A DNA stretch of 64,000 nt from the NCBI GenBank assembly GCA_031761875.1, contig CP134492.1:3844001-3908000 (forward strand), given 5' to 3'. Numbering within the stretch: the stretch's first letter is position 1; each line of letters opens with the position of its first letter. Positions 1 through 64,000 of this stretch are shown here, piece by piece. The stretch comes from Bacillaceae bacterium IKA-2. Lineage in GTDB: Bacteria > Bacillota > Bacilli > Bacillales > Anaerobacillaceae. Position numbers and translations under genes: made by a program. Below the pieces are notes generated by a model. It saw only the letters and a program-made list of their open reading frames with translations. It searched no databases and had not been told where the DNA came from.

Positions 1-466
1 AACCACCTGCGAAAGATTTTTGCAAAGTAGTGTTGCCGCCATCACGTGTTTTTACATCTGCTACTTTGTTTCTTAATGTTGGTGAGTCTCTTAACATCGG
101 TGCTAACCGTTCTTTAGAAAAATTTTTGGCTAACGATTCTGTCGGTTGCAATAATAAAATAGGTGCTGGATCAAAATCAATATGGTACCCAACTGCATTT
201 AATATTATTTCTGTCTTTCCGACTTGAGCGCTTGCCATAATAATAATTTTTTCAATTTCAGGATCATTAACAGAGTCTAATATTTCTCGTTGGTAAGGAG
301 CACGATCTGTTCTCCATTGTCCCGATTCAGCTGACGACTCACTTGAAAGTTTTCTATATGCATCTGCCCATTCTGATACTGTCAAATCAGGAGGTGGGGA
401 AAGGATTTGTTTTGCGAGATCTCTAAAAAGATTTTCAGTATTATTCTTTTTTCTTTTTTCGACCAC
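1..466 (-). CDS. Phage terminase large subunit, GpA family (N-terminal part, runs off the window)
   Basis: The reverse strand encodes about 155 residues that continue past the window edge. The protein would be the ATPase/nuclease motor that packages phage DNA into proheads. An N-terminal stretch with PDLTVSEWADAYR and a Walker A-like SAQVGKTE are typical of lambda gpA-type terminases. I chose the GTG at 464-466 because AAGGAGAG lies 8 bases upstream. This start overlaps the end of the small-subunit gene by 26 bases, which suggests translational coupling. Only the ATPase N-terminus is visible, so an intact nuclease domain cannot be confirmed. Confidence 0.85.
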   Translation of the reverse strand, partial: MVEKRKKNNTENLFRDLAKQILSPPPDLTVSEWADAYRKLSSESSAESGQWRTDRAPYQREILDSVNDPEIEKIIIMASAQVGKTEIILNAVGYHIDFDPAPILLLQPTESLAKNFSKERLAPMLRDSPTLRNKVADVKTRDGGNTTLQKSFAGG

Positions 467-1043
467 GCTTATTACTCTCCTTGACAGGTTCGATTTCTTT
501 TAGACCCTCCTCTATTTCATCCTCATCCTCTAGATACAATTTATCTTTACTGTAATCATAGAAAATGTGAGGATCATAATCTGACAGTTCATCCATCATT
601 TCAAAAACCTCTTCTTTTAATTTTTCTTTAATGGTTGATATTTCCGTTTTCCCTAATATCTGAGGCGCGGTTTTTGTAGGCAAAGATAGTAATTTAGCTC
701 TAAAAGAACCGAGCATATCATTCATGACTCGTTTTACATCTTCCGAACGGTGGAGTTCGCCCATCATTATTTTTAATTCAAGCTCTGTTTTTTGTCGGCG
801 AGCGCGCACCCATAATGCTTCTTCCTCATATTTATCAATTTCCGTATCTGGTTTTTCGCGGTCAATTAAATAACTTGTATAAGCTGTAATGGAAGCAGGG
901 AGGTCAAATTTGCCATGAGACGCTTTAATAAGGGCATTTTCGTTAGCTAATTGTTGGATTCTTCTTGTACTTAAGCTTAAGATTTCGCTAATTTCCTTTG
1001 TCGTTACAATAAACTTTTTTTCTTGCAAACCCTTGTCTGACAT
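441..1043 (-). CDS. Phage terminase small subunit (Nu1-like DNA packaging protein)
   Basis: This 200-residue protein has an N-terminal winged-helix-like segment (VTTKEISEILSLSTRRIQQL) that would recognise phage DNA, a central helical region and a very acidic then lysine-rich C-terminus. It lies directly upstream of the terminase large subunit, as Nu1-type small subunits do. The open frame extends to 1193, but AGGGAGG precedes the ATG at 1041-1043 and the upstream 50 residues do not look like protein, so I start at 1043. Its role would be to bind the packaging site and recruit the large subunit. Confidence 0.75.
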   Translation of the reverse strand: MSDKGLQEKKFIVTTKEISEILSLSTRRIQQLANENALIKASHGKFDLPASITAYTSYLIDREKPDTEIDKYEEEALWVRARRQKTELELKIMMGELHRSEDVKRVMNDMLGSFRAKLLSLPTKTAPQILGKTEISTIKEKLKEEVFEMMDELSDYDPHIFYDYSKDKLYLEDEDEIEEGLKEIEPVKESNKRGRKKKKE

Positions 1044-1506
1044 ACCTTTGACTCCCTCCCTTAAATTATTTCCCACTATTTTTTTAACTGAATGCGAAAT
1101 AAACTTTCTCGCACAGAAACTAGAGCACTCTCGGGCTCGTATGCACCCGTACTGATTACAAAGCTCCAGGAGGACCCAATTAGTTATATACACCTTTAAA
1201 ACTCAGTGTTATCAGTACTTCAAGCTATGTCTCGAGTGTATCGATGAGCTAATTCATGAAATTTTAAAAACGTAATGAATTTTCTATAATTCCTCATGTT
1301 ATCCACAGTTTTCTTACTTATCCACCAATGAACTTCAATACATATTGTGTCTCTTTCGAACAAGTCTGCAACCTATTGCTACTGCTGCATTAAGGCCACT
1401 TCTGTTTTTGAATGATACAACTCTATATTTATGTGTCATAAGTCAAGTGTGAATCTTTAAGTATTAAGCTATTAAACTACTTAAATATTACCGCCTAATA
1501 ATCTTA
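1044..1506. other. Non-coding stretch in prophage, with two DnaA-box-like sites
   Basis: No convincing gene is seen here. TTATCCACA at 1299-1307 matches the DnaA-box consensus, and TTATCCACC at 1318-1326 is one base off, 19 bases away in the same orientation. Chance occurrence is possible. The position just before the terminase genes is where a packaging (cos/pac) site or an HNH endonuclease gene often sits in related phages, but no HNH gene is present. Confidence 0.3.
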
Positions 1507-1725
1507 CTAGTCATCTTTTAGTAGTTTACGAGCCTCTTTCCAAGGCTTGCCTAATATCTTTTCAATGCCAGCGCTATCAGCTTCTATCCTATCGAATAGA
1601 ACCTTTCTTCTTCGCTCGTTCTTGAGTTCCTTTAAGGATACAATGATCATCAATATAAACCATATAAAAGCTAACCCTTTTAAGATTTGATCTATATATA
1701 CAATAATTAAAAACGATTCACCCAT
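1507..1725 (-). CDS. Small phage membrane protein
   Basis: This 72-residue protein has one clear hydrophobic helix at about residues 5-31, followed by a basic, charged cytoplasmic-type tail (KNERRRK). An extended AGGAGGAGGTGA ribosome-binding site lies just upstream, at the end of the preceding small gene. I do not recognise a family. It lies between the terminase genes and the late regulator. Confidence 0.55.
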   Translation of the reverse strand: MGESFLIIVYIDQILKGLAFIWFILMIIVSLKELKNERRRKVLFDRIEADSAGIEKILGKPWKEARKLLKDD

Positions 1726-1731
1726 TAATGG

Positions 1732-1932
1732 TCACCTCCTCCTAACCGCCCCACCACGACGCTCATAGCGATCACGATCCATACCCATTAGACTTTTGAT
1801 TTCCCTCTCAGAAAACTTTTCGTTTGATCTAAGCGGGTCATTATTAACAGGCTTATTTTTTCTCTGCTTACTAATTCTGATTTTCTTAAGTTTCTCTTGT
1901 GTGTTTTTATCTAGGTGATCGATCAGTTTCAT
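1732..1932 (-). CDS. Small basic phage protein of the pre-terminase region
   Basis: This 66-residue, strongly basic protein ends in LMGMDRDRYERRGGAVRRR-type sequence. Similar small proteins with a 'REI..LMG' motif and an Arg-rich tail commonly lie near terminase genes in Bacillus prophages; that link is from memory of the family. GGGGTGAG lies at a usable distance upstream of the ATG. The function is unknown. Confidence 0.55.
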   Translation of the reverse strand: MKLIDHLDKNTQEKLKKIRISKQRKNKPVNNDPLRSNEKFSEREIKSLMGMDRDRYERRGGAVRRR

Positions 1933-1989
1933 AACAAACTCACCCCTTTTTTCAGAAAATTAAAAAGCACCTCATAGCGAGCTGCTTTG

Positions 1990-2544
1990 TTACCGATTTT
2001 TCTTATAACTTAATTTCATCATTGCCTTTTCTATCGAGTCTTGTGTAATGCCGATATATCGTAACGTGTGCTCGGGAGTAGAATGATTAAAAATGTTTTG
2101 AAGCATAGCTACATCTTTAGTAGACGAGTACATATGGTAACCGAACGTCTTCCTCAATGTATGCGTTCCGATGTTTTCGAGTCCGCAAACATAAGCTGCA
2201 CTTCTGAGTATTTTATAAGCCATCCCCCGATGAATAGGCTTATTCAGTCCTTTTCTAGATTTGAATAAATATTCATCATCATCCTTGTCTGCAATATACT
2301 TTTTAATCTCTCTTCTGTACTCGGGGATAATGGGGATTATTTTCGACTTCCTTGTTTTCTTTTCTTTTATATCAATATATTTCCCTTGCACATCTTTGGA
2401 CTTGAGGGATAAGATGTCCGATATCCTTAATCCTGTGTAAATACCAGTTAGAAACAACATATGATTCCGGTCACTTTGTTCCAATAAAAACTCCATTATT
2501 TCAGCTACTTTTTCCATATCTCGAATTGGTTGGACAAACTTCAT
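1990..2544 (-). CDS. Small phage tyrosine recombinase (catalytic domain only)
   Basis: This 184-residue protein consists essentially of the phage-integrase catalytic domain. It has the arginine in GLRISD, a lysine in EKKTRKSK, HTLRKT, the late histidine in NHSTPEH and the nucleophile tyrosine in LRYIGI. The arm-binding and core-binding domains of a full integrase are missing. Such short recombinases recur beside ArpU genes in Firmicute prophages and are distinct from the real integrase at 24253. It may resolve concatemers or act on the phage genome; that is inference. Confidence 0.8.
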   Translation of the reverse strand: MKFVQPIRDMEKVAEIMEFLLEQSDRNHMLFLTGIYTGLRISDILSLKSKDVQGKYIDIKEKKTRKSKIIPIIPEYRREIKKYIADKDDDEYLFKSRKGLNKPIHRGMAYKILRSAAYVCGLENIGTHTLRKTFGYHMYSSTKDVAMLQNIFNHSTPEHTLRYIGITQDSIEKAMMKLSYKKNR

Positions 2545-2654
2545 CGTCTATCCCTCCTTGCACCCACTAAATATTATTTGTTACTAACATAATACAACAG
2601 AGATTAGTGTTTGCTCTGCCTAGTTACTGCCATGTTTCTGCCTAATGTCTGCCA

Positions 2655-3092
2655 TTATGTTAAATCTTCTTTAATTACTTCTATTTTAAGAGCAAAAGCT
2701 AAGTTATAAAAAGCTCTAGCTTTTATGCGATAATACTGGCGCTCACTCAGCCCTACGCTTGTATATATTTGATAGTCAAATTCCGTATCTTCATTAATGT
2801 ATCGTCTTATAATAATTTCTCTTTCTTGGATTCTAATCCTATTAACCGCTTTTCGGACCTGCTCTATAAAAGATAACTTTCTTTTCTCTCCATCTACATT
2901 TGCTACCGCTATATCTTCTGTACTTGAATGAAATTCGTTAGTATTAGTAGGGGGTACCAGTGAAAAAGTCTGAGTTACTTTTGGAGTTCTTCTTTCGTCA
3001 ACGGTAAGTAAACATACGCGATATTGTTCAAGCGCCTTCTCGACGGCTTCTTTAGTCTTTTCTCTATTTATCTCTGGTAATTGAAATAACAT
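2655..3092 (-). CDS. ArpU-family late transcriptional regulator
   Basis: This 145-residue protein matches the ArpU family, sigma-like regulators of phage late genes. Its C-terminal half reads like a sigma region 4 helix-turn-helix (RIQEREIIIRRY ... GLSERQYYRIKARAFYNLA). The open frame starts at 3140, but AGGGAGGT lies 8 bases before the ATG at 3090-3092, so that start is used. A strong terminator lies upstream at 3156-3203, so this gene and the terminase genes probably have their own promoter. Confidence 0.75.
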   Translation of the reverse strand: MLFQLPEINREKTKEAVEKALEQYRVCLLTVDERRTPKVTQTFSLVPPTNTNEFHSSTEDIAVANVDGEKRKLSFIEQVRKAVNRIRIQEREIIIRRYINEDTEFDYQIYTSVGLSERQYYRIKARAFYNLAFALKIEVIKEDLT

Positions 3093-3155
3093 TATCAAAA
3101 ACCTCCCTTTAATTTTAACGAATGATCTTTTTGTCATCACTCTGTACAGATAAAC

Positions 3156-3203
3156 AAAAAGAGGACACTAAACAAACAAAATTTCTGCTTGTTTAGTGTC
3201 CTC
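3156..3203 (-). terminator. Rho-independent terminator for minus-strand early transcripts
   Basis: A perfect 15-bp stem (GAGGACACTAAACAA at 3161-3175 and its complement at 3189-3203) is followed on the minus strand by a T5 run. It separates the early/replication genes from the ArpU-terminase block. Confidence 0.85.
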
Positions 3204-3212
3204 CGAGTTCGG

Positions 3213-3581
3213 TCAGACTAAGTATTCATTTACTTGAGTATAAATGAACCATTCCTTTAATTCATAACATATTTTCATTTTTATTGGAATTTTATTGTCT
3301 CTATGTTCTTCTAAAATTTTTATCGCTTCCGCCCAATCAAACTTTTTTGTTTTGTTAATGTAACTCCAAATCCCATATGCGTGGTGCTCCCATAACTCGT
3401 AATGAAAGTTTTTCTTCTTTACACATCCTGGATAAAGATCACTTTCGACTGGTGACAAAGCGTCCTTTGGGACAAAACCGCTTATGTAACAACATGAATT
3501 GTCCTTCCAATAAGCCTTACCTTCATCAAACGTATTAAATGTTTCGAATATAGTCAACTGCTCAATTACTAGACGGTCCAT
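3213..3581 (-). CDS. Hypothetical phage protein (122 residues)
   Basis: A soluble-looking protein, rich in aromatic residues, with several cysteines (SCCYISG, PGCVKKK, KICYELKEW). No family is recognised. It follows the DUF3102 gene by 11 bases and is the last gene before the terminator at 3156-3203, so it belongs to the early operon. Confidence 0.55.
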   Translation of the reverse strand: MDRLVIEQLTIFETFNTFDEGKAYWKDNSCCYISGFVPKDALSPVESDLYPGCVKKKNFHYELWEHHAYGIWSYINKTKKFDWAEAIKILEEHRDNKIPIKMKICYELKEWFIYTQVNEYLV

Positions 3582-3592
3582 AAAATCCCCTT

Positions 3593-4531
3593 CTAAAGTC
3601 GTTCAGACATTTTATTTATTAGCCCTGTGACAGCACCCTTATACTTTTCATGCACAAGTTCATCGGCTTCTTTTATTTCATCTAAGGATGCTAACAAACT
3701 CTGAAAGTTAGTAACTAATATCTCAAAACAAAAGGAAAATTTGACCTCAGATTTATTATCCTTTTTCTTGGCTTTTTCTCTTAGTTCATTCAACTCTTTT
3801 TGCACTTCTTCAGGAATAACTTCTACCGTTGCTGGAACATCGATAGGTTTCTTCTTCAATTCCTCTTCAAGAGTAGTAATTTGTGATTTATATTTTTCAA
3901 GTTCGGTTTGTGAATATAAAAACGAATCCTGAAGTTTTTTAAGTTTTTCTTTATCTACTCCACCAGATTCCTTTTTATCAAGTTCCTTTTGTAATCGGTT
4001 TGATAATTCAGCGTGAGTTTTACTTTGTTTTTCTAAATCGTCATATTTGGTAGAAATCTTTTCCCTGGTATCGCGTTCTTTATCATTTTTTTGTTCACTT
4101 TCCAATAATTTCAGTTCTAATTCTTTTTTCTCTTTAATCACTTTATTAAGTTCTCTAGTAGACATATTTTCTACATCTTTCTCTTTGACAAAGGCTTCTC
4201 GCTGTTCTTCTGGCACTCCAAGAAGCGCTACCGCTTGGCTATAAGACAACTTCTCAAACGCTTGCGATTTTACATTAGCTCCAAAGATAGATAACTGATC
4301 CGAGGAAAACTGTTCAAAAATTCTAAGCAAGTTAGTGGCCGTTGATTGAGAATAATCTACATTTCCCTCTAACCACTTGCCCCATTCGCCGTGTGGCACC
4401 ATGATCTTCGCTTCAGTTAATCTTCGTCCAATTTCAATACTGTTGTACAAAAACATCTTTCTTGTTTGCTCTTTAATACTATTTATTTCAGCTGCAATTA
4501 TTTCAGTTGTTCTGGTTGATACCTGGTTCAT
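3593..4531 (-). CDS. DUF3102-family phage protein with coiled coil
   Basis: This 312-residue protein has the DUF3102 N-terminal domain at about residues 10-130 (EIGRRLTEAK, HGEWGKWLE, YSQSTATNLLRIFEQF), a ParB/KorB-like helical fold seen in Firmicute prophages. A long charged coiled coil follows at about residues 130-260, then a conserved short C-terminal helix region. It sits 11 bases downstream of the broken pcfJ gene. Its biochemical function is not established. Confidence 0.75.
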   Translation of the reverse strand: MNQVSTRTTEIIAAEINSIKEQTRKMFLYNSIEIGRRLTEAKIMVPHGEWGKWLEGNVDYSQSTATNLLRIFEQFSSDQLSIFGANVKSQAFEKLSYSQAVALLGVPEEQREAFVKEKDVENMSTRELNKVIKEKKELELKLLESEQKNDKERDTREKISTKYDDLEKQSKTHAELSNRLQKELDKKESGGVDKEKLKKLQDSFLYSQTELEKYKSQITTLEEELKKKPIDVPATVEVIPEEVQKELNELREKAKKKDNKSEVKFSFCFEILVTNFQSLLASLDEIKEADELVHEKYKGAVTGLINKMSERL

Positions 4532-4542
4532 ATTCTTCCCCC

Positions 4543-5082
4543 CTATGCTAGTTGAGCGGTTTTCTTTTTCTGTGTCTTCTTGGCCAATTTTTCTTTTTCA
4601 AATTCCGCAATAAAAAGTTTTACTTCTTTAGTTGGACTACAATTTTTATTACCGCGAACTTGGGTAATATGCTTGCCGTTTATTTCTACAGTGTAAAAAG
4701 GTTTATCTGGATTAGATGCTTTTCGAAGCACAAAGAGGTCTATTTTCCCTTCTGCATACTTCTTAGCGTAACCACCAACACAATGAGTTAAGGCATTACC
4801 TTCGTCTATTAATTCTTTAGAGCTTGAAGCTGGTCGAATTAGACATTCACCCTGCTTAAAGGTAAGTTTGCTTAGTTCTTTTAATCTAGCCTCGATCTTG
4901 GCGTTTAGCTCCTGATCTTCTTTGTATTTCACTTTTTTGATAGTCTCTTGGTGGGCTTTGTAAAGGTTAGACGGAAACAAAATGCTGTCTTGACTTGTGT
5001 CCATATTCAACTTCTCGCAATCAGCAATGTAATCTCTCCAAGTTCCAATAACATAATCTCCACGATTAAATTTCTTCTTTGC
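4543..5082 (-). pseudogene. PcfJ-like protein, C-terminal fragment (gene split by IS21-family insertion)
   Basis: The frame (open to 5133, but upstream of 5082 it is IS sequence) carries the conserved PcfJ C-terminal signature LTHCVGGYAKKYAEGK followed by LFVLRKASNP and FYTVEINGK. The N-terminal half is at 10974-11984 on the same strand. The 6-bp sequence at 5077-5082 is repeated at 10974-10979. Joining the halves across one copy gives the continuous reading ESKGAK-KKFNRGDYV, so the original gene was intact before insertion. The fragment probably cannot be translated from its native start. Confidence 0.85.
5077..5082. repeat. 6-bp target-site duplication of the IS21-family element (left copy)
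   Basis: CTTTGC here is repeated at 10974-10979. It directly abuts the two element ends, whose outermost bases are TGTATTTG (5083 onward) and CATAAACA (ending at 10973). Confidence 0.8.
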
Positions 5083-5133
5083 TGTATTTGTCAACTCAAA
5101 AGCGGTCCACGAATCAGTTGAAAAAAGGTCCAC

Positions 5134-5880
5134 TTATTTAGTTGGTTTTAGCCATGACATTGTCTCTTCAAATCGGTGACTTACTTCTCGTGAAATATCT
5201 AAGATATGTGATTTGTGAGCAAGTCTATCTACAATTGCACCAGTAAGCATCGGGTCTTTAAAAATCTCTTCCCAGCGATCAAAAGCCAAGTTTGTTGTTA
5301 TGATTATTGATCCTTTATCGTTTCTATTTGATAATAAATTAAATAGTATTTCACAACCAATTTTGTCAAATGATACGTATCCCAGTTCATCTAAAACGAC
5401 AAGACTGTACTTTTCAAATTTGGTTTTATATTGCGATAGTTTGCTTTCACTCATTGCTTCTTTTAACTCTATTATTAAGTTAGGTACAGAGATAAACAAT
5501 ACACTTTTGCCTTCCAAACACGCCTTAATACCAAGCCCAATACTATAATGTGATTTCCCGCAGCCAGGAGATCCTATTAAGATTATATTTTCTTTATTTT
5601 CAATGAACTGCAACGTTTCTAGTTCTTCGAATTTCGGTATAAATTTCTTATGGTACTTACTCTTGTCGAAGTCTTCTAAGTACTTGTTAAGAGGGAATTT
5701 AGCCCTTCTGAGTCTATGTTTTAAACCATTCTCAAGCCTTAGTTCTAATTCTCTTTCGAGTAGACGACTTATCAGCTCTCGGTGGGTCATGTTTGTATGG
5801 TTTGCTTCATCAAGAAGCATTTGATAATTGGTTTTTATATAGGGTAATTTTAGTATATGGGCCATTTCTTGTATTTGCAT
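5134..5880 (-). CDS. istB: IS21-family helper ATPase IstB
   Basis: This 248-residue AAA+ ATPase has Walker A GSPGCGKSHYS (about residues 102-112) and Walker B LVVLDELGY. IstB assembles on DNA and activates the IstA transposase for insertion; its sequence resembles DnaC-type loaders. The start codon abuts the istA stop (TAA-ATG), with GGAGGTGG ahead of it, so the two genes are coupled. It looks full length, but its partner istA is disrupted. Confidence 0.92.
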   Translation of the reverse strand: MQIQEMAHILKLPYIKTNYQMLLDEANHTNMTHRELISRLLERELELRLENGLKHRLRRAKFPLNKYLEDFDKSKYHKKFIPKFEELETLQFIENKENIILIGSPGCGKSHYSIGLGIKACLEGKSVLFISVPNLIIELKEAMSESKLSQYKTKFEKYSLVVLDELGYVSFDKIGCEILFNLLSNRNDKGSIIITTNLAFDRWEEIFKDPMLTGAIVDRLAHKSHILDISREVSHRFEETMSWLKPTK

Positions 5881-6569
5881 TTATTCCACCTCCGAGAAAC
5901 ATAATTCGTTATATCTAGATACTTGCCTTGTAGCGATGTTGCTAAGTGCAGTTTTATCTATGTGCATAGATGGAATAATATCGATATGAGATTTATTGTA
6001 TGTTTCTAGAATCAATAGTATTTCTTCGATTGGTTTATCATCATTTTCTTGAATGATCTCTATGAATTTTTTCTTGTTTCTGCTAAAATTAGTATCATAG
6101 ATGGCTTTTAACCTTGGTATGCTTTTTAGAGCGTGGGAGTTCTTGATTGCACCTGGTTTTTTGTTTAATGAGTTTAAGTAATGTTTAATTTTAATACTTA
6201 TCTCGTTAGTACCATCTATTTTTTTGTGTTCACAAACGAGTATGTTGTTTGAATAAAAGCCTATTGTGTCGTAATATTTCTTGATTGTTATTAAGCGTCC
6301 TACAAGATACTCCGGTACTGAATAGTGGTTGTTATCAACTCGTACAAAACTATATTTATTTGGTTTTTGCACTGTAACTGTTGCAAGATCAAGCTTTGGT
6401 TTTGTAGGTTGAAGATGTTTTATTTCTTCAGAAATAGTGCTGTCTTTATTGAGTTCTATCAATATAGTATTCAAGTATTCACGTGCATCATCGAATGTCT
6501 TAAACTTATAAGTTAACGCAAATGCTTTGTTCCTAATTATCTTCACGCTGCCCTCCACATGACCCTTCT
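5881..6569 (-). pseudogene. istA: IstA transposase, C-terminal fragment
   Basis: The fragment encodes the C-terminal part of an IS21 transposase, starting at the conserved GHVEG after the split point. The N-terminal part is at 10062-10847. The two pieces rejoin in frame as CFSGNEKG-HVEGSVK if the segment 6570-10069 is removed. The GTG at about 6556-6558 could look like a start, but the residues before it (KGH) belong to the transposase. The third catalytic acidic residue of the DDE triad lies close to this junction. Confidence 0.88.
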
Positions 6570-6587
6570 AATGCAAAGCTTTACATT

Positions 6588-6638
6588 AGAAGGGTAATGA
6601 AAAGTATATGATAATGTAAAGTAAGGCTGTTAAATAAC
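6588..6638. repeat. Left terminal inverted repeat of the RIT element
   Basis: The 51 bases starting AGAAGGGTAATGAAAAG are the inverse complement of 10019-10069, with a single mismatch. The outermost 8 bases are the complement of the istA target octamer ACCCTTCT. Confidence 0.92.
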
Positions 6639-6660
6639 CGTAAGTAAAGGATCCCTCGCT

Positions 6661-6675
6661 GTTTTACTTTACATT
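6661..6675. repeat. Left subterminal recombinase-site arm of the RIT element
   Basis: GTTTTACTTTACATT is the exact inverse complement of 9982-9996. Together with AATGTAAAGTAAG inside the terminal repeat it forms a pair of inverted arms about 35 bases apart, as expected for a tyrosine-recombinase binding site. Confidence 0.75.
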
Positions 6676-6696
6676 ATCTGCAACGCAAACACTATT

Positions 6697-7716
6697 TTAT
6701 TTATCAAATCTTTTTAGCCATTCCAATAAATCTCCACTTTTTTGCCAAGAAGGTGCACCTTTTGGTACAACATCTGTATATGCTTTTTCAATTGCTTCTC
6801 TTTTTTGTTTTGAATCTACCTTAGCGTAAATTTCAGTTGTTTGGACAGAACGGTGACCTAGTATATCACGGATGTATATGAGATTAACTCCTGCTTGGAG
6901 TAAGTGCATAGCTTTTGAATGTCTCAGACAATGACAGCTAAATCGTTCTGGGATTAATATTTGATCTTTAATACGAGCCTTGCGTGCATATTTATCTAGT
7001 ATGTAATTCACCCCTGCCCGGGTCAGTTTTTCTCCTCTTTTGTTACAGAACAATGGGTACATGTTTGCTGACAAACTTAACAGCCCCTGCTCATCCATAT
7101 ATCGATTTAATAAATCTAACGGAGCATCCATCAGAGGGACTATCCGGGCTTTATTCCCCTTACCAATTAACTTTACAGTACATGGTCTGTCAAAACGTAC
7201 TTGTGACGGAGTGAGGTCAATGATTTCCTGTACTCTTCCACCGCTTTCATACATAATTGACAAAAGAGCAAGATCTCTTCGTCCTATTTTAGTTGACTGA
7301 TCAGGCATTTCCAAAAGTAGTCTGATCCCATTAAGCGTTAGGTAACTGATTGATTTTGTTTCTGTTTTCTTAACCCGGATTCCAAGGATTCTCTGCCATT
7401 CCAAAAGATTATCGGGGCTCTGATACTGGAGATATTGGAAGAAAGAGTGTAATGCCGCAAGGCGGACGTTCCTTGTGGCTGTACTACAGCCACGCTCTGT
7501 TTCTATCCAGTCAAGAAAGTGAATAACCATTTCCTTATTAATCATGCCCAGCGTCAGAGAATTTGTTTTTATTCCTTTTTTATCCTTGATAAATGTAAGG
7601 AAAAGTACAAATGTGTCTCTATAAGAGGCAATCGTATTTATACTGAACCCCATTTCTCCTGGCAGGTATTTTGTAAGAAATCCTGTCAGATAGCGAGAGA
7701 AATCAGTCGGCTTCAT
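6697..7716 (-). CDS. RIT tyrosine recombinase, third of trio
   Basis: This recombinase of about 339 residues has an N-terminal SAM-like core-binding domain and a complete catalytic set: arginine in GGRVQE, lysine in GKGNKAR, HCLRHS, histidine in LGHRS and tyrosine in IYAKV. The frame is open to 7746, but GGAGG lies about 9 bases before the ATG at 7714-7716, so that start is used. It overlaps the end of the second recombinase by 14 bases. Its start is embedded in the upstream gene, so expression probably depends on translational coupling. Confidence 0.9.
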   Translation of the reverse strand: MKPTDFSRYLTGFLTKYLPGEMGFSINTIASYRDTFVLFLTFIKDKKGIKTNSLTLGMINKEMVIHFLDWIETERGCSTATRNVRLAALHSFFQYLQYQSPDNLLEWQRILGIRVKKTETKSISYLTLNGIRLLLEMPDQSTKIGRRDLALLSIMYESGGRVQEIIDLTPSQVRFDRPCTVKLIGKGNKARIVPLMDAPLDLLNRYMDEQGLLSLSANMYPLFCNKRGEKLTRAGVNYILDKYARKARIKDQILIPERFSCHCLRHSKAMHLLQAGVNLIYIRDILGHRSVQTTEIYAKVDSKQKREAIEKAYTDVVPKGAPSWQKSGDLLEWLKRFDK

Positions 7717-8674
7717 AATGGTCAACCTCCGGAAATACATAGGCACAAACGTTATCTACTTCTCTAATTAAATCAGGGTACATGTCAGATGTTAGCCTTA
7801 CATACTTATCTGTAGCCTCTAATGACTGATGCCCAAGATATTTTGATAATATTGGGAGTGAGTAGTATAAATCTAGCCCAGCTTCTGACATTTTCACAAG
7901 AGAGTGTACACTGAAAGTGTGACGAAAGTCATGCATTCTTGGGCCAAAACCCTTCCCACCATGTGGAATTCCTGCATTCCAGAGTATTTTTCTGAACCAT
8001 TCATATATTGCCTTGGCATTACATTTTTGCCCATTGTTCTTGATAAAAAAATAACCTTTCGGTTCATATTTGCCGGGACGAACATTCCTATATTGAATAC
8101 ACACCTCAGTTAGTGTTTCAGATAATGGGAGTATTCGGTCTTTGCCGTTTTTCGTTTCCCTGACAATAATATTTTTTGCATCAAGATCAACATCCTTACA
8201 TGTTAGGGATAACGCTTCGCTGATACGGATGCCACAGCCATATAGCATTCTAAATAAAGCGGGGAGTACATACACAGTTGTTTCAAATCGTCTATTAACT
8301 TTAAGCGTATCACATGCATCGAAGAATGCATTCACTTCCTTTTTCGAGAAAATATGTGGTACAAACGTACTGCTGTACTTTTTAGGCAATCTCGGTATAT
8401 GTGATGGATATCCCATATCATTTAAATAGGCGGAAAATTTTGCAATATAATGAATCCTCGCATAACGTGTCTTGTCTGATTCATTTGGACGCTTCTCACT
8501 CCATTTATCAACAATCTCCTTTGATAGACCGAGTTTTAATACGGCATTATCTATTGTAAATCTGTCAAATAACGAAAGTGTGTAAGTGGCATCAACAAAC
8601 TTGTAACCGAGGTTTCTTTTGAAATCAATGTACTGTTCGATTAAACCAGCATAAATACCACAATAGTTCGGCAT
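7703..8674 (-). CDS. RIT tyrosine recombinase, second of trio
   Basis: This recombinase of about 323 residues carries arginine in GCGIRISE, lysine in ETKNGKDR, HDFRHT, histidine in LGHQS and tyrosine in DKYVRL, so all catalytic positions are present. The frame is open to 8731. The second of two adjacent ATGs (8672-8674) is 7 bases after AGGAGG and is preferred. The stop of the first recombinase overlaps this start (ATGATG context), which indicates coupled translation. Confidence 0.9.
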   Translation of the reverse strand: MPNYCGIYAGLIEQYIDFKRNLGYKFVDATYTLSLFDRFTIDNAVLKLGLSKEIVDKWSEKRPNESDKTRYARIHYIAKFSAYLNDMGYPSHIPRLPKKYSSTFVPHIFSKKEVNAFFDACDTLKVNRRFETTVYVLPALFRMLYGCGIRISEALSLTCKDVDLDAKNIIVRETKNGKDRILPLSETLTEVCIQYRNVRPGKYEPKGYFFIKNNGQKCNAKAIYEWFRKILWNAGIPHGGKGFGPRMHDFRHTFSVHSLVKMSEAGLDLYYSLPILSKYLGHQSLEATDKYVRLTSDMYPDLIREVDNVCAYVFPEVDHYEAD

Positions 8675-9921
8675 CATTCCACCTCCTTGGCATAAAATGG
8701 CGTTTTTAAGAGTGGAACATCTAATGCGCATTGGCTCAAAGATGTTAAGTCTATTCGTAAATAAGTTTTTGTGCTTTCGGTATTCTTGTGACCTAGCACT
8801 TCTGATATAACATGGATGGGTATTTTTTGTTCCAGTAGTTGCCCAGCAAGACTGTGCCTCAAAGCATGAGGACCATGTTTCTTTTCTGTTATGTTTTTAA
8901 TGCCAGCACGACGGAGATAAAAAGTAACAATGCTATGCAAAGTCGATCTATTTAGGCAGTTATATGGCGGGATTGCATGTAGGAAGACATAAGGAAGATC
9001 AGATTTAGGCCGTCCATACTTCAGATAATCGATAATAGCCTCTCCTATTTCTATTAAAAGTGGATGCTCAATCTTATTTTTAGTCTTTTGTTGAACAAGT
9101 GTAATTGTATTCTTTTCCCAGTGTATGTTTTCAAACTTCAACAGACAGATGTCAGAAGCCCTCAATCCCAATCGTGCAGCCAATAGTATCATAGCAGCAT
9201 CACGCTTCCCTTTTGGGCTACTTCTGTCAACAGTATTGATTAATGATTCAACTTCATTTTTCGTATATGTCGTGGGTAGTTTACATTGCTTCTTGTAATT
9301 GTCTTTTGGAATTAGGTATGAAAAGTCAATCCCTGTATACCCATTGTCATGTAGATATCTCATAAACCCACGTAAAGTGGTAAGCATGCTGTGGCGCGTT
9401 GCAGGTGTATAAAAACCAAGCTGATTCACAAATCCTAAAATGTGTTGTTTTTTAATTGCTTCGGTTTCCATGACTCCTTCTTCATTAAAAAAACTAAGAA
9501 AGCGATGAAGATTTAATCGGTAATGACCAAGCGTATTTTCTGTAATACCCAAAGATTTTCGGTGATTAAGGAAATCCACCATAGGATTACCGATGCAACC
9601 ATAAAATTGGTAGGATTTCTTTGCCCTTCTGTATTGGAACGTTCCTGTAGACTGAAATTCAGTTAGAACATCCACACACCGGATTATGCTCTTTTCCCAA
9701 TGGCTAAATTCCTCGTATTTCCCAGTACCAATAAAGTCAGCTATAAATGCTCCACCTACTGACGCTGAATAATACTCAATCTGATTGTTTTCCATAAAAG
9801 TAGCCAGTTTTTGCCACGCGGAACGATATTGGCTTATCCTTGATTCGGAATAGGACATATCCCGAAGGGATTTAACTACTTCTGAGGACAGTTGTTCAAA
9901 TGTTTGATATTTTTGTTCCAT
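8674..9921 (-). CDS. RIT tyrosine recombinase, first of trio
   Basis: This recombinase of about 415 residues has a long N-terminal region, then a SAM-like core-binding domain and a catalytic domain: arginine in GLRASD, lysine in QQKTKNK, HALRHS, histidine in LGHKN and tyrosine in KTYLRI. The ATG at 9919-9921 is chosen over 9927 because GGAGG is 8 bases ahead of it. It is the promoter-proximal gene of the trio and begins about 100 bases inside the right terminal repeat. Confidence 0.9.
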   Translation of the reverse strand: MEQKYQTFEQLSSEVVKSLRDMSYSESRISQYRSAWQKLATFMENNQIEYYSASVGGAFIADFIGTGKYEEFSHWEKSIIRCVDVLTEFQSTGTFQYRRAKKSYQFYGCIGNPMVDFLNHRKSLGITENTLGHYRLNLHRFLSFFNEEGVMETEAIKKQHILGFVNQLGFYTPATRHSMLTTLRGFMRYLHDNGYTGIDFSYLIPKDNYKKQCKLPTTYTKNEVESLINTVDRSSPKGKRDAAMILLAARLGLRASDICLLKFENIHWEKNTITLVQQKTKNKIEHPLLIEIGEAIIDYLKYGRPKSDLPYVFLHAIPPYNCLNRSTLHSIVTFYLRRAGIKNITEKKHGPHALRHSLAGQLLEQKIPIHVISEVLGHKNTESTKTYLRIDLTSLSQCALDVPLLKTPFYAKEVE

Positions 9922-9981
9922 AATCATAACCTCCTATATTTAACGTAGGCGACCTCGCCTATATTAAATATAGCCATTGAA

Positions 9982-9996
9982 AATGTAAAGTAAAAC
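9982..9996. repeat. Right subterminal recombinase-site arm of the RIT element
   Basis: AATGTAAAGTAAAAC is the exact inverse complement of 6661-6675 and pairs with the TTACTTTACATT inside the right terminal repeat. Confidence 0.75.
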
Positions 9997-10018
9997 AACT
10001 AGAATCACTTTGTTTATA

Positions 10019-10069
10019 GTTATCTAACAGCCTTACTTTACATTATCATATACTTTTCATTACCCTTCT
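10019..10069. repeat. Right terminal inverted repeat of the RIT element
   Basis: The inverse complement of 6588-6638 with one mismatch. It ends in ACCCTTCT (10062-10069), where the istA sequence resumes. Confidence 0.92.
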
Positions 10070-10847
10070 CGTTTCCACTGAAACAATTAGTGACGTTGAT
10101 ATCGAATCCGTAGTAGAGTGACAATTTTAGCAAATTCTCATTGAGGACTTTTTCAGTTTTACCTATGAATTTTGATACTACATTTCTCATATTGTCGTAC
10201 ACAATCTCTGAATAAACGCCACCTAACATATCGAAGAAACGCACATGAGAATCCATAAAGACGTCTTGCTTTTGATTCTTATATAAATACGCCCATCTGA
10301 AATCAGCAGCTGGTGAAGATAGTACAGCTAGATGATAGGTATTGATCTCCCCGTTTATTTCTAACTTCACTTCGCCAAAATCATATTCAAGTCTTTGCCC
10401 TAAATCATATGATTGTTTAATAAAGCATTCCTTAGGTTTGTTTCTTTTTTCTCTGATTTTATTTGTAATAGTTGTATATCCAATATCAAACTTTTCATTG
10501 ACTAGCATTTGGTGAATTTGCAAATTAGTCAGCTGTTGTTTATGTCGACCTAACTCTTTACACTTTTCAGATTCACTCTCTAGGATTTCGTCTAATCTGG
10601 TATCGATTTCTGCTGTGTACTTTCTTGGCTTTCTATTTTGAGCATTATACTTTGGTGCCTCGCATATTTTTTCTTGTACTTCTTGTACTTCTTTTTTATT
10701 AACGTCTAAGGCATTCAACAGAGTATTGTTCTTCTGGTACTCATTCCAATAGATTGCGACTGTTTTCCGATTGATGTTTAAAAGCTTGGCAGCTTTTCTA
10801 TTGGATACACCTTGCTGCTTTAGTTTTATTATTGCATGTTTGTCCAT
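10062..10847 (-). pseudogene. istA: IstA transposase, N-terminal fragment
   Basis: The fragment holds the N-terminal helix-turn-helix (LKQQGVSNRKAAKLLNINRKTV) and the first two acidic residues of the DDE core (EYDFGEVKLE, EIVYDNMRN). It runs to CFSGNEKG, where the RIT element enters. The frame continues a few codons into the inverted repeat and stops at 10038. The ATG at 10845-10847 fits the usual IS21 start (MDKHAIIKL) and has GGAG upstream; the frame is open to 10886. Confidence 0.88.
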
Positions 10848-10973
10848 TATCTCAATCACTCCATCCCACCCCTTTACTGCCATCATAACAGTAAGAGATT
10901 AGTGTTAAAGTACTGGACCGTTTTTCAATTGATATTATTCTATTAATGGGCCACTTTTAGAGTATCATAAACA

Positions 10974-10979
10974 CTTTGC
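10974..10979. repeat. 6-bp target-site duplication of the IS21-family element (right copy)
   Basis: CTTTGC, identical to 5077-5082, adjoining the outermost CATAAACA of the element. Confidence 0.8.
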
Positions 10980-11984
10980 CCCTTTACTTTCAAATTGCTT
11001 TTTCATATAACGATATATTTTACCGATCGTTGTATATTTTTTTAGTATTTTAATCGCTTCATCGTTATTATAGGAACACATTTCACTAAGTTCATAAGAT
11101 TCTATAAACGAAATATTTGATTCGTCTTTTTTTGATTGTTGATACAAATAAAGAGTGAAAGGATTAATGCCCCTATTGATACTCATTAAATCCCTAAGCG
11201 TTTTAATGTCTTGCTTATTAAGTCTTAAAACCTTATTTAGAGTTTTTCCATTCCAATTTATTACCCTATACATGTTATTTCCATAAATCTTTTCTTTTAC
11301 AAAATTTGATAATCCTAGTTTTGTTAAATACTCCACACACGGATATTTAGCAGCAAGATCAAAAAAGTTAAGCATGTCGTCAAAATGGTACTGCTCCCAT
11401 GTACAATACTGAAACAAAGTTCCCTCAACCGCTTTTGAAATGCTTTTTCGTGAGTAGTAGCAATTCTTGTACCTCATAACCCCAGTACTTTCAGAATAAA
11501 TTGATCGCCTTTTGCGCCAATTTCCCTTCCATTCCTGGTCTATCATCACACTTTTACCAGGTTCAAAAACGTACATTGCAGTTACTCTAAATTTAGTTTC
11601 TGCACTTCTATAACATTCTCTGTAATCCCTTATTACATGGATACCTCTTGCGGTGATAGCGTTAGGACTTGTAAGAGACTTTTCGTACCAGACAAAATAC
11701 GCTTCATCATACATTTTGCCCCTGCCTCTACCGCTTGATTTAGCAACGCATTCGGACTCACATTCTGTACAGCGTACTCTTTCATTGTGCTTATGATTGT
11801 CTGTTCTGAATGTCTTTTTACAATGCGTACAATAACCATACTGTTGACCTGATCCGCTTCGTTGAGTGAAAATGTATCTGCTACCTAATAGGACTTCATC
11901 GTTAACGTAATCCATTATTTCCTTGCTCACTTTATCTGGAAAGTGAGCATGTATTTCTTCTTGCTCTTTTTTACAAAGCTCCAT
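10974..11984 (-). pseudogene. PcfJ-like protein, N-terminal fragment
   Basis: About 335 residues of a PcfJ-like protein, with a zinc-ribbon-like CTHCKKTFR ... VRCTECESEC at about residues 52-80, up to the IS21 insertion point (ESKGAK). The open frame ends at 10965, three codons into the IS. GGAGGCGAC lies ahead of the ATG at 11982-11984. PcfJ-like proteins occur on Gram-positive plasmids and prophages, normally beside pcfK; their function is not established. The gene is inactivated, and its remaining part is at 4543-5082. Confidence 0.85.
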
Positions 11985-11999
11985 AGGATAGTCGCCTCC

Positions 12000-12368
12000 T
12001 TACATAAAATCTCCAAGCTTTACATCGAAATCATTAGATTTAGTACCGGTTTCCTTTGTTTTAATTACAGTTTGTGCGGTTTTAGTAACGCTTTTAGCTG
12101 CTTTTGTATCAATTTCGAAATATTTAAGAACAACCTCAAAACCTTCTTGATCGGTGAGAACCGCGCAATTTCCGACTTTTTTCTTTTCAGCTGCCGCCCT
12201 CATTGCGTCTAGACTTTTAGCAATTGTTTTATCTTTAGGTGTTACTTTATCGTTGTCTTGAGGGTTATTATCAATATGATCAAGTAAAAATCCTCCAACT
12301 ATTTGAAAATAAGGATTGTTACTATTTTTGCTCATTTCTTCTTTAATTTTCACTACTGCTGCACTCAT
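12000..12368 (-). CDS. PcfK-like protein
   Basis: This 122-residue protein matches PcfK-like proteins in its conserved blocks YFQIVGGFLLDHID, DKTIAKSLDAMRAAAEKKKVG and VLTDQEGFEVVLKYF. It lies 15 bases upstream of the pcfJ fragment, the usual partner gene. The function is unknown, and the tail after about residue 95 is Thr/Lys-rich and variable. Confidence 0.8.
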   Translation of the reverse strand: MSAAVVKIKEEMSKNSNNPYFQIVGGFLLDHIDNNPQDNDKVTPKDKTIAKSLDAMRAAAEKKKVGNCAVLTDQEGFEVVLKYFEIDTKAAKSVTKTAQTVIKTKETGTKSNDFDVKLGDFM

Positions 12369-12413
12369 CGCTTAACATCCTTTCGTTGCAAGTTTGGTTG
12401 AATTGTGACATTA

Positions 12414-12713
12414 CTAAAAATTATCATCAGGTCCTTCTAATAAAAATTGATCTGACTCCCCGTCCCACCAATCACCAAATACAAAAGCAAGCGGCGCGAT
12501 ATCGATACTTTCTGTGTCACTACTTAGATAATCAACTAAATAATTATTAAATCTATCTTCCGTCTTTTTGTCTGATTTATTAATGATTTCATTGATTATT
12601 TTTCGGTTATCCTCATTATTTTCGATTAGGACATAATTGCAAATGACACCGTCAGCATCGCTTTCAGTAAAATCAATTGAGTTTATTAATTCTAACGCTT
12701 TTTCAACTTCCAT
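12414..12713 (-). CDS. Hypothetical acidic phage protein
   Basis: About 99 residues, strongly acidic, ending FGDWWDGESDQFLLEGPDDNF-like. No family is recognised. The ATG at 12711-12713 is 8 bases from AGAGGA, better than the ATG two codons earlier. A small acidic protein in a phage early region could be a DNA mimic or host-takeover factor, but nothing here proves that. Confidence 0.5.
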   Translation of the reverse strand: MEVEKALELINSIDFTESDADGVICNYVLIENNEDNRKIINEIINKSDKKTEDRFNNYLVDYLSSDTESIDIAPLAFVFGDWWDGESDQFLLEGPDDNF

Positions 12714-12754
12714 ATTCATCTTCCTCTCTTATTTCGCTTCATGTATCTAACCTA

Positions 12755-13021
12755 TTAACGAAAATGACCATGACGTTTCATAATCTCAACAATTTCATTA
12801 ACATATGGTTCGTCTACATTTATTACAATATAAGAGTTAAAGGGTTGCTTACCGTCTTTAACTCTTCCTATTTCAATGTCAATTATCACATTTTCTATGG
12901 CTCTGTTCATTTTTTCTACTTCTCTTTTATCGCCATACTTTTCAATATCTTTTTCATTTAAAATAGTATACTTGCGTTCTCTACCTTCTAATATAGTTCC
13001 TGAAAAAGCAGACTCTGACAT
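12755..13021 (-). CDS. Hypothetical small phage protein
   Basis: An 88-residue soluble protein with an alternating beta/alpha pattern (YTILNEKDIEKYG, YIVINVDEPYVNEIVEIM). The open frame reaches 13045, but AGAGGAGA stands 8 bases before the ATG at 13019-13021. No family is recognised. It lies in the early operon upstream of the acidic protein. Confidence 0.5.
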   Translation of the reverse strand: MSESAFSGTILEGRERKYTILNEKDIEKYGDKREVEKMNRAIENVIIDIEIGRVKDGKQPFNSYIVINVDEPYVNEIVEIMKRHGHFR

Positions 13022-13082
13022 TTGAATTTCTCCTCTCTTTTCCAAATTAAGTTTAGTAAAATCAAATTATTCAGCGTTTAAT

Positions 13083-13316
13083 TTAAAACAAACTCATCTG
13101 CTGCCATTCTTCGAGAGGAAGTAGTGGCGCCTCTTTAATTTTGACCTCTTCCTCTTCAATCACCTGAAACCGTTGCATCTTATAACAACCCATATGTGCA
13201 TTTTTATTATTGAAGCGACTAACGTAAACGTGATGAGGTCCATTCTCAAAAATAAAATACGACTTTCCTTTTTGAAGTGTTGTGCTTTCTCTATCGTCAA
13301 CACATAGGCCTTTCAT
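13083..13316 (-). CDS. Small phage protein ending in a sliding-clamp-binding-like motif
   Basis: A 77-residue, beta-rich protein (KGKSYFIFENG, YVSRFNN, RFQVIEEEE) followed by a linker and the extreme C-terminal WQQMSLF. QMSLF differs by one residue from the established bacterial beta-clamp-binding consensus QL(S/D)LF and sits in the exposed terminal position used by many clamp clients. AGGAGG precedes the ATG. Binding to the replication clamp is an inference from the motif alone. Confidence 0.55.
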   Translation of the reverse strand: MKGLCVDDRESTTLQKGKSYFIFENGPHHVYVSRFNNKNAHMGCYKMQRFQVIEEEEVKIKEAPLLPLEEWQQMSLF

Positions 13317-13334
13317 TTTATTCCTCCTGGAAAC

Positions 13335-13520
13335 TTATATTTTTTTAATAGTCTTTATTTCAATTCGATCAACTTTCCCATTTACCCAAACGGCAATTTG
13401 TTCTCCGAAACCTGAAACTGGAGCTTCGACCGGCGTTAATTCTCCATCTCCAACAATGTACAAACAATTATTTGTTAAATCTATTTCAACTGACTTTTTT
13501 TGTGGTTTTGGATTGATCAA
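13335..13520 (-). CDS. DUF3954-family small phage protein
   Basis: A 61-residue protein whose pattern IDLTNNCLYIVGDGELTPVE ... GFGEQ ... WVNGKVDRIE matches DUF3954 proteins of Bacillus prophages. The start is TTG at 13518-13520, with GGGGTTAGG upstream; there is no ATG in range. The function is unknown. Confidence 0.65.
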   Translation of the reverse strand: MINPKPQKKSVEIDLTNNCLYIVGDGELTPVEAPVSGFGEQIAVWVNGKVDRIEIKTIKKI

Positions 13521-13559
13521 AATTACCTAACCCCTTTTTATTTTAATAATTATTAAACA

Positions 13560-13706
13560 TTAAGTAATGACTTTCCAACCTTTTCTAGTTCGACTATTCA
13601 ACTCATGTTTTTGTAATGGTTCAAACAAAAATACACGTTGATTTTCTTCTTTTCTAAAGAGCAAGTACCATTTTGGCTTTCGCTTCATTTTCCTAGCCAT
13701 CGGCAT
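13560..13706 (-). CDS. Small basic phage protein (48 residues)
   Basis: The frame starts MPMARKMKRKPKWYLLF and ends RKGWKVIT. It is coupled to the dUTPase gene: the dUTPase stop and this ATG share a base (TAATG at 13704-13708), and AAGGA is 6 bases ahead. It is highly basic and aromatic. No family is recognised, but the coupling and ribosome-binding site support a real gene. Confidence 0.55.
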   Translation of the reverse strand: MPMARKMKRKPKWYLLFRKEENQRVFLFEPLQKHELNSRTRKGWKVIT

Positions 13707-14254
13707 TAATATCCTTGTTCTTGACGTTTGTGATTTGTTTCGTTTTTTTCAAAGTAAGCGTCCTCGATCTGCTCCCAGGTAAACCCAAGTATGCTTCCTA
13801 ACCCTATAAACATTTCTACTATCCAGTAATACCTTGGTAATCTTCCATAATCCCACAAAGAACCTATTTCTCGATACAGTCTATTGAATTGAGTTACCGT
13901 TTCAGGATATACCTCTGTTGTAAAAACTCGATTTATGTTTGCGTCTATCTCCAAGCCGATATCTAAGACACAATGTAAGCAATCAACGTATTCTTCTAAT
14001 AATGGGTTTTTAATAACTTTATTAGGTTTACCGTTCGCCCATTCAACTTTAGGTATTGATTTTCTAGGTTTCTGATCCTTACTCCAATACTTCCATGTGC
14101 GCTGTTCGTTTGCGAGCTCCCCAAGCTCCACTTGCAGAGCTAAAAATTTATGCGGTAATAAATTGCACCCTTGGAGATTGTGTTCTTTAACGATCCGTTC
14201 CTCCAACACTTTCTGAGCTTCGAATAGTTTTGCTAGATTATAGTTATCAGCCAT
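13706..14254 (-). CDS. Dimeric dUTPase (dUTP diphosphatase, all-alpha NTP-PPase type)
   Basis: A 182-residue protein with the helical NTP-pyrophosphatase motifs: LQVELGELANEQRTWKYW (the E-x-x-E metal-binding helix) and EYVDCLHCVLDIGLE (E-x-x-D helix), plus the basic C-terminal YFEKNETNHKRQ. It would hydrolyse dUTP to dUMP and PPi, keeping uracil out of phage DNA. It lies between ssb and the small basic gene, with which it shares a stop/start. Confidence 0.85.
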   Translation of the reverse strand: MADNYNLAKLFEAQKVLEERIVKEHNLQGCNLLPHKFLALQVELGELANEQRTWKYWSKDQKPRKSIPKVEWANGKPNKVIKNPLLEEYVDCLHCVLDIGLEIDANINRVFTTEVYPETVTQFNRLYREIGSLWDYGRLPRYYWIVEMFIGLGSILGFTWEQIEDAYFEKNETNHKRQEQGY

Positions 14255-14314
14255 TAATATCGACCACCCTCTCGTTTACATTTTCAATCCCTCGGTGATA
14301 GTCCTTGGTTGTTG

Positions 14315-14728
14315 TCATCTTATGAATGGATCGTTATTATTTTGATTAGAATTGTAACCGTTTGTGCCTTGGTGGTGGTTTTGTTGATTGTCGCCTCTAC
14401 TTTGGCTACTCTTTGGTTCAAGAAATTGCACACTGTCCGCTACAACTTCAACCACGAATACTTTTTTCCCTTCGTTGTTTTCGTATGAGCGGCTTTGCAA
14501 ACGACCATCAACACCCGTAAGGCTGCCTTTTCGTAAGAAGTTCGCAACATTTTCCGCTTGTTTTCGCCAAACGATTATATTTAAAAAATCAGCTTCCTTA
14601 TTTCCGTCCGAACTAGAAAATGGACGATTTACTGCTAGTGTAAAACTTCCAACCGCAATACCGTTCGGTGTATACCTGAGCTCAGGATCTCTAACCAGGC
14701 GCCCAACAAGAACTACTCTGTTTAACAT
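14315..14728 (-). CDS. ssb: Single-stranded DNA-binding protein, lacking the acidic C-terminal tip
   Basis: A 137-residue protein with the OB fold of bacterial SSB at residues 1-105 ([36 protein letters not shown]). A Gln/Asn-rich linker follows, ending NNNDPFIR. Bacterial and most phage SSBs end in DDDLPF, which docks partner proteins; here that tip is missing. The bases after the stop do not encode it in another frame. AAAGGATG precedes the ATG. The protein should bind ssDNA but may not recruit host partners normally. Confidence 0.9.
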
Positions 14729-14776
14729 GTTTTATCATCCTTTACTTTTCTCTTAATTACTTAATGGTCGTCATAT

Positions 14777-15082
14777 TTACTTGAGTAAATTGGCTTTTGA
14801 ACGCAATTGTAATTTTCTTAATTTTGATGGTAATGCAACTTGCTTGTGTAATTCATGGTGATGAGGGCAAAGGTCAGCTCCATTTATTTTATGGCGACAT
14901 TCTGTGCATAAAGGTAGATCACAAGTTTCATGTCTTGATCTCCAGTTCGTTTCCATAAATTCTTTGTAATTACGCATAAAAATAGGGTGAAAATTGTAGT
15001 TAATAACATAATCACATAACCTAGTCGCTTCTCTTACTTTGCATATTGGACATGGGTTTTTAAAAACATTAACGTCATTCAT
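14777..15082 (-). CDS. Phage zinc-finger-like protein
   Basis: A 101-residue protein with a likely metal-binding arrangement: CPICKVREATRLC near the N-terminus, then LPLCTECRHKINGADLC followed by HHHELH. The layout suggests two zinc-binding clusters. Function is not recognised. It lies just upstream of ssb in the replication operon. Confidence 0.55.
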   Translation of the reverse strand: MNDVNVFKNPCPICKVREATRLCDYVINYNFHPIFMRNYKEFMETNWRSRHETCDLPLCTECRHKINGADLCPHHHELHKQVALPSKLRKLQLRSKANLLK

Positions 15083-15119
15083 AAATTTTCATTCCTTTTA
15101 CCGCTGCAATAACTACGCA

Positions 15120-15797
15120 TCAATCGTATTCAGGGTTTGCAAAACTCGTTTCATACCTGTCGACGATCAACTTTGCTTTTCGAGTCCACATTTTGAAAAT
15201 GGTTGCATCAGCTCCGTATAATCCACCCATTATTACTTTATTGTCAAAACTTTTAGCGCCAATTTCCGCTCTCCAAACCGTTCCATCTTCATTTAGTACA
15301 ACTTTATATTTACATTCGTGCCAACTTTTATCTTCCTCTGCATCAATATAGATGTAAATGTTGTTGTATTTATTTTCAATAACCACCGTTATTTCTTGAA
15401 ATTCCTCATAACTCAATTCATTTAATTCGCAATCATCTTCAACGATCTCTTTTATCAGATCGGATAACTTATATTCTTCTTTTGAAGTACCTAAGATTTT
15501 TTGAATACTTTCCTGGATGCGCTTTGCTCCTTCTTCATGTATTGAATGTTCTAATTCAGATTTAATTATGTTCATTACAACTTGGTTATAAGAGGGAATG
15601 TCAAGATTTTCTAAGTTGAATTGCATTTTATTTTGCACTTGTTCTTTTAACCCTTTACCGAAATCGCTATAACTTCTTAGTGAGTCTTTGACAATATCGT
15701 TAATGGTTGATTTAAGGTGTTCCTTTGCAATTTTTTCAACATAACCTTCTTTTTTCAATTCAGAAAGAGTATCATTTACGATTAAATTTAAGTCCAT
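15120..15797 (-). CDS. Hypothetical phage protein (225 residues)
   Basis: A helical, acidic protein. The N-terminal two-thirds is mostly alpha-helical (LSELKKEGYVEKIAKEHL); the C-terminal part looks beta-rich (NIYIYIDAEEDKSWHECKYKVVLNEDG). AAAGGGG precedes the ATG. No family is recognised. Confidence 0.5.
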   Translation of the reverse strand: MDLNLIVNDTLSELKKEGYVEKIAKEHLKSTINDIVKDSLRSYSDFGKGLKEQVQNKMQFNLENLDIPSYNQVVMNIIKSELEHSIHEEGAKRIQESIQKILGTSKEEYKLSDLIKEIVEDDCELNELSYEEFQEITVVIENKYNNIYIYIDAEEDKSWHECKYKVVLNEDGTVWRAEIGAKSFDNKVIMGGLYGADATIFKMWTRKAKLIVDRYETSFANPEYD

Positions 15798-15840
15798 TAT
15801 TTTTACCCCTTTTCATTTTTTACTGCGTATAACATCTCGA

Positions 15841-15978
15841 CTATAAATTTAATAGTATTAAAAACGCTACAACTAAAGATGATACGCATATGCAGATAAT
15901 TAGTTTGTTAATAGATTTAATGTCATCTTGACTGAGTTCCTGATCATCGTCATGTTTTTTCGAATACCTTTTACTCAT
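15841..15978 (-). CDS. Small single-span membrane protein (45 residues)
   Basis: The frame encodes a charged N-terminus (MSKRYSKKHDDDQELSQ) and a hydrophobic C-terminal helix (LIICICVSSLVVAFLILLNL). Its ATG at 15976-15978 overlaps the stop of the upstream gene (ATGAGTAA), which suggests coupling. No family is recognised. Confidence 0.5.
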   Translation of the reverse strand: MSKRYSKKHDDDQELSQDDIKSINKLIICICVSSLVVAFLILLNL

Positions 15979-16144
15979 TTTTTAACCCATGTTTCTGTAA
16001 TTCTTGGAGCTCAGTTAAAACTAATTCCTCTATCGCCCTGCCACATGGTAGCGTTTCTTGCCCCTTGTTTTTAAAATATTCAACGAGCTCTTTTTTCTTC
16101 GCTTCGACCGCTTCTCGTAATCTATTAGCTTGTGAGTTTGCCAT
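15971..16144 (-). CDS. FbpA-like small basic protein
   Basis: A 57-residue protein with LREAVEAKKKELVEYFKNKG and a following L-x-x-L-T-x-x-E-L segment, resembling the Fur-regulated basic protein A (FbpA) domain found in Bacillus phages and chromosomes. The ATG at 16142-16144 follows GGGGAGTG; the frame is open to 16174. The resemblance is moderate and the function is not established. Confidence 0.45.
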   Translation of the reverse strand: MANSQANRLREAVEAKKKELVEYFKNKGQETLPCGRAIEELVLTELQELQKHGLKNE

Positions 16145-16161
16145 TTGTTTCACTCCCCTTT

Positions 16162-16455
16162 TCAAATATCCCACAAAAAATAATAGCCTTTTGTTATCTC
16201 CTTTCTTTTTCTTGGTAGCAAAATCTTAAAAGCAACAATTGTTCCGTTCGGTTTAAAAGGGACAGATGTAGCACTTTCAATTTCATGTAAATTAACTTCT
16301 TTACCTTTTTGAGATAATGAAGTTTGTTTAGAGTTAAATTCTGAGCAAGTGCTGTTTTTACCTAACATAACGCTTTCCGCATCTTCAAATTTAACCGAAC
16401 GATATTCTTTTCCTAATTCAACTATTTTTTCATTAATAAAATCTTTTAATTCCAT
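16162..16455 (-). CDS. Hypothetical phage protein
   Basis: A 97-residue protein with a helical N-terminus and a C-terminal basic beta segment (IVAFKILLPRKRKEI). The preferred ATG (16453-16455) lies one base past the stop of the upstream gene (TGAAATG), so the two appear translationally coupled. No family is recognised. Confidence 0.45.
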   Translation of the reverse strand: MELKDFINEKIVELGKEYRSVKFEDAESVMLGKNSTCSEFNSKQTSLSQKGKEVNLHEIESATSVPFKPNGTIVAFKILLPRKRKEITKGYYFLWDI

Positions 16456-16456
16456 T

Positions 16457-16699
16457 TCATCCACTCTCCCAAATACCATTTTTACGCCTTTCTACTTCTC
16501 CATTTCGAGATAATTCAAAGAGTAGCAGACATACTTCGTCGTAAATTCTTTGCGGGTTCTTATTTTTTAGAAATCTGAATATATCCTCCAAAGAGCGTCC
16601 TTCACTCCAAAGAAATTTAAAGTTTTCGATTTCGATTTCCGTGAATAAAAAATCGCAATCCGCTAAGATAAAACGTTTTTTTATTGAGGAACCGCTCAC
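16457..16699 (-). CDS. Small helical phage protein, possible winged helix
   Basis: An 80-residue protein whose second half (DIFRFLKNKNPQRIYDEVCLLLFELSRNGEVERRKNGIW) reads like a short winged-helix DNA-binding fold. It starts with GTG at 16697-16699, overlapping the TGA of the upstream zinc-ribbon gene (GTGA). Assignment as DNA-binding is tentative. Confidence 0.45.
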   Translation of the reverse strand: MSGSSIKKRFILADCDFLFTEIEIENFKFLWSEGRSLEDIFRFLKNKNPQRIYDEVCLLLFELSRNGEVERRKNGIWESG

Positions 16700-16875
16700 G
16701 ATCCCACTCTTAGCAAACTTTCATCGAGCTCTTTTTTAAAATTTTTAGTCCGTGTATTAAAATTTTTCTGTTTTCGTTTAGCTACTGGGCAATTGCAAGG
16801 TTTTACAAGCGTCATGCTGCCGTCGATCTGATATATGATCCCACGGTCGTAACACTTAGGACATATCATATTCAT
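16696..16875 (-). CDS. Small zinc-ribbon-like phage protein (59 residues)
   Basis: The frame begins MNMICPKCYDRG and has a second pair CNC about 20 residues later (a CxxC ... CxC cluster), then a basic tail. GGGGGTGA is 6 bases before the ATG at 16873-16875. The gene overlaps the end of the helicase-loader gene by 20 bases and is followed by a GTG start overlapping its stop, so it sits in a coupled chain. Confidence 0.55.
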   Translation of the reverse strand: MNMICPKCYDRGIIYQIDGSMTLVKPCNCPVAKRKQKNFNTRTKNFKKELDESLLRVGS

Positions 16876-17710
16876 CTGCTGTCACCCCCGTAACTCGTGC
16901 CATAGCTTTAACTTGTCGATAGTTGGATGATTTGTTGAACACGCAATTCATGTTACCGATTAGTCGCCACCAGGTGCGCCCCTTATCATCCAATTTGAAG
17001 GCTGTTCGTTCATCTTTGAATTCTTGTACAGTTAAGTTAGATGTCGCCCATATCGGCTTGTTCGCTCGCTCTCTACCATTCACAATTTGAAACATCCAAT
17101 CTTTTTCTTCGTTGCTTAGCTTCTGGCTACTCATAAAGTCATCCCATATTAATAAATCAGCAGTTACGCAAGCGGTCATGATTTCGTGAAAACTTTCCTC
17201 ATTATTGAAATTTTTTGTAGCATTAAAACGGCTTAACAAATCCTTTTCAGTCATGAATACAACAGAAAACCCTAGCTCTATTAATCTGTTTCCTCCAGCT
17301 GCCGTTAGATGACTTTTACCGTTACCGGTTTCTCCAAAGATAAATACCCCTAATTTGTTTCTGTGACCAAAGTTATTAACCGCGTCTACAACCTCTTTGT
17401 AAGCCGTTTCGTTCCCTGGTCTATGCTTGTAGTTATCGAATGTTAATTCCCTCAATTCTTTGTAACTACTGCTTAATTTGAGCGCTCTATTAATCTTGTT
17501 TTGCTTGTATCTGCTCGCTTCATTCTTGCTAACATCATCCAGTGCTTTTATTACACATTCGCAAGCTACCGGTACCCATACTTTACGATCTTCAAAAGGA
17601 TGATCAACTTGTATTTGTTTTCTTTCTTTGCCGCACTTTTCGCAATTAATTTTACTTAAAGAGTTCGATGCCCCTAAACTTGTCATCAACTGGTTTAGCT
17701 GGTTCTTCAT
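16856..17710 (-). CDS. DnaC-type replicative helicase loader (AAA+ ATPase)
   Basis: A 284-residue protein with an N-terminal zinc-binding cluster (CEKCGKERK ... CECVIKAL) and an AAA+ domain with Walker A FGETGNGKSHL (about residues 125-135) and Walker B LLIWDDF. It would load the host or phage DnaB-type helicase at the phage origin. GAGGTGAAAC precedes the ATG. The gene overlaps the end of the replisome-organizer gene by 59 bases, the usual organizer-loader arrangement in Firmicute phages. Confidence 0.88.
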   Translation of the reverse strand: MKNQLNQLMTSLGASNSLSKINCEKCGKERKQIQVDHPFEDRKVWVPVACECVIKALDDVSKNEASRYKQNKINRALKLSSSYKELRELTFDNYKHRPGNETAYKEVVDAVNNFGHRNKLGVFIFGETGNGKSHLTAAGGNRLIELGFSVVFMTEKDLLSRFNATKNFNNEESFHEIMTACVTADLLIWDDFMSSQKLSNEEKDWMFQIVNGRERANKPIWATSNLTVQEFKDERTAFKLDDKGRTWWRLIGNMNCVFNKSSNYRQVKAMARVTGVTADEYDMS

Positions 17711-18464
17711 GTTTCACCTCATTTTCGTTTAGGTAACTTTCAAACCTAGTTCCGAATAAAGTTTCCGGTCGCAAGTATTTATTCATGTTTAGATCTTTAA
17801 GCCATTGACTAGATTTGTTATCAATAACCTTTTTAAAGTCATTTATCCTAAACCCATCGTTCCACCTGGCTTTAATCAATCGTTGTGTAGCTTTGGCGGA
17901 TTTACGATATTTCTTGTTAGTTACATTGTTGAGATAGGTTACTATCTCGACGTAAGGTATTAGTTCTTTATCTAGTTCTTTATCTAGTTCTTTATCTAGT
18001 TCTAGTTCTAGTTCTGTTTCGTGACATGGTGTGACAGTCACGTGACTGTCACGTGACATAGGTAACTTTAATCTTTCTCGTTCTTTTTGTTTTCTTAACC
18101 TATTTTGTTCTCTGATATTATCCAAGCCAGCTATGTTTTGGTGTTTTTCCCAATTCGTTATGCTAATGAAATCATTTTCATCGATTTCAATCATCCCAAA
18201 TTGTTTAAATGTACTGAGCGCTAACCTAACGATATTTAAGGGGCGATTAAATATCGCCGATAACATTTCATCTGTGTAAGGGATGTTTTCACTTAAAAAA
18301 ATATATCCATTAACATTGGTTTTTCCTGCTTGAGATAATAGTTTTATCCAGACAATTAATATCGCATCAGCTTCCGGTAGCGCTTCAATTAAACGAATTT
18401 TTTCATCGTCAAACATGTGTGTTGATAGCTTTATCCACTTTACTTCCGCCACACTCATACACAT
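17652..18464 (-). CDS. Phage replisome organizer (DnaD/DnaB-like)
   Basis: The N-terminal domain (KWIKLSTHMFDDEKIRLIEALPEADAILIVW) matches the phage replisome-organizer winged-helix domain at residues 8-125. A low-complexity linker containing repeated ELDK follows, then a DnaD-like C-terminal domain (YRKSAKATQRLIKARWNDGF ... WLKDLNMNKYLRPETLF). It would bind the origin and recruit the loader at 16856-17710. The start is uncertain: several ATG/GTG codons lie in the 56-base overlap with rha and none has a strong ribosome-binding site. Confidence 0.85.
   Translation of the reverse strand: MCMSVAEVKWIKLSTHMFDDEKIRLIEALPEADAILIVWIKLLSQAGKTNVNGYIFLSENIPYTDEMLSAIFNRPLNIVRLALSTFKQFGMIEIDENDFISITNWEKHQNIAGLDNIREQNRLRKQKERERLKLPMSRDSHVTVTPCHETELELELDKELDKELDKELIPYVEIVTYLNNVTNKKYRKSAKATQRLIKARWNDGFRINDFKKVIDNKSSQWLKDLNMNKYLRPETLFGTRFESYLNENEVKHEEPAKPVDDKFRGIELFK
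17961..18052. repeat. Origin-like repeat cluster inside the replisome-organizer gene
   Basis: Three tandem 12-bp copies of TAGTTCTTTATC (17961-17996) are followed by three TAGTTC hexamers (17997-18014). Next comes a perfect 22-bp palindrome at 18031-18052 (arms GTGACAGTCAC and GTGACTGTCAC), with a further GTGACA on each side at 18021 and 18053. Many temperate phages place their replication origin in the organizer gene. Assignment as the origin is inferred from position and repeat structure. Confidence 0.55.
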
Positions 18465-19032
18465 CCATTCTTGGACTCACCAATTTTGGAGAGTCGTGTT
18501 GATTTACAAAAGCAATAGCTTCATTTAGTTTAGATCGAGGTATATCTCGATAAGACGTAACCTTAAATTGCTTTTTTAACTCGCTATACAATTTTGAAAA
18601 ATACTTTCTACGTGCATTATCTTTAATGTGGTGAAACCGAGTATGAATTCTCGCCGCCACAACTCGTCGCAATTGTTTTTGTTCAGTTGATAATAGTGTG
18701 TTATGTTGACTCTCCAAGATTTGACGAGTCCTATTAAATTCATTGATATAGCGCTCTTTAAATTGCATCGCTTTGTCGCCAGAGTACCCCATCGCTAACA
18801 TAGAAAATCCATCGAATGTAACAATAAACATTGGCATTACGCGACTTTGTTTGTTTCTATAAGTGGACTCTCCAAAATTGGTGAGTCGAAATTGATCGGA
18901 ACATTTTAAGTTGCGGATATCTCTCAATACTTTGTCGTGTCCTTTTTGAAAAGCTTCTGCAATTATCAGACTATCCGTCACCGGCTTTTCGTTTTCAATA
19001 AATACAAGCTTATTTTCAATAGACGCTAGCAC
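18409..19032 (-). CDS. Rha-family phage regulatory protein with ORF6C-type C-terminus
   Basis: A 207-residue protein. Residues 1-95 match the Rha domain (SLIIAEAFQKGHDKVLRDIRNL, MFIVTFDGFSMLAMGYSGDKAMQFKERYI), and the C-terminal part resembles ORF6C. It starts with GTG at 19030-19032, 8 bases after AAAGGAGG. The last 20 residues (PRMDVYECGGSKVDK...) look foreign: the underlying 21 bases are repeated at 20575-20595 in a zinc-ribbon gene, suggesting a recombination seam. Confidence 0.82.
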   Translation of the reverse strand: MLASIENKLVFIENEKPVTDSLIIAEAFQKGHDKVLRDIRNLKCSDQFRLTNFGESTYRNKQSRVMPMFIVTFDGFSMLAMGYSGDKAMQFKERYINEFNRTRQILESQHNTLLSTEQKQLRRVVAARIHTRFHHIKDNARRKYFSKLYSELKKQFKVTSYRDIPRSKLNEAIAFVNQHDSPKLVSPRMDVYECGGSKVDKAINTHV

Positions 19033-19047
19033 TGCTTGTCCTCCTTT

Positions 19048-20361
19048 CTAGCTGATTCTATACATCCCTTTATCAATAGAATTTACAATGGTTTTAAAAC
19101 CTAATAATTTAAAGTGGTGTGTAATTACTGATTTTTCTAAACTTAGTTTCATATCATCCAATGAAGAAATATCAAGTAAATTTTCTGCTTCACAATGAAT
19201 TTTAGCTAGTTGTTTACTTAAAAAAGCTAGGTCCTTACCTTCCTGAAGCTTAGAAAAATATCTCTTGAAATCTGAGTCTTTCAACTCATCAATCTTTTCG
19301 AAAAGAGTTTCTAAGTTTCCGTGTAAAGCGATTAAAGGATACACCGCCTTTTCCCCTACTCCTTTTACCCCAGGAATGTTATCGCTTGTATCTCCAAGTA
19401 ATGCTTTGCAATCAACCCACTGTTCTGGAGTTATATTAAACTTTTCTTTAAGATGGTCCGGGGTTATTCTTTGTTCGTCATTACCTTTTCTTATTAACTG
19501 ACTTGTATTTTCAGACAAAAGTTGAAATAAATCTTTATCATTAGAAATCATCCCGACGATTGAATTACCTTTTTCGCGTCTCCACATTGCGTTTATGGTT
19601 CCGATCGCGTCGTCAGCTTCTATTTCTTCGTGTGAATATTGTGCTATCCCTAAGTTTGAAAAAAGCTTTTGAGCGGTCACGAATTGTTGTTTTAGTTCTG
19701 GATCTGACTCCTTACGATTCGCCTTGTATTCAGGATATAACTTTCTCCTAAACGTTTTGTCTCTCCCTTTATCCCAACAAATTGCAAGGTGAGAAGGGTT
19801 AGAACGGCTTATAATATCCATGATCTTTTGAGCCATGATGTAAACACCATTTGTATAAAGTCCGTCACTACTCTTTAACATGCTCTTTTTAGTGGCATGG
19901 TAGCCAGTTGTGAGGACGTTGCTGCCATCGATCAAGATTAAGCGCTCGATGTTTTTATTCTGCTTAGGTACGACTTCGATAATTGGTTTATATGTGATCG
20001 AAATGAAATTAGATTTCGAACTAACGAGTATTAAGTCTTTATTTCGTTTTGAAATAGCTTGTTCTAGTTGTTTTAGTTGATAAATAAAGTCGTTTACAGT
20101 CACTCCGGAACATAGTTGATTTTCGTTTAATTCAACCTTTACTGGTGGATCGCTATCGATTACTAGAATAATATTTTTCATGTTTGATACATCTACTAAA
20201 TTAATGTTTCTGACAACCTGATCACCAGTAAAACGTTTTTCTAATTGCGAAACTAAGCTTTGAAAAGATGCTCTTGTCGCTTTGCTCATTTCAGTAGCTG
20301 GTAACATAACCATACAAATATTTTTAGTTTGCTTTTTTGGTTCATATCCACCTTTAGCCAT
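19048..20361 (-). CDS. 5'-3' exonuclease (FEN/PolI-exo family) with an N-terminal extension
   Basis: A 437-residue protein. From about residue 141 it is a complete PIN/FEN-type 5'-3' exonuclease: LILIDGSNVL, YPEYKANRK, EADDAIGT, SNDKDLFQLL and the helix-hairpin-helix LLGDTSDNIPGVKGVG. It would remove primers and flaps during phage replication. The first 140 residues are an extra domain with a short beta-rich pattern that I do not recognise. GGAGG precedes the ATG. It lies upstream of rha in the replication operon. Confidence 0.85.
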   Translation of the reverse strand: MAKGGYEPKKQTKNICMVMLPATEMSKATRASFQSLVSQLEKRFTGDQVVRNINLVDVSNMKNIILVIDSDPPVKVELNENQLCSGVTVNDFIYQLKQLEQAISKRNKDLILVSSKSNFISITYKPIIEVVPKQNKNIERLILIDGSNVLTTGYHATKKSMLKSSDGLYTNGVYIMAQKIMDIISRSNPSHLAICWDKGRDKTFRRKLYPEYKANRKESDPELKQQFVTAQKLFSNLGIAQYSHEEIEADDAIGTINAMWRREKGNSIVGMISNDKDLFQLLSENTSQLIRKGNDEQRITPDHLKEKFNITPEQWVDCKALLGDTSDNIPGVKGVGEKAVYPLIALHGNLETLFEKIDELKDSDFKRYFSKLQEGKDLAFLSKQLAKIHCEAENLLDISSLDDMKLSLEKSVITHHFKLLGFKTIVNSIDKGMYRIS

Positions 20362-20423
20362 TAAAAACCTCCTACTGGATATTTTTAAATGAATTGCATA
20401 TAATAGAGTTAAATAAGAATTTC

Positions 20424-20651
20424 TTAAGTGACCTTTTCACGTTGCATCGTGAGAGGTCTTTTCACTTTCTGTACCGCTACTATTTCATGCGAAAATTCAA
20501 ACAGTTCGGACATACAATTCGGACAACTTTTTACCTCTTCATCTTTTTCAGTTGCAAATGATCTGTTGCATTCACCACACTCATACACATCCATTTCCAT
20601 ATGGTTGACACTTTCAGTATCTGTTCTAGGAGAGGCTTTTTTTAACTTCAT
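20424..20651 (-). CDS. Small zinc-ribbon protein
   Basis: A protein of up to 75 residues with a clear zinc ribbon, YECGECNRSF ... VKSCPNCMSE (two CxxC knuckles 18 residues apart). The start is unclear. The ATG at 20649-20651 has only a weak ribosome-binding site, while a strong AAAGGAG precedes an out-of-frame ATG at 20668-20670. Internal in-frame ATGs at MEMDVYE are alternatives. A 21-base stretch over MDVYECG is duplicated at 18449-18469. Confidence 0.6.
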   Translation of the reverse strand: MKLKKASPRTDTESVNHMEMDVYECGECNRSFATEKDEEVKSCPNCMSELFEFSHEIVAVQKVKRPLTMQREKVT

Positions 20652-20950
20652 ACTTCTCTGCTTCTTCCATACTCAATCTCCTTTCAAAAAATTGGTATCC
20701 ACATTTAGCTATTACAACAATAAATGAATGATGGTGGCATTCACTTTTTTCCGACGACCTTAGTGAGAATGGTGTTTTTTCACTCCCTTTCTTGGTGCAG
20801 GATACCGACACACCGTTGAGCACACGATTTGTTTATGAAATTTCTGCGATGTGATAGGGGGAATACCCTTAAATCGCGAGCTCAACGGAAGGCCTTAGCC
20901 TATCCGACTTGCATTATGTATATCTAGATGCTAAAATTTAATTAATCGAT
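20652..20950. other. Early-region gap with a short leader-type ORF
   Basis: A 14-codon frame with an ideal ribosome-binding site (ATG 20668-20670, MEEAEKYEVKKSLS, stop near 20626) reads into the zinc-ribbon gene out of frame. The rest, about 280 bases, shows no supported gene. Confidence 0.35.
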
Positions 20951-21319
20951 TTAAACGGCTTTGTAAGCCATGGCACTAACTGTTACAGCAGTTGGTGCTT
21001 TTACTATTTTCGGACCGTGTTGTCTTTGGAAATTAATTCGAATTAACGTAACCTCAGACGCAATCTTATAAAAATTATCAGCTTCGTAAGGTTTCCCTAT
21101 CATTTCTAGAAAATCGCCGCGCTTCATCAACGATGTGACGATTAGCTTCATTTCCATTCCATCAAGTTCAACTTCTTTTCCTTGGCCAAAAACTTTTTTA
21201 TACATAACATCAAATAATTGTCGGTAGCTACCTTTTAGTTCCGAGCGCCGGGCGTGAATAGCATGGAGTATTCTGCCGAAATTAATTGAATTGAACGGTC
21301 TAAGTGTTTGTGTCTTCAT
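20951..21319 (-). CDS. Hypothetical phage protein (122 residues)
   Basis: A basic, mostly helical protein (FGRILHAIHARRSELKGSYRQLFDVMYKKVFG). AGGGGGATTT precedes the ATG at 21317-21319. No family is recognised. It is in the early operon between the lysogeny control genes and the replication genes. Confidence 0.55.
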   Translation of the reverse strand: MKTQTLRPFNSINFGRILHAIHARRSELKGSYRQLFDVMYKKVFGQGKEVELDGMEMKLIVTSLMKRGDFLEMIGKPYEADNFYKIASEVTLIRINFQRQHGPKIVKAPTAVTVSAMAYKAV

Positions 21320-21428
21320 TTGTAAATCCCCCTTTTAAATTTGAGTAATTAAAGATAATTGCGTAATCATAAGCACTTTCTGCTTCCGTTAACGCTTGCC
21401 ATAGTTGTTTGAGTAATTCTTCTGTCAT
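21300..21428 (-). CDS. Small phage protein (42 residues)
   Basis: The frame reads MTEELLKQLWQALTEAESAY and ends NEDTNT. GAAAGGT is 6-7 bases ahead of the ATG at 21426-21428, and the gene overlaps the next one by 20 bases. It is helical and acidic; no family is recognised. Confidence 0.45.
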   Translation of the reverse strand: MTEELLKQLWQALTEAESAYDYAIIFNYSNLKGGFTNEDTNT

Positions 21429-21547
21429 GTTTAAACCTTTCACAGAACGACAGTAAATTTAATGATCGCCCTTTTGTGTTATAAAATTACTAATATTGAC
21501 AACAAATTTCGCCGTTATGGTAAAAAATAATGGCTCGGTGAGAGCCT

Positions 21548-21812
21548 TTAATTAATTATTTTTGCTCTTACAAAACGAGATATTAAATCGTCGTTTAGCT
21601 TTTGGAAACCTTTGACGTCGTTTTTTTCTTCAGCGATATAACCCTTAATCGTTTCTTCATAACCTTCTTTATATTTTTCTGAATAATGGCCGCTTTCAAG
21701 ACCTTGTTCATATTCTTTAATTTTTAAATCCGATCTTTCTTTTTGTTTTGTAATACCGTGCAAAATTTTAAAAAAGTTCTTGTTCGGTGATTTCAATTTT
21801 TATTTTTTGCAT
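21548..21812 (-). pseudogene. Small phage protein with an apparent one-base frameshift
   Basis: An ATG at 21810-21812, coupled to the upstream stop (TAATG), starts MQKIKIEITEQELF and then meets a stop. The following frame continues KILHGITKQKERSDLKIKEYEQG ... without its own ATG (only a TTG at 21794-21796). Deleting one T from the T-run at about 21770-21775 on the minus strand joins them as ITEQELFKILHGITKQ. It is therefore a natural frameshift, a programmed slip or an assembly error. The product family is unknown. Confidence 0.5.
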
Positions 21813-22051
21813 TAGTACCAGCACCCCCTCGTGTCGTAATGAAACCAATCAGTTTTACCCTTCCAGAAAACGTGTAAGCACCTCTCTTTAGAAATCCACT
21901 TGATTTCTTTTAATTGTTTAGGTTCATACTTTTTTCTCATTTCAGTTCCCATTGCAGCTAAGTGGCTTTTATAGACACGTACAAACAGCTGTTGCTGCTG
22001 CTCTGTTAACTTTGAAAACCCTTTAATTTTCGAAAAAACTGTTGAGCTCAT
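21812..22051 (-). CDS. Conserved small phage protein
   Basis: A 79-residue protein with LTEQQQQLFVRVYKSHLAAMG and the ending WFHYDTRGCWY, a pattern I associate with small conserved proteins next to DUF771 genes in Bacillus phages. The ATG at 22049-22051 is 7 bases from GGAGG; a TTG at 22057 is too close to it. Function is unknown. Confidence 0.6.
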   Translation of the reverse strand: MSSTVFSKIKGFSKLTEQQQQLFVRVYKSHLAAMGTEMRKKYEPKQLKEIKWISKERCLHVFWKGKTDWFHYDTRGCWY

Positions 22052-22053
22052 GG

Positions 22054-22350
22054 TCAAGCCTCCTTTCTATCTTTCCAATTTTGATATTTTGGATTTTCTT
22101 CAAGCCAATTCAGCAAAAAAAATTCAGCTTTCCGCGCTGGAAAGTACCACTTTGCCCCTACTTTTTGTTTAGGAAAATCAGGATGGAAAAAGAATTGCTC
22201 TTGAATGGTGCTCCAACTCATTCTCGTTTGCTTCAGCAATTCTTTTCTGTCCCAGAACAACGTTTTGTTATCTAACAGATCCAACCGTTTTTTTATTTCT
22301 TGCATGTAAAGCGCTTCAATCTTTTTTTCATCAACAGAAATATTTATCAA
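22054..22350 (-). CDS. DUF771-family phage protein
   Basis: A 98-residue protein with a winged-helix-like segment: FWDRKELLKQTRMSWSTIQEQF, then the conserved KWYFPARKAEFFLLNWL typical of DUF771. It starts with TTG at 22348-22350, 9 bases after AAAGGAG. It is the first gene of the minus-strand early operon, next to the lysogeny switch, so a DNA-binding regulatory role is plausible. Confidence 0.7.
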   Translation of the reverse strand: MINISVDEKKIEALYMQEIKKRLDLLDNKTLFWDRKELLKQTRMSWSTIQEQFFFHPDFPKQKVGAKWYFPARKAEFFLLNWLEENPKYQNWKDRKEA

Positions 22351-22441
22351 GGTTCTCTCTCCTTTCTGTTAGGTTGAATTTGTTTTTAAAGGATTTATCT
22401 CTCTATCTGTCGAATTATGGAAAGGAAGGGAGGTGATTACT

Positions 22442-22774
22442 ATGAACTTCATAAAAAAATTATTTAAAAAGAAACCAAATAATGTGACCGTAAGTGTTAC
22501 GAGTTATACTTCAATACCAAAACCTATATCACTTAATAGTGTTTATACAGGTGAAGATTTCTTCTCGATACGCAAAAATATATTAGAGATAAAAAGAGAT
22601 AAAAAATTAACACAGAAACAGTTATCAGATTGTCTTGGTTTTAAAAGCAACAGTTTCGTTTCTAAACTAGAACGATGTGAGATGCAAAAAATTGATCATG
22701 AACATGTCGATAAATTAGCTAATTGTCTTAATGTTGAAATTAGTCAATTGTTAATAGGTGAAGAAAAAATATAG
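22442..22774 (+). CDS. XRE-family transcriptional regulator
   Basis: A 110-residue protein with a basic, flexible N-terminus and an HTH_3 domain at about residues 40-105 (IRKNILEIKRDKKLTQKQLSDCLGF, SFVSKLERCE). GGAGGTGATTACT supports the ATG at 22442 over the GTG at 22433. It is read divergently from the DUF771 gene and may control the early promoter between them. Confidence 0.75.
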   Translation: MNFIKKLFKKKPNNVTVSVTSYTSIPKPISLNSVYTGEDFFSIRKNILEIKRDKKLTQKQLSDCLGFKSNSFVSKLERCEMQKIDHEHVDKLANCLNVEISQLLIGEEKI

Positions 22775-22887
22775 CTATATTTATCAAAAAATTTTAGCCT
22801 CTGTTCCAGCAGGGGCTTTCTTCTCGTCCGTACTGATATTAATCACTTTTTTCACCTCTCGCATAAAATAGCGACTACCTGGTTAGA

Positions 22888-23097
22888 TTATATTAGAAAC
22901 GTATCGTTTCTAATATCTGCAAAAAAAAGTTCGTCAATAGAAACTTTATAAAAGTCTGCAATTTTTTTTGCTAAATGTAACGAAGGTGTACGATCCCCTC
23001 TTTCAACCGCGCCGAGCATTTGAGGCGTTATTCCGATAGTTAAGGCAATCTCGACTAGCGGTCGATTGTTTCTTAGTTGTATAAGTTTTATTCTCAT
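22888..23097 (-). CDS. XRE-family regulator (Cro-like)
   Basis: A 69-residue protein that is essentially one HTH domain (LRNNRPLVEIALTIGITPQMLGAVERGDRTPS). It is transcribed divergently from the repressor at 23287, across an intergenic region filled with operators, which is the classic Cro position. Its last codons overlap a fifth operator copy at 22896-22910. Confidence 0.8.
   Translation of the reverse strand: MRIKLIQLRNNRPLVEIALTIGITPQMLGAVERGDRTPSLHLAKKIADFYKVSIDELFFADIRNDTFLI
22896..22910. promoter_or_regulatory. Repressor operator, distal copy
   Basis: GAAACGTATCGTTTC fits GAAAC-N5-GTTTC, here within a longer 23-bp inverted repeat (ATTAGAAACG-TAT-CGTTTCTAAT). It lies over the 3' end of the Cro-like gene. 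Confidence 0.7.
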
Positions 23098-23120
23098 TTT
23101 GTCTTATTCACCCTCTTTCA

Positions 23121-23231
23121 GAAACAACGTGTTTCCTTCTATAAACATCATAAAGGAAACAGATCGTTTCTGTCAACAGTTTTTTTTAGAAACTTTTTGT
23201 TTCTTGTGTAGAAATAGAAACGAAAAGTTTC
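23121..23231. promoter_or_regulatory. Lysogeny operator array, four GAAAC-N5-GTTTC sites
   Basis: Four 15-bp sites share perfect GAAAC/GTTTC arms with 5-base spacers: 23121-23135 (AACGT), 23156-23170 (AGATC), 23189-23203 (TTTTT) and 23217-23231 (GAAAA). One sits exactly between the -35 and -10 of the minus-strand promoter. Another abuts TATAAT at 23233-23238, the likely -10 of the repressor gene. The identical arms indicate one dimeric XRE protein binding all sites. Confidence 0.8.
23148..23176 (-). promoter_or_regulatory. SigA-type promoter of the Cro-like gene
   Basis: On the minus strand TTGACA (23171-23176), a 17-base spacer and TTATGA (23148-23153). The spacer contains operator 23156-23170, so repressor binding would block RNA polymerase directly. 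Confidence 0.75.
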
Positions 23232-23286
23232 TTATAATAGAATCGTGACTGCTTATTACATCAGAAACATCAAACGAGGTGATTTT

Positions 23287-23643
23287 ATGTTCGGCAAGAG
23301 GCTTGCAGAATTAAGGAAGTTAAAAAAGCTGAGTCAATACGAATTGGCGGAGAGGTTAGACTATTCGAGAGGACAACTATCTAATTATGAGCAAGGTAGC
23401 AGAGAGCCCGATTATAGTACTTTGTGTAAAATTGCAAATTTCTTTGAGGTATCTGTTGACTATTTAATCGGGCATTCAGATGAAACTACTTTGTCAAAAA
23501 AGGATCAGTTTATACAAGATAACGTTTTTTCTTTAGAAGAGTTAAGAAAAAAGTATAATGTCACGCTAGACGGAAAAGAAACAACAGATGAAGAACTTAA
23601 AAACGCTATTGCTTTGATCCGTTCTTTACGGTTGATGAAATAA
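23287..23643 (+). CDS. Phage repressor, XRE family
   Basis: A 118-residue protein with an N-terminal HTH (LAELRKLKKLSQYELAERLDYSRGQLSNYEQGSREPD) and a C-terminal dimerisation-type region after the typical VSVDYLIG. GAGGTGATTTT supports the ATG at 23287 rather than the earlier frame opening at 23245. It is the likely CI-type lysogenic repressor acting on the GAAAC-N5-GTTTC sites. It has no peptidase domain, so induction would not follow the RecA-cleavage route. Confidence 0.82.
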   Translation: MFGKRLAELRKLKKLSQYELAERLDYSRGQLSNYEQGSREPDYSTLCKIANFFEVSVDYLIGHSDETTLSKKDQFIQDNVFSLEELRKKYNVTLDGKETTDEELKNAIALIRSLRLMK

Positions 23644-23749
23644 TTTCTTTTATTAGTTTTTTAAATACGTCATTTAGCTCGATGTTTATTTTTTTATCAC
23701 TCATAATAAAAATTCCCCCTAAATAAATAATGAAAGGTACGGTGTCTTT

Positions 23750-23962
23750 TTGGCTTACAATGTCGAAAGGTGCCTACTTCGTGAACAGCTTAGAAAAGTT
23801 AATATGACACAACAAGAACTCGCTAATCGTCTGGGTATCACAAAACAACAAGTAAATAAATATGTAAAAAAAGAGCACGTAATGACATTAAAAACCGCTA
23901 AAAATATAGCGGAAATTTTAAACTGTGACATAGACGACTTGTACGAGTGGGGATTGAAGTAG
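23750..23962 (+). CDS. XRE-family regulator (70 residues)
   Basis: A single HTH domain (LREQLRKVNMTQQELANRLGITKQQVNKYVKK) ending LNCDIDDLYEWGLK. It starts with TTG at 23750-23752, after AAAGGTACGGTG. It lies between the repressor and the integrase on the plus strand and may regulate the integrase. Confidence 0.72.
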   Translation: MAYNVERCLLREQLRKVNMTQQELANRLGITKQQVNKYVKKEHVMTLKTAKNIAEILNCDIDDLYEWGLK

Positions 23963-24162
23963 GTATAAGGGTAGATTTTATGTCTACTCTGCGACAAAAG
24001 TAACCAAGTTTGATTACTTAATGCCGATAACGGTGCTCATTTCCAATAACCAGTATCTGATTTAGAAAATTGCGTAATATTATTTTTTTTGATAAAATAC
24101 AAACAAGCGTTCTTATTTACTTATAATATCATTTTAGTATGGTTTAATAAATTAATCTATAC

Positions 24163-24236
24163 TTTCGACAAAAATACCTAAAAAATCCTACAAATTATTT
24201 TAAAAGTTGTCTTTTTTAAACAAATTTCGACAAAAA
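24163..24236. repeat. Direct repeat upstream of the integrase
   Basis: TTTCGACAAAAA occurs at 24163-24174 and again at 24225-24236. Placement just upstream of int is compatible with integrase arm sites or a regulator site. The surrounding 24000-24252 region is AT-rich and has no gene. Confidence 0.4.
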
Positions 24237-24252
24237 GAAAGAAGTGATAAAG

Positions 24253-25413
24253 ATGGCCACATTCAGAGAATTAAAAAGTGGTAAATGGCAAGCTCGAGTG
24301 TCGAGAGAAGGCCAGGAATTTAGCATAGGTACGTTTAGAACAAAAAAAGAAGCGAGGATTGAAGCTGGTAAGGTCGAAGAGCGAATTTATTATGGTCAAG
24401 CGCTCAATGATAGAAATATGTTATTTTTAGAAGTAGCAAATGAATGGCTGCATGAACATAAAAAATCCACGGTTAAAGAATCTACTTTTGAACAATTGGA
24501 AGTGATTGTTCGGATTCACATCCTACCCCCGTTTATTCATAAGCGCATTATGAGTATCAATCGGGCGGATATAAAACGCTGGCTTAAAAAATATGCTGAC
24601 AATACTCCTGGCGACATCAATTATTCGCATGGTTCACAGTTAAAATATTTATCTGTTTTAAAAAGTATTTTTCACTATGCCGTCCACGAGTTGGAGGTGC
24701 TGGAAAAAAACCCAGCTGATCGTTTACAAGTTCCAGTACAGGACAAGGTAAGCGTTAATAAAGATACGAAATACTATGGCCTAAGCGAATTAAACAAGTT
24801 ACTTGATTTCATGAAAACATATAACCACCAACGTTTTAAAAATTATCAAATTTATTATGTATTGATGTACTTTTTATCTCAAACAGGTCTGCGGATCAGT
24901 GAAGCTTTAGCACTAAAATGGACGGATGTTAACGGGGATAAATTGACAGTCGAAAGACAAACCAGTAGGGGGAATAACAACGAATTAAAGATCACAACCC
25001 TTAAAAACACATCATCATACAGAACGATCGGACTTAATGAGGACTTGGTACGTGAATTAAAAAAATTCAAACTAAAGCAAAATGAAATGATTTTAGGTGA
25101 TAAATCTTTTAGTAAAAATGGAGAGAGTATTATTTTTCAAAATTTTTTAGGGAACTATTTGACGCCTTCCACAGTACGTGACTCAATCAAGGATTATTGT
25201 CATAAAGCTGGAGTTGATTATAAAGGTACACATGGATTTAGGCACACGCACGCTGTCTTGCTAATAGAAGCCGGCGCAAGCATTAAGTATGTATCCAGTC
25301 GATTAGGTCACAAGACGATCAAAACAACGGCTGACACTTATCTGGATATCACAGATAAAATAGAAAAAGACGAACTAGAAAAGTTCGCCTCTTACACTAA
25401 AAGAAAATCCTGA
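24253..25413 (+). CDS. Prophage integrase (tyrosine recombinase)
   Basis: A protein of about 386 residues: an N-terminal AP2-like arm-binding domain (GKWQARVSREGQEFSIGTFRTKKEA), a SAM-like core-binding domain (about residues 60-165) and a complete catalytic domain (GLRISE, lysine in TLKNTSS, HGFRHT, LGHKTI, nucleophile in TYLDI). The ATG at 24253 is used; an in-frame GTG is at 24244. It lies at the prophage edge, 80 bases from the chromosomal sufB gene, so attachment is probably in that intergenic region. Confidence 0.9.
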   Translation: MATFRELKSGKWQARVSREGQEFSIGTFRTKKEARIEAGKVEERIYYGQALNDRNMLFLEVANEWLHEHKKSTVKESTFEQLEVIVRIHILPPFIHKRIMSINRADIKRWLKKYADNTPGDINYSHGSQLKYLSVLKSIFHYAVHELEVLEKNPADRLQVPVQDKVSVNKDTKYYGLSELNKLLDFMKTYNHQRFKNYQIYYVLMYFLSQTGLRISEALALKWTDVNGDKLTVERQTSRGNNNELKITTLKNTSSYRTIGLNEDLVRELKKFKLKQNEMILGDKSFSKNGESIIFQNFLGNYLTPSTVRDSIKDYCHKAGVDYKGTHGFRHTHAVLLIEAGASIKYVSSRLGHKTIKTTADTYLDITDKIEKDELEKFASYTKRKS

Positions 25414-25433
25414 TCGGCACGATATCGGCACGA
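25413..25433. repeat. Tandem 10-bp repeat at the integrase stop, likely arm sites
   Basis: ATCGGCACGA occurs at 25413-25422 and 25424-25433, directly after the integrase coding region. Paired short direct repeats between int and the crossover site are typical arm-type binding sites. Confidence 0.5.
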
Positions 25434-25457
25434 ATGTTTTTTCTTTCTTTTTAAATG

Positions 25458-25491
25458 CCTTATAAAGGCTGTTACATCAACGTTTATAAGG
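25458..25491. repeat. Inverted repeat between integrase and sufB (candidate att region)
   Basis: CCTTATAAA (25458-25466) and TTTATAAGG (25483-25491) are inverted around a 16-base loop, immediately downstream of sufB. It has no T-run on either side, so it is not a convincing terminator. The other prophage end is outside the window, so the att core cannot be confirmed. Confidence 0.4.
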
Positions 25492-25493
25492 TG

Positions 25494-26891
25494 TTAACCG
25501 ATACTACCTTCCATTTCGAACTTAATTAGTCGATTCATTTCTACTGCATATTCCATTGGTAATTCTTTTGTAAATGGCTCAATAAAGCCCATAACGATCA
25601 TTTCAGTTGCTTCTTGCATTGAAATCCCACGGCTCATCAAGTAGAACAATTGTTCTTCCGACACTTTCGATACGGTAGCTTCATGCTCTAACGTAATGTT
25701 ATTGTTAAGGATTTCATTGTACGGAATTGTATCTGAAGTTGACTCGTTATCCATAATTAATGTGTCACACTCAATTTTTGACATTGAGCCTTCAGATTTA
25801 CGACCGAAGTGACAGACACCACGATAGGTTACTTTTCCGCCGTGCTTTGAAATCGATTTAGAGATGATTGTTGATGAACAGTTTGGTGCCAAGTGTGTTA
25901 CTTTTGCTCCGGCATCCTGGTGCTGTCCTTTACCAGCGATCGCGATTGAAAGGATTGTTCCTTTTGCGCCTTCGCCTTTCATAATAACCGCTGGATATTT
26001 CATCGTCAGCTTCGAACCAATGTTACCATCAACCCATTCCATTGTTGCATTTTCATAGGCAACGGCACGTTTTGTCACTAAGTTGAAAATATTAGGTGCC
26101 CAGTTTTGGATTGTCGTGTAACGACAGTATGCATTTTTATTAACAACAATTTCGACTACGGCACTATGAAGTGAATTTGTTGAATACGTCGGCGCTGTAC
26201 AACCTTCAACGTAGTGAATTGAACTATCTTCATCAGCAATAATTAATGTACGCTCAAATTGACCCATATTTTCCGAGTTAATTCGGAAATATGCTTGAAG
26301 TGGCGTGTCACACTTTACTCCTTTTGGAACGTATATGAATGAGCCACCTGACCAAACTGCTGAGTTTAATGCTGCGAATTTATTGTCTGACGGCGGAATA
26401 ATTGTCGCAAAATATTTTCTGAAGATTTCCTCGTTTTCACGCATAGCAGAATCTGTATCTTTAAAGATAACCCCTAAATCCTGTAAGTCTTCTTGCATAT
26501 TGTGATAAACAACTTCAGATTCATATTGAGCTGATACCCCAGCTAAATACTTTTGCTCAGCTTCTGGAATTCCAAGTTTATCAAACGTATTTTTAATTTC
26601 TTCTGGAACTTCATCCCAAGACTTCTCTGATCTTTCTGACGGCTTTACGTAATACGTAATATCATCAAAAACTAAATCAGACATATCTCCGCCAAATGAT
26701 GGCATCGGCATTTTATAAAATTGCTCTAATGACTTTAAGCGGAATTTCAACATCCACTCAGGTTCATTTTTAATTTTCGAAATTTGCATAACAATTTCCT
26801 TTGTTAAGCCTTTTCCAGCACGGAAAATCGAGACGTCTTTATCCGAAAAACCGTATTGATATTCTCCTATTTCAGGCATTTTTTTCGCCAT
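25494..26891 (-). CDS. sufB: Fe-S cluster assembly protein SufB
   Basis: A 465-residue protein, full length. It shows the SufB signature blocks [51 protein letters not shown] and [14 protein letters not shown]. SufB is the scaffold subunit of the SufBCD complex, where the cluster is built from sulfur delivered by SufS-SufU. It is the last gene of sufCDSUB, separated from sufU by 122 bases. AGGAGGG precedes the ATG. Confidence 0.96.
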
Positions 26892-27013
26892 GAGAAACCC
26901 TCCTTTTTTTTACCTCAACCTTAATCTTAACTTTCGAGCAGTTAACGTAAAGGTCTGCTTACTACAAACGCAAGATGAATGAGTGGCTTGGATTTTACTT
27001 CAATATTTAATCC

Positions 27014-29953
<2,940 letters not shown>

Positions 29954-29976
29954 ACTTATCCCTCCTAGATTACCAA

Positions 29977-30762
29977 TTATGCTTTCATGCCTACTGGCTC
30001 GTCTTCAATTCCTAATTCTGCTTTAATCCAATCATAGCCATCTTTTTCAAGACGCTTCGCTAATTCAGGACCACCAGATTTAACGATTTTACCTTGCATA
30101 ATGACGTGAACTTTATCAGGTGTAATGTAATTTAAAAGTCTTTGGTAGTGAGTGATGATTAAGCAACCAAAGTCCGGACTGCGCATTTCGTTAATGCCCT
30201 TCGCTACTACTTTTAGAGCATCAATATCTAGACCTGAGTCAATTTCATCTAAAACAGCTATTTTTGGTTCTGTCATTAACAGTTGTAGAATCTCGTTACG
30301 CTTTTTCTCTCCACCTGAGAAGCCTTCATTTAAGTAACGCTGTGAATACTTTTCATCCATCTCTAAAACCTTCATTTTTTCATCCATCTGACGAATAAAC
30401 TTCATTAATGAAATTTCCTGACCTTCTTCACGCTTTGCGTTAATAGCTGAACGTAAGAAGTCAGCAGTAGTAATTCCAGGAATCTCACTTGGGTACTGCA
30501 TTCCTAAGAAAAGTCCTTCACGTGCTCTTTCATCAACTTCCATTTCTAGCAGATCTTTTCCATTAAATAATACTTCACCGCTTGTTACTTCATATTTAGG
30601 ATGACCCATTAACGCCGCTGCAAGAGTTGATTTACCAGTTCCGTTTGGTCCCATTACCGCATGGATTTCGCCACCGTTTATTTCGATATTAAGTCCTTTT
30701 AAGATTTCTTTGCCTTCAATAGCAACATGAAGGTCCTTAACTGTTAATTTTGGTGCTGTCAT
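29977..30762 (-). CDS. sufC: SufC ATPase of the SufBCD complex
   Basis: A 261-residue ABC-type ATPase: Walker A GPNGTGKSTL, signature FSGGEKKRNE, Walker B AVLDEIDSGLD, H-loop ITHYQR. It powers structural change in SufB-SufD during cluster assembly. The ATG at 30760-30762 is used because the upstream TTG at 30777 would place the GGAGGG ribosome-binding site inside the gene. It is the first gene of the operon. Confidence 0.95.
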   Translation of the reverse strand: MTAPKLTVKDLHVAIEGKEILKGLNIEINGGEIHAVMGPNGTGKSTLAAALMGHPKYEVTSGEVLFNGKDLLEMEVDERAREGLFLGMQYPSEIPGITTADFLRSAINAKREEGQEISLMKFIRQMDEKMKVLEMDEKYSQRYLNEGFSGGEKKRNEILQLLMTEPKIAVLDEIDSGLDIDALKVVAKGINEMRSPDFGCLIITHYQRLLNYITPDKVHVIMQGKIVKSGGPELAKRLEKDGYDWIKAELGIEDEPVGMKA

Positions 30763-30909
30763 AATATTTCCCTCCAATAAACAATCTTTAGTTTGAGTCG
30801 AGTACTATGAATAACACAAACGCCTTGATAGCTTCGAAAATATTGAAGAAGCTAATGCGTGAGCTAGACACAAAAAATGTATTCGCATTCTCAATCTATT
30901 CTCATTCTA

Positions 30910-30938
30910 ATCTTATACTAAATAGAAAGTTGTTTCAA
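30910..30938 (-). promoter_or_regulatory. SigA-type promoter of the suf operon
   Basis: TTGAAA (minus strand, 30933-30938), a 17-base spacer and TAAGAT (30910-30915). TGAGAAT is repeated twice just downstream (30887-30893 and 30898-30904), overlapping the expected transcription start, as an operator would. The half-site resembles Fur-box halves (TGATAAT). The 5' leader to sufC would be about 140 bases. Confidence 0.6.
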
Positions 30939-31320
30939 GTGAAAAGATCTATTTTCTAAAACTTTTTATACATTTTTGTTTAGAAAGTCTTAAAATAGAT
31001 TTTTTCAGTAAAAAAATTCAGAAAATACGCGTTTTCACTTATTAGTTTGCGTATTCTAATTTAAAACATGTATTCATTTAGCTATTAATTTTTTTAAAAA
31101 AACACTCAACCAGCCATTCTCAATTAGCCTTCTACAACTAATAATCAATTATCAAGGTTTAATTGAGAAAAGTCCACCTATTTGAATGGTTTTTTAGAGG
31201 TTTACTTTGTAATGTTATCATTAACCAAAGTTGAAAGGTAATATATGTATTTTTATTCTCTATAATCAAAGAAAGCATGTTAGGACTTTCCCAACACACT
31301 TTCTAGCTAATATTTACATT
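30939..31320. other. AT-rich intergenic region upstream of the suf promoter
   Basis: No supported gene. AT-rich runs and short inverted repeats are present, without a clear terminator or a stable RNA fold that I can support by eye. Confidence 0.3.
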
Positions 31321-31512
31321 TTATTGTCTATGAATTTTTGACACCAAGCTAGACGTGATCTCTAAGCTTTTACGATGATCATTATCTCTTTGTTTTTCCA
31401 CCATCAATCGTTTATCTAGGTTTCGGTTATACTCAGCGTACCCGATTCCGTGACTCTGTTGCATTGCTTTTTCCATTTCATCCGTGTGATTAGTTTCAAT
31501 CCGATGAATAAT
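31321..31512 (-). CDS. Small hydrophilic protein, possibly starting at ATT
   Basis: The frame encodes IIHRIETNHTDEMEKAMQQ ... GIGYAEYNRNLDKRL ... and ends SLVSKIHRQ, a protein-like charged helical composition. The first ATG (31474-31476) has no ribosome-binding site. An ATT at 31510-31512 lies 7 bases after AAAGGG and would give a 63-residue product. ATT is a rare but known start (infC). The alternative is a decayed gene whose ATG mutated. Confidence 0.45.
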   Translation of the reverse strand: MIHRIETNHTDEMEKAMQQSHGIGYAEYNRNLDKRLMVEKQRDNDHRKSLEITSSLVSKIHRQ

Positions 31513-31796
31513 AAATCAACCCTTTCAAAATTAATTTTTATTTTTTCTACATTTTTAAGTTTACCACGCTAGGTTTTATGCCGCAAAGTCGCTCTGCCGT
31601 TAAATCATCTAACATTTAAGACTCAGCAGTTGTCACATTCTCTCACCATAATAATTACTTAAATAACTCCAAATACCTTAGATTTCCGGATAGTACCAAT
31701 ATTCAGACAAGTGAAAAACTTTGTTTTGTGCTTGCTTTAGGGATAGACAAGATAAGCGCAAGCATCTTGGTAACAGCGAGTATATTGGAGACTTAC

Positions 31797-31829
31797 AAAA
31801 AAAAGAGAAATAGCTTTATACTACTTCTC
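31797..31829 (-). terminator. Terminator of the AhpD-like gene
   Basis: A 9-bp stem (31805-31813 with 31821-31829, one G-U pair) is followed on the minus strand by eight T. It lies about 100 bases past the stop at 31924. Confidence 0.8.
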
Positions 31830-31923
31830 CTCTGTTGTTGTTCATAATGTTTGCTTGCTATTAAGGTAACTACAAAAAATAATTGATCTGTAAAAAAAGA
31901 TGGTCCAAGCTTTCTTACGCGAC

Positions 31924-32289
31924 CTAATTTGTCGTCTGACTAAATTCCTCTATACAATCTTGAACTAACGTAACGGCCTGACTCATTGCTGCTCCGCCCC
32001 CAAAAGCTCCAGTAACTCCAATTGCTTCTAAAATTTCCTCTTCAGAACAACCATGGTCTATACAACCTTTAGTATGATAGATCATACAATATTCATCTTG
32101 AGAATAGATGCTAATCCCCAGGGCAATTAGTTGTTTTTCTTTTTGACCTAACTTTCCTTCAGCAAAACAAGCTTCAGTAAAAGCATTATACTTACTAGCA
32201 ATATCCGGCATTTTCTCAGTAAAATGGCCTAACCCCATTTTATAATCATGAAGATCCATTTCTAAAGAATTCACATTCATTTCATCCAT
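31924..32289 (-). CDS. AhpD-like carboxymuconolactone decarboxylase family protein
   Basis: A 121-residue protein with the AhpD-type redox motif [12 protein letters not shown] (Cys68, His72, Cys76) and CMD-fold helices. AhpD-type proteins pass electrons or protons through the cysteine pair in peroxide detoxification. GGGAG precedes the ATG. It stands alone, with its own terminator. Confidence 0.82.
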
Positions 32290-32521
32290 TTAATATCAGC
32301 TCCCTTCATTTAATACACACATTACTAGTATGAGTATCATTGAAAGGAATTATCAATTTTATAATGGTGTCTGCCACCATTTCGCTCGATTGAGTTTAGA
32401 TTGTGAAATTTAAAGGTTGTAATTACTACTGACACCTATGCGTATGCGAACGAAAAAAAGAAGCCCGCATATGATTACGCCAACTTCCTTAGGTGTACCT
32501 TATTAACACCGTCGTCCTCTT

Positions 32522-33106
32522 TTATGGCCTTAATCCTCTTGCAAACACTTTTACACTACTTTTAATGAATGATTCTACTGGTACTGGCGCAAACTTTTTC
32601 ACTGAAATAAATTGGGCTGAAAAGTAACCTAAGTTCATCGTCATAAAGCTTAAAACTGTAGGTTCGAGTTCTATATCAACGCTAACTTTTCCTCTTGCTT
32701 TCATCTCTATTAAATAATCGACAAGAAAACCCTTCAATAACCTCGGGTTAGCTGTAAGTCGCTCAGAAATTTCATCATGTATTCCACTCTCTTTATAGGC
32801 TAGAAGGACAATTTTTCTATTTTCATTCATAAAAGTTTGATATGTTTCACTTACATTTGCAAGATCTACTTCAAGATCATATGTCAAAGTATTATCCACA
32901 AATATCTTTTTGGATCGAAAGGAAGATGTGTACTTTTCAATAAGGTTATCCAAAATTTCCTGCTTAGACTTAAACTTTCTAAACACTGTCATTTCAGATA
33001 CACCTGCTAGTTGGGCAATTTCCTTCGTTGTTGCTGCAGAGTAACCTTTCAAACTCATAAGATCAATTGCCGCTGCTAAAATATTATCTCGTGTTTCTTG
33101 AGGCAT
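32522..33106 (-). CDS. TetR-family transcriptional regulator
   Basis: A 194-residue protein with a TetR HTH at residues 5-50 (ILAAAIDLMSLKGYSAATTKEIAQLAGVSEMTVFRKFKSKQEIL) and an all-helical ligand domain. It lies 116 bases downstream of an MFS transporter on the same strand and may control it; the ligand is unknown. Confidence 0.88.
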   Translation of the reverse strand: MPQETRDNILAAAIDLMSLKGYSAATTKEIAQLAGVSEMTVFRKFKSKQEILDNLIEKYTSSFRSKKIFVDNTLTYDLEVDLANVSETYQTFMNENRKIVLLAYKESGIHDEISERLTANPRLLKGFLVDYLIEMKARGKVSVDIELEPTVLSFMTMNLGYFSAQFISVKKFAPVPVESFIKSSVKVFARGLRP

Positions 33107-33222
33107 TGCAATCGCCCCCCCATTTCAAAGGATTTACTTTACTCTTACACTAAAAGTAACATAAATCCCTCAAGAAAACTGTGTCTATAATGAGTCGTTT
33201 ATTGGGGGTAACAGAAAGAATT

Positions 33223-34509
33223 TTATCCCGCTGGTTTTGTCGTTACCGACACTTCTTCCATCCTTTGTTTATCAATGTTTCTAAAAATAAGAAAGAAGTA
33301 AACTGAAGCAATTACATATAATCCGCCTGTGATTGAAAAAACGATTGCATAACCATAATAAGCACCGTAAATCATCACAATACCTGTAGAGACTGGACCC
33401 ATTACTGCCCACCCTAAACTAAATACCATTTGACCTACTGAATTTGCTAGACCTTTCATTGAATCATCAACACTTCGCATCATTAGCGACATTTGGATTG
33501 GATTCCCAGCATTCATTAATGCTTGTCGGAATAAAAAACCTAGTACAGCTAAAGTTAAATTTTCTGTAAAGGCAGTAAGTAGTAAAAATGGAATTGATGC
33601 AAGTTGTAAAAACACTACCGCTCGAACCTCGCCAACACGTGCTACTACACTTGGACCGATCAGTAATGCCACTGCTGTCATTGCTTGCCCCAACGATAAA
33701 ATAACTCCAACTAAGGAATTACTCACTTCAAAACGATCAGAAAAATAAAGATTTAAATACGGAATGACCAATCCAGAGCCAAACCCAATAATAATTTGGG
33801 CAACAGCAAAGAGTAAGATAATTTTCACAGCTTTTTTATTTGTTTTGATGAGTTTGAAATATGATTTCCGTTCTTTTACCTGTTTAGCTGTTTTCTTGTG
33901 TTCATGAATTTTTGCTAAAGGTATGACTGATGCAAAGAAAAATGCTGCGCCAATTAAAAGGGTTATCCGAATACTCGTAACTGGGTCTAAAGAAAAGGCC
34001 ATTTGAAAAAAGTCACTAAGCCCTCCACCTAATAAATTACCAACTACATTCGCCACCATCATGATCGCAAAGTTAAAGCTAAATAAGTGAACCCTTTGCT
34101 TCTCATTCGAGTTTTCAGCTAGAAGTGGTATTGTTGAAACCATGATAAAAGCCATAAAAAGTCCGCTTAAAAAAGCCGCTGTTAAAAGTAGCGATTCGTC
34201 AATAAAAATAGACCTTGCAAACAATGTTAGTGCGAAAAGGATTGCTCCCCCGAATATGATTTTCTTTCTTCCTACACGGTCACTAATTATACCGGCTGGC
34301 AAAAGCATCACCGCTTGAGCTGTGGCCGTCATTGCAATTATCTTGCCGTTTACTTGATCATCAAAACCAAGCTCACGAATGTAATAATTATAGATGATCA
34401 TAAAAATACCCATACCGATATGTCCGAAGATTGATGAAAGTAAAAAAAGTCGCACATTCTTGTTATATCCTTTAAGTTGGGTGGACCAATCTCCAATAAA
34501 TTTCCCCAC
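33223..34509 (-). CDS. MFS transporter
   Basis: A 428-residue protein with 12 predicted hydrophobic segments and the MFS signature after helix 2 (GIISDRVGRKKIIFGG). It starts with GTG at 34507-34509, preceded by GAGAGGAAG. The likely role is drug or metabolite efflux, given the adjacent TetR regulator; the substrate cannot be read from the sequence. Confidence 0.88.
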   Translation of the reverse strand: MGKFIGDWSTQLKGYNKNVRLFLLSSIFGHIGMGIFMIIYNYYIRELGFDDQVNGKIIAMTATAQAVMLLPAGIISDRVGRKKIIFGGAILFALTLFARSIFIDESLLLTAAFLSGLFMAFIMVSTIPLLAENSNEKQRVHLFSFNFAIMMVANVVGNLLGGGLSDFFQMAFSLDPVTSIRITLLIGAAFFFASVIPLAKIHEHKKTAKQVKERKSYFKLIKTNKKAVKIILLFAVAQIIIGFGSGLVIPYLNLYFSDRFEVSNSLVGVILSLGQAMTAVALLIGPSVVARVGEVRAVVFLQLASIPFLLLTAFTENLTLAVLGFLFRQALMNAGNPIQMSLMMRSVDDSMKGLANSVGQMVFSLGWAVMGPVSTGIVMIYGAYYGYAIVFSITGGLYVIASVYFFLIFRNIDKQRMEEVSVTTKPAG

Positions 34510-34759
34510 GTGGTCGACTTCCTCTCAACATATATTTCGTCTCTCTAAATATAATAATCGATCGTCTCTGAATTTGAAAGAGTTTTTCATTAATATTTTC
34601 AGGAATGAATGAATTTCATAACACCATTACATTAGCCACCTCAAATTACCTAGTGGCGTTGACTCTGCATAATAAAATTCCTTCGACTTTCTCGCCAATA
34701 AATTCCTTAAAAAATTTCCTTTGGATTGGGTAACCTACTATTTAGAGGAGGTAAATGCG

Positions 34760-34996
34760 ATGGAAAAGAAAACCGATATAACAGCTAAAGTTCAAGCTAA
34801 GTTTGATGAAGCAAGTAAAATGAGTCTTTTTCTTGATGAAAAAAAAGTTGGCCAAATCATAATGACCAATCAAGGAAACAGTTACGAAATGGCTGAAGGC
34901 TTTGAATTTGAAAATGATAAAATTTTTAAAAAAGATGATGACAGAATTAATTATCCAGAAAAATATGTAGAAAACTGCGATATGGGTTGGTGTTAA
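34760..34996 (+). CDS. DUF2553-like protein (YusG-type)
   Basis: A 78-residue acidic protein (DITAKVQAKFDEASKMSLFLDEKKVGQI ...) next to gcvH, where B. subtilis has yusG (DUF2553). Assignment rests on size, position and general pattern. GAGGAGGT stands 8 bases before the ATG at 34760; the frame is open from 34721. Confidence 0.6.
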   Translation: MEKKTDITAKVQAKFDEASKMSLFLDEKKVGQIIMTNQGNSYEMAEGFEFENDKIFKKDDDRINYPEKYVENCDMGWC

Positions 34997-35012
34997 GAAA
35001 AAATATTTAGCC

Positions 35013-35049
35013 AAAAAAAAAAGCTCTCGCCATATACTCGGCGAGAGCT
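35013..35049 (-). terminator. Terminator of gcvH
   Basis: A perfect 10-bp GC-rich stem (AGCTCTCGCC at 35022-35031 with 35040-35049) is followed on the minus strand by nine T. On the plus strand it could also slow transcripts of the DUF2553-like gene. Confidence 0.9.
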
Positions 35050-35054
35050 TAATA

Positions 35055-35438
35055 TTAATCTTCTTTTGTCATTTTCTCATATTGCTCGGCAGTCATTAAT
35101 TTATCAAGTTCTGAAGCATCACTTGGCTCGACAATAATCATCCAAGCTTTCTCATATGGAGATTCGTTTACAAATTCAGGTGAATCATCTAGATCTTCGT
35201 TAATTGCAACTACTTTACCGCTAATTGGTGCGTATAGTTCTGAGACTGTTTTTACTGATTCGACACTACCAAAAGGCTCATCAGCCTGAATATCATCGCC
35301 AACTTCTGGTAGTTCTACAAATACGATATCTCCTAACTCTGCTTGTGCAAAATCTGTAATTCCAATACGGACTTGATTTCCTTCTGTTTTTACCCACTCG
35401 TGTTCCTCAGAATACTTAAATTCTTTTGGTAAATTCAT
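35055..35438 (-). CDS. gcvH: Glycine cleavage system H protein
   Basis: A 127-residue protein, full length. The lipoyl-accepting Lys63 lies in [10 protein letters not shown]. GcvH shuttles the aminomethyl group among the P, T and L proteins of glycine cleavage and also serves as the lipoyl relay in Bacilli. GGAGGGATAAGAA precedes the ATG. The neighbouring gene order matches the B. subtilis yus region. Confidence 0.96.
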
Positions 35439-35564
35439 TTCTTATCCCTCCAAGGCATAGTTTATTAAAATATAAAAGTAGATACTTGTTTCAGAAAAAC
35501 TTTCCAATTTATATTATATCAAAAAAAGTTTGCTGTTTCGAATATCAGCATTCAAAATCCTAGA

Positions 35565-35921
35565 CTATTTCCAAGTTTCTTCGAACAGCTCTTCTTTAAA
35601 ACCCACTGTTACTGTTTCCCCGTTAGTTACGATTGGTCGTTTTAACAACATACCATCAGAACCTAAAAGCTCCAACAATTCTTCCTCAGAAGCTATTTTA
35701 ATCTTATCCTTCATTCCTAGTTCACGATATCGTCCGCCACTAGTATTGAAAAATTTCTTTAAATCTAAATTACTTTTTTGATAAAGACTTTTCACCTCAT
35801 CCTTTGATGGTGGGGTTTCAACAATATGTACTTCTTCAAAAGAGATATCATTTTTTTCTAGCCACTTTTTTGCATTCCTGCATGTTCCACATTTCGGGTA
35901 TGAGTAAATTTTCAATGCCAT
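35565..35921 (-). CDS. yusI: ArsC/Spx-family protein (YusI-like)
   Basis: A 118-residue thioredoxin-fold protein with Cys11-Gly-Thr-Cys14 and the conserved LLKRPIV block. It belongs to the ArsC/Spx/MgsR family. The position between gcvH and the fad operon points to YusI, whose function is not established. GGAGGGAG precedes the ATG. Confidence 0.85.
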   Translation of the reverse strand: MALKIYSYPKCGTCRNAKKWLEKNDISFEEVHIVETPPSKDEVKSLYQKSNLDLKKFFNTSGGRYRELGMKDKIKIASEEELLELLGSDGMLLKRPIVTNGETVTVGFKEELFEETWK

Positions 35922-36263
35922 ATTTTTATGTCTCCCTCCATTTATTATTGAGCTGTTTAATAAACATCAAAATCGATCATCAATTTCGAGTATCGATTTT
36001 TCGAAGCTTTTAAAAGACAGTTCAAAAATGAAGATAATCAGAGCCGAGAAGATCCTGGCCGCGAGCAGCAGTATGTATGCATTCAATACATGAGCAAGGC
36101 TACTAACTTGCAATAGCCTTGCTACCTTGCTACGAGTAATCGCAGGAGCAGCTCTCCATAGAAGTGAGCCAACGATGAGATTCGACTACGGTGATTACCG
36201 AACGTTTTGAATATCCTCTAAAAGAAAACAGGTACCTTTATCATACTATGATTTTAACCCATT
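35922..36263. other. GC-richer non-coding stretch with a hairpin
   Basis: No gene is supported. GCAAGGCTA (36094-36102) and TAGCCTTGC (36114-36122) form a 9-bp hairpin. The 36050-36200 part is more GC-rich than the surroundings and looks like an intergenic repeat remnant. Confidence 0.3.
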
Positions 36264-36434
36264 TCATACATCTTCTACTCGCTGCTCGTTTATATCCTCT
36301 TCGATTAAGCCACTTTCCCAAACTTCTTGAATACCTTTTTGAACCTCTTTGTTAATACCGTCAAATTCTTTCGGAAATTCATCTACGCCCTTTATTGTTC
36401 CGTCTTTTAAAAATTCACTTTCTGGCTTTTTCAT
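36264..36434 (-). CDS. Small acidic protein (56 residues)
   Basis: The frame reads MKKPESEFLKDGTIKGVDEF ... VWESGLIEEDINEQRVEDV. AGGGGTG lies 7 bases before the ATG at 36432-36434. It is strongly acidic and soluble. No family is recognised, but codon pattern and ribosome-binding site support a real gene. Confidence 0.6.
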   Translation of the reverse strand: MKKPESEFLKDGTIKGVDEFPKEFDGINKEVQKGIQEVWESGLIEEDINEQRVEDV

Positions 36435-36524
36435 TAAAAAACACCCCTATGCTAATTTTTGATTACTCTTATTTATTATTCGAAAAAGAGCTTCTGAACA
36501 TACAAATAATCGTGAATTGATATT

Positions 36525-36705
36525 TCGTTAAGAAAAGCGCAAGGCGACCGCCTATCAGCGAAAATCGGTGGAAGACCTTTGACAGAAGTCGCTTTTGGAT
36601 TTCCGAAAAGGACTAGAGCCCTCGAGCCGATGTCGCCTGCTCCTGCGGTTACTCTTCGCAAAACCTGCTATGAAATAACACAATGATGTGTCTTGAAGCT
36701 AGACA
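36525..36705. repeat. GC-rich intergenic repeat element (candidate)
   Basis: The segment from AAAAGCGCAAGGCGACCGCC to GAAGCTAGACAG resembles dispersed intergenic repeats of Bacillaceae that begin GAAAAGCGnAGGCG and end GAAGCTAGACA. It contains inverted GGCGAC/GTCGCC arms. A 61-codon frame across it (36476-36661) has repeat-like composition and is not called a gene. Only one copy is in this window. Confidence 0.5.
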
Positions 36706-36729
36706 GACACGAAATTTTTTAATCAATAT

Positions 36730-36756
36730 AAAAAAGCCCCAAAATGGGACTTTTTT
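36730..36756. terminator. Bidirectional terminator after fadE
   Basis: An A-run, a short GC stem (GCCCC/GGGAC with one mismatch) and a T-run lie between fadE (stop at 36912) and the repeat region. It would end the fad operon transcript. Confidence 0.6.
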
Positions 36757-36911
36757 ATATAGTAGAGAGGAGAATGCCCTTTCTTTAGAAAGGAGGATTA
36801 TTTATTTTTGGAACTTAAGCTCCAAATTTGATAACAAAACGAAAAGCGTAAGCACCCTTTAAGAATTAACTCAGAGATCTCTCTTGGTGCCTACAATTAA
36901 GCTAGTCTTTA

Positions 36912-38693
36912 TTAAACTACATAGCGCTCTGCTTTAATTAATTTTTCAGCAATTTTGCGCTTAAGTGCAACAACGTTTACCGGTGTGTGGCGAGTAAGCT
37001 TACGTATCATAGCTAGCATTGTACGAAGCGTGTCTCCTTCTTCCATTGCAACTAATGATACTTTCGCAACACCTTCAATACGATTAAATGATTCTTGACA
37101 GAATACTTGTGTCATTAATAACTTTTGCTCATTTTGGTCTACACCATTTTTATTTATCGCCTTTTCTGTTCTTAGTACTGACGATTCCATTGCGTATACT
37201 TCGTTTGCAAGATCAGCAATTTTCGCTAAAACTTCTTGCTCCTTTTGTAAATCTTTACCATATTTTTGAGCGCCCGTTCCAGCGATCATTAAAAAGACTT
37301 TTTTTGCCATTGATACTAAATATTTTTCTTGAGATAATGGCTCATCGTCAATTTCTTGAGGCATCATCGACAATAATTCTCCTTGAAGCGCTGTTGCTTT
37401 TTCTAGGAAAGGCAGTTCACCTTTCATTGCTTTACGTAAAATTGTTGCCGGAACTAACATCCGATTAATTTCGTTTGTGCCTTCAAAAATCCGGTTAATA
37501 CGAGAGTTACGGTACATAGCTTCAATTTCATACTCAGCCATGAAACCGTTACCACCATGAATTTGAACTCCTTCGTCAACAACATAATCTAACACTTCTG
37601 ATCCAAATATTTTATTTAATGAACACTCAACTGCATATTCAGCAATTGCTGTTGCAACAGCTTTACCGTCTTTTTGTTCTGCTTCAGAAAGTCTATTAAA
37701 GCTTTCTTCAATTAAACCACCTGTACGATAAATTGAACTTTCAGATGCATAGGTTGCCGCTGCCATTGTTCCAAGCTTTTCTTGGATCAGTGTAAAACTA
37801 GATATCGGCTGTTTAAACTGATGACGTTCGTTGGCATATTTAACAGATAATTGAATAGCACGCTTTGCACCACCAACACAACCAACTCCAAGTTTATAAC
37901 GACCGACGTTTAAAATGTTGAAAGCAATAACATGACCTTTACCAATTTCACCAAGTAAGTTTTCTACTGGTACTAAAGCATCTTCTAAAATCAATGTACG
38001 TGTAGAAGAGCCTTTTATACCCATTTTCTTTTCTTCTGGACCAACTGAAACGCCTTCATAGTCTTTTTCAACGATGAAAGTAGAGAAGTGCTCTCCATCA
38101 ATTTTTGCATAAACAACGAATACATCTGCAAAACCAGCGTTTGTAATCCATTGTTTTTCACCATTTAGTACATAATGAGTACCTGCATCATTTAGCTTTG
38201 CTGTTGCTTTTGCACCTAGTGCATCAGAACCTGAACTCGGCTCTGTTAACGCATATGCACTAAGAAGTTCCCCAGAAGCTAAGCCCGGTAAATATTTCGT
38301 TTTTTGCTCGTGATTACCGAAGAAAACAATCGGAAGTGAACCGATTCCAACGTGAGCTCCGAAACTTAAAGAAAATGATCCAGACAAAGAAAACTTTTCG
38401 GTAATTAATGAAGAACTAATTTTATCTAAACCAATACCACCGTACTCTTCAGGTACATCGGCACCTAAAAGTCCAAGCTCTCCTGCTTGTTTTAAAAGTT
38501 TTACAGAACGATCAAACTCGTGTTTTTCAATAAACTCAAGTTCTGGCACTACTTGCTCAACTACAAAATCTTCCGTTGTACGGGCGATCATAATTTGCTC
38601 GTCAGTAAAATCTTCTGGCGTAAATACCATTTCTGCATCAATATCTTCTAGTAAATAGCTACCACCTTTAATTACTTTATCAGTTGTTGACAT
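36912..38693 (-). CDS. fadE: Acyl-CoA dehydrogenase FadE
   Basis: A 593-residue FAD-dependent acyl-CoA dehydrogenase with a C-terminal extension. Signatures include YALTEPSSGSDALGAKATA, WITNAGFADVF, QFKQPISSF and YRNSRINRIFEGTNEINRM. It performs the first oxidation of acyl-CoA in beta-oxidation. It is the last gene of fadN-fadA-fadE, 95 bases after fadA. GAGGAGG precedes the ATG. Confidence 0.95.
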   Translation of the reverse strand: MSTTDKVIKGGSYLLEDIDAEMVFTPEDFTDEQIMIARTTEDFVVEQVVPELEFIEKHEFDRSVKLLKQAGELGLLGADVPEEYGGIGLDKISSSLITEKFSLSGSFSLSFGAHVGIGSLPIVFFGNHEQKTKYLPGLASGELLSAYALTEPSSGSDALGAKATAKLNDAGTHYVLNGEKQWITNAGFADVFVVYAKIDGEHFSTFIVEKDYEGVSVGPEEKKMGIKGSSTRTLILEDALVPVENLLGEIGKGHVIAFNILNVGRYKLGVGCVGGAKRAIQLSVKYANERHQFKQPISSFTLIQEKLGTMAAATYASESSIYRTGGLIEESFNRLSEAEQKDGKAVATAIAEYAVECSLNKIFGSEVLDYVVDEGVQIHGGNGFMAEYEIEAMYRNSRINRIFEGTNEINRMLVPATILRKAMKGELPFLEKATALQGELLSMMPQEIDDEPLSQEKYLVSMAKKVFLMIAGTGAQKYGKDLQKEQEVLAKIADLANEVYAMESSVLRTEKAINKNGVDQNEQKLLMTQVFCQESFNRIEGVAKVSLVAMEEGDTLRTMLAMIRKLTRHTPVNVVALKRKIAEKLIKAERYVV

Positions 38694-38788
38694 TTAAAAA
38701 CCTCCTCATATTTAAAACTTGAATTAGTTGAAAAGAATCTTTTCCAGTAGAGACGATCAACTAATTCTTTTGCTTTTATTCCTACATA

Positions 38789-39967
38789 CTAAATTAGTTC
38801 GAATACTCCCGCTGCTCCCATTCCGCCACCGATACACATCGTAACGACACCAAACTGTTCACCGCGACGCTTCATTTCGTGGATTAACGATAATGTCAGC
38901 TTTGTTCCTGTACATCCAAGCGGATGCCCTAACGCAATTGCTCCTCCATTAACATTTACCTTATTAATATCTAGGTTTAAATGTCTAATGACTTGCAATG
39001 ATTGCGAAGCAAAGGCTTCGTTTAATTCAAATAAGCCGATATCTGATAGTTGTAAACCTGCCATTTTCAATGCTTTTGGAATTGCTTCTACTGGACCAAT
39101 TCCCATGATTTCAGGTGGAACACCTGCAACGGCAAACGAACGAAAACGGACTAACGGTTTTAATCCTTCTGCCTCAGCCATGGCACGATCCATAATTAGA
39201 ACACTTGCAGCACCATCACTCATTTGTGATGTATTTCCTGCTGTAACCGTTCCTTTCGGATGAAACGCAGGTCTCAATTTACTTAACCCTGCAACTGAAC
39301 TATCCGCACGAACTCCTTCATCTTGAGAGAAAATCACTTTGTTTTCTTTTAACTTATTGTCTCTCCCTACTGAACGTAACATCACTTCAACAGGAACGAT
39401 TTCATCGGCAAACTTACCCGTCTTAATTGCCTCTGCTGCTTTTCTATGACTTTCAACTGCAAAAGCATCTTGATCAGCTCGACTGATTTCAAACCGTCGT
39501 GCTACTTCTTCAGCAGTAAAACCCATCCCCATATAATACTCTGGAGCATTGACAACTAACGTCGGATTTGGAGCAATGACGTGTCCTCCCATTGGGATCA
39601 TTGACATCGATTCCGCTCCCCCGGCGATAACCGCATTGGCAGACCCGAGCATAATACTTTGGGCACCATAGGCAATGCTTTGCAAACCTGAAGAACAGTA
39701 TCGATTGATTGTGATTGCAGACGCCGTGTTTGGAAGTCCTGCTAAGGCAGCGATATTCCTTGCCATATTCATTCCTTGTTCTGCTTCTGGCATTGCACAA
39801 CCGATAATGACATCATCGATAAGTTTTGGGTCAAAGTTCCCTGCTCGACGAAGAGTTTCTTTAATTGTAATTGCACCTAAATCGTCTGGACGTACATTCG
39901 CTAATGTCCCTTTGTTTGCTTTTCCGACAGGTGTTCTTGCACCTGCAACAATAACCGCTTCTTTCAC
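38789..39967 (-). CDS. fadA: Acetyl-CoA acyltransferase (3-ketoacyl-CoA thiolase) FadA
   Basis: A 392-residue thiolase with the nucleophile in NRYCSSGLQSIAYGAQ, the histidine block GGAIALGHPLGCTGTK and the final CIGGGMGAAG. It cleaves 3-ketoacyl-CoA to acetyl-CoA. The frame is open to 40063, but GTG at 39965-39967 follows AAGGAGGG by about 8 bases and gives the normal thiolase length. It follows fadN by 28 bases. Confidence 0.95.
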   Translation of the reverse strand: MKEAVIVAGARTPVGKANKGTLANVRPDDLGAITIKETLRRAGNFDPKLIDDVIIGCAMPEAEQGMNMARNIAALAGLPNTASAITINRYCSSGLQSIAYGAQSIMLGSANAVIAGGAESMSMIPMGGHVIAPNPTLVVNAPEYYMGMGFTAEEVARRFEISRADQDAFAVESHRKAAEAIKTGKFADEIVPVEVMLRSVGRDNKLKENKVIFSQDEGVRADSSVAGLSKLRPAFHPKGTVTAGNTSQMSDGAASVLIMDRAMAEAEGLKPLVRFRSFAVAGVPPEIMGIGPVEAIPKALKMAGLQLSDIGLFELNEAFASQSLQVIRHLNLDINKVNVNGGAIALGHPLGCTGTKLTLSLIHEMKRRGEQFGVVTMCIGGGMGAAGVFELI

Positions 39968-39995
39968 GATATCTTCCCTCCTTTTAGTTGACCCG

Positions 39996-42383
39996 TTAGT
40001 TACGCAACGGTTTACCCTTGGTGAGCATATGTTGCATCCGCATTTGCGTTTTTGGTTCTCCAACTAGGCTTAAAAATGCTTCTCGTTCAAGGTCTAGCAA
40101 GTACTGTTCATCAACATAGGTTCCTTTAGGTACTCTTCCTCCTGCAATGGTAAAGGCAAGCTTCTCAGCAATTTTTAAATCATGATCAGATATTATGCCA
40201 CCAAATTTCATCGTCTTTGCCCCTAATAACATTGTTGCATAGCCACTTTCACCAACAACTGGAATTTTATTGCGTTTCGGCGGTTGGTAACCTTGGTTAG
40301 CTAAGTGAAGTACATGCTCTTTCGCATCATGCAATAAATGATCTCCATTCATGCTTATTTCATCTTGCGCTCGGATAAAACCAAGCTTTCCTGCTTCGTG
40401 AGCTGAAGTTGAAACTTTCGCCATTGCGATTGTTTCAAACGTTTGGTTAGCAATTGCTTGTAAATCAATTTTTGCCCCTGCTGGCAATCCTTCTATTAAG
40501 CGCAGATAAAGCTCTTTGTTTCCTCCACCACCAGGGATAAGACCAACACCAACCTCAACTAATCCCATATATGTTTCAGAAGAAGCTTGTATTCTAGCAG
40601 ACGGCAAACATATTTCTGTTCCCCCACCTAGAGTCATGCCAAACGGTGCTGAGACAACTGGCTTAGCTGAATAGCGAATGTTTGCCATTGCCTGTTGGAA
40701 TTGACGAACAACTAGATCAACTTCAAAGAAGTTATCATCTTGAGCTTCCATTAAAATCATCATTAAGTTGGCACCAACACAGAAGTTTTTACCTTGATTA
40801 TTAATGACAAGTCCGCGATAATTTTTTTCTACTTCAGTTATCGAGTTGTTAATCATTTGAATAACATCTAAACCGATAGAGTTATTTGGTGATGTGAATT
40901 CTAAACAAGCAATATCATCGCCAATATCGATTAATGATGCTCCCGAGTTCTTTTTAATGACACGATCATTTTCTTTTAATGTCTTAATGTGAATAACCTT
41001 AGGGTTCTCCTCATTTTGAACATACTCACCATTTTTATAGAAAAGATTACGAGCTTCATAGAAAGACTTTTTGCCACTATCGAGCATTTCCGTTACCCAA
41101 GTAGGAACTTGATCGCCTTCCGCTTGCATACGTTTTACTGATTTTTCAACTCCGATCGCATCCCATGTTTCGAATGGACCTAGTTCCCAGCCGAAGCCCC
41201 ATCTCATTGCTTCGTCAATCGAGATAATATCATCAGCAATTTCAAATGCTTTCTCTGCTGAATAAAGTAACACTGGCTTTAAAATGTTCCATACAAGCTC
41301 TCCAGCACGATCATTAGCATATACAAGCGCTTTCATTTTTGCACTCTTGCCTTTTGCTTGCTTACTTGCTTGTACAGATGGTGCTTTTAATTTTTTGCCG
41401 GCTACATACTCCATTGTCGTATAGTCAAGTTCAAGGATTTCAGTGCCTTTTTCGCCTTTTTTCTTTAAAAAGAAACCTTGACCGGACTTACTTCCGAGCC
41501 AACCCTTTTCAGCCATCTCGTGCATCCATTGTGGTGGATCAAAGACGTCTTTTTCAGATCCTTCAACTTGATCATAGACGTTTTTGGCAACGTGTAAAAA
41601 TGTATCCAAGCCGACAACATCTAATGTACGGAATGTTGCACTTTTCGGTCTACCAAGTGCAGGCCCAGTAACTGAGTCAACTTCACCGACAGAGTAACCA
41701 CCCTTAACCATTTCAGCAACGGTTACTAGTAAACCATATGTTCCAATCCGGTTTGCGATAAAGTTAGGCGTATCTTTCGCCTCGACCACACCTTTACCTA
41801 AAACATCTTCGCCGAACTGCTTAATATATTGGAATATTTCTTCACTTGTGTCTTTTGTCCGAATTACTTCAAGAAGCTTTAAGTATCTAGGTGGATTGAA
41901 AAAGTGAGTACCTAAAAAGTTTTTACGGAAATCATCACTTCTGCCTTCAGCCATTGCCTCAATTGAAATACCTGAAGTATTTGAACTAACGATACTTCCT
42001 TGTTTACGAAATTCATCTACTTGTGAAAAAACTTTCTTTTTAATGTCTAAATTTTCAACAACAACTTCAATGACCCAGTCAACTTCTGAAAGACGTTTCA
42101 TATCGTCTTGCATATTCCCTACTTCAATTAGGTCGACATGACCTTTTTCAGATAGAGGTGCTGGCTTTTGCTTTAACAACTTTTGTTTCGAAGTTTGGGC
42201 TAAGCGATTACGTACCTGCGCATCTTCTAATGTAAGACCTTTCTGCGTTTCCTCATCTGTTAATTCACGTGGAACGATGTCTAACAAAAGTGACGGAATT
42301 CCAATATTCGCCAAATGTGCAGCGATTCCAGATCCCATTACTCCTGATCCTAAAATAGCGACCTTGTTTATTTTCCTGATCAT
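39996..42383 (-). CDS. fadN: 3-hydroxyacyl-CoA dehydrogenase / enoyl-CoA hydratase FadN
   Basis: A 795-residue bifunctional enzyme: an N-terminal Rossmann domain VAILGSGVMGSGIAAHLA and HFFNPPRYLKLLEV, then a dehydrogenase C-terminal domain. A crotonase-like domain follows (about residues 500-700; GLVINNQGKNFCVGANL, GMTLGGGTEICL). The ATG at 42381-42383 is used because GAAGGAGGT lies just ahead; the frame is open to 42455. First gene of the fad operon, with a FadR site upstream. Confidence 0.95.
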   Translation of the reverse strand: MIRKINKVAILGSGVMGSGIAAHLANIGIPSLLLDIVPRELTDEETQKGLTLEDAQVRNRLAQTSKQKLLKQKPAPLSEKGHVDLIEVGNMQDDMKRLSEVDWVIEVVVENLDIKKKVFSQVDEFRKQGSIVSSNTSGISIEAMAEGRSDDFRKNFLGTHFFNPPRYLKLLEVIRTKDTSEEIFQYIKQFGEDVLGKGVVEAKDTPNFIANRIGTYGLLVTVAEMVKGGYSVGEVDSVTGPALGRPKSATFRTLDVVGLDTFLHVAKNVYDQVEGSEKDVFDPPQWMHEMAEKGWLGSKSGQGFFLKKKGEKGTEILELDYTTMEYVAGKKLKAPSVQASKQAKGKSAKMKALVYANDRAGELVWNILKPVLLYSAEKAFEIADDIISIDEAMRWGFGWELGPFETWDAIGVEKSVKRMQAEGDQVPTWVTEMLDSGKKSFYEARNLFYKNGEYVQNEENPKVIHIKTLKENDRVIKKNSGASLIDIGDDIACLEFTSPNNSIGLDVIQMINNSITEVEKNYRGLVINNQGKNFCVGANLMMILMEAQDDNFFEVDLVVRQFQQAMANIRYSAKPVVSAPFGMTLGGGTEICLPSARIQASSETYMGLVEVGVGLIPGGGGNKELYLRLIEGLPAGAKIDLQAIANQTFETIAMAKVSTSAHEAGKLGFIRAQDEISMNGDHLLHDAKEHVLHLANQGYQPPKRNKIPVVGESGYATMLLGAKTMKFGGIISDHDLKIAEKLAFTIAGGRVPKGTYVDEQYLLDLEREAFLSLVGEPKTQMRMQHMLTKGKPLRN

Positions 42384-42403
42384 TAGTACCTCCTTCTCTC
42401 CCT

Positions 42404-42421
42404 TGAATGAATACTCATTCA
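42404..42421. promoter_or_regulatory. FadR operator
   Basis: TGAATGAATACTCATTCA fits the B. subtilis FadR consensus TGAATGAMTANTCATTCA exactly and is a near-perfect palindrome. It sits 21 bases upstream of the fadN start, so FadR would repress the operon until long-chain acyl-CoA releases it. Confidence 0.88.
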
Positions 42422-42762
42422 TTTTTTGAAGAAAAAATTTTTGCTCAACTTGCAAGCCGAAATTCCAACAATATATCTACAATTCTAACTATAAAAGATT
42501 TTCCTCAATAGTGCAATATAAAATATCAAAAAAAATTATTTATTTTAAATAATTTAACTTTTAAAATAGCATCAACTTAAAAGAAGTCCCCATGGGATGT
42601 AGCAAGTGAGTTGTAACCGTCGAACAGTATTGTGAAATTCATTAGCTTTCAATTCTTAAAATTTAGCTAGCATAGCAAACATTTTTTTTGCTAACAATAA
42701 CGCTGAACGAAGAAGTTCAATAAGAATCTGAGTTTAACTAAATTTTTTAAGGAGGCAGTTAC
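42422..42762. other. Divergent intergenic region between the fad operon and the coat genes
   Basis: AT-rich, no gene. It contains a copy of the dispersed TGAATTTCA-type repeat in inverted orientation (42627-42641). Sporulation promoter motifs for the coat genes cannot be assigned with confidence by eye. Confidence 0.3.
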
Positions 42763-43032
42763 ATGCAACAGCAGACAAATCAAATGCAACAACAGGGCAT
42801 TATGCCCCAACCACCTAGCATTGTAACAAGTAAAGACCAACTATACATTACCGACATGTTATCTTGGAATTTATTAGCAACGAAAAAAGCACACTTTTTT
42901 GCGCAACAATGTACTGATTCAGAAATAAAAACTTCTCTTGAGCAAGCGGGACAAATGCATCAACGTCATTACCAAAAGATCATCGGTCACCTACAAAATC
43001 AAAATCAGCCTTCACAATCACAGCTACAATAA
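42763..43032 (+). CDS. Spore coat protein, CotF-like (YusN-type)
   Basis: An 89-residue Gln-rich protein with the CotF-type helical core (TSKDQLYITDMLSWNLLATKKAHFFAQQCTD). The position after the fad operon matches B. subtilis yusN. GGAGGCAGTTAC precedes the ATG. It pairs with the next gene 11 bases downstream. Confidence 0.82.
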   Translation: MQQQTNQMQQQGIMPQPPSIVTSKDQLYITDMLSWNLLATKKAHFFAQQCTDSEIKTSLEQAGQMHQRHYQKIIGHLQNQNQPSQSQLQ

Positions 43033-43043
43033 GAGGAGGAAAA

Positions 43044-43388
43044 ATGATGACTAATCAAAATATGAAAATTGAAAATCCGCAAACCCAAGTGCCTGAAACA
43101 CCACAAATGTCGGATCGTGACTTCATTAATGATCAACTTGCTACTGAAAAATATATGACCGCTTCATATAGCACAGCTTTAAACGAAGCCAGTCACCAAG
43201 TCTTATATCAAGATTTGAGTCAGATCTTCAATGAAACTCAAGAGTGCCAACGTAACTTATTCAATGTAATGTTTAAAAAAGGCTGGTATTCTTTTGATGC
43301 CGCTGATCAGCAACAGCTTACTCAGTCATTTCAGCAGTTTTCAGGATACACGAATCAATTCCCGTATCCAAATAACACCATTTCATAA
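43044..43388 (+). CDS. Spore coat protein, CotF family
   Basis: A 114-residue protein with the CotF domain MSDRDFINDQLATEKYMTASYSTALNEASHQVLYQDLSQIF, then a Phe/Tyr-rich tail. It is co-transcribed with the previous gene and followed by a terminator at 43394-43420. Its likely role is in the spore coat assembled by the mother cell. Confidence 0.88.
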   Translation: MMTNQNMKIENPQTQVPETPQMSDRDFINDQLATEKYMTASYSTALNEASHQVLYQDLSQIFNETQECQRNLFNVMFKKGWYSFDAADQQQLTQSFQQFSGYTNQFPYPNNTIS

Positions 43389-43393
43389 TCTTT

Positions 43394-43420
43394 AAAGCTT
43401 GCCTTTTATGGCAAGCTTTT
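43394..43420 (+). terminator. Terminator of the coat gene pair
   Basis: A 10-bp stem AAAGCTTGCC / GGCAAGCTTT with a 6-base loop, followed by T and A bases. Confidence 0.8.
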
Positions 43421-43641
43421 ATCAATTTCAATCGTAAAACTTTTGCTATTTACTGAAAGCCTTATATGATAACTCACTCAATAATTATTGAATTGTAGCT
43501 AGTTAATTATAATTATGAAATTCACTCAGTAAAATAAACTAAAAATATAGTTTTTTTGGAAATTTTATTCATTTTATTGGTTTTTTAATGTATAATTATT
43601 TTAATAGTTGTTGATTCATAAAAAGGAGTGTTTATTACTTC

Positions 43642-43917
43642 ATGAAAGATTGTAAAATTTATGCCTCAATGATCTTAAGCATTTTATCTTCTAGCAAAGA
43701 CAAAAATTCAGCGCTACAAGCAGTTAAGCAAAACTTTATTTTCCAAGGAACTTTAAGAATTGATACCGAAGCATTATTTATACAGTATCAAAACAACGAA
43801 AATATTTTGGCGGCTGAGTTTATAACACTTATTGAGCAATTCAGTGAAAATAATTATCCTTATTTGGCAAACATCAGCTTAAAGCGAACACGGAGTTCAC
43901 AATCTCACTCTTTGTAG
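43642..43917 (+). CDS. Hypothetical protein (91 residues)
   Basis: A soluble helical protein (LSILSSSKDKNSALQAVKQNFI, LAAEFITLIEQF) with a basic Ser-rich tail. AAGGAGTG is upstream at slightly long spacing, and a terminator follows at 43948. No family is recognised. Confidence 0.55.
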   Translation: MKDCKIYASMILSILSSSKDKNSALQAVKQNFIFQGTLRIDTEALFIQYQNNENILAAEFITLIEQFSENNYPYLANISLKRTRSSQSHSL

Positions 43918-43947
43918 CCTAATAATCATTAATCCTTACATAAAAAC

Positions 43948-43985
43948 AAGTAAGCCCCATAACACAAATTTTGTGGGGCTTACTT
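43948..43985 (+). terminator. Terminator after the 91-residue protein
   Basis: A 12-bp perfect stem AAGTAAGCCCCA / TGGGGCTTACTT. Confidence 0.8.
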
Positions 43986-44025
43986 AGTCATTTTTAAAAA
44001 AATAATGGATCAGTATAATAGTCTG

Positions 44026-44058
44026 GCTCCAGCGGCTGTCGACCGTTGGAGCTTTTCT
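44026..44058 (+). terminator. Orphan terminator-like hairpin
   Basis: A 10-bp stem (GCTCCAGCGG with CCGTTGGAGC, one G-T pair) followed by TTTTCTT. No gene lies directly before it, so it may be part of an intergenic repeat. Confidence 0.5.
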
Positions 44059-44168
44059 TGATGAGAGTAAACGATGTTCATAAATTCAGGTATTTGACCA
44101 GCCCAATCTTTAAGAAAATAAACCCTGCTCTTTGGATAAAAAGGAATTTATAGAAGCATAATAACTAT

Positions 44169-44729
44169 ATGGAAAATGACAAAATTATTTTTTTTACTGC
44201 CGTCGCGCTTTGGATTATTCAATTTCTACTATTTAAAGACCAACAAAGAAAGGAGGACCATGCTAATAAAGACTCAAGCTTGCTATTGCTGCAAGGAGGA
44301 GTTTTTCTATGTGTTTTTGTTAGTATTCTGCTCTCGAATTTATCTACATTAGAAACAGAAAGTACAATTTTAAGACAATTTAGTATTCTTTTACTTGGAT
44401 TCGGGATTATGATTCGCTATTGGGCTTACTATGTAATGAAGGATTATTTCACACGCAATATTCACCCACACAAAGATCGACCACTGTTAAGCTATGGTCC
44501 TTATCGCTTTGCTAGGCATCCTTTTCACGTTGGGATTTTCCTAATCACATTAGGACTTTGTTTATTTATCTGTGGTCATATCGTCGCAGTATTAATTGTT
44601 TTTCCGATTATGGGAAGCATTTTGCATTATCGTATGGCGCTTGAAGAACAACTACTTTCACAAAAATATGGAGAAATTTATAGTGGTTGGTGCCGCCACC
44701 GCTTTCGTTTATTTCCGTTTTTGTACTAA
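44169..44729 (+). CDS. Isoprenylcysteine carboxyl methyltransferase-like membrane protein
   Basis: A 186-residue protein with about five membrane segments and the ICMT/PEMT signature GPYRFARHPFHVGIFL ... ALEEQLLSQKYGEIY. Bacterial homologues methylate small lipophilic substrates using S-adenosylmethionine; the substrate here is unknown. The ribosome-binding site is weak. Hairpins follow at 44741 and 44818. Confidence 0.8.
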   Translation: MENDKIIFFTAVALWIIQFLLFKDQQRKEDHANKDSSLLLLQGGVFLCVFVSILLSNLSTLETESTILRQFSILLLGFGIMIRYWAYYVMKDYFTRNIHPHKDRPLLSYGPYRFARHPFHVGIFLITLGLCLFICGHIVAVLIVFPIMGSILHYRMALEEQLLSQKYGEIYSGWCRHRFRLFPFLY

Positions 44730-44740
44730 AAAAGACACTC

Positions 44741-44768
44741 GCCCACAATGTTTCTAAACATTGTGGGC
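44741..44768. terminator. Strong hairpin after the methyltransferase-like gene
   Basis: A perfect 13-bp stem (GCCCACAATGTTT with AAACATTGTGGGC, 2-base loop). The T-run after it is poor on the plus strand. Confidence 0.55.
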
Positions 44769-44817
44769 AACGATAAAATGGGAATTTAAACTAGACAAGG
44801 TGATAATTTTTTTCTAT

Positions 44818-44858
44818 AAAAAGGACATGCACTGAGATTTAGCGCAAGTCCTTTTTTT
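44818..44858. terminator. Bidirectional terminator between convergent genes
   Basis: AAAAAGGAC ... GTCCTTTTTTT with an inner TGC/GCA pairing. A T-run is present on both strands. It serves the plus-strand methyltransferase-like gene and the minus-strand rhodanese lipoprotein. Confidence 0.8.
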
Positions 44859-44866
44859 GTACTATG

Positions 44867-45415
44867 TTAGTTTACAAGATTATATTCAGCTTCATTAATT
44901 GCGTTCATTCCACCTGTAATGATTTTTGCATTATATCCTGCTATTCTCAGCACACCAGCTGCTTGAGATGCATTTTGACCTGAATAACAAACAATAGCAA
45001 TTTCTTGATTTAATGGGAGCTCATCAATTTTTTGACCGATTTGTGCAATCGGGATATTTATTGCTCCTTCTAAGTGACCTTCTTCAAAATGTTCAGTGTC
45101 ACGAATATCTAAGACAAACACACTATCTCTGGCTAATTCGAATTGCTCTTTGAAATCGACTGCAGACTGCATGTTATTACCGTCTGTTGAAACTTTATTA
45201 AAATAGGCAACAGTAGTATCACGAAGCACTTTTTCTTCGTCACATTCTTCAACTTCTACAATAACCTCAGGTTCTGCAGCAGGCTCTGCCGCCGCTACTG
45301 GCTCATTATTGGCAGGTTCAGTACTTGCATTATCCGAACCACAAGCTGTCATACTGAGCATAAGTATTAGTGAAAACATCACCGCTAAAAAACTTGAATA
45401 ACCTTTTTTAAACAT
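44867..45415 (-). CDS. Rhodanese-domain lipoprotein
   Basis: A 182-residue lipoprotein: signal peptide with lipobox LSMTAC (Cys25), an Ala/Pro/Glu-rich linker to about residue 60, and a rhodanese domain with DIRDTEHFEEGHLEGAINIP and active-site Cys143 in CYSGQNAS. It would sit on the outer face of the membrane and handle sulfane sulfur or other thiophilic groups. It opens the envelope/metal island and has its own terminator. Confidence 0.9.
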   Translation of the reverse strand: MFKKGYSSFLAVMFSLILMLSMTACGSDNASTEPANNEPVAAAEPAAEPEVIVEVEECDEEKVLRDTTVAYFNKVSTDGNNMQSAVDFKEQFELARDSVFVLDIRDTEHFEEGHLEGAINIPIAQIGQKIDELPLNQEIAIVCYSGQNASQAAGVLRIAGYNAKIITGGMNAINEAEYNLVN

Positions 45416-45740
45416 TTTATATCCCCCTCATAATTAACTTCTATTTTTTGAGATAAAATTTCTTCACATTTCCTATTATGCTAGCTAAACATTAATAGGT
45501 ACCAACTTGATATTAAACCAAGTTTTTTTCATCTAAGCAAGCTTGCACTTTGATCATATACTAGTGCACCTCGTACCGTATATAGCATTGCTGTTATGTT
45601 CATCGTATCTACATTTACTTCACAAGATTTTCACCATGACTTCATAATTCGCTTATATTTCAACACAAAAAGGGTGTCCATGAAAATAAAATTTCAAAGA
45701 CACCCCTTATGAAATAACTCTGTCAACCTCGTTAATTGAT
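45416..45740. other. Intergenic region between the kinase and the rhodanese gene
   Basis: No gene. It holds the terminator at 45667-45708 and a small inverted repeat (AACTTG ... CAAGTT at about 45504-45524) in the expected upstream region of the rhodanese gene. Confidence 0.35.
45667..45708 (-). terminator. Terminator of the first two-component operon
   Basis: AAGGGTGTC (45670-45678) pairs with GACACCCCTT (45699-45708). On the minus strand it is followed by a T-run. It lies 33 bases past the histidine kinase stop. Confidence 0.8.
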
Positions 45741-47138
45741 TTAGGGCTTCGGAATGTGTAAATAAAAACTAGTCCCTTTTCCTTCAGTACTTTTCACATC
45801 AACACTGCCACCATGGACTTCAACAATTTCTTTAACGATAGCAAGCCCAAGCCCGCTACCTCCACTTTCACTTGTGCGAGATTTATCTACTCGGTAGAAG
45901 CGCTCCCATACATGTGGTAAGTCCTCTTTACCAATCCCAATCCCATTATCTTTAATTTCAATTGTTATCCCGACTTCTTTTTCAGAAACATTTATAAAAA
46001 TATGACCACCTTTAGCAGTGTAGCGGATACTATTTTCGATAATATTTATAACCGCTTGGCCAAGTCGTTGTTCATCAACAGAAGCGATTACCTCTGCTTT
46101 ATTGGAGTTTATGTTACAGCTAATCGACAGATTATCCAGCATAAGTTGCCTCGATGCGACAATTGATTCAAGCCACGTTACAATATTAATATCTTCCTTC
46201 TGAAGTGAAATTTTACCTTCTTCAAGCTTTGTTAACTGAAAAAGGTCACTTACTAAATACTCCATCCTTTTTGCTTCGTTATAAATAACATCCAAGTTAC
46301 GGCGAAACTCCAAGTCATCTATGACCGACATGTCTCTCATGATCGCTGAGTATCCTTTTATATAAGTAATCGGTGTCCGTAAATCATGGGAAACATGAGA
46401 GATGAACTGCCTTTTTGAATCACGATATTCCTTCAATTGCTTAGTCATATCACGGATATCATCAGCAAGTTGACCAACCTCATCATCACTAGAAATAAAC
46501 AGTTTTATATCAAAATCACCTTTAGCAATTTCCCTAGTAGCTTCGCCAATTTTTATTAGCGGCTTAGAGATGAATTTTGTTATATAGTGGGTTAAGAAAA
46601 GACCAATTACTAACGCGAATAAGCCCATTGAGAGAAGTAAAATGATTAACTTCTGTTTTGCCTTTTCAAATTCACCTGTATCTTTATCAATGAAGAAAAA
46701 CCCTACTAACTGTCCATCTCTAAAAACAGGTTGATATGCCCAAATATGTGGAATATGAAAACCAATTCCTGTATCTATATACTGCAATGTTTCACCATTA
46801 CTTGCTTCCTGTTTATCGATCCAGTTTCGATATTCACTTAACCAATTATATCCAATCTCTTGGGAAGAATAAATTAGTTCGATCTTTTCGTCAAAGAACA
46901 CCATATGAACATGGCGTTCTCGATTTTTTTCGAGCACTAAATAAGAAACAATATCTTCGTCTATTCCTTGTTCAATCATCATTGTATATGCACTTAAATC
47001 TTCATTTACCTCAAGAGCTAACTGCTCTTTATAAAAATTCTTAAAAAAATAATAGGAGAAAAAAATCATTGTACAAATAACTACTAAGAGAATAAGTAAA
47101 ACAAAAAAGGTTATTTTTCTAGAAAGTTTTGACTTCAT
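45741..47138 (-). CDS. Sensor histidine kinase
   Basis: A 465-residue protein with two membrane segments (about residues 8-30 and 163-185) bracketing an extracellular sensor domain. A HAMP domain follows (KPLIKIGEATREIAKGDFD), then an H-box FISHVSHDLRTPITYIKGY, an N-box and GGSGLGLAIVKEI. It is paired with the OmpR-type regulator upstream (12-base gap). The signal is unknown; the neighbourhood suggests envelope or metal stress. Confidence 0.93.
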   Translation of the reverse strand: MKSKLSRKITFFVLLILLVVICTMIFFSYYFFKNFYKEQLALEVNEDLSAYTMMIEQGIDEDIVSYLVLEKNRERHVHMVFFDEKIELIYSSQEIGYNWLSEYRNWIDKQEASNGETLQYIDTGIGFHIPHIWAYQPVFRDGQLVGFFFIDKDTGEFEKAKQKLIILLLSMGLFALVIGLFLTHYITKFISKPLIKIGEATREIAKGDFDIKLFISSDDEVGQLADDIRDMTKQLKEYRDSKRQFISHVSHDLRTPITYIKGYSAIMRDMSVIDDLEFRRNLDVIYNEAKRMEYLVSDLFQLTKLEEGKISLQKEDINIVTWLESIVASRQLMLDNLSISCNINSNKAEVIASVDEQRLGQAVINIIENSIRYTAKGGHIFINVSEKEVGITIEIKDNGIGIGKEDLPHVWERFYRVDKSRTSESGGSGLGLAIVKEIVEVHGGSVDVKSTEGKGTSFYLHIPKP

Positions 47139-47149
47139 TTTATCGTCCT

Positions 47150-47854
47150 TTATACAGAGGAAGGATCTTCAATCATCTGATAACCAATTCCCCACACCGT
47201 TTCAATTATTTGTTTGCTTAGACCAAAGGCTTTTAACTTTTCCCTGACATTTTTTATATGAGTATCAATCATCCTTGCATCACCTTCATAAAAATCATCC
47301 CATTCAAGTTGAACGAGTTGCTCCCGACTATATACTCTTCCTGGATTTTTGGCTAATCGAAGCAACAATTTATATTCTTTCTTTGTAAGAGAAATTGTCT
47401 TGCCATAGTAAGAAACTCTCAGCTTATTTTCCTCAAAAAGCAGTTCATGTAATGTAAAAGTTTCGTTCTCCACTTGACCAATTTTCTTTGATCTCCGCAT
47501 AATTAATTGAATTCTTGCAACAAGTTCTTTAGGCTCAAAAGGCTTGACGATATAGTCATCAGCTCCAAGCTGTAAACCCTCAACAATCCGGTCTGTATCA
47601 CCTAATGCCGTTAACAAAATAATTGGGACGTCCTTATCAATCATTTCACGAACATTGGTTAATACTTCGAATCCATCCACCGTTGGCATCATCACATCCA
47701 AGATGATTAGATCATACTTATGATCCATTATTTTTTGCATTGCATCAAAACCAGTTTGAGCTTCCTCTATATTATATCCATAAGGTTTTAGACAAATTTT
47801 CAAAAGATTACGCATCTCTTTCTCATCATCAACTATTAGAACTCTATCTGCCAT
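47150..47854 (-). CDS. OmpR-family response regulator
   Basis: A 234-residue protein: receiver domain with the phosphoacceptor aspartate in DLIILDVMMPTVDGFE and Lys in IVKPFEPKELVARI, and a C-terminal winged helix (ARMIDTHIKNVREKLK). It is the first gene of the pair with the kinase at 45741. It follows the Asp-His repeat protein gene by 14 bases, so the three are probably one operon. Confidence 0.94.
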   Translation of the reverse strand: MADRVLIVDDEKEMRNLLKICLKPYGYNIEEAQTGFDAMQKIMDHKYDLIILDVMMPTVDGFEVLTNVREMIDKDVPIILLTALGDTDRIVEGLQLGADDYIVKPFEPKELVARIQLIMRRSKKIGQVENETFTLHELLFEENKLRVSYYGKTISLTKKEYKLLLRLAKNPGRVYSREQLVQLEWDDFYEGDARMIDTHIKNVREKLKAFGLSKQIIETVWGIGYQMIEDPSSV

Positions 47855-47868
47855 AAGCTCAGCTCCTA

Positions 47869-48174
47869 TTAAAGCGCTTTATTTTTGCGATACTTCCGAA
47901 TAGCTCCAAATAAGATAAAACCACCATTAATGACTGCAAACGCACCTAAAAGAGGGACATTAGCTCCCGGTTCTTCATATTCATGATCATGATCGCCGTC
48001 AGTCAGCCAGGGTGAACCGTCTGGACCATGGTCATGATCAGCGTCATCATTTCCAGCAAGCCAAGGCGAATCTTTTGGGCTATGATCATGGTCAGGATCA
48101 GCAAAAACTTGGATTGGTAATGCTAGTAAGAAAATAAAAAATAACACATGAATAAATTTAAACCGCCACTTCAT
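47869..48174 (-). CDS. Exported membrane protein with Asp-His repeats (putative metal binder)
   Basis: A 101-residue protein: signal peptide (residues 1-25, ending VFADPDHDH). Then two near-identical blocks DHDHxPxxSPWL, a third DGDHDHEYEE, a C-terminal membrane helix (PLLGAFAVINGGFILFGAI) and a basic tail (RKYRKNKAL). The repeats place clusters of His and Asp on the outer surface, a pattern of zinc/copper-binding proteins. No named family is recognised. It lies directly upstream of a two-component system. Confidence 0.65.
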   Translation of the reverse strand: MKWRFKFIHVLFFIFLLALPIQVFADPDHDHSPKDSPWLAGNDDADHDHGPDGSPWLTDGDHDHEYEEPGANVPLLGAFAVINGGFILFGAIRKYRKNKAL

Positions 48175-48308
48175 TTCCTCTCCTCCAATATTAGTGGTTA
48201 TCTAGCAAAAAGTGCAAGTGTCTTTTTTGATTAACGCCATAAATGGTTAAAAGAAAAGCTTGAAATAGCATTTTTCAAGCTCTTTTATCTTTCCTATTTT
48301 TACTAATC

Positions 48309-49271
48309 TTATTGTCGAAAAATACCTTCTTCGAGCAATGTTTCCCAAGTTTCTCCGTGGTTAGTAGTTTCTGAAAGATTATTTTGGAATGTAGAAACTG
48401 TTACTGCCGATGAATCCTCTGCAACGACTATATAATTAACTGCATCCGCTCCTAAGTAGAGATCATATGAGTGACTTTCTTCGCCTTGTAATCTAAATAA
48501 ACCATTTTTGCTTGCCTCATAAAAGACAACCTCATCTTCTCCAATAACCTTTAAAGCTGTGATGTATCCATCAATAATTTTTTCCCAATTCACACCACCG
48601 TCACTCGAATAAAAGAGCCCTTTACTCGTAGCTGCATAAGCTATATCGCCATTATCTGGTGCCATACCTAAAGCAAAAAACTCTTCATGGTCTAAAGTTA
48701 CACCTTTTGATTTAACCACTTTCCATGTATATCCCTGATCATACGATTCAAAAATAACACTTTTATTCAAGTCAGAACCGTATCCTAAAATTTTCGATGC
48801 GTCGCTAGTTGCTGCTAATGAATGAAAATCTATCATCGCGTGTAAACCGCGGACTTCCCATGTTTCACCAAAGTCCTCGCTCCAAAGAAATCCTAACGGA
48901 TCAGGTAAGTTGCTTCCTTCACCAGGGTGACCACTCGTCATGATAATATTTGATCCAGGAATGCGAGCATATCCCATTAAATCAAAGCGTTCACTGCCAA
49001 TAAAACTGGCTTCGCTAGACTGTTGATCGTATTCAATCAACCCATAGTGACTTGCTAGCAGAAGTTTGTTGCTATCACTTGGGTGTCTCGATAAACCATG
49101 GATATGAGAAAACTCAGTTGCTTGTTCTCGATTCTCTACTGTCTCCCCAATATATATTGGATTATCTGGGGTCCCTCCACCGACTTGGGCTTTACTATCC
49201 GAACCACATGCTGAAACTATTGCTATAATGCTTACAATGCCAATTGTAGTAATTACTTTTTTAAGTATCAA
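48309..49271 (-). CDS. Lipoprotein with sialidase/BNR-type beta-propeller (F510_1955-like)
   Basis: About 320 residues: lipobox IVSAC, then a propeller with repeated S-x-D-x-G-x-x-W (WSEDFGETWEV, YDQGYTWKV, SSDGGVNWEK, TNHGETWET) and the HIHGLSRHP opening typical of the F510_1955 glycosylhydrolase-like family. The frame is open to 49370, but TTG at 49269-49271 follows AAAGGAG by 9 bases and gives a normal lipoprotein signal. Catalytic activity is not assured. Confidence 0.78.
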   Translation of the reverse strand: MILKKVITTIGIVSIIAIVSACGSDSKAQVGGGTPDNPIYIGETVENREQATEFSHIHGLSRHPSDSNKLLLASHYGLIEYDQQSSEASFIGSERFDLMGYARIPGSNIIMTSGHPGEGSNLPDPLGFLWSEDFGETWEVRGLHAMIDFHSLAATSDASKILGYGSDLNKSVIFESYDQGYTWKVVKSKGVTLDHEEFFALGMAPDNGDIAYAATSKGLFYSSDGGVNWEKIIDGYITALKVIGEDEVVFYEASKNGLFRLQGEESHSYDLYLGADAVNYIVVAEDSSAVTVSTFQNNLSETTNHGETWETLLEEGIFRQ

Positions 49272-49526
49272 CGATCCCATCTCCTTTGAATTCCTTTGAT
49301 GTAACTTTATTAATAGTCTAGCAACAATTAATGAAGAAATTATCAAGAAACTATGGTTAAATTGTGACATGGAATTTTTAGATTAGTGCACGTCGAAAAA
49401 AACGAGACTAATCAGAGCAAAAATGAGTTTTGGGCAAATGATTACCAGACTTTTTGAAAAAATTTTTTTATAGAAATCGGCTTAACTGCCACTAAGTCTT
49501 TAGCTTAGTTAGTATTCTGTAATCTG

Positions 49527-50915
49527 CTAATTCTTCTTATTTGTTTTAAAGCCAACTGTTACTTTTGTTCCTCTATTTCGTTGACTTTCAATGATTATTC
49601 TTCCTTTATTAGCTTCTACTAACGCTTTTACGATCGAAAGTCCAATCCCAGCGCCACCTGTTTTTCGATTTCTAGATTTCTCACCTCTGTAAAAACGTTC
49701 ATATATATGTGGTAAATCTAATTCTGAAATACCATTACCGTTATCCTCAATAATAAAATCGAGATATTCATTTTCTTGCTGAGACTTTAAAATAACTTTT
49801 CCACCTTCACTTGTATATTTCAAAGCATTATTTAGAAGGTTGATCATTATTTGAAAGAAGCGATCCTGATCGGCAATAAATTGAAGATTTGTATTTGGTT
49901 CCTCAATCAAAAATTCAATTCCTTTTTGTTTAAATAATGGCTCAAAAGAAAGCTGCAATGATTGTAATACATCCCTCGCACCTATTTCTGTTGGCTGCAA
50001 TTGTATTCGCGGATTTTCTGCCGCTAATAATTGCTCCAATTCATCTACTAGGCGCACTAAACGCATTAATTCACCATGACTTTGTTTCAATCGCTCTGGT
50101 GTCGGCTCCCAAACACCATCTAAAAAAGCCTCATTTTGACTTCGAAGTGTCGCAAGCGGTGTTCGTAATTCATGAGCAAGATCATTTGTAAATTGTTTTC
50201 GCAACTTCTCTTGATTCTTTAAAGATAAGGCTAGCTCATTAAACGACTTTGCAAGCTGTTCAATTTCCTCAACATGCTTTTCGTCAGGAACTCTAACGTC
50301 GAAATTATTTTTTTGAAGCTCCCGGGTCGCATTAGAAACTTGACGGAGCCCATGGGTAAGCTTTTTCGAAAGTAAAAAACTTATCGCAATCGAAATAATA
50401 ATCATTGTTACCGCTACCCAAACAATATATTTATTAAATTGATTTAAAAACTGCGAATCAATATCTACATACTCGCTTGGGTAGAGGACTACTAAAAAAA
50501 CTCTTTTTTCCCCACCTATATTAAGAATGAATTCACCACTACTTTCTAGCTCTTCCAAAGTTGGCATATCCATCATATGTGATTTCATTGTCTCAGAAGT
50601 CCTCATCAATAAGTGTTGTGTCGAATCAAAAATTAGGATGTCATTCTCATCATAAATTTTAAAAAATAATTTATCGACCATTGCATGTTGGTGAAAAATC
50701 GGCACCATTGTTTCGCCTGTCAATTTGCCATTATCACGGTATTCCTGCTCCAATCTATCAATAACTCCCTCAACTTGTTCCATTCGTTTTGTATCCAAAT
50801 AGTCTTTAAAGCTACCAAAAAAACTGTATTGGATTGCCAAACTAACGAAGATAATTCCACTTAAAGAGACGAGCAAAAAAAAGAACATAAGTTTAGACTG
50901 AAGAGTTCGAAACAT
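49527..50915 (-). CDS. Sensor histidine kinase
   Basis: A protein of about 462 residues with two membrane helices around an extracellular domain rich in Met and His (FHQHAMVDKL, MKSHMMDMPT). It then has HAMP (RQVSNATRELQKNNFDVRV), an H-box FTNDLAHELRTPLATLRSQ and GGAGIGLSIVKAL. The Met/His-rich sensor region would suit a copper or silver signal. The ATG at 50913-50915 has GGAGGGA 8 bases ahead and overlaps the regulator gene end by 23 bases. Confidence 0.93.
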   Translation of the reverse strand: MFRTLQSKLMFFFLLVSLSGIIFVSLAIQYSFFGSFKDYLDTKRMEQVEGVIDRLEQEYRDNGKLTGETMVPIFHQHAMVDKLFFKIYDENDILIFDSTQHLLMRTSETMKSHMMDMPTLEELESSGEFILNIGGEKRVFLVVLYPSEYVDIDSQFLNQFNKYIVWVAVTMIIISIAISFLLSKKLTHGLRQVSNATRELQKNNFDVRVPDEKHVEEIEQLAKSFNELALSLKNQEKLRKQFTNDLAHELRTPLATLRSQNEAFLDGVWEPTPERLKQSHGELMRLVRLVDELEQLLAAENPRIQLQPTEIGARDVLQSLQLSFEPLFKQKGIEFLIEEPNTNLQFIADQDRFFQIMINLLNNALKYTSEGGKVILKSQQENEYLDFIIEDNGNGISELDLPHIYERFYRGEKSRNRKTGGAGIGLSIVKALVEANKGRIIIESQRNRGTKVTVGFKTNKKN

Positions 50916-51603
50916 CGCGTTTCCCTCCAAACTTATAGCCCATACCAAAAACTGTTAAGACGTATTCGGGATTTTTCGTGTCTTGCTCGATCTTTTTGCG
51001 TAAGTTTTTTATGTGAACATCAATACTGCGTTCATAGCCTTCATAACTTTCATTTTGTAATTTTTCAAGGAGATCAAGACGGCTATATACACGACCTGGA
51101 TGCTCAGCGATTGCCACTAATAAATTCATTTCAATTGGCGTTAAATTAGGTAGTTCCCCCTTCACCTGTACTTCTTTTTTCAGCAAATCAATAGTTAATT
51201 GTTGATTGTTAAAAGATAATAAACCCTTGTTACTTCCTTGATTTGTCCTCCGTAAAATTGCCTCTACTCGAACAACTACTTCACGAGGGCTAAATGGTTT
51301 TGTTAAATAGTCATCTGCACCAATCACAATCCCATTAATTCGATCTTCCTCTGCCGTTTTTGCTGTTAGCATCATAATTGGCACATCACTCGTTTCACGG
51401 ACTCGCTTACATATTTCTTCGCCTGAAAAATCTGGCAGCATTAAGTCAAGAATCAAAAAATCAAAACTTACTTCTTCGATTAATCTTAATGCTTCAGATC
51501 CATTTATAGCAGAATATACGAGATATCCAGCCCGTTCAAGATACGCTTTAATAACATCTATAATCATCGGTTCATCGTCAACGACAAGAATTTTTAACGC
51601 CAT
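50893..51603 (-). CDS. OmpR-family response regulator
   Basis: A 236-residue protein: receiver domain (LILDLMLPDFSGEE, YLTKPFSPREVVVRV) and winged-helix DNA-binding domain (RSIDVHIKNLRKKIEQD). It is divergent from the Met-rich exported protein gene at 51754, with the shared 29-bp element 51679-51707 between them, which makes this regulator the best candidate to bind that element. Confidence 0.94.
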   Translation of the reverse strand: MALKILVVDDEPMIIDVIKAYLERAGYLVYSAINGSEALRLIEEVSFDFLILDLMLPDFSGEEICKRVRETSDVPIMMLTAKTAEEDRINGIVIGADDYLTKPFSPREVVVRVEAILRRTNQGSNKGLLSFNNQQLTIDLLKKEVQVKGELPNLTPIEMNLLVAIAEHPGRVYSRLDLLEKLQNESYEGYERSIDVHIKNLRKKIEQDTKNPEYVLTVFGMGYKFGGKRDVSNSSV

Positions 51604-51678
51604 ACCATCACATCCATTCTTTCATTTGCAAAAATTATAGCATATTAACTTCATTGTTTTTAATTATTCACACGAAAC

Positions 51679-51707
51679 CTATACCATCTTCATAACTTCT
51701 TTACATC
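51679..51707 (+). promoter_or_regulatory. Shared upstream element of the Met-rich exported genes, copy 1
   Basis: These 29 bases are identical to 61930-61958. They contain two similar blocks, CTTCATAA and CTTCTTTA, as expected for an OmpR-type direct-repeat site. TATACT at 51715-51720 is a likely -10. Confidence 0.6.
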
Positions 51708-51753
51708 TGCAGGCTATACTGAAATTAGTTAAAGAAAAGGGAGATGATTTTAG

Positions 51754-52056
51754 ATGAAAAAGAAATTGATCGCAGTGATAACAGCGGCAGCGCTAGTTTT
51801 AGGAATCGGGACAGTGGCCATGGCAAATTCGGATAGTGAAGTATTTGAAAACGTTAATTTCAAAGAGATGATACCCTTTATGCAAGAAATGCACCCTGAT
51901 TTTGACGAAGCTGAACTTGAAGAAATGTACGAAAGTTGTCATGGTCAAGGCGGCATGATGAGCGGTCGATCTGGTGGTTTTATGCACGGAATGATGAAAG
52001 GTAACTCTGAAGGATTTAAAAATATGATGAATGGTCAGAATGGAAATAAATTTTAA
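51754..52056 (+). CDS. Exported Met/His-rich small protein, paralogue 1
   Basis: A 100-residue protein: signal peptide (MKKKLIAVITAAALVLGIGT...AMA, cleavage near residue 24), then NVNFKEMIPFMQEMHPDFDEAELEEMYESCHGQGG and a Met/Gly/His-rich tail (GGFMHGMMKGN, MMNGQ). The Met and His pattern suggests extracytoplasmic Cu/Ag binding. GGGAGATGATTTTAG precedes the ATG. The gene at 63583 encodes a close paralogue. No named family is recognised. Confidence 0.75.
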   Translation: MKKKLIAVITAAALVLGIGTVAMANSDSEVFENVNFKEMIPFMQEMHPDFDEAELEEMYESCHGQGGMMSGRSGGFMHGMMKGNSEGFKNMMNGQNGNKF

Positions 52057-52150
52057 CGAACATATACATTGATTAGTAGAGACTTATTCCGATTAGTGAT
52101 TTGTTTGAAGATTTCGGGTAAGTTATAGTTGATAAGTGAGTAAGTTATCA

Positions 52151-52179
52151 AGGTGGTATCTCAAATAGAGGTGCTGCCT
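52151..52179 (+). terminator. Terminator of Met-rich paralogue 1
   Basis: A 12-bp stem with several G-T pairs (AGGTGGTATCTC with GAGGTGCTGCCT), in the same relative place as the stronger terminator of paralogue 2 at 63897. Confidence 0.5.
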
Positions 52180-52238
52180 ATTTGTTATTGTACTTTTTAG
52201 GCATTGTAAAGAAAATAACGGATCAAAGATAACAAGGA

Positions 52239-52318
52239 TTTTTTGCGTCAGACAAGGCGATGGGTTCCTCCGGTAGTGGGCTTCCGGGGGGGGCTATCAA
52301 CGAAGTATGATGCAAAAT
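52239..52318. repeat. GC-rich intergenic hairpin element
   Basis: TTTTTTGCGTCA ... TGATGCAAAA ends are inverted around a GC-rich core (CCGGTAGTGGGCTTCCGG). It is unlike its AT-rich surroundings and looks like a REP-type intergenic repeat; only one copy lies in this window. Confidence 0.45.
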
Positions 52319-52329
52319 AGACCATCGAG

Positions 52330-52445
52330 TAAATTTCATAATATCAATTAATTAGCCATATAAGAGCAGAATTTAGTTGAGAATGCTTTAGCTCAACAAG
52401 ATTCTGCTTCCTAATGGCGTCCTAAAATATAATTATGAAATTTAT
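52330..52445. repeat. MITE-like element with 13-bp perfect terminal inverted repeats
   Basis: TAAATTTCATAAT (52330-52342) and ATTATGAAATTTA (52433-52445) enclose 90 bases with an internal TTGAG/CTCAA hairpin and no gene. The outer TA on each side could be a TA target duplication. The end sequence recurs at several other intergenic places in the window. Confidence 0.5.
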
Positions 52446-52617
52446 CATACTGATCCATTATTTTCTTGGAGATGCCTTACCTCATGAACGCCCCATGAGG
52501 ACAAAAATTTAATGCTTGGGGACTTTCCTGCCTCAAGCCTTAGATTTGCTAATTACTATGTGATTTCCACTACAAATTATCTTGTTGTTTAATACGTGTT
52601 TTTAGGTTTTCTCCACG

Positions 52618-53445
52618 TTATCCTTGCAGCATATAGTAAATAAGTAATGAAACTAGCGCTAACCCGAAAATATAAATCGATACCTTAGCAATTTCAGATC
52701 TTTCCATACTTTTTGGTTTAATCAATAGCGTTCTTTTTTTCTGATAATTCATTACAAAAATCGCGGCTATAATACCAACTAAACTCATCGCATGACTGAC
52801 GCTAATAGCTCCGAATAAAAGCGGATTTTCTCTAAAAAATTCAACGATTCCTCTTATTGTCAAAAATCCAATTAGATAATGGAAGAAAACTTGGCCATCA
52901 TAGGCTCTACTCTTTAGTCTTAACCACAAATACCCAAATAAGAGGTAGTTTAATATGAATTCATATGCTTGTACAGGGTGAACAAGCACCTCATCAACTT
53001 TAATTGCCCATAAAGGCTCACCCAAGGTTGGAACTCCGAACACGTCACAACCAATTCTACTAATTCCTTGCGCTAGAATAATAAATGGTGCTGCTATATC
53101 TAACGTTTTCCAAATTGGTAGTTTCTTTTTTCTTAAAAATAGAATCCCAACTAGAAAACCACCCAGTAGTCCACCATGAATCGACAAGCCGCCATTATGA
53201 ATAAAAAATAATTGTAACGGGTTCGATAAATAAAAGGCAGGATTATAAACGAAAGCATAAATGAGGCGCGCCCCCACAACTCCTCCTATAAAGGCATAAA
53301 GTATGCCGTCCAGTAATATTTTTTCATCAAAGCCTCTATTTTTAGCTGCTTTTAAAAATAAATACACTCCCACTCCTGCTCCAATTGCTACCATTAGTCC
53401 AAACAAGTATATATTAATTGGTCCGATACTGAAAAAAGGTTCCAT
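52618..53445 (-). CDS. Prolipoprotein diacylglyceryl transferase paralogue (Lgt family)
   Basis: A 275-residue protein with about seven membrane segments and Lgt landmarks: GGLSIHGGLLGG (catalytic-type histidine), SRIGCDVFGVPT at the Arg-Ile-Gly position, and HPVQAYEF. Canonical Lgt has RIGNFxNGE at that site, so this belongs to a divergent branch. It could attach diacylglycerol to the island's own lipoproteins. It may form an operon with the YibE/F gene 32 bases upstream. AGGAGAGAG precedes the ATG. Confidence 0.85.
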   Translation of the reverse strand: MEPFFSIGPINIYLFGLMVAIGAGVGVYLFLKAAKNRGFDEKILLDGILYAFIGGVVGARLIYAFVYNPAFYLSNPLQLFFIHNGGLSIHGGLLGGFLVGILFLRKKKLPIWKTLDIAAPFIILAQGISRIGCDVFGVPTLGEPLWAIKVDEVLVHPVQAYEFILNYLLFGYLWLRLKSRAYDGQVFFHYLIGFLTIRGIVEFFRENPLLFGAISVSHAMSLVGIIAAIFVMNYQKKRTLLIKPKSMERSEIAKVSIYIFGLALVSLLIYYMLQG

Positions 53446-53477
53446 ATCATCTCTCTCCTAATCTATTATCTGGCTTT

Positions 53478-54710
53478 CTATATTCTTTTCTTTTTTAAAT
53501 TTTTGATTAACAGGGAACCGACTAATGCTGTAATTGGGATAGCTAGAATCAAGCCAATGCTCCCTGCAGCAGTTCTTAAGATTTCAACTACTAAAAATTC
53601 CATCTGGATCAGTTCTGAAACCTTGTTTTCATAAGCGTAAAGTAGTAACAATAAAGGTAAGGCGGCCCCTACATAAGCAAGTATTAAGGTGTTAGCCATT
53701 GTCCCCATAATGTCTTTTCCAACGTTCATACCTGACTTAAATAATTGTTTTCGCTTAATAGTCGGATCCGCTTTCTGTACTTCATCCATTGAAGAAGCAA
53801 TCGAAATAGCAACATCCATAACAGCTCCTAACGCTCCAATAATTATTCCTGCTAATAACAATCCTTGAAAATCAATACTAATTTCGCCATGAAAAAGCTG
53901 CAACATTCGTTCTTCTTCGCCGTGAAGCCCAGAAAGCTTCATGGCATTTGAAAAGATGATTGAAATAAAAGCAGCGGACGCTAATCCACCTATTGTTCCA
54001 GACACGGCGGCTAATGTTTTAATTGTAAATCCACTTATCAGAATAAAAGTCGATGCTGTAACAATCGCTCCTGTAAGGATTGCTAAGTACACAGGATTAT
54101 AACCTGCAAATAAAGCTGGGATCATAAATTTAAAGATGACCAAAAGTGTAATGCCTAAAGTTACTACCGCTTTCAGTCCTTGTTTCTGGCCAACCAATAT
54201 CAATAAAGCAATAAATATCACAATTAAGATAATTGTCGGAAAATCGCGGGTATAGTCCATAATTTCTGCCGATGACATTGTCCCACTTACAAATTGAATT
54301 TGAACGAATACTTCATCATTTTCTTTTAGTTGAAATTTACCATATCCACTTCCATCTCCAGGGTATTTATAGCTTTCAGCTCTAATGACATTACCTTTAT
54401 AGTCCCCTTCGGTAATCTCCACCTTAACAATGTGATGCTCCATTTCTACTCCACTAAAAGGATCAATATCAAGGCTTCTTTCAATAATTTCAACAATTCG
54501 TCCTTTTGTTGTTTCTGTAACATAATTACTTTCATCAAATTCATCATCATAATAGTTATTTTCCTCAGTAAACCAATCAGCGGATTCTGATTCTTCGAAT
54601 TCATCAACCGCCGGAATTTCCTGATTTAGATTCGCATTTACTTCAGTTACTTGATAAAAAGCTAAAAAAACTAATAGAGTCAATAGTCCAAAAGAAAATT
54701 TGTTTTTCAT
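53478..54710 (-). CDS. YibE/F family membrane protein
   Basis: A 410-residue protein: signal-type N-terminus, an acidic extracellular segment (VDEFEESESADWFTEENNYYDDEFDES), a beta-rich domain (about residues 65-145) and a C-terminal domain with about eight membrane helices typical of YibE/F (GAIIGALGAVMDVAISIASSMDEV). The family function is not known. It lies between copA and the lgt paralogue. Confidence 0.85.
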   Translation of the reverse strand: MKNKFSFGLLTLLVFLAFYQVTEVNANLNQEIPAVDEFEESESADWFTEENNYYDDEFDESNYVTETTKGRIVEIIERSLDIDPFSGVEMEHHIVKVEITEGDYKGNVIRAESYKYPGDGSGYGKFQLKENDEVFVQIQFVSGTMSSAEIMDYTRDFPTIILIVIFIALLILVGQKQGLKAVVTLGITLLVIFKFMIPALFAGYNPVYLAILTGAIVTASTFILISGFTIKTLAAVSGTIGGLASAAFISIIFSNAMKLSGLHGEEERMLQLFHGEISIDFQGLLLAGIIIGALGAVMDVAISIASSMDEVQKADPTIKRKQLFKSGMNVGKDIMGTMANTLILAYVGAALPLLLLLYAYENKVSELIQMEFLVVEILRTAAGSIGLILAIPITALVGSLLIKNLKKKRI

Positions 54711-54821
54711 CCGATCACCTTTCTCTTAAAGTACTTGTTCAAAAGGGAGATAATCTAAGCCAAGAAGCAGGCCATTACAAAAATTCACTTACTTGACTAC
54801 CTAACTTTTTGAACATCTCTC

Positions 54822-57284
54822 TTAAATCGCTTTAAATTTTCTTAATCGTAACGTATTTAGGACAACGGATACTGAGCTAAAGGCCATCGCCGCTCCAGCT
54901 AACATCGGATTTAATAAAATTCCGAAAAGTGGGTAGAACATTCCTGCTGCAACCGGAATCAAAATTATATTATAACCAAATGCCCAGCCGAGATTTTGCC
55001 ATATCATTCTCATTGTTGCTTTTGATAATCTAAGTGCCGTAACAACACTCATGAGATCTCCGCGCATTAAAGTGACATTTGCTGTTTCCATGGCAATATC
55101 TGTACCTGTCCCAATTGCAATGCCTACATCAGCTTGTGCTAATGCTGGCGCATCATTAATTCCATCGCCAACCATCGCAACCATTTTGCCTTCATCTTGA
55201 AGAAGTTTCACTTCTTTTGCTTTGTCTTCTGGCAACACTTCAGCAATAAAACGGTCAACTCCTGTTTCCTTTGCAATTGCTTGCGCAGTTTTAAAGTGGT
55301 CACCTGTAATCATAATGACTTCTAAGCCCATCTTTTTCATTTCCTTAATCGCTTTTACAGAGTCTTTTTTGATCGTATCTGCAACTGCAACGACTCCGAC
55401 ACAAATTCCATCAATAGCTACATACATTGGCGTTTTCCCTTGACCTGCCAACTTTTCAGCAAATTCTATCGCTACCTCATAGTTAATATTTTTCTCTTTC
55501 ATTAGCTTTAAGTTACCAACATGTACTTTTTTTCCCTCAACTGTAGCTTCAATGCCATGACCTATTATTGCTTCAAACTCTTCTGGTTCAATTAGTGGCA
55601 GATTTTTTTCTTTTGCCCCTTGGACAATTGCCTCACCTAAGGGGTGCTCTGAAGCAGTTTCAACTGAAGCTGTAATCGTCAATAAATCATCCTCTGAAAA
55701 AGTTGATAATACGATGATATCGGTTACCTTTGGTTTTCCTTCGGTAATTGTTCCTGTTTTATCTAAGATAACCGTTGTTGTTTTATGAGCCTTTTCTAGA
55801 CTTTCTGCATCTTTAATTAAAACTCCATTTTCTGCACCTTTTTCAGTTCCTACCATAATTGCAGTTGGTGTTGCTAGTCCGAGCGCGCATGGACAAGCAA
55901 TTATTAACACGGCAATAAATGTGGTTAGTGAAAAGATCAATGCTGGCTCTGGTCCAATAATATACCAGACAACAGCTGAAGTTGTTGCCATTACTAAAAC
56001 AGCTGGAACAAAGTAAGCTGAGATAACATCAACGATCCTTTGAATTGGCGCCTTTGAACCTTGAGCCTCATTTACCATTCTAATTATTTGTGCAAGCGCC
56101 GTATCTTTGCCAACCTTTGTGGCCCGAAAAGTAAATGAACCAGATTTATTAATCGTTGCTCCGATAACTTCATCTCCGCTAGCTTTTGTTACTGGAAGAG
56201 ATTCACCAGTAAGCATCGATTCGTCCACTGAAGACTTTCCTTTGATAACAACGCCATCAACAGGAATCCGCTCACCTGGTTTGACAATAATTTCATCACC
56301 AGTAAGGACCTCTGCAATTGGTAACTCTAGTTCTTTGCCAGCTCTAATTACTTTTGCCGTTTTCGCTTGTAAACCCATCAATTTTTTTATTGCTGTTGAT
56401 GTTTTCCCTTTTGCCTTCGCCTCAAAATAACGCCCCAATAAGATTAACGTTGTGATGACGGTTGTGACATCATAGTATAATTGGTACGGAAAACCCATTG
56501 TCGTCAATGTCTCTGGAAATAAGGTCATCGCACCACTGTAAAGCCAAGCCGATGTTGTACCCATTGCGACAAGAACATTCATATCTGCAGATTTATTTTT
56601 TAATATTTTGTAACTATTTCGATAGAATCTCCAACCTGGAACAAGTTGAACGTACGTTGTTAATAGTAACAACAAATAAGGTTCAGATAAGGAACCTGGA
56701 ACCCAAGCACCCCAGCCTGACATCATATGGGGGATACTACCTATGACAACAATACTAGTTACAATTGCACTGATCGTAAAATCTTTCTTTAGCTTTTGAG
56801 ATGCCTTTTCTTGCTCATCTTCATCCGTTTCTCCGTCTACTTCATCTAATAAAGCAGCTTCATAACCTAGCTTTGTTACCGCATCAATAACTGCTTGACT
56901 ATTAAAATCATCATTTATTACTTGAACTTGCGCCTGATTAGAAGCCAAGTTTACAGTAACGCTTTCTACCCCTTCAACTTTGGCAATCATTTTCTCTACC
57001 CGATTAACACATGATGAGCAGGTCATCCCTTTTACAGAATAAAGGAATTTTTTCTTAGGATTATCGCCCTTTAACTTTGCCTCAAAGCCTAATTTATTAA
57101 TTGCCTCTACTATTTGCTCATCCAATACATCGTTTGCTTGATATTTTACCTGTGCCTGATTTGTCGCTAAATTTACACTTACCGACTGGATGCCATTTAC
57201 TTTTTTAACTGCTTTTTCAACACGGTTTACACACGATGCACAGGTCATCCCTTTTACAGTAAATTCTTTCGTTTCGATGTCCAT
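54822..57284 (-). CDS. copA: Copper-translocating P1B-type ATPase CopA
   Basis: An 820-residue protein, full length. It has two HMA domains with GMTCASC (Cys15, Cys18) and GMTCSSC (Cys89, Cys92), eight membrane helices, CPC at 464-466, phosphorylated Asp508 in DKTGT and the hinge [11 protein letters not shown]. It exports Cu(I), or Ag(I), from the cytosol. GGAGGGATCATT precedes the ATG. The usual small chaperone copZ is not adjacent. A promoter with an operator-like palindrome is upstream. Confidence 0.95.
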
Positions 57285-57371
57285 AATGATCCCTCCTGCT
57301 ATATAGATGGGGTATTGCTATAATTGAATATTTAATCCTTATAAATGAGGTTTTATTTACAGGCAATTAAG

Positions 57372-57416
57372 ATACCACTCATGGGTATTAGATGTATTAT
57401 AAAATATATTTGTCAA
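57372..57416 (-). promoter_or_regulatory. copA promoter with operator-like palindrome
   Basis: On the minus strand TTGACA (57411-57416), an 18-base spacer and TCTAAT (57387-57392). The near-palindrome ATACCACTCATGGGTAT (57372-57388) starts at the -10. The ATACC ... GGTAT arms resemble CsoR-type copper operators. Neither csoR nor cueR is in the window. Confidence 0.6.
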
Positions 57417-57512
57417 GAATTTATGAAGTTTTTGTACCTGAATAAAATTCATTCACCTTTAAATTAAAAAGAGTAAACTAAGAAACCCTTCAGAAAAAAA
57501 ACTTTAAAACCC

Positions 57513-57534
57513 AAAAACGGCCTATGTAGGCCGT
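57513..57534 (-). terminator. Terminator of the 57683 gene
   Basis: A perfect 7-bp GC stem ACGGCCT / AGGCCGT followed by T4 on the minus strand. It separates the 57683 gene from the copA promoter; no gene lies in 57417-57682. Confidence 0.75.
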
Positions 57535-57682
57535 CCACGGTAATGTTTTATTCTTCTCCTAATCTACATCGATCAATTCACAACCATTTACTATATATAC
57601 TACACACCATAATCTCTGATTTCACCGTTTAATGTCAGCTTAGTGCGATGACTAAATCGTCATTTTTTATGAACAACCTCTG

Positions 57683-58189
57683 TTAGAATATCTTCACTGC
57701 ATTTTTAATAAAACGATCTCTCGTATCTTCAAATGTTTCTACAAAAATAAAACGGTTATTACTGACAAAATAGTAAGTATCCCGCTCCACTCCAAGAGCA
57801 TATTGGACTACTTTATCATTAATCAACTTTTCACTATTATTGGAATAAGCGTTGTTTACTGCCATTATTTGTTTCATTTCTTCGAATAATTTTGTTGGCT
57901 TTCCTTCTTGATTAGATTCCGAAATCCAGACAAGCGCAAATGAACCACCACGGGTCTGATACTCAATAGCATAAGCAACATCAAGCTCAACTTCTCTACC
58001 ATGAAGTTGATTCACTATTCGGTTCGCTTCTTCACCTTCAATTTTATTTATCAAAGTAAATGCTCCGATATCATCTGGAATATGACCACCGGCGTGTGAT
58101 AAAGCATCGTCTTCCATTGAAAAAGAAGATATAAAGACGACCATTACAATAAAAATAATAATACTACTAGCAATCACTATTTTTTTCAT
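57683..58189 (-). CDS. Membrane-anchored hypothetical protein
   Basis: A 168-residue protein with an N-terminal membrane anchor (IVIASSIIIFIVMVVFISSF), then an extracytoplasmic domain starting SHAGGHIPDDIGAFTLINKIEGEEA. The C-terminal half is alpha/beta (YYFVSNNRFIFVETFEDT). No family is recognised. The ATG at 58187-58189 is preceded by GAGGG; an earlier ATG at 58201 would include that site. Its place among metal and lipoprotein genes suggests an envelope role. Confidence 0.6.
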   Translation of the reverse strand: MKKIVIASSIIIFIVMVVFISSFSMEDDALSHAGGHIPDDIGAFTLINKIEGEEANRIVNQLHGREVELDVAYAIEYQTRGGSFALVWISESNQEGKPTKLFEEMKQIMAVNNAYSNNSEKLINDKVVQYALGVERDTYYFVSNNRFIFVETFEDTRDRFIKNAVKIF

Positions 58190-58387
58190 ACTATCCCTCA
58201 TTTCTAGAATTTTGAGCTTTCAAATAATAGCAGTGCAAGAACCTTGAGGCGAAAAATTTCTAAACAACTATCGAAACCTCTATCATTTAATAATGCACGA
58301 AATTTATGAAGATTTAAACAAGAAAATATGAATAAATTAAGGTTTTTTATTTTTAAAGTAAAGGAGTAAATTCCATAATACCAATCT

Positions 58388-58430
58388 AAAAACTTCTACA
58401 ATAACAGCTAGTGTTATTGTAGAAGTTTTT
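58388..58430. terminator. Strong bidirectional terminator
   Basis: A perfect 15-bp stem (ACTTCTACAATAACA, 58392-58406) with flanking A and T runs on both sides. It ends the CWB2-like lipoprotein transcript (minus strand). Confidence 0.85.
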
Positions 58431-58480
58431 ATTTTTAATATAATTCATTAATAATCAGTCTATTTATTTACAGATCTAGT

Positions 58481-59713
58481 TTAATGCGTACCATGACCAC
58501 CAGCGCCATCACTATCCGCTGGTACTATTTCAAGCATTTCATCAATAAAACCTTGTGTTTTAAATGAAACCAGCTGCTCACTCCCAATTAAATAGACATG
58601 ATTGTAAGGGCCTTCTGTCGGATCGTTTTCAAACATTGGTTTAAGTATCGCTAAATATTCGTGCATTTCCTCAGTAAACTCTCCACCTTCTAACCAAACC
58701 ATTGGTGCATGTTTCCCTAAATGTGCAAATGGAGCAGAAGCTATTGCTAATTCTGTGTTAGAAGTTGGAACCATGACAATCCCATGACCAGGACTTGTAA
58801 TACCCCAACCAAAATTCGTTACTGGATCTTTAAACATTGCAAATTCTATTGAAACTTGAGCCGGTGACTCACCACTAATTCGTGTTACCTCTCCGTAATC
58901 ACTTAATTGATTAAGTACTTCATTCGAAATAATACTTTCAGGACCAACAACGTAAATAGAAGCATTTCCACTTCTTTTTTCTAAAGATATAATTGTCTCC
59001 GCAGGTATTTCATTTTCAGAGACATATAACAGCGACTCATTCATATGAGTAATCCAACTTCCAGCTATCGTTGTGTAAGCTTTTGCAGTTTCATCAAGTG
59101 ATCCAATGATAATACTTTCTGTTACATCGTTAATCAATTTCGCATAAAACTCATCAATCTCACTAGCAAATGCTGCTGGATCTTCTTCTTCAATTTGAAA
59201 AATTTCATAATCGCTTAATTTCTCTAGTTCACCTTCATTTAATTGGCCTAACACCATAATTTGGGTTCCTTCAACATTTCCCTTAGGATTAAGTCGCTCA
59301 ACTTCATTTAAAATAGAATCTGGGATACTCCCTTCGTTTGTAAATAATAACGGCCCATCATTGGGATGATGAACTAAAGTTAAACTTGCTAAAGACAGCT
59401 GCCACTTATCTAAAGGCGCTAAAATAATTGTCCCTGGACGGTTTGCCTCATGAGTTGCTGGCCAAATTGTTTGAGCTGTTAAAATCGATACTTCGTATGG
59501 ATCAGCACTATTTAATCTTGTTACATTTTTCGTATTCAAATGTAGCAAACCACCATCTAACGCTTGTTCTTGTTCGTTTTCTTGACCTGTTTCTGTATTA
59601 ACCTCAGGATCAGTTGCCTCTGGTTCATTGACACCCTCATTTGAACAAGCAGCTAAAACACCTAGGGTTAAGACTAATATAACTAAAACTATAATTTTTC
59701 TCATTTTAAACAA
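58481..59713 (-). CDS. Lipoprotein with cell-wall-binding-repeat (CWB2)-like fold
   Basis: A 410-residue protein: lipobox VLAACS (Cys23), an acidic linker to about residue 50, then repeated domains with NVTRLNSADPYEVSILTAQTIWP and IILAPLDKWQLSLAS-type blocks resembling CWB2 repeats. The C-terminus is Gly/His (GAGGHGTH). It starts with TTG at 59711-59713, 7 bases after GGAGG. The likely role is in the cell envelope; the His-rich end could bind metal. Confidence 0.7.
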   Translation of the reverse strand: MFKMRKIIVLVILVLTLGVLAACSNEGVNEPEATDPEVNTETGQENEQEQALDGGLLHLNTKNVTRLNSADPYEVSILTAQTIWPATHEANRPGTIILAPLDKWQLSLASLTLVHHPNDGPLLFTNEGSIPDSILNEVERLNPKGNVEGTQIMVLGQLNEGELEKLSDYEIFQIEEEDPAAFASEIDEFYAKLINDVTESIIIGSLDETAKAYTTIAGSWITHMNESLLYVSENEIPAETIISLEKRSGNASIYVVGPESIISNEVLNQLSDYGEVTRISGESPAQVSIEFAMFKDPVTNFGWGITSPGHGIVMVPTSNTELAIASAPFAHLGKHAPMVWLEGGEFTEEMHEYLAILKPMFENDPTEGPYNHVYLIGSEQLVSFKTQGFIDEMLEIVPADSDGAGGHGTH

Positions 59714-59870
59714 ATTATTACCTCCTTATTATTATCAATCTACAATTATTATAATTTGTACTTTTGAAGAAAGTGTGTAGAAAAGAAAAATATATATAGC
59801 GTAAACTGCTTTAACGTCATTGAAATATTCTCCAATTAATTAACGAACTCTACTAATAAGTGCCTTTTTT

Positions 59871-60992
59871 TTAATTAATCGAAATTCCATTCGGGAAAAA
59901 TCCAACGTCAATTCGAGTTGTTTCCTCTAGAGTTTCAAGATCAACAACTGAAACTGTATCTTCAAACATATTTGTGACAAATGCATAGCGGCTATCTTTT
60001 GAGATAACAATACCATGCGCACCTTGTCCAAGTTGTAGTTCCTTCACTACCTCTAAATCTTCAATACTAATAATCGAAATCGTATCCGAGGGATCCGAAT
60101 CACTTCCTTGGTTAGCAACAATTACATAACGATCATCATAACTTGCATACATTTGTACTGGTCCGACACCAACATCAATTTTCTTAATTAGCTCTTGAGT
60201 CTCAACGTCGACAACTGCTAATTGATTATCAAGATGCAAACCGACAAATGCATACTTTCCATTATGTGAGAATCCTGTTTGAACTGCTCCATTCCCTACT
60301 TCAATACGGTTTACTTCTTCTTTTGTTTTTAAGTCAACAATGCTCATGTCGGCACTATCCATATTAGCGACATAAACAAATTGTTGGTCTGGAGAAATTC
60401 GAGCACCATGAGGGTATTCACCAACAGATACTGTTGCAATTTCAGCAGTTGTTCGGTTAATAATAGAAATCGTACCATCTCCTGAATTGCTTGCTACAAC
60501 TGTTTGTCCGTCCTTGGAAATTGTTACATGTGCAGGATGGCTCCCTACATCATATTCCTCAATTTTTTCTAAAGTGTTAAGATCATAGGCGACTACTTTC
60601 TCTATTTTTTCCTCTTCATCATCCCCATGTCCGTGCCCATGATCTTCTTTATCTCCGTCCCCATCATCATCGTCACCATGGGGTGGATTGATCGTTGCCC
60701 AGACAAGTCCTGTCTCTACATTCACTTCAAGATTATGTGCTTGGCCTTCTAATTCAATGATTTCTTGTCTTTGCTCTGGAAAGTAAATAATTGAAATTGT
60801 TTGATCCTTTTCGTTGGCTACTGCAACAATATAACTTTCCTCTCCTTCTACTTCCTTATTTTCCTCTATCTCCACCGAACCGGTTTCCTCTTCTTTAACT
60901 ACTTCATTTTCCTGTTGCTCACCACATGCAGCTAAGATCAGTAATAAAGCTAAAACTGCAATTGTAGCAAACCATCTAAATGATGTTTTCAT
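59871..60992 (-). CDS. Lipoprotein with YVTN/YncE-type beta-propeller and Asp-His loop
   Basis: A protein of about 373 residues: lipobox ILAACG, acidic linker, then a seven-bladed propeller with repeats like VVASNSGDGTISIINRT, VYVANMDSADMSIVDL and AFVTNMFEDTVSVVDL. An inserted loop PPHGDDDDGDGDKEDHGHGHG is a probable metal-binding patch. The ATG at 60990-60992 follows GGGGGA; the frame is open to 61097. Similar propellers act as extracytoplasmic binding scaffolds. Confidence 0.8.
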   Translation of the reverse strand: MKTSFRWFATIAVLALLLILAACGEQQENEVVKEEETGSVEIEENKEVEGEESYIVAVANEKDQTISIIYFPEQRQEIIELEGQAHNLEVNVETGLVWATINPPHGDDDDGDGDKEDHGHGHGDDEEEKIEKVVAYDLNTLEKIEEYDVGSHPAHVTISKDGQTVVASNSGDGTISIINRTTAEIATVSVGEYPHGARISPDQQFVYVANMDSADMSIVDLKTKEEVNRIEVGNGAVQTGFSHNGKYAFVGLHLDNQLAVVDVETQELIKKIDVGVGPVQMYASYDDRYVIVANQGSDSDPSDTISIISIEDLEVVKELQLGQGAHGIVISKDSRYAFVTNMFEDTVSVVDLETLEETTRIDVGFFPNGISIN

Positions 60993-61243
60993 TATATGTG
61001 TCCCCCTGTTGAATGGTATAGCCTTATTATAAAAAGAGAGCCTCAGTATGGGGGTGATAAAGGTCACTTTCAGAAAAACAGATCGTGTAATCGTCAACTA
61101 AACGTCATCCTTTCTTCAGACTTTCTTGATATTTCTATGGAAGTAGACGATTTGAATTTAGATGTTTTAAAGAATATTCATGAAAAAATTAAACTTGTAC
61201 TTTTTATTCGATTTCTACATAACCATAATAAAAATAGGAGTTG

Positions 61244-61849
61244 ATGACATTGAGCTTAGAAATTATCCTAGTCCTTCTTTACACCTTAATTATTATTTGG
61301 ATATTCAGTTTTATAGTTTTGTTTCGCAAAAAAATCTCTTGTATGGCTGGAATGATGGTTGCTATGACTGTAGGTATGGTACTCGGATTATCTTTTGGTA
61401 CGATCATCGCCTTGGCGAATCCAGATCATTTTTTTGAAGTCACCGTCATTAGCATTTTATTTGGGGCCTTGATGGGGACAGTTGCTGGTTTTCCAATTAG
61501 TATTATGGCTGTTTTAGACGGGTTTCTTTCAGGTGCAATGGGCGGAATGATGGGAGCTATGTTAGGTTTGATGGTTTCAGGTGAAGCGATAAATAATACG
61601 ATGAATGTGATCATTGTCTTTTCAGGGGGCGCTTTGTTTATCTTATTTTTAATGATGCAAAGTGAAATCACCATTAAAGAAAAGGGCATCAAGAATTTTT
61701 TCTTTGTTAGACGTTTACCGCTATTTCTTGCCATTGTCCTCGCCTTTTATCTAACTCACCAGTTTTCATTTTCATCAAAACATGAAAATCATGATCCTTC
61801 TTCGCATTCAAACTTGGATACTTACGAAAAAACAAGCTTCATTATTTAA
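61244..61849 (+). CDS. Met/Gly-rich multi-span membrane protein
   Basis: A 201-residue protein with about five to six membrane segments, unusually rich in Met and Gly (AGMMVAMTVGMVLGL, GFLSGAMGGMMGAMLGLMVSG). The C-terminal tail carries His residues (KHENHDPSSHSN). ATG at 61244 is only 3 bases from AGGAG; an in-frame TTG at 61250 is 9 bases away and may be the true start. Metal transport or a glycine-zipper channel is possible but not shown. Confidence 0.65.
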   Translation: MTLSLEIILVLLYTLIIIWIFSFIVLFRKKISCMAGMMVAMTVGMVLGLSFGTIIALANPDHFFEVTVISILFGALMGTVAGFPISIMAVLDGFLSGAMGGMMGAMLGLMVSGEAINNTMNVIIVFSGGALFILFLMMQSEITIKEKGIKNFFFVRRLPLFLAIVLAFYLTHQFSFSSKHENHDPSSHSNLDTYEKTSFII

Positions 61850-61997
61850 CGAACTTGTGTCTTCAGTGAACACCCCATTCTCTAATTTCTCATTTAGAAT
61901 AATGAATTTCCTAGTTCTTCACAACAACTCTATACCATCTTCATAACTTCTTTACATCGGGAAGTTACACTGTAAGTAGATAAAGAAAAGGAGATGA
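61850..61997. other. Promoter region stranded upstream of the IS1341-type element
   Basis: No gene. It contains the shared 29-bp element at 61930-61958 and the ribosome-binding site AAAGGAGATGA (61988-61998) that formerly served Met-rich paralogue 2. Confidence 0.6.
61930..61958 (+). promoter_or_regulatory. Shared upstream element of the Met-rich exported genes, copy 2
   Basis: Identical over 29 bases to 51679-51707 and followed by the same kind of leader (AAAGAAAAGGAGATGA). It originally served the paralogue now at 63583 but is separated from it by about 1.6 kb of IS sequence. Confidence 0.6.
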
Positions 61998-62221
61998 ATA
62001 ACAGCGACTAAAAATTTTGACAATCATAGACAATCATAAATAAATATCACTAACCCTCACTCGCTTTAAAACAATCAGTAGCGCAGCGAATTGCTTATAA
62101 GAAAAGTCGCTTTAGGGTTTTCCTATAAGTTTCTCTTTTTAAGGGAACTTTTGTTCGTATAATTTTCCATTTTGTAGTATAATAGTGATGAAATAGTTGC
62201 TACAAAAATGGAGGTGAACGA

Positions 62222-63412
62222 ATGAAACGGGCTTTCAAGACGGAGATCAAACTAGCCGAAGCAGGGCGCATCAAACTTCATCAAACCCTGGGTGTGTGCC
62301 GATTTTTGTATAATAAATTCCTTTCCTACAATCAACAACGCTACAGAGAGTCTCTTGAAGGAAAACAGCCCTACGGATTTGTCAGTGGTATGGACTTTGA
62401 TCAGTACGTCAACAACGAACTCTCCAAGCAAGAAGGTTACGAGTGGATCAAAGATGTTGGTTCAAAAGCACGAAAAAAAGCAATTATGAATGCGGATACC
62501 GCGTTCCAACGGTTTTTTAAAGGAGAATCAGACTTCCCTCGTTTCAAGAAGAAGAAAAACCAAGATGTCAAAGCTTACTTTCCAAAGAACAACAAAGGTG
62601 ATTGGACAGTCGAGAGGCACCGCATCAAAATCCCGACATTTGGTTGGGTACGACTAAAAGAATTTGGTTACATTCCTACAACTATGAAAGTGACAAGTGG
62701 AACAGTCAGCAAAAAAGCAGGACGATACTTTGTATCTGTTTTATGTGAGTTAGAAAACGTACCACAACAACCGAAGTTAATGTCTGAAAAAGGTAAAGGC
62801 ATAGACCTAGGTATCAAAACCTTTGCGGTATGCAGCGACAACCAAGAATTTAAAAACGTAAACAAAACACCAAGAGTAAAAAAACTAACAAAAAAATTAA
62901 AGCGAGAGCAGCGTTCCCTCTCCCGTAAGTACGAATCGGTAAAAAAATCCAAAATGAAGGGTGGTGAATCTGCTACTAAAACGAGAGCAAACGTCGACAA
63001 AAATATTTGTAGAGTGCAAAGACTCCACCAAAGACTTGCCGATATCCGTTTGGAGTACGTCAAATCCGTGGTGACTAGCGTGGTAAAAACCAAACCACGT
63101 TACATTACGATTGAAGATTTGAACGTCAAAGGCATGATGAAGAATCGCCACTTATCAAAAGCGATAGCGGAACAGTGTTTCTACACGTTCAAGAAGTGGT
63201 TGATCAACAAATGCGTCCAACGAGGTATTGAATTAAGGGAAGTTAGCCTCTGGTATCCATCAAGCAAGTTGTGTTCGTGTTGCGGTCAACTCAAGAATGA
63301 CTTAACACTGAAAGATCGCACATATGAATGCAATTGTGGGAACAAGATGGATCGAGATTTAAATGCGGCTGTTAACTTAATGCATGCAAAAGAATATACA
63401 CTCCTCACTTAA
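62222..63412 (+). CDS. tnpB: TnpB, RNA-guided nuclease of the IS200/IS605 group
   Basis: A 396-residue protein, full length. The RuvC residues are present: Asp195 (GIDLGIKT), Glu298 (ITIEDLNVKG) and the Asp-Arg-Asp at 377-379 (DRDLNAAVNL), with the zinc knuckles CSCCG (351-355) and CNCG (370-373). TnpB uses an RNA from the element's right end to cut DNA matching the flank next to a short target motif, which helps the element persist. GGAGGTG precedes the ATG at 62222. Confidence 0.95.
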   Translation: MKRAFKTEIKLAEAGRIKLHQTLGVCRFLYNKFLSYNQQRYRESLEGKQPYGFVSGMDFDQYVNNELSKQEGYEWIKDVGSKARKKAIMNADTAFQRFFKGESDFPRFKKKKNQDVKAYFPKNNKGDWTVERHRIKIPTFGWVRLKEFGYIPTTMKVTSGTVSKKAGRYFVSVLCELENVPQQPKLMSEKGKGIDLGIKTFAVCSDNQEFKNVNKTPRVKKLTKKLKREQRSLSRKYESVKKSKMKGGESATKTRANVDKNICRVQRLHQRLADIRLEYVKSVVTSVVKTKPRYITIEDLNVKGMMKNRHLSKAIAEQCFYTFKKWLINKCVQRGIELREVSLWYPSSKLCSCCGQLKNDLTLKDRTYECNCGNKMDRDLNAAVNLMHAKEYTLLT

Positions 63413-63570
63413 AGAGGACGTATATATGTACGGCGGGCTATCGTCGGAATTTACGCCTGTGGAGTGTTACATCAAACGAGAGTAGTGACTTACCAACAGT
63501 AAGCGCCAAATCGGACACGTTGAAGCAGGAACACTCTAAGATGTGGACGTTTGTCTATGTTTTTAGTAGC
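63413..63570 (+). ncRNA. Candidate TnpB guide RNA (omega RNA) scaffold
   Basis: The segment from the tnpB stop to the right boundary is where omega RNAs of this group are made. It contains GC-rich pairing stretches (GGCGGGCTATCG ... ) and ends before the flank that would act as guide. That flank is the leader and start of the Met-rich gene (AGATGTTTTAGAATGAAG...). Exact ends cannot be set by eye. Confidence 0.5.
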
Positions 63571-63582
63571 AGATGTTTTAGA

Positions 63583-63873
63583 ATGAAGAAAAAATTGATA
63601 GCAGTGATTACAGCAACCGCACTAGTTTTAGGGATTGGCTCAGTAGCCATGGCGAATTCAGATAGAGATGTTTTCGAAAATGTTAATTTCAAAGAAATGC
63701 TGCCATTTATGCAAGAAATGCACCCTGACATCGATCAGGAACAATTAGAAGAGATGTACGAGCTTCATCATGGCGAAGATGGCATTATGAATGGACGTAT
63801 GGGTGGTATGATGCAAGGAATGACGAAAGGTAACTTTGAAGGAATGAAAAATATGATGAATAGTCAACGCTAA
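63583..63873 (+). CDS. Exported Met/His-rich small protein, paralogue 2 (promoter displaced by IS)
   Basis: A 96-residue protein: the same signal peptide and core as paralogue 1 (NVNFKEMLPFMQEMHPDIDQEQLEEMYELHHGEDG) and a Met-rich tail (GGMMQGMTKGN). The frame is open from 63520, but those extra residues are IS sequence. The native ribosome-binding site was left behind at 61988, so no good site precedes the ATG at 63583. It is probably silent or poorly translated unless read from tnpB transcripts. Confidence 0.75.
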   Translation: MKKKLIAVITATALVLGIGSVAMANSDRDVFENVNFKEMLPFMQEMHPDIDQEQLEEMYELHHGEDGIMNGRMGGMMQGMTKGNFEGMKNMMNSQR

Positions 63874-63896
63874 AAGGATTATAAATCTCTAAAGTT

Positions 63897-63933
63897 AAAG
63901 GTGTTATCTCAATAAAGAGATAGCACCTTTTTA
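63897..63933 (+). terminator. Terminator of Met-rich paralogue 2
   Basis: A 14-bp stem (AAAGGTGTTATCTC with GAGATAGCACCTTT, one G-T pair) followed by T-rich sequence. Confidence 0.85.
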
Positions 63934-64000
63934 ATTTTAATAGATAAGAATGAATTTCATAATACCAAAAACCAGCCACATCAATCTACAAAGTTGAAAA

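Follow-up and report, generated by a model that had tools for sequence, protein, structure and literature searches.

The window, a stretch of 64,000 nucleotides from Bacillaceae bacterium IKA-2, contains a prophage gene, pcfJ, in two pieces on the reverse strand. The N-terminal half is at 10974..11984, including one copy of a 6-bp target duplication, and the C-terminal half at 4543..5082. Both matched a single PcfJ-like family, phrog_8470 (567 positions), in collinear order and without overlap; the piece 10965-11984 covered positions 42-381 and the piece 4543-5082 positions 390-562. This confirmed that the halves belong to one protein family, as initially proposed. The C-terminal half also matched Pfam PcfJ (128.8 bits, cut-off 25). 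The gene is split by an IS21-family element of 5,891 bp (5083..10973), which is flanked on both sides by the duplicated hexanucleotide CTTTGC (5077..5082 and 10974..10979). Among 299 genomes of the same order, DNA of the pcfJ C-terminal half was found at full length in the own genome only; elsewhere two short matches were obtained. In phages, tblastn with the two pcfJ halves as queries returned 1 and 339 records. The N-terminal half had no relative in a scan of viral contigs, and a search of phages for DNA closely related to the window stretch gave no match.

On the reverse strand the IS21 element carries istB, which codes for the helper ATPase (5134..5880; NF038214, 231.4 bits, cut-off 200; Pfam IstB_IS21), and an istA which is itself divided. 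The istA N-terminal half (10062..10847) ends with NEKG and scored 129.6 bits against the IS21 transposase model NF033546, whose cut-off of 160 is set for the whole protein. The C-terminal half (5881..6569) begins with HVEG and matched Pfam Mu-transpos_C_2, and none of the NCBIfam models. The genome also contains two natural IS21 copies, L069 and L070, in which istA is undivided. They show no difference from each other or from the IS21 parts of the window, and their istA is an open frame of 505 residues which contains NEKGHVEG; residues 274-501 correspond to the C-terminal half in the window. Therefore, istA needed no reconstruction. The natural IstA scored 159.1 bits beside the cut-off of 160 of NF033546 (E 1.6e-46). 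The original prediction had described a three-level nest with these halves and coordinates, had stated that removal of the innermost element restores istA at NEKG-HVEG, and had suggested a search for an empty IS21 copy. PHROG collinearity, the target duplication and the two natural copies bore this out.

The innermost element is a RIT, or recombinase in trio (6588..10061, reverse strand). Three adjacent, overlapping tyrosine recombinase genes on the same strand follow each other in the order ritA (8674..9927), ritB (7703..8731) and ritC (6697..7746, scanned as 6697-7716), all matching Pfam Phage_integrase (E 8.3e-33, 1.1e-26 and 3.5e-31, respectively). The HMMs for ritA, ritB and ritC were built from the window trio and five related trios, so that the order labels are not independently proven by them. 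Apart from the three genes, the only frames between the RIT ends lie on the opposite strand (82-95 residues). The RIT measures 3,482 bp from inner to third core, its ends are inverted over 91 bp (88%) and a palindromic joint is present. Published RITs, in the available parts of the reports on Cupriavidus metallidurans CH34 and others, likewise comprise three adjacent overlapping tyrosine recombinase genes within about 3.5 kb, occur in several copies per genome and end in an inverted repeat with an overlapping palindrome (PMC3414803, PMC2864759). RitB of the window matched the published RIT plasmid pHG1 of C. necator H16 with 34.7% over 89% of the query. A search of plasmids for distant DNA relatives of the RIT gave no match, and a scan of viral contigs with RitB as query found no relative.

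The genome harbors 20 RIT copies, all 20 inside IS21 at one and the same istA site. This rules out chance co-occurrence of RIT and IS21 and likewise a rare nest at this locus. The element in the window is one of 19 IS21::RIT composites, to which one mirror copy must be added; the RIT points one way in 11 copies and the opposite way in eight. The 19 composites are located at separate places of the genome and are nearly identical, 17 of them in all three segments. Target duplications of 5-7 bp flank 16 of the 19 composites and one of the two RIT-free copies. In istB and short target duplications, and probably in istA, these elements resemble the IS21 family; they differ in that nearly all copies are broken by a RIT at one site. 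Because the composites are dispersed and mostly have duplications of their own, the loaded IS21 could have entered pcfJ in a single step. The clear order of events that had been deduced for the nest did not stand: whether an empty IS21 arrived in pcfJ beforehand is not fixed by this locus alone, and entry may have been as one unit.

Comparison of the RIT copies of the genome delineated the junctions. At the side of the istA C-terminal half, the outer core ACCCTTCT (6562..6569), with the 6-bp core CCCTTC, adjoins the gene piece; it occurs once in the two RIT-free copies. It is followed by a near-palindromic joint of 18 bp, AATGCAAAGCTTTACATT (6570..6587), and an inner core, AGAAGGGT (6588..6595), which is inverted with respect to the outer core. 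At the side of the istA N-terminal half a simple junction with a third core, ACCCTTCT (10062..10069), was found. Eleven copies have the joint at the ritC end and eight at the ritA end; the mirror copy has it at both. In five genomes it is a near-palindrome of 18-20 bp at either RIT end. Its orientation relative to the RIT was constant in all 32 copies with an asymmetric, i.e. informative, joint, irrespective of the end which bears it (20 copies from the own genome, four from Neobacillus PS3-12, two from G600, four from G628 and two from G485). The side of the target gene at which the joint is located was uniform as well. In reverse transcriptase (RT) targets it was on the N side in 17/17 detected cases, with RIT orientations of 10 versus 7. 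In targets of the IstB Walker A type it was on the C side in 14/14 (orientations 8/6), and in IstA-type targets on the C side in all eight single-joint copies (4/4); one further copy had both. A fixed joint rule found no joint in 14 of 55 interrupted RT-, IstA- or IstB-type cases.

Next to the own genome, RITs of other genomes were included; the sample comprised the best 80 of 354 relatives from one search and 18 and 40 regions from two others. Four repeat views (L161, L227, L186 and L291) and RITs with less than 350 bp on either side were left out. By our reading, 72 of the 93 RITs with both flanks interrupt genes for mobile-element enzymes, the classes being assigned by a mix of phmmer mapping, Pfam tallies, single scans and motifs read by eye. 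Thus, RIT insertion into an IS, originally considered uncommon, is the rule here, with 20 RITs all in this IS21 and two copies RIT-free. Nine RITs are in targets which are not clearly mobile-element enzymes (ParA, PP-loop, C5 methylase, amidoligase, ArdA). Among these, L232 was assigned to ParA by a nucleotide reading and Pfam found DnaB on its A-side piece; the assignment of L309 to ArdA is weak. For 12 of the 93 the target is unassigned, and for 7 of 15 in the plasmid sample. By phmmer, 56 of the 93 match RT, IstA or IstB references, among them L112 which adjoins an intact RT.

Where mapped, the breakpoints in mobile-element enzyme genes are in codons of conserved motifs. In all 14 mapped IstB Walker A cases the C-terminal piece begins at residue 107-109 (GKS at 108). 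In 16 of 19 RT cases it begins at residue 214 (PQGG 212-215) or the equivalent 248. Motif names for the targets (PQGG, Walker A/B, DDE, CWAH, PCQ and similar), like element labels of the type IS481-like or IS256, were in part assigned by eye. Within one genome, RITs that hardly differ (99.9-100% over about 3.2 kb) can hit the same codon in targets which are only 23-55% identical. The comparison also includes RIT pairs with near-identical hosts (90-100%, plus two pairs at 74%), and hitchhiking is possible there. On a RitB tree of the 93 RITs, which include several copies per genome and 75 distinct RitB sequences, target classes cluster: 19 changes were counted compared to 62.0 after shuffling, and 0 of 200 shuffles were as low.

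With a probability of roughly 80% we consider the RIT to be a mobile, site-specific element with a double-core circle joint, either core of which is usable, and RIT clades to be specialised for codons of conserved motifs. The model was drawn from comparison of assembled sequences. In istA the RIT would insert shortly ahead of the codon for the glutamate presumed to be catalytic (NEKG|HVEG). It would exit as a circle, with a joint of the form core-[18-20 bp palindrome]-core. The constant orientation of the joint relative to the RIT agrees with such a circle being opened at one or the other of two inverted 6-bp cores. The joint would combine two recombinase sites that overlap in inverted orientation, typically with the form CATWA / 6-bp core / TWATG. 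Either of the two joint cores could recombine with the matching core of the target, strand exchange presumably taking place at the 6-bp core. If either core is usable, the joint would always keep to one side of the target gene, whichever way the RIT points. The loaded IS21 probably moves as a unit too, and RIT-free copies may supply IstA in trans. Different RIT clades would be specialised for motif codons of certain enzymes, which for the most part belong to other mobile elements.

The own-genome copies hardly differ, and therefore the 20 may go back to as few as two RIT insertions followed by IS21 transposition. Accordingly, the loaded copies could mainly be transposition products of a composite that need have arisen only twice (one time in each orientation), with the RIT now a passenger. 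The uniformity of 17 of the 19 composites in all three segments and the individual duplications of 16 argue for this, and we rate it at slightly below even odds. In other genomes nearly identical RITs occupy clearly different host genes, which argues for independent movement of such RITs. A passenger RIT is compatible with joint and cores as modeled and could hold for most own-genome copies. Spread by RecA-dependent gene conversion between homologous flanks, i.e. not by the RIT recombinases, is conceivable in this genome, where the IS21 copies are identical; elsewhere the interrupted proteins are only 23-55% identical, and one-sided target joints with both RIT orientations would be left unexplained. 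We regard it as highly improbable.

Tyrosine recombinases are able to invert DNA, and inverted cores exist at both RIT ends. The two orientations might then reflect inversion of the RIT in place. A single inversion would flip the joint relative to the RIT; none of the 32 informative copies shows this, which rules it out. A second inversion, that of the 18-20 bp joint, would mask the first and lead to an identical end product, yet all inverted copies of the five genomes would require it, and RIT movement between different host genes is explained by neither step. Inversion in place, therefore, has very little probability. Finally, the RIT could be a reversible off-switch: excision would restore istA, IS21 would jump in bursts and selection would maintain the pair. 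The exact natural RIT-free site with an open istA fits this idea. The assembled sequences, however, give no sign of excision or regulated control and the RIT-free copies perhaps were never invaded, so a switch appears unlikely.

Inteins and homing introns occupy codons within strongly conserved protein motifs. RITs are alike in this respect; unlike them they are not spliced but leave the gene broken, and the enzymes they encode are tyrosine recombinases. SE, GInt and Tn554 elements, as far as described in the available parts of the reports, have several tyrosine recombinases as do RITs (PMC10214605; GInt, PMC5385486). SEs are characterized there by four conserved genes and a circle joint with one 6-bp spacer between the end motifs (PMC10214605). 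The RIT of the window does not conform: three recombinase genes on one strand lie between its ends, and the RIT joint has two inverted cores around a palindrome of 18-20 bp and, therefore, insertion would work both ways. RITs, including some in transposase genes, are already known. Sites reported earlier, in the parts of these papers at hand, are a Tn6049-like transposase gene, IS66 tnpA and radC; ends were variable, convincing binding sites past the repeat were lacking and mobility was undemonstrated (PMC3414803, PMC2864759). Here, the ends, the double-core joint and RIT-free sites were defined by comparison, as were the two orientations and a target rule at the level of motifs. Among the papers listed by the literature searches, one of them weak, we found no earlier description of motif rule and double-core joint, nor any RIT paper other than the ones cited here.

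In a broader sense RITs are, somewhat more probably than not, widespread hyperparasites, with clades which home to the DNA of catalytic motifs in mobile-element enzymes, i.e. group II intron reverse transcriptases, DDE transposases, IstB/DnaC ATPases and tyrosine recombinases. They would travel as a circle with a double-core joint, insert in either direction and break the host enzyme at its active site, so that the activity of the host element would be lost. RIT target specificity, empty site and movement are listed as not tested in Table 1 of Idola et al. 2023, as far as seen from that report (PMC10214605). The genome with 20 copies and its relatives answer part of these questions by comparison and provide exact sites. 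Joint and core structure also bear on the question why three recombinases are needed. If the motif rule is true, RITs would naturally restrain insertion sequences and group II introns or live on them as parasites, and would provide an unusual case in which DNA targeting tracks conserved protein motifs.

Both pieces of pcfJ in the window match a single protein family, phrog_8470 (PHROG match; N piece at positions 42-381, C piece at 390-562), so that the original prediction that they are halves of one protein is borne out. They are separated by an insert of 5,891 bp with CTTTGC at each boundary. It holds istB (231.4 bits with the IS21 helper ATPase model, cut-off 200) and the two istA halves, between which lie three tyrosine recombinase genes. 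Thus the nesting is as had been claimed, an IS21 in pcfJ and a recombinase-in-trio element (RIT) in istA. Its interpretation is upheld only in part: a site-specific RIT has come to occupy nearly every IS21 copy in its host, and the nest is one case of this. Elsewhere in the window, an integrase-like gene (24244-25413, by eye) adjoins a SufB-like gene (25494-26891) and possibly marks a prophage end. A TnpB-like open frame of the IS200/IS605 type (62222-63412, by eye) lies close to the window end.

The host genome (G000; 4.42 Mb, one contig) belongs to a common order with genomes G227 and G354. It was searched with three queries: the RIT gave 20 full copies, istB together with the istA C half gave 23 places, and the istA N half gave 21. 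Once fetched and oriented, 19 loci proved to be C-RIT-N composites; L060 is a mirror copy, C-RIT-C, and L069 and L070 are IS21 copies free of the RIT. C, N and RIT segments were identical in 17 of the 19 composites; one of the others has a 12-bp deletion in istA (L063), the other a single base change within the RIT (L068). Target duplications of 5-7 bp flank 16/19 composites; of the RIT-free pair, one has such a duplication. The proposed search for an empty IS21 was thus successful: in both RIT-free copies istA is open, reading NEKGHVEG, and the core ACCCTTCT is present once. One IS21 copy has AATGGT at the start of its right flank and another at the end of its left flank (L059/L069); neither has a duplication of its own, which hints at rearrangement between IS21 copies.

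The order within a loaded site is istA C side - ACCCTTCT - AATGCAAAGCTTTACATT - AGAAGGGT - RIT - ACCCTTCT - istA N side. The stretch ACCCTTCT-AATGCAAAGCTTTACATT-AGAAGGGT represents two inverted recombinase-type sites with a common palindromic middle, the joint. We propose that the RIT would leave as a circle whose joint holds both cores. Either core could then recombine with the target, which would yield one of two RIT orientations, the joint always being on the istA C side. Such a circle predicts that, at either end, the near-palindrome faces the same way with respect to the RIT. In the 19 composites the RIT ran 11 times one way and 8 times the opposite way, and the orientation of the near-palindrome relative to the RIT was constant in all 20 copies. 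It was also constant in 12/12 copies from four more genomes whose joint is asymmetric (Neobacillus PS3-12, 4; G600, 2; G628, 4; G485, 2); the ten G004 copies, one without a joint, have symmetric joints and are uninformative here. A single in-place inversion of the RIT predicts the opposite and was rejected. Two in-place inversions, of the RIT and then of the joint, could also yield this end product, but both steps would be needed for every inverted copy.

Relatives were sought independent of target type: with RitA in seven genomes of the same family, with RitB alignments in 397 genomes of the order, in the phylum (at E 1e-45, matches in 48/398 genomes) and in named genomes, from which the best 80 of 354 were retained. 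Part of the family, order and phylum matches was fetched. In the order search RitB matches mostly scored above ~110 bits and Xer-like proteins below ~102, hence the border is not sharp. Complete trios numbered 137, in 132 of 151 loci. The target set comprised 93 RITs with at least 350 bp on each side, four repeat views being removed; flanks were read by eye, mapped onto intact references and Pfam-scanned. Targets, as we assigned them, were group II intron reverse transcriptases (RT, 20/93), IstB Walker A (16), the DDE catalytic-E (13) and second-D (8) sites, IS66 (8), two each of IstB Walker B, IS3, ParA, PP-loop protein, C5 methylase and amidoligase, and one each of DnaC, TniB, tyrosine recombinase and ArdA. 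Twelve are without class. By our reading, which includes DnaC of a phage-like locus, 72/93 reside in mobile-element enzyme genes. Pfam tallies agreed for the main classes: RVT_1 in 19/92 A-side and 20/92 C-side pieces, the latter including an intact RT that adjoins the L112 RIT, and IstB in 16 and 17.

Breakpoints in IstB Walker A and RT targets are sharp. All 14 mapped IstB Walker A C-pieces start at residue 107-109 of 248 (GKS at 108). In RT, alignment of 16/19 C-pieces begins at residue 214 (residue 248 of the second reference), which is the GG of PQGG. L169 and L184 start with GG with the alignment beginning later, the L168 C-piece is degenerate, and L175 retains only the N piece. The joint, scored by a fixed rule, was on the N side in 17/17 detected RT cases (RIT 10 one way, 7 the other) and on the C side in 14/14 Walker A cases (8 and 6). 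It was also on the C side in 8/8 single-joint copies of IstA-type targets (4 and 4), a group which takes in IS481-like targets matching IstA references and has one further copy with both joints. A single Walker B case had it on the N side. The rule detected no joint in 14/55 interrupted cases (RT 3/20, Walker A 2/16, IstA-type 8/17, Walker B 1/2), some of which show one when read (L271, L272, L304-L306).

In Bacillus timonensis (L145 = L227) two different RITs occupy a single istB, at Walker A and Walker B. A four-level nest was read by eye in G004 (L105, 292-11755): a group II intron RT gene is cut at GAPQGG by a RIT, whose ritC side is cut by an IS481-like element, itself cut by another RIT. 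Mirror copies with the same-side target half at both RIT ends (L060, L108, L273, L106, L321) are the product to be expected when inverted RIT copies recombine; RITs may therefore drive chromosome inversions.

Does the RIT itself move? Within single genomes RITs 99.9-100% identical over ~3.2 kb occupy distantly related targets. Usable comparisons came from PS3-12 (four RT targets, pieces 24-55% identical), G628 (23-36%), G600 (25-35%) and G004 (39-44% for the two IstB types of family X; mostly 33-46% for family Y); G719 and G485 yielded none. Composite transposition and gene conversion do not account for these distant cases. Hitchhiking is possible where the hosts are near-identical, as they are for three of the four copies of family X, for one pair in G628 (~90%) and for several pairs in family Y (72-100%). 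A quick tree of RitB (93 rows, of which 75 differ) required 19 changes of target class; shuffling gave a mean of 62.0, and 0/200 shuffles came out as low. Near copies among the rows favour such clustering. Changes were 3 for 20 RT rows, 1 for 17 Walker A plus DnaC, 1 for 8 second-D, 2 for 13 DDE-E, 4 for 8 IS66, 2 for 2 IS3 and 9 for 12 class-less rows.

RitB matched 529 plasmid records; 40 of these were listed and 15 chosen, our own selection and not preset (Agrobacterium, E. coli, Enterobacter and Haematobacter were skipped, others omitted). The target was read, by eye only, in 8/15: RT at QGG|GGVISPL (L325), the IstA second D (L315), the IstA E site (L316), a mirrored IstA (L321), IS256 (L317), a helicase motif (L319) and tyrosine recombinases (L311, L314). 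In the last two, from Cupriavidus plasmids, the gene beside the RIT encodes a tyrosine recombinase and is broken in the region of the catalytic tyrosine (TTxRYY).

RITs inside transposase genes are not new, as earlier reports describe one type within a Tn6049-like transposase gene (PMC3414803) and inactivation of IS66 tnpA and radC (PMC2864759). PMC3414803 also reports an end repeat with a palindrome, other sites being not convincing, and mobility as undemonstrated; in PMC10214605, RIT target specificity, empty site and movement are given as not tested. Searches of open-licence literature, which lacks the principal RIT paper, turned up no account of a double-core joint, of insertion in either direction or of targeting at motif level across clades.

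RITs in C5 DNA methylase genes (one at a PCQ motif), in the Walker A region of a ParA and in genes resembling amidoligases (L310, L277, L240, L299, L300) represent motif targeting beyond transposases, and the Cupriavidus cases a recombinase element that targets recombinase genes. This wider pattern of RIT targeting is a more interesting result than the nest in the window.
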